A stretch of DNA of 36,176 nucleotides, taken from the NCBI GenBank assembly GCA_015057615.1, contig SVEA01000092.1, positions 1-36,176 on the forward strand, read 5' to 3'. Source of the stretch: Lachnospiraceae bacterium. GTDB lineage: Bacteria; Bacillota; Clostridia; Lachnospirales; Lachnospiraceae. The position numbers and the translations under genes are program-made. Below, in pieces: positions 1-36,176 of the stretch (positions are counted from its first letter, which is position 1; each line of letters opens with the position of its first letter). The notes under the pieces were generated by a model that was given only the letters and a program-made list of their open reading frames with translations, made no database searches and was not told the DNA's origin.

Positions 1-142
1 AAGAAATGAAATGGTCAACAAAAGGACAGAAAAAAACGTGCGGTAAATACCAGCACGATGCAATAGATAAAGTATAGGAGCTGCCGAATTTAATCAGCAG
101 TAAAGCTACCGTAGGTGGGAACTATAATTTGACGCGTGACAG
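1..142. other. Unassigned sequence left of a truncation junction, with hairpins
   Basis: No coding frame is supported here. A strong hairpin lies at 37-57 (CGTGCGGTA, two-base loop, TACC-A-GCACG), with weaker stems CTGC/GCAG at about 91-110 and CTACC/GGTGG at about 106-119. Homology to the radical SAM gene on the right starts abruptly at 143, immediately after an in-frame TGA at 137-139. This is therefore probably the end of an inserted or recombined element. I could not recognise a group II intron domain V or a transposon terminal repeat. Confidence 0.4.
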
Positions 143-889
143 AATGGGTCATTAATTGATGAGGAGATTGTCAAGAAATTAAAAATGATAAAAAATCTTG
201 ATTTTATACAGATTAGCCTAGATGGAAGAGACAATGCTACACATAACCATATTAGAGGAATAAATGGGGCTTATGAAACAGCAATTGAAACAATAAGAAT
301 GTTAGTTAATTCTAATTTTAATGTGGGTGTAGTTACTACGGTAATGAAACCCAATGTTAAGCAAATACCAGACATCTTAAATAAATTAACAGAGCTTGGC
401 GTTAACATGTTTGGAGCTAGAAGGTTTATGCCAACTGGTAAAGGTAATAATTCTGCGGATTTACTAGCAGTAAATACCGATGAATATTGTAGCCATATTC
501 ATTATTGGGTTGATAGTATAAATAACAAAGATAATAAGGTTAAATGCATAATTGAAGAGCCTTTATTAAGTATTCTAAGAGACAAGTTACCTGTTTCTTG
601 GAAATTTGATGGGTGTCAGGCGGGGGATCAATATGGAGCTATAACAGCAAATGGAGATATAAGAGCATGTATTTTCATACCAGTAAAATTAGGAAATATA
701 AAAGAACAAAATTTTAAGAGTATATGGGAAACTTCTAAAATACGAGAAAAAATTATCTTAAGGGAGTTGAATGGTAGCTGTAAAGTTTGTAACTTAATAA
801 AAGAATGCGGTGGTTGTAGAGCGGCAGCATACCTTAATACGGGTGATTATTTAGGAGATGATCCTATGTGTTTTTATAAAAATACTTAA
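140..889 (+). pseudogene. 5'-truncated radical SAM/SPASM peptide maturase
   Basis: The open frame runs from just after a TGA at 137-139. From 143 (NGSLIDEE...) it aligns residue by residue with the central part of the intact radical SAM enzyme at 3674-4687 (NGSLINEE...QISLDG). The C-terminal SPASM region is complete: a GCQAG segment, an NGDIRACIF stretch, a C-X2-C-X5-C-X2-C cluster and a final GDDPMC. About the first 100 residues are missing, including the CX3CX2C motif that binds the SAM-cleaving [4Fe-4S] cluster, so catalysis by this product is not expected. The first ATG in the surviving frame is at 185 and has no convincing ribosome binding site. It lies directly upstream of the candidate precursor peptide gene. 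Pseudogene status is inferred; a surviving SPASM-only product acting as an accessory cannot be excluded. Confidence 0.75.
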
Positions 890-970
890 CTATGCTAATA
901 CACTATAATTTATAAAATTAAATTTTCAACATATGATCTTAGAATAAGCATAATGGAGGAGGTGAAGAAA

Positions 971-1123
971 TTGAATGAAGAAAGAGAAAGAGTAAAAGAT
1001 ATCGATGTTGATGCTTGGATGGATATTAAATCTGCATCAGAAAGTTATTCCAATGATTTTGATTTGGAATTGTACTGTGAAGAACTAGGAAAGTTACGTG
1101 CTGTTGCTTGGCCTGTTATCTAG
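971..1123 (+). CDS. Candidate RiPP precursor peptide (50 aa)
   Basis: A short gene with a TTG start at 971, preceded by a strong ribosome binding site (GGAGGAGG at 955-962, spacing 8). The product begins MNEERERVKDIDVDAW and ends CEELGKLRAVAWPVI. The N-terminal two thirds is charged and acidic, as expected for a leader. The last 10-12 residues are short-chain and hydrophobic with one Trp and one Pro, and resemble a core. The peptide also has a single Cys at residue 36. It lies between two radical SAM/SPASM genes, and a strong hairpin follows its stop. What is seen is the ORF, the ribosome binding site and the context. The precursor role is inferred, I recognise no named family, and core boundaries and modified residues are unknown. 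Confidence 0.65.
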   Translation: MNEERERVKDIDVDAWMDIKSASESYSNDFDLELYCEELGKLRAVAWPVI

Positions 1124-1131
1124 CAAGCAGA

Positions 1132-1168
1132 ATATGGGGGAGGGATTAAATCCCCCATATATTTTAAT
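1132..1168 (+). terminator. Hairpin between precursor gene and maturase (partial terminator)
   Basis: ATATGGGGGA (1132-1141) pairs perfectly with TCCCCCATAT (1151-1160) around a 9-nt loop and is followed by a weak U-rich run (ATTTTAAT). It lies nine bases after the peptide stop and 33 bases before the next start. A leaky terminator or mRNA-stabilising hairpin here would let the short peptide gene be expressed above the enzyme gene, an arrangement known from other RiPP operons. Confidence 0.6.
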
Positions 1169-1192
1169 ACAAACAAGAGAGGATTGTATAAT

Positions 1193-2212
1193 ATGAAAGT
1201 GGACGACCATTACATGCCGAATCATATTAATTTTGCCATAACATACAGATGTAATGCTAAATGTAAACATTGCTCTATAAATGCAAACTATATTAGTAAT
1301 GGAAAGCAATACAATGAGATGGATAAAGAAGAGATATTTGGAACGATAGAGCAATTGGCAGATATAGGATTGATGTTTTTGGGCATAACTGGAGGGGAAG
1401 CCATTCTTCATCCTAACATATTTGAAATTATAAAGTTCAGTAAAGAAAAAGATTTGTTTGTATCAATTGCATCAAATGGATTAGCGATAAATCCTAAAAT
1501 TATAAATAAATTATGTGATTGTAAACTTGATGGTATATTAATAAGCATTGATCATGTAGATGCTAAAATACATAATAAAATAAGAGGAATTGATGGGCTA
1601 TATGACAATGCGATAAATGCAATTAAAATGTGTGTTGAAAATGGATTATATACTACGGTAGGTATGACACCAATGAAAATAAATGTTGATAGTTTTTATG
1701 ATTTAGTTGAGTTAGCTAAAAATTTAGGTGCAAACGCAGTTAATATATCTTCTTTTATTCCGACAGGGCGAGGAGAAAAAAAAGATGATTTGACGGCAAG
1801 AGAATGGAAAGAATTTACACAAAATGTAATCAAAGCAACAAAATTATATAAAGGGAAAATAGATATACATTTTCATGATCCAAGGCTTAACATATTAAAT
1901 AAAGGAACATCTACCTTTGTTGGTGATATTTCCGGATGCTTAGCCGGATATACGCATTGTTATATTTTGCCTGATGGGACTGTAACCCCTTGTGTAATGC
2001 TACCAAAAATAATTGGAAATGTAAGAAATAAGCATATAAAAGATATTTTGATTAATTATCAGAAAGAGGAAGACTTTTTTAATCGCAGTAAGATTAAAGG
2101 TAAGTGTGGAACTTGTAAGTTTAAACTTAAGTGTGGCGGTTGTAGAGCAGTAGCATATGCATATACATCTGATGATCACGAAGAAGATAGCAGATGCTGG
2201 TTTATAACATAA
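1193..2212 (+). CDS. Radical SAM/SPASM peptide-modifying enzyme (339 aa)
   Basis: A radical SAM protein with the cluster motif C20-X3-C24-X2-C27 (RCNAKCKHC) and the SAM-contacting GGE at 67-69. It carries a C-terminal SPASM-type cysteine-rich domain: GCLAGYTHC, DGTVTPC, then CGTC...CGGCRAVAY and a last Cys near the end. SPASM enzymes of this size (PqqE, AlbA, NirJ/AhbD relatives) use auxiliary iron-sulfur clusters to modify peptides or tetrapyrroles. The neighbouring small peptide gene favours peptide modification. Start: ATG at 1193, 10 bases after AGAGG. An in-frame TTG at 1184 sits too close to that site. The protein is a close paralogue of the one at 3674-4687. Substrate and reaction are not determinable from sequence. 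Confidence 0.85.
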   Translation: MKVDDHYMPNHINFAITYRCNAKCKHCSINANYISNGKQYNEMDKEEIFGTIEQLADIGLMFLGITGGEAILHPNIFEIIKFSKEKDLFVSIASNGLAINPKIINKLCDCKLDGILISIDHVDAKIHNKIRGIDGLYDNAINAIKMCVENGLYTTVGMTPMKINVDSFYDLVELAKNLGANAVNISSFIPTGRGEKKDDLTAREWKEFTQNVIKATKLYKGKIDIHFHDPRLNILNKGTSTFVGDISGCLAGYTHCYILPDGTVTPCVMLPKIIGNVRNKHIKDILINYQKEEDFFNRSKIKGKCGTCKFKLKCGGCRAVAYAYTSDDHEEDSRCWFIT

Positions 2213-2347
2213 TAAAATATTTTAGACATTTGACACTGGTCTAATATAAAAATATTGTATATGTTATTAGTAACTTTGACCTCTAGTTGTGCTACTATAT
2301 TAGATCATGCCATAAGAAGATAAGGTTAATGTGAAGGAGCGATATAA

Positions 2348-3610
2348 TTGTTAAAATTCGTTCAAATAACAATTAAAAAAATACTAAACATTAAAGAAAC
2401 AGATAGAAATTTCACAAAATTGATGCTTTCTCATATGATATCGAATCTGGGAGATTATTTTTATTTAGTTAGTATACTTTGGGTTGCATCTAGTATTGCT
2501 GAAGATGCATTGTATTTAAGTACAATTAATTTATTTGATACTTTACCAGGATTGATATTTGGTTTTTTTATTGGGGCAATAATAGATAAATTAAATAAAA
2601 AAAGGATAATGGTAAATTCTGATTTTATTCGAGCCATCATTATCTTTGTTCTAATAGTAGTTTTTTCATTAGGCAAACTAGAAATATGGCATATATACAT
2701 TGCTACATTTCTTTTAGAATTATTTAATAGAATTTTTTCAACATCTCAATTGGCAATTATACCCGAAATAATAGAAAAGGAAAATCTACAGAAAGCTAAT
2801 TCATATTCCAATTTGATCACCCAAATAATGGGTGTGATTGGAAATTCAATAAGTGGTCTTGCTATTAGTGTATTTGGGATACTGTTTTCATTAATAGCTA
2901 ATGCACTATCATTTATATTTTCAGGTATTTTGCTATCAACACTTAGAACAAAAAATATTAATAATTGTGAAAACAGTGATATAGATAATAAAATAAGTTT
3001 ATCAAAAGTATTTAGAGAAATTATTGAAGGCTTTGTTTATTTAAAAAGTAAGCCAATAATATTACTATGCCTTTCTATGTCTTTTTCATTAAGTATAGCT
3101 TTATCCTCAGTAATATTGATTCCTCTTTATATAAAAAACGATTTATCCTTAGGAGCTGCATATTATGGAGTTATTGAAGGAAGTTGTGCATTCAGTATGA
3201 TAATATTTTCCTTGGTCTTAACTAAAAAAGTTATAAAAAGACCAGTTTTATATATGGCGTTAAGTTCAATAATAATTGGAAGCAGTTTTATATTTATGTC
3301 AATTAATCAAAATATTATAATCTTATTTATTGGTAGATTAGTTATGAGTACCATGCTTTCATTGTTTAATATAATTTTTATTACTCAGTTACAGAAATAT
3401 GTAGAATCAAGTTATAGCGGCAGAGTATTTACAATCAGTTATTTCTTTTCTTCAATTCTCTACCCGATATTTTCTATTATATCAGGATATATAGCAACAA
3501 AAACAAGTATTAGATTTTCTTGGCTTATTGTTGGATCTATAGTTACTATTATAAACGTTATTAATTTATTTGTAACACAGACAGTAATAGGAACAGAGGG
3601 TGAAATGTAA
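2348..3610 (+). CDS. MFS transporter, probable product exporter (420 aa)
   Basis: A very hydrophobic protein with about 12 predicted membrane segments. It has MFS-type features: paired helices, a basic loop after the second helix (DKLNKKR, near residues 81-87) and a mid-protein hydrophilic loop (about 195-225). It most resembles the macrolide/drug efflux group of MFS carriers. It starts at TTG 2348, supported by AAGGAG at 2334-2339 (spacing 8), the same unusual start codon as the nearby peptide gene. Its position between two radical SAM genes suggests it exports the modified peptide or gives self-protection. That role is inferred from location, and import of another solute remains possible. 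Confidence 0.8.
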   Translation: MLKFVQITIKKILNIKETDRNFTKLMLSHMISNLGDYFYLVSILWVASSIAEDALYLSTINLFDTLPGLIFGFFIGAIIDKLNKKRIMVNSDFIRAIIIFVLIVVFSLGKLEIWHIYIATFLLELFNRIFSTSQLAIIPEIIEKENLQKANSYSNLITQIMGVIGNSISGLAISVFGILFSLIANALSFIFSGILLSTLRTKNINNCENSDIDNKISLSKVFREIIEGFVYLKSKPIILLCLSMSFSLSIALSSVILIPLYIKNDLSLGAAYYGVIEGSCAFSMIIFSLVLTKKVIKRPVLYMALSSIIIGSSFIFMSINQNIIILFIGRLVMSTMLSLFNIIFITQLQKYVESSYSGRVFTISYFFSSILYPIFSIISGYIATKTSIRFSWLIVGSIVTIINVINLFVTQTVIGTEGEM

Positions 3611-3673
3611 ATTATAATAGATTAAATATTGAACATCAAAATGCATTGAAAATAACCTATTAGGAGATCAGCT

Positions 3674-4687
3674 ATGAAATATAAAAATTATGGATTTTCG
3701 GTTTTCCCATTTTATGTTACATTTTGTATAACATCAAAATGTAACGCAAATTGTATTCATTGCTCTAGCGGATTACTTAATGACACAAAAGGGGATTTGA
3801 GTACAGATAAGATATTATCAGTTATAGAAGAGCTTAATAATTGTGGCATTCTGCAAATTGGGTTTTCTGGAGGAGAACCACTGTTACATCCTGATTTTAA
3901 AGTAATAGCAAAAAGAGCCGTTGATTTAGGTATGGTTGTAGGAATAGGGACAAATGGTAGCTTAATAAATGAAGAAACAATTAGACTCATTAAGGAAATT
4001 GGAATCCATAGAGTGCAGATAAGTTTAGATGGTAATTGTGAAGACATTCATGATACATTTAGAGGTGTAAAAGGTCTTTTTGAAGTAGCATTAAGAGCTA
4101 TTGAAGGTTTAGTAGAATCAAATATTGAAGTTAAAGTATGCATGACTCCTACTAGACGCAATTATAAAGAACTGGAAGGTCTTATTGATAGATGTGTACA
4201 GATGGGGGTAAATGGATTTAATCTATCTCAATTTGTTCCTGTTGGTAAAGGGTCAAAGGATTTAGATTTAGAACCTAATGAGTGGAAAAATATTTTAGAG
4301 TTATGGTATAGAAAAAGTCAGGAATATGTTAATCAAATTTATTTCACGAGCCATGAAGCACAACTAATACTTATTGATGATAGTTTATATAATAAAGGAG
4401 GTTTTCGAGGTTGTCAGGCTGGTTATGGGGTTGGCTGTATAAAAGCTGATGGAACGGTAATACCTTGTGTAATGTTAGATAAGGCAGTGGGGAATATAAA
4501 AGAAAAAACATTTTACGAAATATGGAAGGATAGTGATGTCTTAAATAAATTACGAGATAAATCAAACTATAAATTGCCATGTAAAGAATGCGGTTTTCTT
4601 CAAAAATGTGGCGGATGCAGAGGGGTGGCATATGGTTTGACAGGAGATTATCTGGCTGGTGATCCTAGGTGCTGGTTACATAATTAA
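3674..4687 (+). CDS. Radical SAM/SPASM peptide-modifying enzyme, second paralogue (337 aa)
   Basis: The CX3CX2C motif is at C23, C27 and C30 (KCNANCIHC), followed by FSGGEPLLHPDF. The SPASM region includes GCQAGYGVGC, ADGTVIPC, and CKEC...KCGGCRGVAYGLTGDY, ending in DPRCW. Length and domain order match the paralogue at 1193-2212, and the truncated copy at 140-889 is also a close relative. The start ATG has an AGGAG site (3661-3665) about 8 bases upstream. The gene sits 63 bases after the transporter and probably closes the first transcription unit. Two intact paralogues may act on different residues of one peptide, or one may serve a peptide lost with the truncated copy. The specific reaction is unknown. 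Confidence 0.85.
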   Translation: MKYKNYGFSVFPFYVTFCITSKCNANCIHCSSGLLNDTKGDLSTDKILSVIEELNNCGILQIGFSGGEPLLHPDFKVIAKRAVDLGMVVGIGTNGSLINEETIRLIKEIGIHRVQISLDGNCEDIHDTFRGVKGLFEVALRAIEGLVESNIEVKVCMTPTRRNYKELEGLIDRCVQMGVNGFNLSQFVPVGKGSKDLDLEPNEWKNILELWYRKSQEYVNQIYFTSHEAQLILIDDSLYNKGGFRGCQAGYGVGCIKADGTVIPCVMLDKAVGNIKEKTFYEIWKDSDVLNKLRDKSNYKLPCKECGFLQKCGGCRGVAYGLTGDYLAGDPRCWLHN

Positions 4688-4818
4688 ATATAATTTCTCT
4701 GAATTAGACAGTTCTAATTGCCACACAGATTGAAAATTGAATATTGACAATTCTGGGAATAACAAGAGAATTTTGTATGTGAAATAGACATAGTGGCCAA
4801 TGTGCTTTAAAATAAGTA

Positions 4819-4848
4819 TTGTATGATACTGTTATTAAACGATATAAT
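4819..4848 (+). promoter_or_regulatory. Candidate promoter for the 4855-5395 RNA segment
   Basis: TTGTAT (4819-4824) and a perfect TATAAT (4843-4848) are separated by 18 bases. Transcription would begin near 4855, at the front edge of the hairpin-rich segment, after an AT-rich stretch with no gene. The -35 box matches only four of six consensus bases. Confidence 0.4.
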
Positions 4849-4854
4849 TCTCTG

Positions 4855-5395
4855 TGAAAAGCCCAGCTGAAGTTGGTATTGAGTTGTGAAAACTTTGGTT
4901 TGCAGAGCAGCAATCAGTAATGCTCTTTTCGCGTTGGTAATTCAGACGCTTGCTGCACAGACAAGAGGAAAGTCCTGACAGGGGCGCCGTCATCAGCGAG
5001 GGTAAGGTGTTTACTGTCAATCGACCCGGAAAATACTGAGTGAAGCAGGAACTGCTCGTAATAAAGACTGAATACTAGGGAAAAGGTATGGGAGAGTTTT
5101 GTTGGATGGTATTCAAAAAAAGGAAGTAGCTGGTAATGGAAAGTAGATAGGAACGTAGTATACAGGAAGGGGACCTTGGTTATGGACCGGGTTTTTTAGA
5201 AATGGTCAGCCATAAGCTGCTTCGTAATAAAGAAATCAAGATGCTAAAGTTCAATAATGGCTTTCCAAGATAGGAGAATGTGTTAGGATAAAAGTTTTAA
5301 AAAATCGAACACAAATGTGTCTTGATAGGTGGTATGACCGCCGGAAGTTACAGGTGACAAAAATCGCCTTCAAGCTGAAAAAATAAAATCAATCG
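4855..5395 (+). ncRNA. Candidate large structured non-coding RNA
   Basis: This gene-free stretch has no usable ORF but many local stems: AGAGCA/TGCTCT (4901-4926), CTTG/CAAG just before GAGGAAAGTCC (about 4952-4962), ACACA/TGTGT (about 5309-5320), GGTGGT/ACCGCC (about 5329-5343), GGTGA/TCGCC (about 5353-5368), and a long AAAATCAAT/ATTGATTTT hairpin (about 5386-5415). GC rises here relative to the flanking AT-rich genes, as expected for folded RNA. GAGGAAAGTCC preceded by GGTAATTC resembles the conserved 5' element (CR-I) of bacterial RNase P RNA. The other conserved RNase P segments, notably the ACAGAA...GGCTTA type 3' half of P4, are not recognisable. A mobile structured RNA (HEARO-like) or a decayed ribozyme are alternatives. 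Boundaries are approximate. Confidence 0.4.
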
Positions 5396-5515
5396 GCTTT
5401 GCTGCGAATTGATTTTGCCTTGAAAAAAGTGTGGATTTATAAAAATGGAATTTGGAAGCCAGTAAAATCAAGGTTAAGAGATTCCGAGAAGTTATATAAA
5501 GGGAGGACAATTACA

Positions 5516-5785
5516 ATGAATAAGCTTTTAAAAGTATCTCTAAATGGTAAGATTAAATGGAGAAATGAATATGATTTTTTTACAGTCTATCATTTCGAAA
5601 CAGATGATTTGTTTAAGGTTCCTAAAACAGCAATAGATATATTAGAAGTTGCAGATGGAACAAAATCAATTGATGAAATTATCAATTATGTTATTCGAAT
5701 AAACAACCTTAATACTTCTGTTTATCAAAAGATATATGAATATATTGATTTACTTAATCAAAAGGAATTAATAAATTTTACTTAG
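5516..5785 (+). CDS. PqqD-like RiPP recognition element protein (89 aa)
   Basis: A small stand-alone protein. Its C-terminal half (about residues 38-85: AIDILEVADGTKSIDEII, then a second helix and LLNQKELI) follows the PqqD pattern of a winged helix that binds leader peptides for radical SAM maturases. The N-terminal part carries the expected beta strands (KVSLNGKIKWR, FTVYHFE). Start ATG 5516 has GGGAGG at 5501-5506. The open frame extends upstream to 5399, but that part is hairpin sequence. It is 13 bases upstream of the HemN-like radical SAM gene and probably co-transcribed with it. Assignment is by pattern and context, not by alignment. Confidence 0.65.
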   Translation: MNKLLKVSLNGKIKWRNEYDFFTVYHFETDDLFKVPKTAIDILEVADGTKSIDEIINYVIRINNLNTSVYQKIYEYIDLLNQKELINFT

Positions 5786-5798
5786 GGGTAGGTATACT

Positions 5799-7085
5799 AT
5801 GAAAAAAGAGTCTAATTGGCAGAAAGCTATTGATGAAGGAGCAGGAATTGTTGGTAATTATCCTATAGTATTGAGTTCTATAAGACAAGAAGACATCTGG
5901 GGAAAAAAGAATTCTGTAATATATATTCATATTCCTTTTTGTAAAAAGGTCTGTTCATTCTGCTGTTATAACTTAACTAAGAACATATTTAATCTTGAGA
6001 TAGAGGAAAGATATGTTAATGCTCTTATAAAAGAAATTAGTGCCTCTTCTAGTGATAATGAAAATATTGTTTCAATATATATGGGGGGAGGGACACCAAC
6101 AATTCTTACTGAAAAAAGTTTATATAATATTTTTAATGAAGTTTTTAAAAAAAATAAATTTAATAATATTAAACAAATTACAGTTGAAACAAATCCGATT
6201 GTATCTACAGTAAACAAATTAAGTGCTCTAAGAGAAATAGGCGTAAATAGACTTAGCTTTGGGTTGCAATCTGATAATGATAATATGCTCAAAATGCTTA
6301 ATTGCCCACATAATTATAATGATTTTATTAAAGCATATAATACAGCTAGACAATTAGGATTTGATTCTATTAATGTCGATTTACTTTATAGGCTTCCTGG
6401 ACAATCCCTATCTGATTGGATAAATACAGTAAAAAATATCATTGAGTTAAAACCTGAACATATAAGTATATATAGTTTAGGGATAGTAAAATCTACTAAA
6501 TTATATAGTGATCTAATAAATGTAAGTGTGCCTGATGTACCAGATCTTTTTACAGAACTTGAGATGAGAAAAGCAGTGAAATTATTACTACAAGAGCATG
6601 GTTATAAGATTAATACAATGGATGAGTTTTCTAAGAATGGGCATGAAAACCTATACTCTCAAGTAAGTCGTCTTGGTAATACTTTTGCATATGGAGCTGG
6701 AGCTAGAGGTGTATATAATAGTTATATCTATAATAATGCAGAAGATATTGATGACTATATAAATAAGTTAAAAATATACAATAATTCTATTAATTATGGA
6801 ATGAAGATGTCAGGAGAAGAAAAAAGAGCAAGATATATGTCATTAATGCCTTATTATCTAGGCTTTTCAAAGAATGAATATTTTAATATTTTTGGAATGA
6901 AAGTAGAATTGCTATATAAAGATATACTAAATGAATTAATAAAACAAGACTTGCTAACAGAAACCCCAAATTGCTATAAATTAACAGATAAAGGGGAAGT
7001 ATATAGCATAAAAGTAAGTAAGCTTTTTTATTCTGAACAACAAATGCGAATTGAGAAAATTATTAGATCATATCAAGATTTATAA
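5799..7085 (+). CDS. HemN/HemW-like radical SAM enzyme (428 aa)
   Basis: It contains YIHIPFC48-KKV-C52-SF-C55-C, the CX3CX2C motif in the coproporphyrinogen-oxidase-like setting. It also has YMGGGTPT (the SAM-binding glycine motif), VETNP, RLSFGLQS, and NVDLLYRLPGQS, all hallmarks of the HemN/HemW family. A HemN_C-like C-terminal region (about 340-428) is present. Family members include haem-pathway dehydrogenases, HemW haem chaperones, and class C radical SAM methyltransferases/cyclases from natural-product clusters. With a PqqD-like gene 13 bases upstream and carbamoyltransferase genes downstream, a biosynthetic role looks more likely than haem synthesis. No other tetrapyrrole gene is nearby. 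GGGGTAGGTATACT before the ATG supplies the ribosome binding site. Confidence 0.75.
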   Translation: MKKESNWQKAIDEGAGIVGNYPIVLSSIRQEDIWGKKNSVIYIHIPFCKKVCSFCCYNLTKNIFNLEIEERYVNALIKEISASSSDNENIVSIYMGGGTPTILTEKSLYNIFNEVFKKNKFNNIKQITVETNPIVSTVNKLSALREIGVNRLSFGLQSDNDNMLKMLNCPHNYNDFIKAYNTARQLGFDSINVDLLYRLPGQSLSDWINTVKNIIELKPEHISIYSLGIVKSTKLYSDLINVSVPDVPDLFTELEMRKAVKLLLQEHGYKINTMDEFSKNGHENLYSQVSRLGNTFAYGAGARGVYNSYIYNNAEDIDDYINKLKIYNNSINYGMKMSGEEKRARYMSLMPYYLGFSKNEYFNIFGMKVELLYKDILNELIKQDLLTETPNCYKLTDKGEVYSIKVSKLFYSEQQMRIEKIIRSYQDL

Positions 7086-7170
7086 TACTAATAAAAAGCA
7101 AAGAATTAATTTTAACTAGAATGTTTTAGCAAATTCTTGTTTAATATTTTAGTAAGAAATGGAGGATTCG

Positions 7171-7800
7171 ATGTTTAGTCCTTTTCTAGGTAAAGTATAT
7201 GAGATTGAAAATTTAAATAGAATATTAGTTTATTATAATGATCAGTTAATAATTAGTTATTATGATGATATTTGCAAAATAGCAGCTAATTCAATAATGT
7301 CAGGTAAAATTATAGGATGGTTTCAAAATGAAAGTGAAGTTGGCCCAAGGGCACTTGGCAATCGAAGTATATTAGCAGACCCCAGAAATCCTCAGATGAA
7401 AGACATTTTAAATAAAAAAGTAAAATTTCGTGAAAGTTTTCGACCTTTCGCTCCGGCTGTTCTGTGGGAATATCAAAAAGAATATTTTAATATTGACATT
7501 CCTTCTTTGTATATGTTAATGATCAGTGATGTTCTACCTGAAAAACAGCTTACTATACCGGCGGTTACTCATGTTGATGGCACGGCAAGATTGCAGACTG
7601 TTCAAAAAGAACTATGCCCGATTTTTTATAATCTTATTTATGAGTTTTATAAAATAACTAATATTCCTATGGTTATCAATACTTCATTCAATCTAAAAGG
7701 AGAACCTATAGTAGAAAGACCAGAAGATGCAGTAGAGTGCTTCTTAAATACTAATATTGATGAATTATACATTGGAAATTACTTATTTATAAAGAAATGA
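7171..7800 (+). CDS. Carbamoyltransferase C-terminal domain as a separate protein (209 aa)
   Basis: The product corresponds to the C-terminal domain of NodU/CmcH/TobZ-type O-carbamoyltransferases. It begins at the interdomain SPFLGKVY-like segment. It then has GWFQNESEVGPRALGNRSIL (about 49-68), ADPR, KFRESFRPFAPAV, VDGTARLQTV, NTSFNLKGEPIV and a terminal DELYIGNYLF, all typical of the family. Start ATG 7171 is preceded by GGAGG with spacing 5; an upstream in-frame ATG at 7159 overlaps that site. The N-terminal Kae1-like domain is absent from this ORF and is encoded by the next gene, so the domain order on DNA is reversed. The pair probably forms a heterodimeric carbamoyltransferase using carbamoyl phosphate and ATP. 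The acceptor is unknown, perhaps the modified peptide. Confidence 0.8.
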   Translation: MFSPFLGKVYEIENLNRILVYYNDQLIISYYDDICKIAANSIMSGKIIGWFQNESEVGPRALGNRSILADPRNPQMKDILNKKVKFRESFRPFAPAVLWEYQKEYFNIDIPSLYMLMISDVLPEKQLTIPAVTHVDGTARLQTVQKELCPIFYNLIYEFYKITNIPMVINTSFNLKGEPIVERPEDAVECFLNTNIDELYIGNYLFIKK

Positions 7801-7817
7801 AGGTGGATGGTGGAATC

Positions 7818-8801
7818 ATGTATATATTAGGTTTGGGTGGTTCAGGGCATGATTTTTCGGCATGCATTTGTAATGAATATAATATATTAGGATATATTGA
7901 AGATGAGAGAATAACAAGAAAGAAACATTCTTTTTATCGGGGTAACATGAATACTATTTCAAAAATGAGTTCTGCATTTTATCTTTGTGAAAAAATTGGA
8001 ATCGAATTAGAGGATATAGATTATGTTATTGTAAACAACATTCTATTGAATGATTTTTATTCAAAGTATTTTGATAAAAACAATGTTATAAGTATTAATC
8101 ACCATTTAGCCCATGCATTTAGTGCATTTTATCCATCTGAATATGAAGAAGCAGCCATTTTAATAATTGATGGTGCAGGCGATATGATTGAAGACAATAT
8201 ATATGAAACGATTTCGTTTTGGCGTGGCAATAGCGAAGGTATACATAATATAAACACTTTTTTAGGAAAGGTTGTTTCGACTAACATATACAATGATGCA
8301 TGTATACCGGTTGAAAATTCAATTGGCGGTTTTTATAGAGTTATAACTAAACTTTTAGGATTTGGATTGTTTGATGAAGGTAAAACTATGGGGTTAGCAT
8401 CGTATGGAAATGATAAGTATTATGATGTTATGAAAAGCTTGATATCGATAAATAAAGATGGATCTTTTATAATTTCGAGTAATTCTTATAAAGAAATTAT
8501 TAACCTTTCGAGGAATATAATTACGTTTCAAGAGAAGGCTGATTTTGCTTTTGCTGCTCAAAAAATAACGAATGAAGCTGTTTTAAATGCAGCTATAGCA
8601 TTAAAAAAAATATCAGGGTGTAATAATCTATGTATAGCTGGTGGAGTGGCTTTAAATAGTGTTGCAAATTATGAGATTTATAAGAATGGATTATTTAGGA
8701 ATATATTTATACAACCAGCAGCAGGTGATTCTGGAACAGCTATTGGGGCGGCATTATATGGACTTAATATGGTTAAATCAGGTAATATCTACTGTCATTA
8801 G
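7818..8801 (+). CDS. Carbamoyltransferase N-terminal (Kae1-like) domain as a separate protein (327 aa)
   Basis: It opens with YILGLGGSGHDFSACI, followed by EDERITRKKH. The metal/nucleotide motif HHLAH is at 95-99, then LIIDGAGD, EGKTMGLASYG, AGGVALNSVAN and PAAGDSGTAIGAALYGL. These are the ordered motifs of the Kae1-like ASKHA domain of NodU/CmcH carbamoyltransferases. The ORF stops just after GTAIGAALYGL, exactly where full-length relatives continue into the C-terminal domain, which here is the preceding gene. Start 7818 gives the canonical N-terminus; an in-frame ATG at 7797 would overlap the preceding stop (ATGA) and add seven residues. The split falls cleanly at the domain boundary, with no leftover half-domain, which argues against random decay. 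Confidence 0.8.
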   Translation: MYILGLGGSGHDFSACICNEYNILGYIEDERITRKKHSFYRGNMNTISKMSSAFYLCEKIGIELEDIDYVIVNNILLNDFYSKYFDKNNVISINHHLAHAFSAFYPSEYEEAAILIIDGAGDMIEDNIYETISFWRGNSEGIHNINTFLGKVVSTNIYNDACIPVENSIGGFYRVITKLLGFGLFDEGKTMGLASYGNDKYYDVMKSLISINKDGSFIISSNSYKEIINLSRNIITFQEKADFAFAAQKITNEAVLNAAIALKKISGCNNLCIAGGVALNSVANYEIYKNGLFRNIFIQPAAGDSGTAIGAALYGLNMVKSGNIYCH

Positions 8802-8857
8802 TATAGTTATGAGCCTTTGGGATATTTTTTATAATACTAGCTCTTCTATTATGATTT

Positions 8858-8896
8858 AAGGATTGAATGGAAAAGCTTCAATCCTTATGTTTCTAT
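8858..8896 (+). terminator. Hairpin terminator after the carbamoyltransferase genes
   Basis: AAGGATTGAA (8858-8867) pairs with TTCAATCCTT (8877-8886) and is followed by ATGTTTCTAT. The stem is perfect over ten bases, while the U-run is weak. It closes the AT-rich island transcription unit. Confidence 0.5.
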
Positions 8897-8955
8897 AGTT
8901 TAAAAGATAGATATATCAAGAAACCTTGATTTCAGATTGCGGTTAGTTTGGGAAT

Positions 8956-9270
8956 GGGGCTGTTGCAAAATAGATGAGTAATCTATGGAGCAAGAGCTTC
9001 TTGTTTTCTTGTAAGCAGTAAACCACTTGTCTATCATAAAATTTTAGCCACCTTGTAAGAGCATGTTCAATATACTTGTTTATGTTTATTCCCAAGATCG
9101 CTATAACTCCCATTCAAATTGAAACTTCCTGTCGCAGAGATATTATCTTCATGTGGCTCTTGAAAGGTCAAAAAGCTCCCGATCACTCTACGATTGCTAG
9201 GTTTCATCAAAAATATTTGGAGGATTGCATCGAAGATCTCTTTTATCAACTCCTTGAAGAATCATGACAT
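8956..9270 (+). pseudogene. Decayed IS1182-like transposase fragment
   Basis: Residues encoded at about 9118-9264 read as CRRDIIFMWLLKGQ then APDHSTIARFHQKYL. This is the diagnostic stretch near the N-terminal domain of IS1182/IS5-like (DUF772) transposases. No start, no catalytic DDE region and no intact downstream frame remain. GGGGCTGTTGCAAAA at 8956-8970 looks like an insertion-sequence left end (inference). I found no matching right inverted repeat before 9776. The fragment borders the radical SAM/carbamoyltransferase island and could mark how the island arrived or was trimmed. Confidence 0.6.
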
Positions 9271-9775
9271 TCAATTACCGGATTAATAGGAATTGATTAA
9301 TTGGCACTTTGCTCGGAAAGGTATGCTTTATTTTTCCGGATTAGGATGCGCTCAGCATGCATTATCATGCTGGAGAGATAGAAGAGGGAGGGTAGAAAAA
9401 GGATTAGATCATTTCCCATCTGAAAACAAATGTCAACGGAGTATATTACATATTGATAAGGACACATGGTATTACAGCACAGTTTAAGAGACGAAGTGGG
9501 TAGAGATAGAATGATTATATGAGAAAATGATTGCGTCTATAGTATTGCAGGACAATCCAAACAAAAAGAAGAAGCAAATATCATATTAATCTACGAAAAG
9601 TATTTATGGGATGAATCATCCGGGATAAATTAGGATTACAAGAATAGTACTAAATTAAATAAGTGTTCAAGCCGATAAAAAAGTGTTATTATAGTAGAAA
9701 CCATGCAAATGCATGTTTGGAGTTGGAGGCTAAAACCGCAGAAATGAGAGGATAATGGCATACCGATATAATTGA
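9271..9775. other. Gene-free decayed stretch
   Basis: Short broken frames only. A 64-codon frame at 9293-9487 has no ribosome binding site and no recognised motif. The stretch is probably the rest of the decayed insertion sequence, but I cannot match it to transposase motifs. Confidence 0.4.
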
Positions 9776-9823
9776 TAAAAAATACTGTAATGCTTATCGT
9801 TATAGAAGTAAGCATTACAGTAT
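9776..9823 (-). terminator. Intrinsic terminator of the minus-strand membrane protein gene
   Basis: A perfect 15-bp stem (ATACTGTAATGCTTA at 9782-9796, TAAGCATTACAGTAT at 9809-9823) is followed on the minus strand by TTTTT. It lies 24 bases beyond the stop of the gene at 9847-10296. Confidence 0.85.
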
Positions 9824-9846
9824 CAATAGAAGGTGCTATGTAAGTG

Positions 9847-10296
9847 TTAGGGTGTCGGTGAAGGAGTAACCGTTGCCTTATCGAGAGCTGCTTTAATTGC
9901 ATCCAGTAAAAGCTGCTGCGTATATTTACTTTCCTCCTTTAATTCAACCTGTTCGATCGGAACATCTTCATATAACTGGGTCGCAATATCTTCTAGGGAG
10001 GGCTCTATAAGAGGAAACATAGTCGTGACGGTTTCATCGATATTGATAATGCTAACCTTATTAATATGATCCTTATCTACCACAACCTCTAGATTGAGTG
10101 TTGTATCGCTTAATGCGATGGAGGAAGTCCATACACCTGCCCTATAAATTTCAGAATTTTCTGAAACGGTCTTATCTTTTTTATTCGGCCAGAACATAAA
10201 GATAAGTAGAAGAATCAGAAGAATGCCTAAGGCGGCAAATATCACCGTATATATGATTTCTTTTAATTGGACAACGACTATTTTTGTTTTTGCCAT
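9847..10296 (-). CDS. Membrane-anchored hypothetical protein (149 aa)
   Basis: One transmembrane helix near the N-terminus (about residues 13-36, VIFAALGILLILLLIFMFW), followed by a positively charged flank and an extracytoplasmic domain of about 110 residues. The tail is Thr/Pro-rich (TVTPSPTP). The domain pattern (YRAGVWTSSIAL..., VVVDKDHINKVSI, then QQLLLDAIKAALDKA) recalls small exported FMN-binding-like domains, but the flavinylation motif is not seen, so function is unassigned. GGAGGATAGAT immediately upstream gives a clear start. It is transcribed divergently from addB and is the first gene of the higher-GC core region. Confidence 0.75.
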   Translation of the reverse strand: MAKTKIVVVQLKEIIYTVIFAALGILLILLLIFMFWPNKKDKTVSENSEIYRAGVWTSSIALSDTTLNLEVVVDKDHINKVSIINIDETVTTMFPLIEPSLEDIATQLYEDVPIEQVELKEESKYTQQLLLDAIKAALDKATVTPSPTP

Positions 10297-10401
10297 ATCT
10301 ATCCTCCGAGCATGATTTGCTTCATGTCTTAATCTTATTATATATTATTATACAGTAGAATAATTTATGCAGATAAATTCCAAAGGATGGAGGGATATTT
10401 T

Positions 10402-13400
10402 ATGTCCTTGCAGCTATTCTTAGGAAGTGCCGGTTCCGGTAAGTCCTATCAGCTATACCGTGAGGTAATTAAACAATCAAAATTAAATATAGACACGAAT
10501 TATCTGGTTATTGTACCGGAGCAGTTCACCTTACAGACACAGAAGGATATTGTCAGCATGCACCCAGAGCATGGAGTGATGAATGTGGATATCTTAAGTT
10601 TCCTGCGCTTTGCGTTCCGTATCTTTGATGAAGTAGGAGGAAATGATTATCCGATCTTAGAGGATACGGGGAAGAGCATGGTGCTGCGTAAAGTGGTTGC
10701 TAAGAACCATAAGGATTTGATCCTGTTTGGCTCCAATGTAAAGAAGCCAGGCTTTATCGGGGAATTAAAATCCCTGTTGTCCGAACTGTTCCAATACAAT
10801 GTTATGCCGGAGGATTTTGATAAAATGCAGGAAATTGCGGCAAAGAAACCAGTTCTAAAAGCGAAGCTTGCCGACATTTTAACCGTATATAATGGCTTTC
10901 AGGCATTTATGAAGGAGCGCTATATCACAGCAGAGGAAACCCTTGTGGTATTAAATAAGATTGTCGATCAGTCCGAGTGGTTAAGAAACAGTGTGATCTG
11001 CCTGGATGGCTTTACCGGATTTACCCCCTGCCAGTATCAGTTGCTGGCGAAAATGATGCAGTATGCCAGAAAGGTCATGGTGACCGTTGCGATTGATCCG
11101 TCGGAAGCCTTAATGACGCCCGTAGAGGATCACCAGCTGTTTGGCTTAAGTAAGAAGACGATCCAAAAGCTATATCAGATTGCGAAGGATCATGATATCG
11201 AGATTGAAAAGCCGGTATACGCAGAGAAATGTAATAAAAGCCGGGTACCGTACCGTTTCCTTCATTCTCCTGCCCTTGCTTCTCTGGAGCATAATTTGTT
11301 TCGTTACCCCTATCAGGCTTATGAAGAGGAGCAGGAAGATATTACGATCCATGAGACAAAGGATGCCGAAGCAGAAGTGGCTTTTGCAGCCAGGGAAATT
11401 AATCGGCTCGTAAGAGAGGAAGGCTACCGCTATCAGGATATTGCGGCGGTTACGGGGGATATTGAGAACTACGGCAGGATTGCAAAGCAGATATTTACCA
11501 GGATGGGAATCCCCTGCTTCATTGATTATAAAAAGGATATCTTAAATAATCCCTTCGTAGAAATGCTTCGTTCGGTCATTGCTATCGTTACCGAGGATTA
11601 TAGCTATGAAAGTGTCTTCCGCTATCTGCGGACCGGTCTGTCCGAGGTGGAGAAGGAGGAGATCGACCTTCTGGAAAATTATATCCTTGCAACGGGAATC
11701 CGGGGAAGCAAGCGATACAGGGAACCATTTACCAGGAACTTCCGCAGCCGGGAGAAGGTGGACTTTGAGCGCATCAATCAGGCGCGGGAGCTGCTGATCA
11801 CAGAAGTGCAGCCCCTCTATGAGGTGTTAAAGGATAAGGAAAAGACACTGAAGGATTATACGGCAGCACTCTATGAACTGGGCGTCCGGCTGCACATAGA
11901 ACAGAAGCTGGAGGAGAACCGACAGAGCTTCCAGGAGAAGAATCAGGCACTGGCGGCAAAGGAATTTGAACAGGTATACAAAATCGTTATGGAGCTTTAC
12001 GACCAGATGGTACTGCTGCTGGGTTCCGAGCATGTTACGCTAAAGGAATTTGGCGAGATTTTAGAAACCGGATTAATTGAAGTCAAGATGGGTCTAATTC
12101 CCCCAGGTGTGGATGAAATCGTGGTGGGAGATACGCAGAGAACCCGTTTGAAAGATATTAAGGTACTGTTCTTTATGGGGATGAATGAGGGAATTGTGCC
12201 TAAATCCCTATCGAGCGGTGGAATTCTTTCCGATATTGAGCGGGAGCTGTTGATAAGTCATGACATTGAACTGGCTCCGACGAAACGGCAGCAGGCATTT
12301 ACGGAGCAGTTTTATATCTATCTTGGCATGACCAAACCGAAGGATAAGCTTTATCTTACCTATCATAGAGTGAACGGAGAAGGAAAATCCGTGAATCCTT
12401 CCTATTTGATCGGGAAAATGTTTCAGCTGTTTCCAAAGATCACGGTCCGAATTGAAGATGAGACCAAAGAGGATGTCGAGCATATCTTAAGGGATCAGGG
12501 GCTTACCTATCTTGCCGATGGACTGCGACAGTTACAGCAGAAAGAGGTTACTAATCTATGGAAGGAATTATTCCTATATTATAAATCCGGGGAGGAGACG
12601 TATCCGGTATTAACTAAGCTTATAAAGGGCGCCTTTTATACCAATCAGGAGAAGGGAATCTCAGAGCAGGCGGCAAAGCTTCTGTATGGCGAGGAGCTAA
12701 AGGGGAGCGTGACAAGACTGGAGCGGTATGCCGGCTGCGCCTTCGCCCATTTCATGTCCTACGGGCTGTCCCTGGAGGAGCGAAGGGAATATAAGCTTGC
12801 CATACCGGACATCGGAAATATCTTTCATAATGCGATTGACAATTTCTCGAAGAGACTGGATACCGGAGAATATACCTGGCACACCATTCCGGATGAAGTG
12901 CGGGAGACCTGGGCAGCCGAGTGTGTTGAGCAGGCAGTGGAGGAATATGAGAATACCTTTCTTCGGAGTACGAAGAGAAATGAATACTTAATTACCCGGA
13001 TGAAACGAATTACAGTAAGAACCCTGTGGGCGCTCTGCAACCAGGTTAAGCAGGGAGTCTTTGAACCAGCAGGATATGAGATGCCCTTCTTTCATGTCCC
13101 GGATTCGGTCCTTTCGCTACAGGGACGGATTGATCGCCTGGATCTGTACGAAGAGGAAGATAAGGTATATGTGCGCGTGATTGACTATAAATCGGGCAAT
13201 ACCTTCTTTGATATTAACAGCATCTACTATGGCTTACAGCAGCAGCTCTCCGTCTATCTCAGCGCCGCCATAGAATATCTGAAAAAGAGATATCCGCAGA
13301 AAGAGGTAGTACCTTCCGGTATCTTCTATTACCATATTGATGATCCGATCGTTGCAAAGACGGAGCAGGTGGAGGAGGAAATCTTTAAAAGCCTTCGGAT

Positions 13401-13800
13401 GAATGGCCTGGCAAATGAGGATAAGAAGGTATTGGCGCTGATGGATCAGAATCTTGCTGGTCCGGATGGAACCCTGCGGGCATCGGTGAGATCGGAAATT
13501 ATACCGGTGGAAACCAATAAGGAAGGGGAGCTGGCGAAGCGATCCTCTGCGGCAGGAAGGAAAGAGCTGCAAGCGCTGGTGAACTATGTGAACCGTAAGC
13601 TGGTGGAGGATAGTAAGCAGATTCTTCATGGGGATACGCGGTTGAATCCTTATCGAAACGGAGACCGTACCGCCTGCGATTACTGTGAATTCCGCTCCGC
13701 CTGCGGCTTTGACAGCCGGCTGCCGGGGCATGGTTACCGGAACCTAGCAAAGAAATCGACCGAAGAGCTGAAACAGGAGATCTTCGGGGAAGAGAAGTAA
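10402..13800 (+). CDS. addB: ATP-dependent nuclease/helicase subunit AddB (1132 aa)
   Basis: The Walker A motif GSAGSGKS lies at residues 8-15 of an inactivated UvrD-like helicase fold. The C-terminal RecB-like nuclease domain carries VIDYKSG. An iron-sulfur staple is suggested by an early Cys (YAGCAFAHF) and a late C-X2-C-X5-C (CDYCEFRSAC). AddB pairs with AddA to resect double-strand breaks up to a Chi-like site for RecA loading. Start 10402 is chosen because GGAGGG (10389-10394) is 7 bases upstream; an in-frame ATG at 10387 would overlap that site. Length matches the family (about 1150). addA follows after a 371-base gap filled by a repeat element. Confidence 0.96.
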   Translation: MSLQLFLGSAGSGKSYQLYREVIKQSKLNIDTNYLVIVPEQFTLQTQKDIVSMHPEHGVMNVDILSFLRFAFRIFDEVGGNDYPILEDTGKSMVLRKVVAKNHKDLILFGSNVKKPGFIGELKSLLSELFQYNVMPEDFDKMQEIAAKKPVLKAKLADILTVYNGFQAFMKERYITAEETLVVLNKIVDQSEWLRNSVICLDGFTGFTPCQYQLLAKMMQYARKVMVTVAIDPSEALMTPVEDHQLFGLSKKTIQKLYQIAKDHDIEIEKPVYAEKCNKSRVPYRFLHSPALASLEHNLFRYPYQAYEEEQEDITIHETKDAEAEVAFAAREINRLVREEGYRYQDIAAVTGDIENYGRIAKQIFTRMGIPCFIDYKKDILNNPFVEMLRSVIAIVTEDYSYESVFRYLRTGLSEVEKEEIDLLENYILATGIRGSKRYREPFTRNFRSREKVDFERINQARELLITEVQPLYEVLKDKEKTLKDYTAALYELGVRLHIEQKLEENRQSFQEKNQALAAKEFEQVYKIVMELYDQMVLLLGSEHVTLKEFGEILETGLIEVKMGLIPPGVDEIVVGDTQRTRLKDIKVLFFMGMNEGIVPKSLSSGGILSDIERELLISHDIELAPTKRQQAFTEQFYIYLGMTKPKDKLYLTYHRVNGEGKSVNPSYLIGKMFQLFPKITVRIEDETKEDVEHILRDQGLTYLADGLRQLQQKEVTNLWKELFLYYKSGEETYPVLTKLIKGAFYTNQEKGISEQAAKLLYGEELKGSVTRLERYAGCAFAHFMSYGLSLEERREYKLAIPDIGNIFHNAIDNFSKRLDTGEYTWHTIPDEVRETWAAECVEQAVEEYENTFLRSTKRNEYLITRMKRITVRTLWALCNQVKQGVFEPAGYEMPFFHVPDSVLSLQGRIDRLDLYEEEDKVYVRVIDYKSGNTFFDINSIYYGLQQQLSVYLSAAIEYLKKRYPQKEVVPSGIFYYHIDDPIVAKTEQVEEEIFKSLRMNGLANEDKKVLALMDQNLAGPDGTLRASVRSEIIPVETNKEGELAKRSSAAGRKELQALVNYVNRKLVEDSKQILHGDTRLNPYRNGDRTACDYCEFRSACGFDSRLPGHGYRNLAKKSTEELKQEIFGEEK

Positions 13801-13826
13801 GATCCATTTCCGGTGTTTTAATTAGA

Positions 13827-14107
13827 GATATGAGTGTAAACCAGCTTCATCAATTTGCACAATTTATGTATTGACAAGTAATATGAAACAAATTTATTCG
13901 CAACACATTGTTTTCAAAGCATTGCAAAAAACGCAATACTTGGGTTGAAGTACGTAATGGTACATATGACTACAAAATACGTGGTCTAAATACCAACGAC
14001 TTCAAACAGTTGAGCATTAAAATATTGCTTCCTATTACCCTGGTTTTTCTTTGATTTGTACAAATGGAAGAAAATGATTTGTTAGGAAGGCTTTTGACCC
14101 TCATATC
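13827..14107. repeat. MITE-like palindromic element, copy 1 (about 281 bp)
   Basis: The left end GATATGAGTGTAAACC and right end ACCCTCATATC are inverted copies. The symmetry continues inward: TTCATCAATTTGCACAA against the complement of TTGTACAAATGGAAGAA, then the AGTAATATGAAAC/TTCCTATTACC arms. The centre (TTGAAGTACGT...CCAACGACTTCAA) is palindromic too, so the whole element can fold into one long hairpin. It lies between addB and addA. It encodes no protein and would need a transposase in trans. No clear target duplication was identified. Confidence 0.7.
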
Positions 14108-14171
14108 AATAAAATAGTGTTTGTAGAGAAATAAAGTGTGAACGTTTAATATTTTTAGATAGGAGATTTGT

Positions 14172-17100
14172 ATGGGCTGGACAGAGGCACAACAGAAAGT
14201 AATTGATACGAGAAAGAAGAATTTACTCGTTTCGGCGGCAGCAGGTTCCGGGAAGACGGCGGTATTAGTGGAGCGTATCATCAGCATGATCTCGGAAGGG
14301 GAGAATCCGATTGATATCGATCATCTGCTTGTGGTTACCTTTACCAACGCCGCGGCAGCAGAGATGCGTGGACGAATTGGGAAGGCAATCGATGCGAAGC
14401 TGCAAAAGGAGCCGGATAATGCCCATCTGCAGAAGCAGGTTTCCCTTCTTCAAAGTGCGCAGATAACGACCATACATAGCTTTTGCTTAAATGTGCTCCG
14501 CAATTATTTCCACCGCATTGATCTGGATCCCGCCTTCAAGATCGCGGAGGAATCGGAAATCACGCTGATGAAATCCGATGTTATCGCGGATGTGTTAGAG
14601 TGCTGGTATGAGGAAGGAAGAGAGGATTTTCACAGCTTTATCGAAAGCTATTCCTATTCCAAATCCGATGCGCCGGTGGAGGATTTGATTCTGCAGCTGT
14701 ATTCCTTTTCCATGAGTGCTCCATGGCCGGAGAAATGGATGGAAGAGAAGGAGAAGGAATTTGCAATCGAATCCCTGGAGGATATGAATGGGTCCGTCTG
14801 GATGAAAGAGCTTCTTCATTATGTGAAAACCGTATTGGAGGATTTGCAGCAGAAGAATGCGAAAGCAATTGAGCTTTGCAATTTGCCCGACGGACCGGAG
14901 CCATATCTGCCAGCTCTTCTATCAGACCGTGCATTGCTTGCAGAGCTTTGTAAGGCGAATACCTATGAGGAATACGCCAGTATGTTTGCTGGCATAACCC
15001 ATGCAAGATTATCCGGCAAGAAGCAGGAGGGCGTCTCGCAGCAGTTAAAAGACCAGGTGAAGGCGCTGCGGGATGAGGTCAAGAAGGGATTAAAGGATCT
15101 GACAGCACAGTTCTTCTTCCAGGCACCGGAGGAAATGCTTCAGGATATGCAGGCGGTTCGAAGCGTTATGCACGTACTATTTGAGCTGACAGCCGATTTT
15201 AGAAAGGAGTTTGCAGCCAAGAAGGAAGAGAAGAACTTAATTGATTTTAATGACCTGGAGCATTTTGCATTAAAGATTCTGGTGGAGGAAAAGGAGGGGG
15301 AAATGGTTCCTACGGAAGCAGCAACCGAACTTTCCGAACAGTTTGAAGAAATCCTGATCGACGAATATCAGGACAGTAATCTGGTGCAGGAGACCATCCT
15401 GCAAAGCATTTCCACCGAACGGTCGGGGCATCCGAACCGCTTTATGGTCGGGGATGTGAAGCAGAGCATCTATAAGTTCCGTCTTGCTATGCCAGAGCTT
15501 TTTATGGAGAAATACAAATCCTACCCAGTCGTGGATACTCTGGAGAATGGGAATACCAATCTCTATCAAAGGATTGATTTGGACCGTAATTTTCGAAGCA
15601 GAAAGGTAGTTCTTCATTATGTAAATGCAATCTTTTTGCAGATCATGCAGGAAGCGGTCGGCGGAATTGTCTACGATCAGGCGGCATCGCTGGCTTATGG
15701 CGGACTTTTTGAGGAACCGGATGTAATCGAAGGCTTGGAAATGAAGGAACGGCTGGCGGATGATGTGGAGCTGCTGCTTGTTACCGAAGAGGAAGATGCT
15801 TTGGAGGAGGAAATACCGGAGAATGCCGAAGTTGTGGAGAAGGACACGGAGGATCCCGAGGATCTTGTCTATACCAAAAAAGAAATAGAGGCAAGAGTCA
15901 TTGCCGGAAGAATCAAGGAGCTAACCCATCCGGATACCGGTCTTTTGCTATATGATACAAAGAAGAAAATCCACCGTCCGGCGGAGTATCGTGACATCGT
16001 CATTCTGTTGCGAAGTATGACCGGTTGGTCGGAGGTATTTGTAAATACCTTAATGCAGGAAGGAATTCCTGCGTATGCGGATACCGGAACTGGTTATTTT
16101 CAAACCTTAGAGATTACAACGATTCTGAACGTACTGCGTATTATTGATAATCCGCGGCAGGACATTCCGCTGGCAGGTGTACTCTATTCTCCGATCGTTG
16201 GTTTGACGACGACGCAGCTTGCATTGATGCGAGCCGCAGATCCGAACAGCAGTATGTATACGTCGGTTCTGTCCTATGCAAGGGAAGGCAGTGATGAGAA
16301 AATCCGTCTGCGGTTGGAGCGCTTTCTGGAGCAGCTGGAGAAGTTTCGGTCAATGGTCGCCTATACACCGATTCATGAGCTGCTGCAGGAGGTACTGGAG
16401 CAAACCGGCTACTACTATTATGTCATGGCAATGCCGGGAGGAGAGCGCAGGAAAGCAAATATTGATATGCTGATCTCTCAGGCAGTGCGCTTTGAGAGGG
16501 GAAGCTACAGCGGGCTGTTCCATTTCATCCGCTATATCGAGAAGCTGCATAAGTATGAGGTGGATTTCGGGGAAGCAGCCACCTCCGGGGAGCAGGACAA
16601 TACCGTCCGCATTATGAGCATTCATAAAAGTAAGGGTCTGGAATTCCCGGTTGTCATTGTAGGAGGAATGAGCAAACAGTTTAATACCCAGGATATCCGA
16701 AGCCATATCATACTTCACAGTGAATTGGGGGTCGGACCGGAGTATATCGACAGTGAAAGAAGGACTAAGGTTCCAACGTTACTTAAGAAGTTGATTCAGA
16801 AGAAGGTGCAGGTGGAGAATCTGGGAGAAGAGCTTCGCGTGCTTTATGTTGCTATGACGAGGGCGAAGGAGAAGCTGATTATGACAGGTTTCTTAAAATC
16901 CATGGAAGAATTGAAGGAAAAGGATTTCTCTTTCTATGAAATGATATCATCGAAAAGCTACCTTGACTGGGTCCTTCCTGCGATGATAAACCGGATTGGA
17001 TGCAGCCTTAAGCCGGAGGAAAATATTCTTAAGGCGCAAAAGGACGGTATGGCAATTGGTATCGTCCGCCGGAGCGACCTTCTTAAGGAGGAAATGAAGA

Positions 17101-18128
17101 AGCAGATATTCCTGCGTAAGGATGAAGAAGCATTACTGTCCATTCAGCCGGATCAGGTCTATGATGAAACATTACGGAAAGAAATTGAGCAGAGAATTCA
17201 TTTTGTCTATCCTTATCAAAAGGATTCCGGATTGCGGGTGAAGATGACAGTATCGGAGCTGAAAAAGCTGGGACAGTTCTTGGATGAGGAGGACAGTGAG
17301 ATTCTCTACCCTGCTTCGCCGTATGAAACTGTGGAAACGGAAGAAGAACTGTTGACAGCTTCCAAGAATCGGGAAGAGGGACAATCAATGGCTTTCGAGG
17401 ATCGGGAAGAGAGACAACCAATGGATTCTGCGAATACGAGGGATTTTTCCGAGGAAAAGCAGAAGAAGCAGCCGAAGGATGGAATTGGGCAGGGTATGCG
17501 CCAGAGGGAAATCCTGGAGGAGAATACAGCTGCTTCGGTGGAGCCGTCGGCAGAACCTGAATTGGAAGCTACGGTGCCAAACTTTATCCGGCAGAAGGAG
17601 ACCGTGCTCTCCGGTGCGGATCGGGGAACGCTTTATCATAAGGTATTAAAGCTCATGGATATTAGTAAAGTGCATAGTTTGGAAGAGCTGAAGGCACAGC
17701 TGCAGGAAATGATAGATCAGGGAAAGGTGAAGGAGGAAGAACTTCGCCTGCTGAATGTCTATAACCTATATAAATTTATAACTAGCAACATTGCGGAACG
17801 GATGCGCAGGGCACAGTCCAGGAAACAGCTGTTTAGAGAGCAGCAATTTGTCTTTGGCATTAAGGCAAACGAGATCAACAAAGCGTTTGAGAGTGATGAA
17901 CTTATTCTGATCCAGGGTATCATTGACGTATTCTTTGAAGAAGAAGGGGAACTGGTTCTGCTCGATTATAAATCGGATGCCATAAAGGATGAACAGCTGT
18001 TAATTCAGCGCTACGAGGTGCAGCTTGACTACTATCAGAGAGCACTGGAGCAGATGTTTAAGAAAAAAGTGAAGGAAAGAATTATTTATTCTCTCTATAC
18101 CGGTAAGGAAATTCGAATAGATCCGTAG
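14172..18128 (+). CDS. addA: ATP-dependent helicase/nuclease subunit AddA (1318 aa)
   Basis: UvrD/RecB-type helicase with Walker A AAAGSGKT (22-29), VVTFTNAAAAEM (motif Ia), DEYQDSN (motif II), GDVKQSIYKFR (motif III), RIMSIHKSKGLEFP and LYVAMTRAKEKL (motifs V and VI). The C-terminal nuclease carries LLDYKSDAI. It is the catalytic partner of AddB. Start ATG 14172 follows AGGAG by 7 bases. It is somewhat longer than usual (about 1200-1250) because of a low-complexity charged insertion at about residues 1045-1140, just before the nuclease domain. This insertion contains a tandem 11-residue duplication (NREEGQSM... / DREERQPM...). The insertion should be a flexible linker and is not expected to affect catalysis. 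Confidence 0.96.
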   Translation: MGWTEAQQKVIDTRKKNLLVSAAAGSGKTAVLVERIISMISEGENPIDIDHLLVVTFTNAAAAEMRGRIGKAIDAKLQKEPDNAHLQKQVSLLQSAQITTIHSFCLNVLRNYFHRIDLDPAFKIAEESEITLMKSDVIADVLECWYEEGREDFHSFIESYSYSKSDAPVEDLILQLYSFSMSAPWPEKWMEEKEKEFAIESLEDMNGSVWMKELLHYVKTVLEDLQQKNAKAIELCNLPDGPEPYLPALLSDRALLAELCKANTYEEYASMFAGITHARLSGKKQEGVSQQLKDQVKALRDEVKKGLKDLTAQFFFQAPEEMLQDMQAVRSVMHVLFELTADFRKEFAAKKEEKNLIDFNDLEHFALKILVEEKEGEMVPTEAATELSEQFEEILIDEYQDSNLVQETILQSISTERSGHPNRFMVGDVKQSIYKFRLAMPELFMEKYKSYPVVDTLENGNTNLYQRIDLDRNFRSRKVVLHYVNAIFLQIMQEAVGGIVYDQAASLAYGGLFEEPDVIEGLEMKERLADDVELLLVTEEEDALEEEIPENAEVVEKDTEDPEDLVYTKKEIEARVIAGRIKELTHPDTGLLLYDTKKKIHRPAEYRDIVILLRSMTGWSEVFVNTLMQEGIPAYADTGTGYFQTLEITTILNVLRIIDNPRQDIPLAGVLYSPIVGLTTTQLALMRAADPNSSMYTSVLSYAREGSDEKIRLRLERFLEQLEKFRSMVAYTPIHELLQEVLEQTGYYYYVMAMPGGERRKANIDMLISQAVRFERGSYSGLFHFIRYIEKLHKYEVDFGEAATSGEQDNTVRIMSIHKSKGLEFPVVIVGGMSKQFNTQDIRSHIILHSELGVGPEYIDSERRTKVPTLLKKLIQKKVQVENLGEELRVLYVAMTRAKEKLIMTGFLKSMEELKEKDFSFYEMISSKSYLDWVLPAMINRIGCSLKPEENILKAQKDGMAIGIVRRSDLLKEEMKKQIFLRKDEEALLSIQPDQVYDETLRKEIEQRIHFVYPYQKDSGLRVKMTVSELKKLGQFLDEEDSEILYPASPYETVETEEELLTASKNREEGQSMAFEDREERQPMDSANTRDFSEEKQKKQPKDGIGQGMRQREILEENTAASVEPSAEPELEATVPNFIRQKETVLSGADRGTLYHKVLKLMDISKVHSLEELKAQLQEMIDQGKVKEEELRLLNVYNLYKFITSNIAERMRRAQSRKQLFREQQFVFGIKANEINKAFESDELILIQGIIDVFFEEEGELVLLDYKSDAIKDEQLLIQRYEVQLDYYQRALEQMFKKKVKERIIYSLYTGKEIRIDP

Positions 18129-18180
18129 AAGATGGGAACACTCTAATCTGTATAAGATTACGGAGAAAGGGTGTCGCCTT

Positions 18181-18378
18181 ATGGGTAAGAAGAAAGAGAA
18201 AAAGATTGATCTGGATAACCTAAAACCGGAGGAAGAGATGAAATATGAAATCGCCAGGGAATTGGGTTATCTGGATAAAGTAATGACTACTGGATGGAAT
18301 TCCCTTACGGCAAAAGAATCCGGCCGGATTGGTGGAATTATAACAAAGAAGAAAAGAGAGCTAAAAAAAGAAAAATAA
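18181..18378 (+). CDS. Alpha/beta-type small acid-soluble spore protein (65 aa)
   Basis: The product has MKYEIARELGYLDKV, then GWNSLTAKESGRIGG and a basic tail. This matches the two conserved alpha/beta SASP segments (EIA-ELG and the xxxGxxGG turn) in the divergent clostridial form with a charged N-terminus. Such proteins coat DNA in spores and protect it from UV and heat. Start ATG follows AGAAAGGGTGTCGCCTT; the ribosome binding site is AAAGGG. The gene sits 52 bases after addA and ends before a very strong palindrome. A forespore promoter is expected but not identified. Confidence 0.8.
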   Translation: MGKKKEKKIDLDNLKPEEEMKYEIARELGYLDKVMTTGWNSLTAKESGRIGGIITKKKRELKKEK

Positions 18379-18406
18379 TTTATAAAATAGTATTGGCTTC
18401 CTATCT

Positions 18407-18462
18407 AATACGAGTGCCATAAGTCATATAAATATTTTTATATGACTTATGGCACTCGTATT
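18407..18462. terminator. 26-bp perfect palindrome, bidirectional terminator or repeat
   Basis: The two 26-base arms (18407-18432 and 18437-18462) are perfectly complementary around a 4-base loop, with AATACGAGTGCC at the outer edge. The convergent SASP and xylR genes end on either side, so it can serve both. The length and perfection exceed a normal terminator. The right-arm sequence TATATGACTTATGGCACTC recurs at about 23574-23592, and a diverged version at 22520-22536. Confidence 0.7.
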
Positions 18463-18467
18463 ATGTC

Positions 18468-19628
18468 TTAAGCCTTTAACTCAATATGATTCAATTTCAA
18501 ATTATGAATTCCCAAAAACCCCTTAATTGCAACGCAGACACCGCCGAGAAGAATGGAGGTATCCTGCAATACGGAAGGTACGATTTTAACAAAACTATTC
18601 ATCCGGCTCTCGAGCGCTTCCTCAATCCGCTTTGTGATATGCGGGAAGAATATCGTAAAGGAGCTGTTGATCACTACAATATCCGGATTATATGCGTTAA
18701 GAACATTGTTGACGCATACGGACATGTACCGAACAAACTGCTTCATAATCTCCTGTGCATCCGGATCCTCCTTTTCATACATCTGACGAAAGGCATCAAA
18801 GCTGATCTCTTCCAGCCCTTTTATCTGTGCAAACTGTTTCAGCAGAGTCCGTTCGGATACATATTGCTCTAAGCAGCCTTTATTACCGCAGGGGCATTGT
18901 CTGCCGTCAATTTCAATAATGGTATGACCGAATTCACCAGCCCTTCCATTATATCCCGTATACAGCTCATGGTCGATGATGATACCGAGTCCGACACCCG
19001 AATGAATACTGATGTTGGCGATATTAGGATAATCGTATTGAAATGTCATTTCACCGATCACGGACAAATTTGCCTCATTTTCTAAATATACCTGTGTATT
19101 AAAATGATCTCCTAATTCCTCAGCCAGATTAAGCCCGGACAGGTCATAGTATGGAGTAAAGGAAACATGGTTATTTGCAATAACACCATGGATTCCAAGT
19201 GTAATACCAACAAGACCATAGGGACTTCCCTTCGGCAGCTTCATGGACTCAATCAATTGAATAAGTAGGTTGATAAGATCGGAAGGATTCTTCGGTGTCT
19301 TAATCTGCTTCAGACTGCAATCTTCGCCGAGCAGGTCAGAAACCAATGCAGATATGGTATCCACACCGACGTCGATACAGATAACATATCCTGCCTTTTT
19401 ATTCAGGCTTAATAGAATCGGCTTTCTGCCTAATCGGGTATCGTCACTTCCAATTTCGATAACGAGCTTTCTATTGATCAATTCCTGAACAATGGCTGAA
19501 ATTGTCGCCTTCGTTAAGCCTAAATGCTTTGCAATCGCTGCTCTGGATATCGCATTTTGGTTTATGATGGTTTCCAGTACTAAATTGGTATTGATATCTC
19601 GTATGAGTTCTTTACTGCCTGTTACCAT
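18468..19628 (-). CDS. xylR: ROK-family xylose repressor (386 aa)
   Basis: An N-terminal winged helix-turn-helix (about residues 10-65: NAISRAAIAKHLGLTKATISAIVQ) is followed by a sugar-kinase-like ROK domain with the zinc motif CPCGNKGC and GRAGEFGH. Length and layout match clostridial XylR repressors, which release DNA when xylose binds. Start 19628 (MVTGSKE) is chosen because AAGGGTG lies about 6 bases upstream on the minus strand; the open frame continues 31 codons further but lacks a site. It is divergent from xylB and probably controls it. The identity as XylR rather than another ROK repressor rests on that neighbourhood. Confidence 0.85.
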   Translation of the reverse strand: MVTGSKELIRDINTNLVLETIINQNAISRAAIAKHLGLTKATISAIVQELINRKLVIEIGSDDTRLGRKPILLSLNKKAGYVICIDVGVDTISALVSDLLGEDCSLKQIKTPKNPSDLINLLIQLIESMKLPKGSPYGLVGITLGIHGVIANNHVSFTPYYDLSGLNLAEELGDHFNTQVYLENEANLSVIGEMTFQYDYPNIANISIHSGVGLGIIIDHELYTGYNGRAGEFGHTIIEIDGRQCPCGNKGCLEQYVSERTLLKQFAQIKGLEEISFDAFRQMYEKEDPDAQEIMKQFVRYMSVCVNNVLNAYNPDIVVINSSFTIFFPHITKRIEEALESRMNSFVKIVPSVLQDTSILLGGVCVAIKGFLGIHNLKLNHIELKA

Positions 19629-19757
19629 TACAGTCACCCTTCGCTTTGTAATCATTACAACAGAAAATACGCCTGTTTCTCTCTGAGCAGACGATTCCAT
19701 GTTATTTCTTAATGGTAACATAAAATTGACTGCTTGGGAAGAAATTTCTGAAAATTA

Positions 19758-19773
19758 TTTACTTTTAAGTAAA
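19758..19773. promoter_or_regulatory. Candidate XylR operator
   Basis: TTTACTT-tt-AAGTAAA is a perfect 7-bp inverted repeat between the divergent xylR and xylB genes. A second half-site, TTTACTTGACATAAATAA, overlaps the xylB -35 box at 19794. Position and symmetry suit a ROK repressor. It does not match the classical Bacillus xyl operator, so the assignment is inferred. Confidence 0.5.
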
Positions 19774-19793
19774 AAATCAGTTTCATCATTTAC

Positions 19794-19822
19794 TTGACAT
19801 AAATAAGGCAAATTGCTATAGT
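19794..19822 (+). promoter_or_regulatory. xylB promoter
   Basis: TTGACA (19794-19799) and TATAGT (19817-19822) with 17-base spacing, a near-consensus housekeeping promoter. It implies an untranslated leader of about 205 bases. Confidence 0.75.
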
Positions 19823-19894
19823 AAAGCTATATAGTTTAATCACCAAATCAATTCATTTGGAACAATATCGGTAAAAAATGTTAGGAAGAACGCG

Positions 19895-20002
19895 GGCAAT
19901 TACGAAACCTCTCATGAGAGCGCCAATATACATAGACAAAGCAGCGGGCTTCGCAATAATCGGGATAGAAAAGAGGCGAGGGTTGAGGGGTTCGTAATTA
20001 CC
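19895..20002 (+). promoter_or_regulatory. Structured xylB leader with long-range stem
   Basis: GGCAATTACGAAACCTCTCA (from 19895) pairs with TTGAGGGGTTCGTAATTACC (19983-20002), closing a loop of about 70 bases just before the xylB ribosome binding site. Two near-identical segments, GGATAGAAAAGAGG and GGATAGAACAGAGG, lie inside and just after it. It matches no riboswitch I recognise. Confidence 0.5.
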
Positions 20003-20036
20003 GGATAGAACAGAGGCAGGAAAGGAGAATATACAC

Positions 20037-21506
20037 ATGTTGTATATCGGTGTGGATTTAGGAACATCCTCCGTAAAGCTTTTATTAATGGATGAAGCGG
20101 GGGACATTAAAAGTATCGTAACAAGGGAATATCCGTTGTATTTCCCTAAACCAGGCTGGTCGGAGCAAAACCCGGAGGATTGGTATACGGCGCTTGTTGA
20201 CGGAATTCGAGAATTAACAAAGGATTGTAATAAAGCGAATGTGGAAGGTATCAGCTTCAGTGGACAAATGCACGGTATGGTAATTCTTGATGAGAAGGAT
20301 CAAGTGATTCGTCCTGCTATTCTTTGGAACGACGGACGTACCCAGGAGGAATGTGACTATTTAAATAATGAAATCGGCAGAGAGAAAATTTCAAGCTATA
20401 CCGCCAATATGGCTCTGACTGGGTTTACTGCGCCAAAGCTTTTATGGGTAAGAAAGCATGAACCGGAGAATTTCGCTAAGATCAAAAAGATTATGCTTCC
20501 AAAGGATTACATAGCATACCGCCTTTCCGGAATACATTGCACTGATGTATCCGATGCTTCCGGAATGCTTCTGTTTGATGTTAAGAATAAATGCTGGTCC
20601 AAGGAAATGCTGGATATCTGCGGATTAAAAGAGGAGCAGATGGCAAAGATCCATGAATCCTCTCAAGTGGTGGGCTGCTTGACGAAAGAGGCGGCAGGTG
20701 CGCTAGGCTTATCCGAGAAGGTTAAGGTGATTGCCGGAGGCGGCGATCAGGCTGTAGCAGCGGTTGGCACCGGTACGGTTGGTACGGGTATGTGTAATGT
20801 ATCCCTAGGGACCTCCGGTGTTGTATTTGTTGCCAGCCAGAAATTTGCGGTGGATGATAAAAATGCACTTCATGCCTTCTGCCATGCGGATGGAAAATAT
20901 CATTTTATGGGTGTTATGCTTTCCGCTGCTGCTTCGAATAAGTGGTGGATGGACGAGATAATCGGAACACAGGAGTACGCCAAGGAGCAGCAGGCAATCA
21001 CGAAATTGGGAGAGAATAACGTATACTTCCTGCCCTACCTGATGGGAGAGAGAACGCCCCATAATAACCCGAATGCAAGGGGAACCTTTATCGGAATGAC
21101 CATGGATACGACGCGTGCAGACATGACACAGGCGGTACTGGAAGGAGTAGCTTTCGCACTTCGTGATTCCTTTGAGATTACCAAATCCCTTGGTGTTACG
21201 ATCGACCGGATCCGAATTAACGGCGGCGGAGCAAAGAGTCCTCTTTGGTGCAAGATTATTGCCGATGTATTAAATGTTAAGGTTGACAAAATCAATTCTG
21301 AGGAGGGACCGGCATTTGGTGCGGCAATCCTTGCAGCGGTTGGCTGTGGGCAATATGCATCCGTAGAAGAGGCATGTGCTAAGCTGATCAAGGTGATTAG
21401 TACCACGGATCAGGATCCAAAGATTGTGGAACTCTATAATAAGAAATATGAGGTGTTCAGACAGCTTTATCCGGCATTAAAAGAGATGTTTGATAAGATG
21501 GCTTAA
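20037..21506 (+). CDS. xylB: Xylulokinase (489 aa)
   Basis: FGGY-family carbohydrate kinase: YIGVDLGTSSVK at the N-terminus, FSGQMHGMV, RPAILWNDGRTQEE, SDASGMLLFD, GGGDQAVAAVGTG, and GERTPHNNPNARG near the C-terminal ATPase half. It phosphorylates D-xylulose to xylulose-5-phosphate for the pentose phosphate or phosphoketolase route. Length is typical (about 490-500). Start ATG 20037 follows AGGAG by 9 bases. The gene is monocistronic: it has its own promoter and a strong terminator. No xylose isomerase gene is present in the window. Confidence 0.95.
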   Translation: MLYIGVDLGTSSVKLLLMDEAGDIKSIVTREYPLYFPKPGWSEQNPEDWYTALVDGIRELTKDCNKANVEGISFSGQMHGMVILDEKDQVIRPAILWNDGRTQEECDYLNNEIGREKISSYTANMALTGFTAPKLLWVRKHEPENFAKIKKIMLPKDYIAYRLSGIHCTDVSDASGMLLFDVKNKCWSKEMLDICGLKEEQMAKIHESSQVVGCLTKEAAGALGLSEKVKVIAGGGDQAVAAVGTGTVGTGMCNVSLGTSGVVFVASQKFAVDDKNALHAFCHADGKYHFMGVMLSAAASNKWWMDEIIGTQEYAKEQQAITKLGENNVYFLPYLMGERTPHNNPNARGTFIGMTMDTTRADMTQAVLEGVAFALRDSFEITKSLGVTIDRIRINGGGAKSPLWCKIIADVLNVKVDKINSEEGPAFGAAILAAVGCGQYASVEEACAKLIKVISTTDQDPKIVELYNKKYEVFRQLYPALKEMFDKMA

Positions 21507-21519
21507 GAATTTCTTGCAA

Positions 21520-21567
21520 AGCTGCGGACTGATATGGTTTCCTTGTATCAGTCTGCGGCTTCTTTTA
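21520..21567 (+). terminator. Intrinsic terminator of xylB
   Basis: AGCTGCGGACTGATA (21520-21534) pairs perfectly with TATCAGTCTGCGGCT (21546-21560) and is followed by TCTTTTATT. Confidence 0.9.
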
Positions 21568-21643
21568 TTGCCATCCTTTTTTATGTATGATAGAATTACT
21601 ATCTGAAATAATAAGAGGAGAAACAGAAAGGAGCTTCTAAAGT

Positions 21644-22468
21644 ATGCAGCCTTATACCGGATTTGCATCCGTTTATGATATGTTTATGGATAATGTACCC
21701 TACGATGAATGGACCGATTATGTGGTTCGTTTGTTAAAGAAATATGGCGTGGAGAAGGGCATCGTACTGGAACTTGGATGCGGCACAGGCAGTATGACCG
21801 AGAGGCTGTCCGCCAGGGGTTATGATATGATTGGAATTGATTCCTCGGAGGAGATGCTGTCCTTAGCAAAGGATAAATCTTCTGGGAAAGAGAACGACAT
21901 ACTGTATCTTTGCCAGGACATGAGGGAGTTTGAGCTTTATGGAACCGTAGCAGCCGTGGTCAGTGTCTGCGATAGTATGAATTATATTTTAACAGAGGAG
22001 GATCTCTTAGAGGTTTTCCGTCTGGTGAATAATTATCTGGATCCCAGGGGAGTATTTATCTTTGATCTGGATACGCAGTATGCCTATGAAGAAGTCTTAG
22101 GAGATGCGACCATAGCAGAGAATCGGGAGGAAGGCAGCTTTATTTGGGAAAATACCTATTATAAGGAAGAGAGAATCAATGAAATTAATCTGGCACTGTT
22201 TCTTCCGGCAGAGGACAGCGATTATTTCTCTCGGCAGAAGAAGGCTTCTGGTAAGCCGCGAAAACCGAACCACTTCATAAAGCAGGAAGAAACCCACTAC
22301 CGCAGGGCGTATTCTATAGATACCATTCGCCGTCTGCTGGAAGAGGCAGGGATGGAATGGGTGGCGGTATATGCAACACTTACGGAGGAAGAACCACAGG
22401 AAGATACGGAGCGCGTCTATATTATCGCAAGAGAAAAGTGGCAGAAGAATAAGCGATATCTTTCCTAA
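21644..22468 (+). CDS. Class I SAM-dependent methyltransferase (274 aa)
   Basis: Rossmann methyltransferase: motif I VLELGCGTGSMTERL (about 44-58), GIDSSEEML, then CQDMREFEL and CDSMNYIL. Family resemblance is to the small clostridial methyltransferases often annotated from motif alone; the substrate is unknown. Between about residues 175 and 215 lies a hydrophilic, lysine-rich stretch (FSRQKKASGKPRKPNHF) typical of this family's lid. Start ATG follows AAAGGAG by about 11 bases. It lies between two metabolic units and may be transcribed alone. Confidence 0.85.
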   Translation: MQPYTGFASVYDMFMDNVPYDEWTDYVVRLLKKYGVEKGIVLELGCGTGSMTERLSARGYDMIGIDSSEEMLSLAKDKSSGKENDILYLCQDMREFELYGTVAAVVSVCDSMNYILTEEDLLEVFRLVNNYLDPRGVFIFDLDTQYAYEEVLGDATIAENREEGSFIWENTYYKEERINEINLALFLPAEDSDYFSRQKKASGKPRKPNHFIKQEETHYRRAYSIDTIRRLLEEAGMEWVAVYATLTEEEPQEDTERVYIIAREKWQKNKRYLS

Positions 22469-22544
22469 CTACTTGTTAAATTCGCTATGAATATTAATGT
22501 TCATGGTATAAGCGCTTTTATATGACTTAAGACATTGATACCGT

Positions 22545-22611
22545 GAGTTTTTTCTTGATTTGTATAAATGGAAGAAGAGGATTTGTTAGGAAGGCTTTTG
22601 ATACTCATATC
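22545..22611. repeat. MITE-like element, copy 3 (right end only)
   Basis: The segment from GAGTTTTTTCTTGATTTG through GGAAGGCTTTTGATACTCATATC closely matches the right end of the element at 13827-14107. The left part is missing. In its place lies a TCATGGTAT/ATACCGTGA hairpin (22500-22546) containing the TATATGACTTA motif shared with the palindrome at 18407. It lies directly upstream of hslO and extends the hslO open frame with 33 non-genuine codons. Confidence 0.6.
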
Positions 22612-22666
22612 AATTCATAAGAATAGAAAGATTAATTGTCCGCCAGGCGGACGACAGGAGGTTACA

Positions 22667-23551
22667 ATGGCTGATTATATCGTAAGAGCAAGTGCGGCAA
22701 ATAATCAAATTCGCGCATTTGCTGCAACAACAAAAGAAATGGTTGAATATGCAAGAAGTGTACATGAGACAAGCCCGGTTGCAACAGCAGCACTGGGAAG
22801 GCTGTTAACCGCAGCAACCATGATGGGAATTATGATGAAGGGGGATAAGGATCTCCTGACCCTGCAGATAAAAGGGGACGGACCGATTGGTGGATTAACC
22901 GTAACCGCGAATTCCAAGGGCGCGGTAAAGGGTTATGTGAAACATCCGGAGGTGATGCTTCCGCCAAGCAGATCCGGAAAGCTAGATGTTGGTGGAGCAA
23001 TTGGAGCGGGGACGTTAAGCGTGATCAAGGATATGGGATTAAAGGAACCCTATAGTGGGCAGATTAGATTGATATCCGGGGAGATCGCGGAAGATCTGAC
23101 CTATTATTTTGCAGCCAGTGAGCAGGTACCATCCGCGGTCGCTCTCGGAGTATTGATGAACAAGAACAATACGGTGAAGCGTGCGGGTGGATTTATCATC
23201 CAGCTGCTCCCTTTTGCAGAGGAGGAAGTAATCTCGAATCTGGAAGCAAAGATTGGTGAATTATCCGGTATAACCGATCTGCTGGATCAGGATATGACGC
23301 CGGAGATGGTGCTAGAGCATGTCCTCGGAGAGTTCGGACTGGAAATTCTGGATCGTGTTCCGGCGGCATTCGAATGTGATTGCGATAAAGAGCGTGTTGA
23401 GAAAGCAATTATCTCGATCGGAGAAAAGGAAATCAGGGAAATGATCGAGGAAAATGAACCGATTGAGGTAAACTGCCAGTTCTGTAATTCACATTATTAT
23501 TTTTCAGTAGAGGAGCTAAATGATATCCTAAAAAAAATGAAAAGAAGATAG
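22667..23551 (+). CDS. hslO: Hsp33 redox-regulated chaperone (294 aa)
   Basis: Starts MADYIVRASAANNQIRAF, the conserved HslO N-terminus. The ATG at 22667 follows AGGAGG by about 5 bases. The C-terminal zinc switch is present as C-X-C (FECDCDKE) and C-X2-C (VNCQFCNSH) with the usual spacing. Hsp33 holds unfolding proteins during oxidative stress after zinc release and disulfide formation. The ORF can be extended to 22568, but that stretch belongs to the upstream repeat element. Confidence 0.95.
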   Translation: MADYIVRASAANNQIRAFAATTKEMVEYARSVHETSPVATAALGRLLTAATMMGIMMKGDKDLLTLQIKGDGPIGGLTVTANSKGAVKGYVKHPEVMLPPSRSGKLDVGGAIGAGTLSVIKDMGLKEPYSGQIRLISGEIAEDLTYYFAASEQVPSAVALGVLMNKNNTVKRAGGFIIQLLPFAEEEVISNLEAKIGELSGITDLLDQDMTPEMVLEHVLGEFGLEILDRVPAAFECDCDKERVEKAIISIGEKEIREMIEENEPIEVNCQFCNSHYYFSVEELNDILKKMKRR

Positions 23552-23660
23552 TTTCGATTCATATGCCGGTGTTATATGACTTATGGCACTCATATCATGA
23601 ATAGAAAGTACAAAAAGAGTATAAGGTAAGCCATGGAAATTCTGGGAGAGAAATTATAGA

Positions 23661-23789
23661 ATGAAGATATCGAAATCATGGCTTAATTTAATTTCATCAG
23701 GGAAGGACTTGCCTGACTTGCCTGTTTCAGCAGGAGTTCAAGCTCCTGCTGAAATGCCACGTAGTGGCAATGAGGTTATGAGCAAGTAG
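23661..23789 (+). CDS. Small ORF of unknown function, possible leader peptide (42 aa)
   Basis: ATG at 23661 follows GGGAGAG by about 10 bases. The product begins MKISKSWLNLISSGKDL and ends SGNEVMSK, with no recognised family. Its coding region contains the perfect hairpin TTTCAGCAGGAG/CTCCTGCTGAAA (23725-23754) and TGCCAC/GTGGCA (23755-23769). It ends 45 bases before the GH8 gene. It could be a true small protein, an attenuator leader, or chance. Confidence 0.3.
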   Translation: MKISKSWLNLISSGKDLPDLPVSAGVQAPAEMPRSGNEVMSK

Positions 23790-23817
23790 TGTAAGCGGAT
23801 TGCGAATATCCGTTTTA
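23725..23817 (+). promoter_or_regulatory. Stacked hairpins in the GH8 leader
   Basis: Three consecutive stems: TTTCAGCAGGAG/CTCCTGCTGAAA, TGCCAC/GTGGCA, and AGCGGAT/ATCCGTTTT. The last has a short U-run and lies just upstream of the GH8 ribosome binding site. The arrangement would suit attenuation; no known riboswitch core was recognised. Confidence 0.4.
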
Positions 23818-23834
23818 CTAAGGAGGATACTTAC

Positions 23835-24980
23835 GTGAGAGGTGCTTTTTATACCGGGGAATACAGAAACATTTTTAAGGAATTGGGATTTACAGAAACT
23901 GAGATTGAGAAGAAAGTAGAGCAAGCTTATCAGACCATATTCTACGGTTCTAAGGAGGAACGCTTCTATCATGAACTTGGGGATGATATGGCTTATTTTG
24001 AGGATACCGGCAATCATGATGCAAGAACCGAAGGGATGTCCTACGGCATGATGATGTGTGTTCAGAGAGACTGGAAGAAGGAGTTTGACCGGCTGTGGAA
24101 ATTTGCGAAGACCTTCATGTGGATGGAGGATGGGGAAAACAGTGGATACTTTGCGTGGTCGGTTCAGGTAAACGGTACAAAGAATTCCTACGGTCCGGCA
24201 CCGGACGGGGAAGAATATTTTGCAATGGCTTTATTCTTTGCTTCGAATCGCTGGGGAGATGGGGAAGGTATTTATAATTATTCCAAAGAGGCAAGAGCAA
24301 TTCTTCATGAATGCATCCATAAAGGGGAGAATAAAACTCCAGGTCATCCTATGTGGGAGCCCTTCAATAAAATGATTAAGTTTGTACCAAACTGCGATTT
24401 TACGGACCCCTCCTATCATCTGCCGCATTTTTATGAGTTATTTGCTCTGTGGGCAAATAAAGAGGATCGGGAATTTTGGAAGGAGGCTGCTAAGGTCAGC
24501 AGAGAGTATCTTAAAAAGGTATGTCATCCGGTTACCGGACTGGCTCCAGAATATGCCCATTACGATGGAAAGCCTTATATGCGTGACCACCGGGAAAGAT
24601 ACTATAGTGACGCCTACCGGGTACCGGCTAATATCGGTCTGGATTATGCATGGTTTGCTGCGGATCCGTGGCAATGTGAATGTGCGGAGAAGATCCAGAG
24701 ATTTTTCTGCGATACCGTCAAAGGAAGAACGGATATGGTATATGAGCTGGACGGAACGGTTATTGAGGAAAAGGCGCTTCATCCGGTAGCGATCATTGCA
24801 ACGAATGCGCAGGCTTCTTTGGCGGGCAGCCGGGAACACTTCCCAAGCAGATACCAGAGGGAATGCGTGGAGCTGTTTTGGAATATCCCGCTTCGAAAGG
24901 GAGACCGGAGGTATTATGATAATTGCCTCTATCTCTTTGCTTTGCTGGCGTTAAGCGGAAACTATAGAATTTGGAAATAA
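23835..24980 (+). CDS. GH8 reducing-end xylose-releasing exo-oligoxylanase (381 aa)
   Basis: Glycoside hydrolase family 8, (alpha/alpha)6 barrel. The segment HDARTEGMSYGMMM holds the expected general acid Glu66. Other family motifs are GYFAWSV, APDGEEYFAMALFFA and SDAYRVPANIGLDYAW, with Asp in the last as the likely base region. There is no signal peptide, and the length fits the Rex-type enzymes (EC 3.2.1.156) that release xylose from the reducing end of xylo-oligosaccharides in the cytoplasm, rather than secreted endoglucanases or chitosanases of the family. Start is GTG 23835, with AGGAGG exactly 8 bases upstream. Together with xylR and xylB it suggests intracellular use of imported xylo-oligosaccharides. 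Confidence 0.9.
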   Translation: MRGAFYTGEYRNIFKELGFTETEIEKKVEQAYQTIFYGSKEERFYHELGDDMAYFEDTGNHDARTEGMSYGMMMCVQRDWKKEFDRLWKFAKTFMWMEDGENSGYFAWSVQVNGTKNSYGPAPDGEEYFAMALFFASNRWGDGEGIYNYSKEARAILHECIHKGENKTPGHPMWEPFNKMIKFVPNCDFTDPSYHLPHFYELFALWANKEDREFWKEAAKVSREYLKKVCHPVTGLAPEYAHYDGKPYMRDHRERYYSDAYRVPANIGLDYAWFAADPWQCECAEKIQRFFCDTVKGRTDMVYELDGTVIEEKALHPVAIIATNAQASLAGSREHFPSRYQRECVELFWNIPLRKGDRRYYDNCLYLFALLALSGNYRIWK

Positions 24981-24992
24981 CACATTAAATCT

Positions 24993-25027
24993 AGCGGCTG
25001 CTTTGCACTTGGGCAGCCGCTTTTTTT
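24993..25027 (+). terminator. Intrinsic terminator of the GH8 gene
   Basis: AGCGGCTGC (24993-25001) pairs with GCAGCCGCT (25013-25021), and a run of seven T starts at 25021. Confidence 0.93.
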
Positions 25028-25119
25028 GATTCGTGATAGGGAACAGGCTTGCCGGCTCATTTGGGTACGAAATGCCATCCTGTGATTCGCTTCCCAAACG
25101 CTATATCGAAAGATTGCTA

Positions 25120-25148
25120 TTGCAGTATTGTGGTTTCTCTGCTAAAAT
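25120..25148 (+). promoter_or_regulatory. Promoter of the acyltransferase gene
   Basis: TTGCAG (25120-25125) and TAAAAT (25143-25148) with 17-base spacing, 44 bases before the start codon. Confidence 0.55.
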
Positions 25149-25191
25149 CTAGTTGTTATAAATTGAATACTTTTCCAAGGAGTATAATGGA

Positions 25192-26235
25192 ATGCTTAAT
25201 ACCTTGATATCAGTAACTGACACAAAAGAGAAAACAAGGGATTACTTATTCGATAATGTCCGAGCAATTTTGATAACATTTGTCGTTTGGGGGCATCTTC
25301 TTACGTCGATGATTGAAGATGATCCTGTAATTCGGAGTATCTATTTTTTTATTTTCTTCTTTCACATGCCCGCAATGACCTTTGTATCGGGTTATTTTTC
25401 GAAAAATTTGGACAAAAACAGAGAAAAGGCATTTGAAACGATTCTGATGCCTTACTTAATTTTGAATTTTATGAACTATCTTTTCAAAATTTTTGTTATT
25501 GGGGAGAAATATTTTGGTTATCGTTTTTTAAAACCGACCTGGGGACTGTGGTATCTGCTGACCTTGTTTCTATGGAAATTCCTCCTGAAGGATTTGGTTA
25601 AAATTCGTTTTCTACTGCCGTTTAGCTTACTTCTTGGTATTCTAAGCGGATTTAGCGGGGAGTTTTCCGGCTATTTGGCACTTGGCAGAGCGGTATGCTT
25701 TTTTCCGTTTTTCCTTCTGGGGTATTACTGTAAGAAGGAGCATATAGAGAAGATAAAACGAATTCCTAAGATGATTTGCATTGTCGTCATTGCCGCAACT
25801 GCAGTAATATCGGTTTACGTTGTAAAAAAAGATTTATTTGATGAGACCTTCCTTTTCTTAAAGAGTCCCTATCCGAAAGAATCCAGGGTTACCTTCCTAT
25901 TATACCGGGTTATAATTTATGTCGTTGCGATTGCAATGACAATCGTAATTATAAATCTAACAAGCAGCAGGAAGAACTTCCTTTCCATGATCGGCGCCAA
26001 TACAATGACGGTTTATATCCTCCATCTGTTTACGGTACCGATCTTAGAGAAATTTGAGATATATAAAAACAATCCGATCCTATTTCTTCTTTATACAATA
26101 GGAGCAGCGATTCTAATTGTTTTTCTCTATTCTCTGCCGGCTGTGAAACGAACCTATGATTTGGTGATGGACAAGCTGGTTAGAATAATTCTAAGGAAGA
26201 GAATAGAGGATTCAAGATCAGAAAAATTGATGTAA
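25192..26235 (+). CDS. Acyltransferase-3 family membrane protein (347 aa)
   Basis: A polytopic protein with about ten membrane segments. It opens with FDNVRAILITFVVWGHLL, the conserved R-x(n)-H motif region of the acyltransferase 3 family, and continues with FFFHMPAMTFVSGYF. Family members O-acetylate cell-surface sugars or antibiotics. Start ATG 25192 follows AAGGAG by about 10 bases. The next gene, 86 bases on, is a wall-polymer glycosyl/glycerophospho-transferase, so modification of a surface glycopolymer is the likely role. Exact substrate and acyl donor are unknown. Confidence 0.85.
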   Translation: MLNTLISVTDTKEKTRDYLFDNVRAILITFVVWGHLLTSMIEDDPVIRSIYFFIFFFHMPAMTFVSGYFSKNLDKNREKAFETILMPYLILNFMNYLFKIFVIGEKYFGYRFLKPTWGLWYLLTLFLWKFLLKDLVKIRFLLPFSLLLGILSGFSGEFSGYLALGRAVCFFPFFLLGYYCKKEHIEKIKRIPKMICIVVIAATAVISVYVVKKDLFDETFLFLKSPYPKESRVTFLLYRVIIYVVAIAMTIVIINLTSSRKNFLSMIGANTMTVYILHLFTVPILEKFEIYKNNPILFLLYTIGAAILIVFLYSLPAVKRTYDLVMDKLVRIILRKRIEDSRSEKLM

Positions 26236-26321
26236 ATAAAGAAAGTCGAATTGGCTTTTTTGTATAGCAATACACAGCAGAAGAAAAAACCTGACTTCTG
26301 ACTGAGAAAGGCATAGGTGTT

Positions 26322-28670
26322 ATGGTGAAACTTAGTATAATCGTTCCCTTCCATAAGGGAATTCATTTTTTGGAGGATTGCTTTGAGAGTATTCGCGACC
26401 AAGGTATCGTTGATTACGAAACGATTCTGGTATTGGATCACTGCGATGAGGATCTTACACAGCTGATTAATGACTATTCGGATCTTAATATAACGGCAGT
26501 GGATTTGATGAAACCACAGCGTTTTAGTTATTCTTATACCGGTCAAAGCAAGGATGATTATAAGCAAAGTAAAAGTTACAGCGGTGTCGCTGCGGCTAGA
26601 AATGCCGGTTTTGATTCTGCTCAGGGAGATTATGTATATTTTCTGGATAGTGATGATTACATCCTAAACGGAACTTTGAAAATGATGCTAAAAGAGGCGG
26701 AAGAACAGAAAGCGGACTTCGTCTATGGCAGGAAGGCATCTACATGGTTTCGTAAGATGGTATTCTTAAATGAGATGGAAGAGCACAAGTGGGAAGGGCT
26801 CAAAGAGGAGCAGGATCCAGGTGGAGATACCGATACCGATGCAAAGACAGCGAAAGAGCAGGTCGAGATACGAAGGATTGAAAAGAGCTTCGAAGAGAAT
26901 TATAAAGAAGAGCAGAGTGCGGCAATCGGTAAGCCGGAGGCTTACTATCATTTGTTTGTTGCAAGGAAAGGTCTTGCCAATGTATCTGTCCTTGGCATTA
27001 TGTTCCGCCGCAGCTTTTTAAAAGACTATAATATCCGCTTTGATGAGGATTTCTGTTTTTACTCGGATACCATGTTTATGGTACAGGCATTGAAGCAGGT
27101 AACGTCTGCTTTTTATGTTGAGGAAGCGGTCTATGTAAAAAGAAGGCACAATGACCCGATCCATTTTCCAGCACTTTCTCAATCCAAGACAGAGAATCGG
27201 TTTGAAGAGCATATCTTAGCCTATCAGGAGGCAAGAAAATATACAAACTCAAAGGATGTTATAAGACAGTACTTGGAGATGAAGCTGATCATCTACTTCG
27301 TATACACTTATGCACCCGGTCTTCGAAGGAGCGAGAAAGAGATCTGGCATACGAGGTATTTTCAGATTATGCGGGATTGTATGAAAGAGGTTGATCCGGA
27401 AATAATCCGCTCGTTGAGAAAATACAAGAAATCCATGGTTCGTGCCTTGCTGAAAGGAAGTACAAAACGAGTTACCCTTCTTGTGACACTTCATCTGGCA
27501 GTTAGAAAACTAAAGAAAATTAGGAAGAATAAGCGGGTATTCGCTTATCATTTATACCATAAATTTTTTACGAAGATGCCAATCAAAGAAAACTATGTCC
27601 TGTGCGAAAGCTTTTTCGGTAAGAGTTATTCGGACAGTCCAAAGTATATCTATGAATATCTTTGCAAAAATGAACCCGGAAAATATAAATTTATCTGGGT
27701 AATCAATAAGAAAACTTATATACCCTATCATCCGATTAAGGTAAAACGGTTCAGTATAAGGTACTGCTACTATATGGCAGTCTGTAAGTATAATGTGTTC
27801 AATGTCAGGCAGCCGGAGTGGGTACGCAAGAGAAAGGGAAATATTTTCTTAGAAACCTGGCATGGGACTCCGCTCAAGAAATTGGTATTCGACCAGGAAG
27901 AGGTTATGGGAGCCTCTCCGCTGTATAAGGCGCAATTTTATAAGCAATCCAGAGTATGGGATTTCCTGGTTTCGGCGAATCATTTTTCAACGGAAGCCTT
28001 TCAGAGCGCCTTTTTATTTGATAAGGAGATATTGGAATACGGTTATCCGAGGAATGATATCTTACATAAGGAAAATAAAGAGGAAATTGCGGCTAAGATC
28101 CGAAGAAAGCTAAAGATACCAGAGGGGAAAAAGACGATTCTCTATGCTCCTACCTGGCGGGATGATGAATACTACGGCAGGGGCAAGTATAAGTTCGCCC
28201 TGCATCTTGATCTACGCTTACTAAAGAAGGAGTTGGGGAAGGATTATGTGGTACTGCTGCGTACGCACTACTTTATTGCGGATTCCCTGGATGTTACCGG
28301 TGTCGAGGATTTTGCAATCAATGTAAGCAAGTACGATGATATCTCAGAGCTTTATCTGGTTTCGGATATGCTGATTACGGATTATTCCTCGGTGTTCTTT
28401 GATTTTGCCAATTTAAAGCGACCGATTCTGTTCTACACTTACGATTTGGATAAATACCGTGATATGATTCGCGGATTCTACCTGGATATTGAGACGGAAG
28501 TGCCCGGGCCGCTGCTCTATACGAACGAAGAAGTCGTCGAGGCGATTAAGCAGATCGATCATATTTCGGAAGAATATCAAGAGAAATATGATGCATTCTA
28601 TGAACGTTTCTGTAGTTTGGAGGACGGACATGCGGCAGAGAAGGTAGCGAAAAAGGTATTTCAATTATAA
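26322..28670 (+). CDS. GT2 glycosyltransferase / CDP-glycerol glycerophosphotransferase fusion (782 aa)
   Basis: Residues 1 to about 125 are a family 2 glycosyltransferase: VKLSIIVPFHKG, AARNAGFDSAQGDYVYFLDSDD. A highly charged insert lies at about 150-205. From about 425 to the end is a TagB/TagF-type domain: CESFFGKSYSDSPKYIYEYL, FLETWHGTPLKKL, ILYAPTWRDDEY, LLRTHYF and ITDYSSVFFDFA. This domain transfers glycerol-phosphate (or ribitol-phosphate) from the CDP-activated form to a growing wall teichoic-acid-like polymer at the inner membrane face. The fusion predicts a bifunctional enzyme adding a sugar and a polyol-phosphate. It is likely co-transcribed with the upstream acyltransferase. Start ATG 26322; the ribosome binding site is modest (AAAGG). 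Confidence 0.88.
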   Translation: MVKLSIIVPFHKGIHFLEDCFESIRDQGIVDYETILVLDHCDEDLTQLINDYSDLNITAVDLMKPQRFSYSYTGQSKDDYKQSKSYSGVAAARNAGFDSAQGDYVYFLDSDDYILNGTLKMMLKEAEEQKADFVYGRKASTWFRKMVFLNEMEEHKWEGLKEEQDPGGDTDTDAKTAKEQVEIRRIEKSFEENYKEEQSAAIGKPEAYYHLFVARKGLANVSVLGIMFRRSFLKDYNIRFDEDFCFYSDTMFMVQALKQVTSAFYVEEAVYVKRRHNDPIHFPALSQSKTENRFEEHILAYQEARKYTNSKDVIRQYLEMKLIIYFVYTYAPGLRRSEKEIWHTRYFQIMRDCMKEVDPEIIRSLRKYKKSMVRALLKGSTKRVTLLVTLHLAVRKLKKIRKNKRVFAYHLYHKFFTKMPIKENYVLCESFFGKSYSDSPKYIYEYLCKNEPGKYKFIWVINKKTYIPYHPIKVKRFSIRYCYYMAVCKYNVFNVRQPEWVRKRKGNIFLETWHGTPLKKLVFDQEEVMGASPLYKAQFYKQSRVWDFLVSANHFSTEAFQSAFLFDKEILEYGYPRNDILHKENKEEIAAKIRRKLKIPEGKKTILYAPTWRDDEYYGRGKYKFALHLDLRLLKKELGKDYVVLLRTHYFIADSLDVTGVEDFAINVSKYDDISELYLVSDMLITDYSSVFFDFANLKRPILFYTYDLDKYRDMIRGFYLDIETEVPGPLLYTNEEVVEAIKQIDHISEEYQEKYDAFYERFCSLEDGHAAEKVAKKVFQL

Positions 28671-28733
28671 GAGGGGAATACAATCAGTCGAATGGGGAAT
28701 ACGTCTGGTTTTTCACGGGTTTACCGCATAATG

Positions 28734-28796
28734 TTGCACAAATGTATGGATTGCGGCTTAAAATTGTGCAAACAGACAAAATAATACTATTTTGTC
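28734..28796. promoter_or_regulatory. Inverted repeats upstream of purC
   Basis: Two symmetric elements: TTGCACAA (28734-28741) with TTGTGCAA (28764-28771), and a compact hairpin GACAAAATA-atac-TATTTTGTC (28775-28796). The second may terminate the preceding transcript. The first could be an operator. No guanine riboswitch or Bacillus-type PUR box was recognised. Confidence 0.4.
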
Positions 28797-28815
28797 GCTA
28801 TTCATAAAATAACGG

Positions 28816-28843
28816 TTGCCATATAACTTTATTTCATTATAAT
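28816..28843 (+). promoter_or_regulatory. Promoter of the purC-purF-purB genes
   Basis: TTGCCA (28816-28821) and a perfect TATAAT (28838-28843) separated by 16 bases, about 70 bases before the purC start. Confidence 0.65.
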
Positions 28844-28911
28844 AAAAGGGTAACGTACAGTCATATTAAGTGTTATTTAAGATAATAATAAAAGGATGGG
28901 TGACAGTTGCA

Positions 28912-29619
28912 ATGAAGAAAATGGATATGCTATATGAAGGAAAAGCAAAAAGAGTATATGCAACCGATGTGGAAGATGTCGTGATCGTAGATTATAAGGA
29001 CGACGCTACTGCATTTAACGGCTTAAAGAAAGGAACCATACTAGGGAAGGGCGTTGTGAATAATAAAATGTCCAACCATCTTTTTCAACTTCTTGAGAAG
29101 GAAGGGGTACCGACTCATTATATAGAAGAATTAAGCGACCGTGAAACTGCGGTTAAGAAGGTTGAAATTGTTCCATTGGAAGTCATTGTAAGAAATATAT
29201 CAGCAGGAAGCTTTGCTAAGAAACTCGGAATTGAGGAAGGCAGGAAGCTGATCGCTCCCACTCTGGAATTTTCCTATAAAGATGACGCTTTGGGCGATCC
29301 TATGATCAATGACTACTATGCAATTGCGATAGGGGCTGCTACCAGAGAAGAAATCAACCGGCTTACAGAACTGGCATTTAAGATCAATGAGGTTCTGTGT
29401 AGTTATTTTGCAAAATGTGGAATCGAGTTAGTCGATTTTAAAGTAGAATTCGGAAGATATAAGGGACAGATTGTTCTTGCGGATGAGATTTCTCCGGATA
29501 CCTGCCGGCTTTGGGATATTAAAACGCATGATAAACTTGACAAAGACCGTTTTCGCAGGGATCTTGGAAATGTAGAGGGTGCTTATCAGGAAGTATTTAA
29601 AAGGTTAGGAATTCAATAA
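28912..29619 (+). CDS. purC: SAICAR synthetase (235 aa)
   Basis: It catalyses ATP-dependent joining of aspartate to CAIR in purine synthesis. The N-terminal [11 protein letters not shown] phosphate-binding segment, [17 protein letters not shown], the signature [14 protein letters not shown] and DFKVEFGR are all present. The 235-residue length is typical for the bacterial enzyme. Start ATG 28912 is chosen for length; a GTG at 28900 is in frame but too close to AAAGGA. purF and purB follow in the same direction. Confidence 0.96.
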
Positions 29620-29628
29620 TGAATCTAT

Positions 29629-29750
29629 GGGGCTGTTTCCAAAGTTTTCTGTCACGGAAGAGAATCCTGGGCGCGGATATCTTATACTTTGATATTGCGT
29701 GGCTTTTGTGAGGTTTTTATGTGATAGTGAAAGGATTTTGGAGCAGCCTC
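29629..29750. repeat. 122-bp inverted-repeat element (MITE-like) between purC and purF
   Basis: GGGGCTGTTTCCAAAG at 29629 is an inverted copy of the right end TTTTGGAGCAGCCTC (29736-29750), whose complement reads GAGGCTGCTCCAAAA. The ends resemble insertion-sequence termini, and the interior has no ORF. It could be a non-autonomous element or a large intra-operon hairpin. No target duplication was seen. Confidence 0.5.
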
Positions 29751-29790
29751 TTGCTTATTTACAGTTGATAATTTGAGAGGATGGATACGC

Positions 29791-31224
29791 ATGCAATTTG
29801 AAAACAACAGTTATACTCCCGGGCTGCATGAGGAATGCGGTATTTTTGGAGTCTATGATTGCGATGGAAAGGATGTTGCTTCCACGATTTATTATGGCTT
29901 ATTTGCACTCCAGCATAGAGGTCAGGAAAGCTGCGGAATTGCGGTCAGTGATACCCATGGTCCCATGGGAATGGTAAAATCTCATAAGGGAATGGGATTG
30001 GTAAGTGAAGTATTTTCACCGGAAAATGTGGAAGCCTTAAAGGGGAATATCGGCGTGGGACATGTCCGTTATTCCACAGCGGGGGAGAGTGCTATCGAGA
30101 ACACACAGCCGCTGGTATTAAACTATGCCAAAGGTACCCTTGCTTTAGCACATAACGGAAACCTGGTAAATACACCGGAGCTGAAAGAGGAGCTGGAATA
30201 CACCGGTGCAATCTTTCAGACAACGATTGATACCGAAGTTATTGCCTATCATATCGCCAGAGAGAGGCTACATGTAGAAACCATTGAGGAAGCGGTTGTA
30301 AGGGCGATGCAGAAGCTGAGCGGAGCCTACTCCTTAGCAATCATGAGTCCGCGAAAACTAATCGGTGCCAGAGATCCCCTCGGATTTCATCCGCTGGTTA
30401 TTGGCAAAAGAGGGAATGCTTATATCATAGCCTCCGAAACGGCGGCGCTCAATGCGGTAGATGCGGAATTTATCCGTGATGTACTGCCTGGTGAAGTTGT
30501 TATGATTAATGAAGACGGAATCCATTCGGACACCTCCCTATGCCAATCGAAGAAAGCAAGATGTATCTTCGAATATATCTACTTTGCAAGACCGGATACC
30601 CATATAGACGGAATCAGCGTATACAACTCTCGAATTATGGCGGGAAGAATTCTGGCACAGACCCATCCAGTTGAGGCGGATGTTGTCGTAGGAGTGCCGG
30701 ATTCCGGTAATGCCGCTGCACTTGGGTTTGCATTGGAATCCGGAATCCCATTTGGCATGGCGTTTGTTAAGAACAGCTATGTCGGCCGTACCTTTATTAA
30801 ACCGAAGCAATCCATGCGGGTATCCAGTGTGCGGATCAAATTAAATGTTCTTCCCGAAGTTATCGCAGGCAAACGGGTCGTCATGATCGATGATTCTATC
30901 GTACGTGGTACGACGAGCGCCAACCTCGTGAAGATGTTAAAAAAGGCAGGAGCTACCCAGGTACATGTTCGTATCAGTTCGCCGCCATTTTTAAATCCAT
31001 GCTATTTCGGAACGGATATTCCTACCGGAGATCAATTGATTGCCCGCCACAATAGCGTGGAACAGATCAAAGATATGATCGGTGCGGATTCCTTAGGCTA
31101 CCTTTCCGTGGACCGGCTGAGTGATTTGGTTGCCGGAGATGATGGCTATTGTGATGCCTGCTTCACCGGGAACTACCCGATCGATCCGCCCAAGGGAAAT
31201 ATCCGCGGAGAGCATGATGTATAA
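29791..31224 (+). CDS. purF: Amidophosphoribosyltransferase (477 aa)
   Basis: First committed enzyme of purine synthesis: PRPP plus glutamine gives phosphoribosylamine. A short propeptide precedes ECGIFGVYD, whose Cys is the N-terminal nucleophile after processing. HRGQESCGIA, GHVRYSTAG and AHNGNLVN mark the glutaminase half. VVMIDDSIVRGTTS is the PRPP-binding loop. CDACFTGNYP near the end gives two ligands of the oxygen-sensitive [4Fe-4S] cluster of the Bacillus-type enzyme. Start ATG 29791 has AGAGG 10 bases upstream; an in-frame TTG at 29773 is less likely. Confidence 0.97.
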   Translation: MQFENNSYTPGLHEECGIFGVYDCDGKDVASTIYYGLFALQHRGQESCGIAVSDTHGPMGMVKSHKGMGLVSEVFSPENVEALKGNIGVGHVRYSTAGESAIENTQPLVLNYAKGTLALAHNGNLVNTPELKEELEYTGAIFQTTIDTEVIAYHIARERLHVETIEEAVVRAMQKLSGAYSLAIMSPRKLIGARDPLGFHPLVIGKRGNAYIIASETAALNAVDAEFIRDVLPGEVVMINEDGIHSDTSLCQSKKARCIFEYIYFARPDTHIDGISVYNSRIMAGRILAQTHPVEADVVVGVPDSGNAAALGFALESGIPFGMAFVKNSYVGRTFIKPKQSMRVSSVRIKLNVLPEVIAGKRVVMIDDSIVRGTTSANLVKMLKKAGATQVHVRISSPPFLNPCYFGTDIPTGDQLIARHNSVEQIKDMIGADSLGYLSVDRLSDLVAGDDGYCDACFTGNYPIDPPKGNIRGEHDV

Positions 31225-31243
31225 ATAATAACAACGGACGATT

Positions 31244-31564
31244 GATTCAAGTGTCAAAACCGATTTATAAAAAGGGCTTCATCAATTTGCGCAATTTATG
31301 CATTGATAAGTAATAGGAAACAAACTCCATTCGCAACACATTGTTCCGCAAAGCGCTGTAAAACGTAGCGCAAAGCATTACAAAAATCGCAATACTTGGA
31401 TTGAAGTACGTAGTGGTACTTAAGACCACAAAAATACGTGATCTAAGTACCAACGACTTCAAATAGTTGCGCATTAAAATATTGTTTCCTATTACTTGAG
31501 TTTTACCTTGATTTGTGCAAAGTGATGAATACGCTTCGTTAGGAAAGTTTTTGACACTCAAATC
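31244..31564. repeat. MITE-like palindromic element, copy 2 (about 321 bp)
   Basis: It runs from GATTCAAGTGTCAAAACC to TTTTTGACACTCAAATC, which are inverted copies. It shares with copy 1 (13827-14107) the CTTCATCAATTTGC left arm, the CAACACATTGTT, TACTTGG-TTGAAGTACGTA and CCAACGACTTCAAA-AGTTG centre, and the TGATTTGTGCAAA right arm. It carries an extra internal segment of about 30 bases (AAAGCGCTGTAAAACGTAGC). It lies between purF and purB. Confidence 0.7.
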
Positions 31565-31601
31565 AAGATTGATACCTTGAGAGGAGGAAATTAGCAGGGG
31601 A

Positions 31602-33077
31602 ATGGTTGATCCAATTCTTCTGCAAGCTGCTATGAGTAACGATAAAAGTAACGACAAATATATAAGTCCTTTATCCGAGCGTTATTCCGGTAAAGAAATG
31701 CAACATATCTTTTCCCCCGATCGGAAGTTCAGAACTTGGCGAAAGCTCTGGATCGCACTTGCCGAGAGTGAGAGAGAACTGGGGCTGAATATCACAGAGG
31801 AACAGATCGCAGAGTTAAAAGCCTATCAGGAGGATATTAATTATGATGTGGCGAAGGCAAGGGAGGCAGAGGTTCGTCATGATGTTATGTCCCATGTCTA
31901 TGCCTATGGTATGCAATGCCCGAAGGCGAAGGGAATCATCCACTTGGGAGCGACTTCCTGCTATGTCGGTGATAATACCGATATCATAGTGATGACGGAT
32001 GCGCTGAAACTGGTTAGAACAAAGCTAATTAATGTCATGGCAAAACTTTCCGAATTTGCTTTGGAGAATAAAGCATTGCCTACGCTGGCATTCACCCATT
32101 TTCAGCCGGCACAGCCGACTACCGTAGGTAAGCGGGCAGCTCTGTGGCTGATGGAACTAAAGCTGGATTATGATGATATTAATTATTGTATTGACAGTAT
32201 GCGTCTGCTGGGCTCCAAAGGAACCACAGGAACCCAGGCAAGCTTTCTGGAGCTTTTTGACGGCGATCACGAAAAAGTAAAGCAGTTAGATCAAAAAATT
32301 GCAGAAAAGATGGGATTTGCAGGGTGCTATCCGGTATCCGGACAGACCTATTCCAGAAAAGTGGATACCAGGGTACTAAATGTACTTGCGGGAATTGCTG
32401 CCAGTGCGCATAAGTTCTCCAATGACATTCGTTTGCTGCAGCATCTAAAGGAAGTGGAAGAGCCCTTTGAGAAGCATCAGATTGGTTCCTCTGCCATGGC
32501 TTATAAGAGAAATCCCATGCGCAGTGAAAGAATTGCTTCCCTAGCCAATTATGTGATTGCGGATGCATTAAATCCTGCCATTACTTCGTCGACCCAATGG
32601 TTTGAAAGAACGCTGGATGATTCGGCAAATAAGAGAATCAGTATCCCGGAGGCTTTCCTTGCGGTGGATGGAATCCTCGATCTATACTTAAATATTGTGG
32701 ACGGTCTTGTTGTGTATCCGAAGGTAATTGAGAAGCATTTGATGCAGGAGCTTCCATTTATGGCAACGGAAAATATTATGATGGATGCCGTAAAAGCAGG
32801 CGGTGACCGGCAAGAGCTTCATGAAAAGATCCGCGTCCTTTCCATGGAAGCTGGAAAGAATGTCAAGGAAAAGGGTCTGGATAATAATCTGCTGGAGCTG
32901 ATTGGGGCAGATCCTGCTTTCAACATGACGCTGGAGGAGTTAAAGAAATCTATGAATCCATCCCGATATACCGGACGGGCGAAGGAGCAGACCGAAGAGT
33001 TTATTGTGGAGGTAATACAACCGATCCTGAAGGAAAATAAAGACCTTCTTGGATTATCGGCAGATATTAAGGTCTGA
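31602..33077 (+). CDS. purB: Adenylosuccinate lyase (491 aa)
   Basis: It cleaves SAICAR to AICAR and adenylosuccinate to AMP. The fumarase/ASL-superfamily signature SSAMAYKRNPMRSER is present, with GATSCYVGDNTD and TFQPAQPTT-like (AFTHFQPAQPTTVGKR) active-site segments. It belongs to the longer, eukaryote-like ADSL subgroup (about 480 residues) common in clostridia. Start: GGAGG lies 16 bases before ATG 31602, with AGGGGA immediately adjacent. ATG 31632 (MSNDKSNDK) is in frame and also plausible but lacks a site. A MITE copy occupies the gap to purF, so translation and transcription must pass a long hairpin. Confidence 0.95.
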   Translation: MVDPILLQAAMSNDKSNDKYISPLSERYSGKEMQHIFSPDRKFRTWRKLWIALAESERELGLNITEEQIAELKAYQEDINYDVAKAREAEVRHDVMSHVYAYGMQCPKAKGIIHLGATSCYVGDNTDIIVMTDALKLVRTKLINVMAKLSEFALENKALPTLAFTHFQPAQPTTVGKRAALWLMELKLDYDDINYCIDSMRLLGSKGTTGTQASFLELFDGDHEKVKQLDQKIAEKMGFAGCYPVSGQTYSRKVDTRVLNVLAGIAASAHKFSNDIRLLQHLKEVEEPFEKHQIGSSAMAYKRNPMRSERIASLANYVIADALNPAITSSTQWFERTLDDSANKRISIPEAFLAVDGILDLYLNIVDGLVVYPKVIEKHLMQELPFMATENIMMDAVKAGGDRQELHEKIRVLSMEAGKNVKEKGLDNNLLELIGADPAFNMTLEELKKSMNPSRYTGRAKEQTEEFIVEVIQPILKENKDLLGLSADIKV

Positions 33078-33109
33078 ATATAAATACGATTTGTTTCCTG
33101 TGTTTCCCA

Positions 33110-33310
33110 TTACAGATAGGGATTCCATTTGGGAGAAAAGCTGTCAAAGATTGTGATAACTTTGACAGCTTTTTTTAAAGCCGTGAAGGAACTGTCAACA
33201 TTCACATTTCTGACACCATCCATATCTTTCAGGACATTTTTCAGCTGCGTTTTCATTTGCATGTTTTGTAAGCCGTTTACACTAAAATGAATATTATTCA
33301 TAATCTGCAC
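33110..33310 (-). CDS. Doubtful HMA-like small ORF
   Basis: The first 40 residues (HFSVNGLQNMQMKTQLKNVL, then DGVRNVNVD) have the beta-alpha-beta rhythm of a heavy-metal-associated domain, but the metal-binding CXXC is absent. The C-terminal half is read from the complement of the purB terminator, so the frame there is probably not genuine. Start could be GTG 33310 or ATG 33301. It may be a decayed copper-chaperone-like gene. Confidence 0.3.
   Translation of the reverse strand: MQIMNNIHFSVNGLQNMQMKTQLKNVLKDMDGVRNVNVDSSFTALKKAVKVITIFDSFSPKWNPYL
33137..33176 (+). terminator. Intrinsic terminator of purB
   Basis: AAAGCTGTCAAAG (33137-33149) pairs perfectly with CTTTGACAGCTTT (33160-33172) and ends in a seven-T run. 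It is placed 60 bases after the purB stop. Confidence 0.92.
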
Positions 33311-33360
33311 CAGCCTTTCTGAAAATGAACTGTCGTTTCGATAGTATATCCTATAAAAGC

Positions 33361-33431
33361 CAAAAACCGATTTATAAAATTAACTTCATCAATTTGCACA
33401 ATTTATACATTGATAAGTAATAGGAAACAAA
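33361..33431. repeat. MITE-like element, copy 4 (left end only)
   Basis: AAAACCGATTTATAAAA followed by CTTCATCAATTTGCACAA and GATAAGTAATAGGAAACAAA matches the left arm of copy 2 nearly base for base. The centre and right arm are missing. Confidence 0.65.
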
Positions 33432-33510
33432 TTTGTTACTGTTCACATCCCCAACAAGTCTATAATATGATTTCGACAAATGATTTCCGATAAGTAGTAT
33501 TTGCATTCGT

Positions 33511-33548
33511 CGGTACTTTGGCTCCGTATTTTGGAGCCTTATGTACCG
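33511..33548. repeat. Nested hairpin upstream of broken ORFs
   Basis: CGGTAC...GTACCG encloses GGCTCC...GGAGCC. It overlaps the first ATG of the following frame, so it is probably a terminator or repeat rather than part of a gene. Confidence 0.45.
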
Positions 33549-34003
33549 TTACGTAATGCTACTAAGCGAAAGCGTCTCCGAATTCGGATACATTTGTCAA
33601 AATCATAACATGGTATACATGGTGGGTGTGAATAGTAACACAAATTTCAAGAGTAATACTATTATGGCGAAACTCGTATATGTCTACGAAGGTGTAGAAA
33701 GAGAAAGCACGAAGAGTAAACGTTGGAAGCTGGTAAATACTCACTATTTCAGCGGTCTGTATGAAAGAGAACGCAATACGGACCTGTGGCTTGAAGTAGC
33801 TGATTACATAGATGCATCATACTGATATGGGGTATACTGTACCGCCAAACGGAACGTTAATTTTAAAAGTTTATTTATCAAGCGTTGAGCTTGAATCAGG
33901 TCGTTATAAATTGGTAAAGGAAGCATGGAACAACAAAAGCACATTCATATTCGAGGCCGAATTTGAATTGAAGAAAATTTTCAATTATGAAATTAATCTG
34001 TAA
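33541..34003 (+). pseudogene. Frameshifted fragments of a bacterial Ig-like-domain protein
   Basis: Two overlapping frames, 33541-33825 and 33812-34003, together read as one domain. The first gives YMVGVNSNTNF... and ends in DASY. The second gives PPNGTLILKVYLSSVELESGRYKLVKEAW. The pattern PPNGT...L-SGRYKLVKE resembles the end of a bacterial Ig-like domain found in clostridial exported proteins (inference). No ribosome binding site, signal peptide or upstream domain is present. A one-base slip around 33812-33825 would rejoin them. Two real overlapping small genes are possible but unlikely. Confidence 0.4.
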
Positions 34004-34135
34004 TTCTTAAAAAAAATATGTTGATAGTCACTTGACAGTACAACAAAGTTAATCTTGGTTGAATAGTATCGAGTGACATAGAAAAATACTAAAATTTTAC
34101 ATATTCTTATTGCTTTTTTTACCTATAAGGTGTAA

Positions 34136-34191
34136 TATAATTTTAGGTTACAAAATGTAGTTCATATTTGAGGGAGTTTATATTTTGTAAC
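34136..34191 (+). promoter_or_regulatory. -10 box and perfect inverted repeat before the secreted-protein gene
   Basis: TATAAT (34136-34141) lies just before GTTACAAAAT (34147-34156), which pairs perfectly with ATTTTGTAAC (34182-34191). Transcription from this promoter would start at about the first arm, giving an mRNA with a 5' terminal stem-loop; alternatively the repeat is an operator. A matching -35 box is not obvious. Confidence 0.45.
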
Positions 34192-34232
34192 AAGATACTT
34201 ACAAACAATTATTTTAATAAGGAGGTTTCTCT

Positions 34233-34856
34233 ATGTTAAACAAGAAAGTTAAAGTTCTACTGGTATCCTTTACATCGATTTTTATCCTGTCTGTTATAAT
34301 CATATCTGGTAATGCTTATGCTTCTTCTGATAAATCACCAGATAAAGAAGTCAGTGCAGATAGCACCGGTGTTAGGAAGAGTACTGCTGGATCATTGCAG
34401 GCACCTGCGGATGTATCTGCGGATGAAGTAACCGAGACCAAATTAGATGGCAGTCCTATTTTGTTTCAACTCACCGAATATTACAATGATAACAATGGTT
34501 CAATCGTGGAGAAATCACTAGGCAGTGTAATTGAAATTACCCCATTCTCAACCATTACATGGCCTGCTCAAACTATAAATTACAATACTAGAATGCATTT
34601 TACGAGATCAGGCAGTACCTTTATTATTAGAGCGGGCGTTAGTGCAAGGTTCGAGTTCTACATAACTAGTGGTAATTCAAGCTATGAAGTTGGTTTTATG
34701 GATAAAGATCTCAATGTCCTAGAGGTTATTGTTGATTCATTTGGAACGGGTGCCTCGGTCTCTTACACTCCGGATACAGATGTCGAAGGATATTTCTATA
34801 TTTGGAATAAATCGGCGTCCGATATAGAAGTTGATGACATAAAATTGACCTATTAA
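34233..34856 (+). CDS. Secreted protein of unknown function (207 aa)
   Basis: A clear signal peptide: basic start MLNKKVK, a hydrophobic stretch to about residue 27, and probable cleavage after NAYA (about 31). A Ser/Asp-rich low-complexity linker follows (about 32-72), then a beta-rich domain of about 135 residues (TRMHFTRSGSTFIIRAGVSA ... YFYIWNKSAS). The C-terminal half suggests a jelly-roll or cell-surface adhesive module, but I recognise no family. GGAGG lies 8 bases before the ATG. It lies among mobile-element debris. Confidence 0.75.
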   Translation: MLNKKVKVLLVSFTSIFILSVIIISGNAYASSDKSPDKEVSADSTGVRKSTAGSLQAPADVSADEVTETKLDGSPILFQLTEYYNDNNGSIVEKSLGSVIEITPFSTITWPAQTINYNTRMHFTRSGSTFIIRAGVSARFEFYITSGNSSYEVGFMDKDLNVLEVIVDSFGTGASVSYTPDTDVEGYFYIWNKSASDIEVDDIKLTY

Positions 34857-34870
34857 TATAATTATTAATA

Positions 34871-34952
34871 AATTACCGAGGCTGTCCTGCCGGTGCTCAA
34901 AATCGCTGTCAGGTAGCTCTGCTTTTATAGTGCTCCGAATGGTAATTAATTT
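34871..34952 (+). terminator. Long hairpin terminator after the secreted-protein gene
   Basis: AATTACC (34871-34877) and GGTAATT (34941-34947) close a loop that contains further pairing, and are followed by AATTTTTTC. The first arm begins 15 bases past the stop codon. Confidence 0.5.
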
Positions 34953-35013
34953 TTTCTCACTTAGGGTATGCACAATGATAAGCTCCGTGTTATAATCTTG
35001 TTTTCAACAGTTG

Positions 35014-35066
35014 AATAAAAGAGCAGTAAACCCATATATATATGCTGGATTTTCTGCTCTTTTATT
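35014..35066. terminator. Bidirectional terminator-like palindrome
   Basis: AATAAAAGAGCAG (35014-35026) pairs perfectly with CTGCTCTTTTATT (35054-35066). The A-rich and T-rich outer ends allow function on both strands, towards the convergent secreted-protein and transposase genes. Confidence 0.6.
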
Positions 35067-35092
35067 ATTGAAAAATGTTGTATGTAAATTCT

Positions 35093-35184
35093 TTAGGATA
35101 GAATCGATGATGGTGTAAACGAAAAAGCAGCTTTAGCTTACCAGTAACTGCCCTTTCGTTTACATCATTTTCGATTTGTCCTAA
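35093..35184. repeat. 92-bp palindromic element abutting the truncated transposase
   Basis: TTAGGATAGAATCGATGATG (from 35093) pairs imperfectly with TCATTTTCGATTTGTCCTAA (ending 35184). The inner arms TGTAAACGAAA/TTTCGTTTACA are perfect. The transposase frame stops just inside its right edge. Confidence 0.55.
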
Positions 35185-36046
35185 TTGAACAAAGTAAGCG
35201 TCCGGATAGCCGATGGGGATTCAAGCATAAGACTGCAGTTTCTAAAGTAGATGGTAAGAAGTACCTTTCCACCTTTACGGCCTTCTACAGAATCCATCTC
35301 CACGATTGGGACATCGGGGTTAGCTTCAATGCAGGTCTCAAAATCTTCATAAGTTCGTCCTACATGACATTGTTTATCAACTCTTACAAGCTTCTTGTGT
35401 GAACGGGTATGATATCGTACTTTTCTAGGAAGGTCAATGTTATCAACTGATAAAAGACCTGCATCAATGTAGTTATAAATAGTTTTTTCATCAAGCATGA
35501 TGTCATCCGCATTGTTAACACAGACCATGTGTACAGACTGTCCTTGCTTTATAAGGGGTGACATGATTTCATCAATGCGTTTGAGTTCTGACGGAGTAAT
35601 CGCTATCCCTTGACGGCTCTCAGAACGAATTGCTTCATACTCCTTCTGTGCATTCTTGGCATCATAAAGATGTCGCTCCAGCTTACAGCGTAAGCGGGTA
35701 TCACAGCCGTTACAGACGTATGGTGGTTTATTTAGCTTATGACATGTAAGTTCCATAAAGTCAGGGCAATGCTCATAACTGTTCCGATATGAGCATTCCT
35801 TGCAAGAACCGTGATATGGGTGTTTGCATGGTTTACATGCCTTTCCCATATGAGACAGCTAGTGCGATTAGCACAGGGATTATAGCGTCCTTTACGAACT
35901 GTTTGACTGTGGTTCTTAACTTCTTTTGAGATGGTAGAGGGATCTTTTCCTAGTATTCTTCCAATCTCAGTAAATGAAGCTCCTTCTCTGAGGGAAACTT
36001 CTATAGTGGCTCTTTCATCAAGAGTAAGGTGTGCGTTCTTTGCCAT
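35181..36046 (-). pseudogene. Frameshifted and truncated IS30-family transposase
   Basis: The N-terminal frame (36046 down to 35732) has LTLDERATIEVSLREGASFTE and IGRILGKDPSTISKEV, the IS30 helix-turn-helix. It ends in a shifted reading. The second frame (35849 down to 35181) continues with a Cys-rich CKPCKHPYHGSCKEC...C segment and reaches VEMDSVEGRKGGKVLLTIYF, which holds the first catalytic Asp. A one-base indel at about 35850-35865 separates them. The protein then ends in unrelated residues, so the second Asp and the Glu of the DDE triad are missing. It is inactive. Confidence 0.85.
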
Positions 36047-36176
36047 GGTAATTTCTCCTTGCTTAAATGAAACTGGAAAAAGCTACTTTTATGGATTCAG
36101 TGGATTTAAGTCCTACATAGATGTGGAAATAAGTATTACAAAGAGTATGGAAGTTACCCTTACATAAATGTATACT

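Follow-up and report, generated by a model that had tools for sequence, protein, structure and literature searches.

Does the AT-rich island at the left end of this Lachnospiraceae contig encode one pathway for a ribosomally synthesised and modified peptide (RiPP) and, if it does, of what kind? In the window, that is, the whole stretch of 36,176 nucleotides that was analysed, GC content is 0.26-0.32 across most of positions 1-9000 (0.35-0.37 around 4001-5500) and mostly 0.38-0.48 elsewhere, which bears out the AT-rich island of the preliminary description. Open reading frames and profile searches likewise recovered, each at its position, every part that had been listed between 140 and 8801. 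No protease gene was seen within the operon. The features are the following.

1..140, no strand assigned: 3'-terminal portion of a repeated mobile element; the contig begins inside the element, which interrupts rSAM1
140..886, plus strand: rSAM1, SPASM radical SAM enzyme without its N-terminal part (PF04055, PF13186)
971..1123, plus strand: candidate precursor peptide gene, 50 amino acids, TTG start (open reading frame plus ribosome site); tail EELGKLRAVAWPVI
1193..2212, plus strand: rSAM2, SPASM radical SAM enzyme (PF04055 8e-25, PF13186 1e-9)
2348..3610, plus strand: putative MFS exporter (PF07690 1e-28; TIGR00900 207.6 bits, cut-off 319.6)
3674..4687, plus strand: rSAM3, SPASM radical SAM enzyme (PF04055, PF13186), with 37% identity to an Indioceanicola enzyme (L078:14986-16050)
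4688..5497, no strand assigned: decayed insertion sequence with an internal deletion and 17-nt terminal inverted repeats
5516..5785, plus strand: PqqD-like protein, probably a stand-alone RiPP recognition element (weak profile matches)
5799..7085, plus strand: HemN-like radical SAM enzyme, in the STM4012/HemW/HemN score range
7171..7800, plus strand: carbamoyltransferase C-terminal (YrdC-like) domain, stand-alone (PF16861 2e-69)
7797..8801, plus strand: carbamoyltransferase N-terminal (Kae1-like) domain, stand-alone (PF02543 6e-38)
8858..8886, plus strand: hairpin after the last gene, a possible terminator, read from the sequence as the inverted repeat AAGGATTGA/TCAATCCTT

The peptide gene begins with a TTG codon at 971, directly preceded on its 5' side by the ribosome site GGAGGAGG, and its stop codon occupies 1121-1123; rSAM2 starts 69 nt after its end. 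The last 14 residues of the peptide recur at the C-terminus of a SnoaL-like protein encoded on a plasmid of Indioceanicola profundi, an alphaproteobacterium from ocean sediment. In a comparison covering 129 loci, with 11,669 distinct C-termini, this match scores 40 and the runner-up 18 (mean -14.8, sd 7.7). The tail motif common to both precursors is LGxLxAxAWxV. In the plasmid cassette (NZ_CP030128, 72268-76702) the gene order is precursor, SPASM, PqqD, B12-type radical SAM, SPASM, and the precursor gene ends 51 nt before the SPASM gene. The pairing of a precursor gene with a SPASM gene is thus kept at one other locus outside this genome. The cassette resembles the island in its precursor tail, its two related SPASM enzymes and its PqqD protein, of which the island has a probable counterpart. 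It differs in the SnoaL-like leader of its precursor, in having a B12-type radical SAM enzyme where the window has the HemN-like one, and, according to its annotation, in having no HemN, carbamoyltransferase or MFS gene. The occurrence of the same tail with related SPASM enzymes and PqqD in so distant a locus strengthens the RiPP reading.

Indioceanicola was the only related locus found. A plasmid search with rSAM3 matched 478 records; the 30 listed carry mostly NirJ or TIGR04053 annotations, and Indioceanicola alone was examined further. When plasmid sequences were searched with the peptide there was no match, the SnoaL-like protein and the B12-type enzyme each retrieved solely themselves, and the second Indioceanicola SPASM enzyme retrieved itself and a pseudo-SAM protein of Halomontanus. 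The tail pattern matched in four of 395 genomes, namely the window's own and three without an in-frame or credible precursor; the reversed pattern, as a control, gave at least two matches among those listed. A search of genome contigs yielded two distant SPASM relatives, with no LGxLxAxAW-type tail in their retrieved DNA, and no relatives were found among the viral contigs searched.

All three SPASM enzymes match both PF04055 and PF13186, and seven SPASM cysteines are invariant in the five aligned rows. In rSAM1 the PF13186 match is complete and that to PF04055 is confined to positions 85-164 of 166; the alignment places the CxxxCxxC cluster site in the missing N-terminal region. Bases 1-141 are identical to the beginnings of two other contigs of the same genome (C127 and C100) and, judging from these sequences, the element that interrupts rSAM1 is a repeated mobile one. 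An Rfam search gave no support for this element being a group II intron. A genome search for the 5' half of rSAM1, for which the N-terminal region of rSAM3 served as query, gave nine matches (two in the window, seven elsewhere), none of which resembles it, as judged from the listing. In rSAM2 and rSAM3 the radical SAM domain starts at residues 16 and 19, respectively. This leaves no space for an N-terminal recognition domain, so that a separate PqqD protein is to be expected.

The protein encoded at 5516..5785 is the candidate for this role. Its profile matches are weak (PF05402, 15.1 bits, cut-off 23.4; TIGR03859, 20.0 bits, cut-off 46), and a single comparison with the Indioceanicola PqqD protein gave 24% identity (E 3e-5); the latter itself matches TIGR04302 (GeoRSP) weakly, with 27.3 bits for a cut-off of 100. 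The predicted structure of the island protein is poor (pLDDT 51), and no relative of solved structure was found. The HemN-like protein scores 205.4 bits against TIGR00539 (HemW), exactly the cut-off of 205.4. It is nevertheless not taken for the housekeeping HemW, since the genome has a separate one, scoring 322.3 bits, that adjoins hrcA on contig C153.

From its sequence, the carbamoyltransferase appears to be of the NodU/TobZ type, with both catalytic domains present and their conserved motifs recognisable. The reading frame of the C-domain is open from 7159 and its likely start is 7171. Its product matches the carbamoyltransferase of PDB entry 7xb6 (1e-48), and the N-domain matches GdmN (3e-25). 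The enzyme is split at the domain linker, each half being intact with its conserved positions kept. Unlike the fused N-then-C arrangement of NodU/TobZ, there are two genes here in swapped order, the C-domain gene preceding the N-domain gene with an ATGA overlap. In favour of a RiPP operon, a genome of the same family combines in one run a carbamoyltransferase with an NHLP-like protein of 103 amino acids and four radical SAM genes.

The DNA between the two halves of the island has ends, at 4688-4704 and 5481-5497, that are inverted repeats of each other (88%), and the segment resembles a 1.8-kb element with a transposase-like reading frame in a genome of the same genus. It starts immediately downstream of the rSAM3 stop codon, and 18 nt separate its end from the PqqD start. 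Because the gap is thus a decayed insertion sequence, the two halves probably were one operon formerly. The gap at 4.7-5.5 kb was also considered as a structured RNA, a reading set aside in favour of this remnant (no Rfam match to E 1; folding z of -1.35 for 4835-5420). The sole Rfam match within 1-10500 is a chance-like miRNA at 9784-9821.

What is directly supported, then, is the gene content, the tail in common with a distant locus, the kinship of the SPASM enzymes and the insertion sequence between the halves. As a whole, the island is probably explained best as an operon that makes a ribosomally synthesised, modified peptide. It is very improbable that the SPASM enzymes serve heme or heme d1 synthesis as AhbD or NirJ2 proteins, with the small reading frame arising by chance. 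For each of the three, the top NCBIfam matches are indeed AhbD and NirJ2, but the scores are 146-223 bits for a cut-off of 500, whereas five out of five sampled relatives score 522-633 for NirJ2, all above that cut-off, and branch apart in both trees. The recurrence of the peptide tail in Indioceanicola also speaks against chance. In a 48-row tree, rSAM2, rSAM3 and both Indioceanicola enzymes form one clade (96/82), apart from the heme enzymes; rSAM3 and L078:14986-16050 are sisters (99/84), and rSAM1 falls outside, in a weak group (92/74) with the long rows L036 and L037. When six long-branched rows, these two among them, were omitted, all five enzymes formed one clade (96/83), in which rSAM3 and L078:14986-16050 are not sisters. 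Both trees contain long branches.

The island might also hold two unrelated adjoining pathways, a peptide/rSAM1-3/MFS cassette and a PqqD/HemN/carbamoyltransferase cassette that acts on another molecule, for example a sugar. The Indioceanicola locus, without HemN and carbamoyltransferase genes, is in line with this, as are the occurrence of carbamoyltransferase relatives in sugar and other clusters and the 0.8 kb of other DNA between the halves. Yet that DNA is the insertion-sequence remnant described above, and PqqD, which accompanies the SPASM genes in Indioceanicola, is absent from the left half and present in the right; we deem two pathways rather unlikely. The single pathway of the preliminary description is supported for the peptide, SPASM enzymes and PqqD by the one Indioceanicola locus. 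The HemN-like enzyme and the carbamoyltransferase, both without counterpart there, are tied in solely through operon continuity. A dead island, that is, a former RiPP operon in decay that yields no product, would differ from the operon reading in present activity and not in origin. The interruption of rSAM1 and the transposon remnants inside the operon (the insertion sequence) and next to it (a transposase remnant downstream) suggest that it may be decaying. Against complete loss of function, every other gene retains an open frame, ribosome-site-like sequences precede several of them, and the conserved positions persist in both carbamoyltransferase halves; extinction of the pathway therefore seems improbable to us.

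If the operon is active, the stand-alone PqqD-like protein would hold the 50-residue precursor and hand it over to the two (formerly three) SPASM enzymes. These would modify the C-terminal LGxLxAxAWxV tail, most likely at or near the conserved tryptophan. The HemN-like enzyme may introduce another carbon-based modification, for instance a methyl group, by analogy with relatives like NocN. The two-piece carbamoyltransferase would then add a carbamoyl group, most plausibly to the single lysine of the 14-residue tail (compare StdF below) or to a hydroxyl, and the MFS protein would export the product.

A bolder proposal, which we put forward tentatively and with considerable doubt, is that the LGxLxAxAWxV tail marks a new RiPP class, with short or SnoaL-domain leaders, which this genome shares with an alphaproteobacterial plasmid. 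The tail would be acted on by more than one SPASM enzyme, aided by an accessory radical SAM enzyme. The product here would also be carbamoylated, by a domain-swapped, two-piece enzyme, and would be the first radical-SAM peptide with this modification. The LGxLxAxAW motif offers a handle for finding further members, and the locus lends itself to testing whether one and the same peptide receives both radical SAM chemistry and a carbamoyl group. The clean split between catalytic domains, in reversed order, is a natural test of these domains as separate subunits.

Our best reading is that the island encodes a RiPP system of the radical-SAM/PqqD type, for which the open-licence literature and profile searches gave no characterised counterpart; the earlier statement that it matches no characterised RiPP class is consistent with both. 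It resembles the PQQ system (PqqA/PqqD/PqqE), in which PqqE uses PqqD in trans, in its small precursor, its probable stand-alone PqqD and SPASM enzymes without a recognition domain of their own. It differs in having two or three SPASM enzymes and another precursor; the PqqE profile gives 52-136 bits (cut-off 381), and no other PQQ genes were recognised within the island. Mycofactocin (MftA/B/C) likewise has a radical SAM enzyme that alters a precursor peptide, and a small chaperone. The MftC profile gives 82-144 bits (cut-off 265), and the tail of MftA is presumably unlike that of the island precursor. GeoRSP likewise combines SPASM enzymes with a PqqD family protein; the GeoRSP_rSAM profile gives 106-183 bits (cut-off 400), and GeoRSP combined with the other terms sought had no match in the open-licence literature.

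Carbamoyltransferases, "exceedingly rare" in RiPP biosynthesis in the words of the std authors (PMC13174530), link the island to two other pathways. Crocagin has the carbamoyltransferase CgnI, its core being made by CgnB, CgnC and CgnE according to the accessible part of its description. In the std pathway, StdF, which unlike the island enzyme carries a fused peptidase domain, converts a lysine to homocitrulline; among the std genes named in the accessible portion of that article there is no radical SAM enzyme (PMC13174530). Carbamoylated RiPPs thus already exist, and the novelty first claimed for a carbamoylated radical-SAM peptide narrows to the possible meeting of the two chemistries on one precursor.

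The window is a complete contig (36,176 bases) of a 4.07 Mb genome assembled in 215 contigs. Its first nine kilobases are AT-rich, with a GC fraction mostly of 0.26-0.32, while the rest lies mostly at 0.38-0.48. The preliminary description had read a peptide-modifying pathway in this island, and all the genes it named are borne out by the open-frame listing and profile searches:

140..886, truncated SPASM radical SAM enzyme, rSAM1
971..1123, precursor peptide, 50 residues
1193..2212, SPASM radical SAM enzyme, rSAM2
2348..3610, MFS protein
3674..4687, SPASM radical SAM enzyme, rSAM3
5516..5785, PqqD-like protein
5799..7085, HemN-like radical SAM enzyme
7171..7800, carbamoyltransferase C-domain
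7797..8801, carbamoyltransferase N-domain

The sole weak identification is that of the PqqD-like protein (TIGR03859, 20.0 bits against a cut-off of 46; PF05402, 15.1 against 23.4). The island is probably a real RiPP operon of the radical-SAM/PqqD kind, and a single one.

A tblastn search with rSAM3 against 72,556 plasmid records matched 478, and among the 30 listed a plasmid of Indioceanicola profundi ranks first, with the lowest E-value (7e-66, 37% identity). Five genes of its locus run in one direction: those for a SnoaL-like protein of 175 residues, a first SPASM radical SAM enzyme, PqqD, a B12-binding radical SAM enzyme and another SPASM enzyme. The C-terminus of the SnoaL-like protein is EDLGHLSAMAWMVA, that of the window peptide EELGKLRAVAWPVI; the two tails are identical at 8 of 14 positions and both end, in register, at the stop codon. 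In an ungapped comparison of the window tail with the 14-residue C-termini of 11,669 distinct open frames from 129 loci, the Indioceanicola tail scores 40 and the runner-up 18, against a mean of -14.8 and an s.d. of 7.7; matched with itself, the window tail scores 72. These loci are a non-random set: most had been retrieved because of a match to a radical SAM enzyme, a carbamoyltransferase or a repeat, and many extend only about 1.5 kb per side. The Lys of the window tail is His in Indioceanicola, and no carbamoyltransferase gene is annotated in that cassette. As a single comparison of sequences, this difference would be compatible with carbamoylation of Lys in the window. An open frame ending in FGVLSAMAWRC, near the tail motif (locus L118, genome G158, at about 1501), overlaps a longer open frame and is probably due to chance. 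Toll-interleukin receptor, TIR and SIR2 genes lie directly 3' of the Indioceanicola cassette (L078, 16397-19494).

Seven cysteines of the SPASM region are invariant across the three window and two Indioceanicola SPASM proteins. The best NCBIfam matches of the window enzymes are AhbD and NirJ2, whose cut-offs of 500 bits lie far above the scores of 146-223. A phylum-wide search gave matches at E 1e-65 in 147 of 398 genomes, the window's own included. Four of its hits were tested together with one hit from a search of 195 genomes, and all five are NirJ2, above cut-off at 522-633 bits. Matches to rSAM3 at E 1e-30 occur in only 11 of the 195 genomes, again counting the window's own. In a 48-row tree, rSAM2, rSAM3 and both Indioceanicola enzymes form one clade (96/82) in which rSAM3 pairs with the second Indioceanicola enzyme (99/84), and the tested NirJ2 enzymes fall in a separate 32-row clade (100/96). 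In this tree rSAM1 does not join the four enzymes of the first clade but groups weakly (92/74) with two long rows, L036 and L037. When these and four other long rows are removed (42 rows), all five enzymes form one clade (96/83) and the rSAM3 pairing is lost. Because the branches are long, and the tree program warns of them, neither the placement of rSAM1 nor the branching order inside the clade is settled. Another locus (L069, genome G134, contig C56, 715-6699) holds PqqD, three radical SAM-like frames akin to rSAM2 and rSAM3, a weak peptidase S24-like match and transporter-like frames, and is likely another peptide cluster.

Some decay of the operon is likely. Contig bases 1-141 are identical to bases 1-141 of contigs C127 and C100 of the same genome and the three sequences diverge directly after, which places the contig start inside a repeated mobile element. 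This element interrupts rSAM1, whose coding frame picks up again near base 140. The N-terminal 97 residues of rSAM3 have nine matches in the genome, of which two fall in the window and the other seven outside it; going by their listing, none is a likely candidate for the missing half.

The gap of 4.7-5.5 kb between the two halves of the island occurs once in the genome and gave no match in an Rfam search; part of it (4835-5420) folds barely better than shuffles (z -1.35). It is flanked by 17-nt terminal inverted repeats, 88% complementary (4688-4704 and 5481-5497). A search of 99 genomes found matches to parts of it in 5, counting the window's own. In one same-genus genome the matches fall at either end of a roughly 1.8-kb element (L131), with similar repeats at 483-499 and 2255-2271. 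That element encodes a 515-residue open frame with weak, sub-cut-off transposase-domain matches (PF01609, 18.7 bits against 23; PF05598, 15.7 against 23.1). On this likeness we read the gap as a copy of the L131-type insertion sequence that has lost internal sequence. It starts directly after the rSAM3 stop codon (4685-4687) and ends 18 nt 5' of the PqqD-like ATG, and a ribosome-site-like GGGAGG lies within those 18 nt. From this anatomy, the halves would have been closely spaced genes of one operon before the insertion; no relative with contiguous halves was found. A DUF772 transposase remnant (9076-9264; PF05598, 36.8 bits) adjoins the operon on the right. Farther along the window lie a fragment with a sub-cut-off UPF0236 match (33541-33822) and, on the minus strand at 35181-36046, an HTH_38 transposase-like frame overlapping one that has no Pfam match, which may be a broken transposase.

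The HemN-like protein carries a CxxxCxxC motif (CKKVCSFC) and scores at the HemW cut-off (205.4 bits). Since the genome's own HemW, adjoining hrcA on contig C153, scores 322.3, the island gene is a second, divergent copy. Its best non-self match among 195 genomes has 35% identity and 214 bits (self, 953), and its nearest solved relatives are the coproporphyrinogen oxidase HemN and the methyltransferase NocN.

The carbamoyltransferase is broken at the interdomain linker, and alignment with three fused relatives shows that both pieces keep the conserved positions. C-domain matches occur at 24 places in 13 of 392 genomes of the order (window's own included); by open-frame length the window frame (214 residues) is the only stand-alone one, the others having 454-730 residues except for one of 350 cut by a contig end. 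A fused relative is also present in the window's genome, on contig C109. Plasmid relatives, in three neighbourhoods of 313 matched records, sit among sugar and other genes, so the presence of a carbamoyltransferase does not by itself prove a peptide substrate. A counter-example comes from a same-family genome, G459 (L072, 8583-17057), where genes for a 103-residue NHLP-like protein, DUF6365, four radical SAM enzymes, of which three have SPASM domains, and a fused carbamoyltransferase run in one direction. The 103-residue protein is sub-threshold for NF038399, an NHLP-clan RiPP family (30.6 bits against 40), and the run is possibly a further peptide cluster with a carbamoyltransferase.

The analysis shows which genes are present, that the tail is conserved, how the enzymes are related and how the operon is laid out; the chemistry proposed for it is inferred at every step. 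The PqqD-like protein would bind the precursor leader, and the SPASM enzymes would modify the tail around its conserved Trp. The HemN-like enzyme might make a further carbon-based change, the carbamoyltransferase would target the sole Lys of the tail, or a hydroxyl, and the MFS protein would export the product.

In the open-licence literature, where absence is weak evidence, we found no SnoaL or NTF2-like leaders in radical SAM RiPPs and no carbamoylated radical SAM RiPPs, and a search for GeoRSP gave no result. The term carbamoyl is absent from the examined parts of PMC9062424 and PMC11002830. PqqE requires PqqD in trans (PMC8326336), and recognition elements fused to carbamoyltransferases are mentioned in PMC12710340. 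We could not match the island's precursor family and gene set to any characterised system. According to the std preprint (PMC13174530), it is exceedingly rare for RiPP biosynthesis to involve a carbamoyltransferase, and crocagin is the one well-characterised case before std; crocagin's CgnI is treated in PMC10070186. The std enzyme StdF carbamoylates a Lys (PMC13174530).
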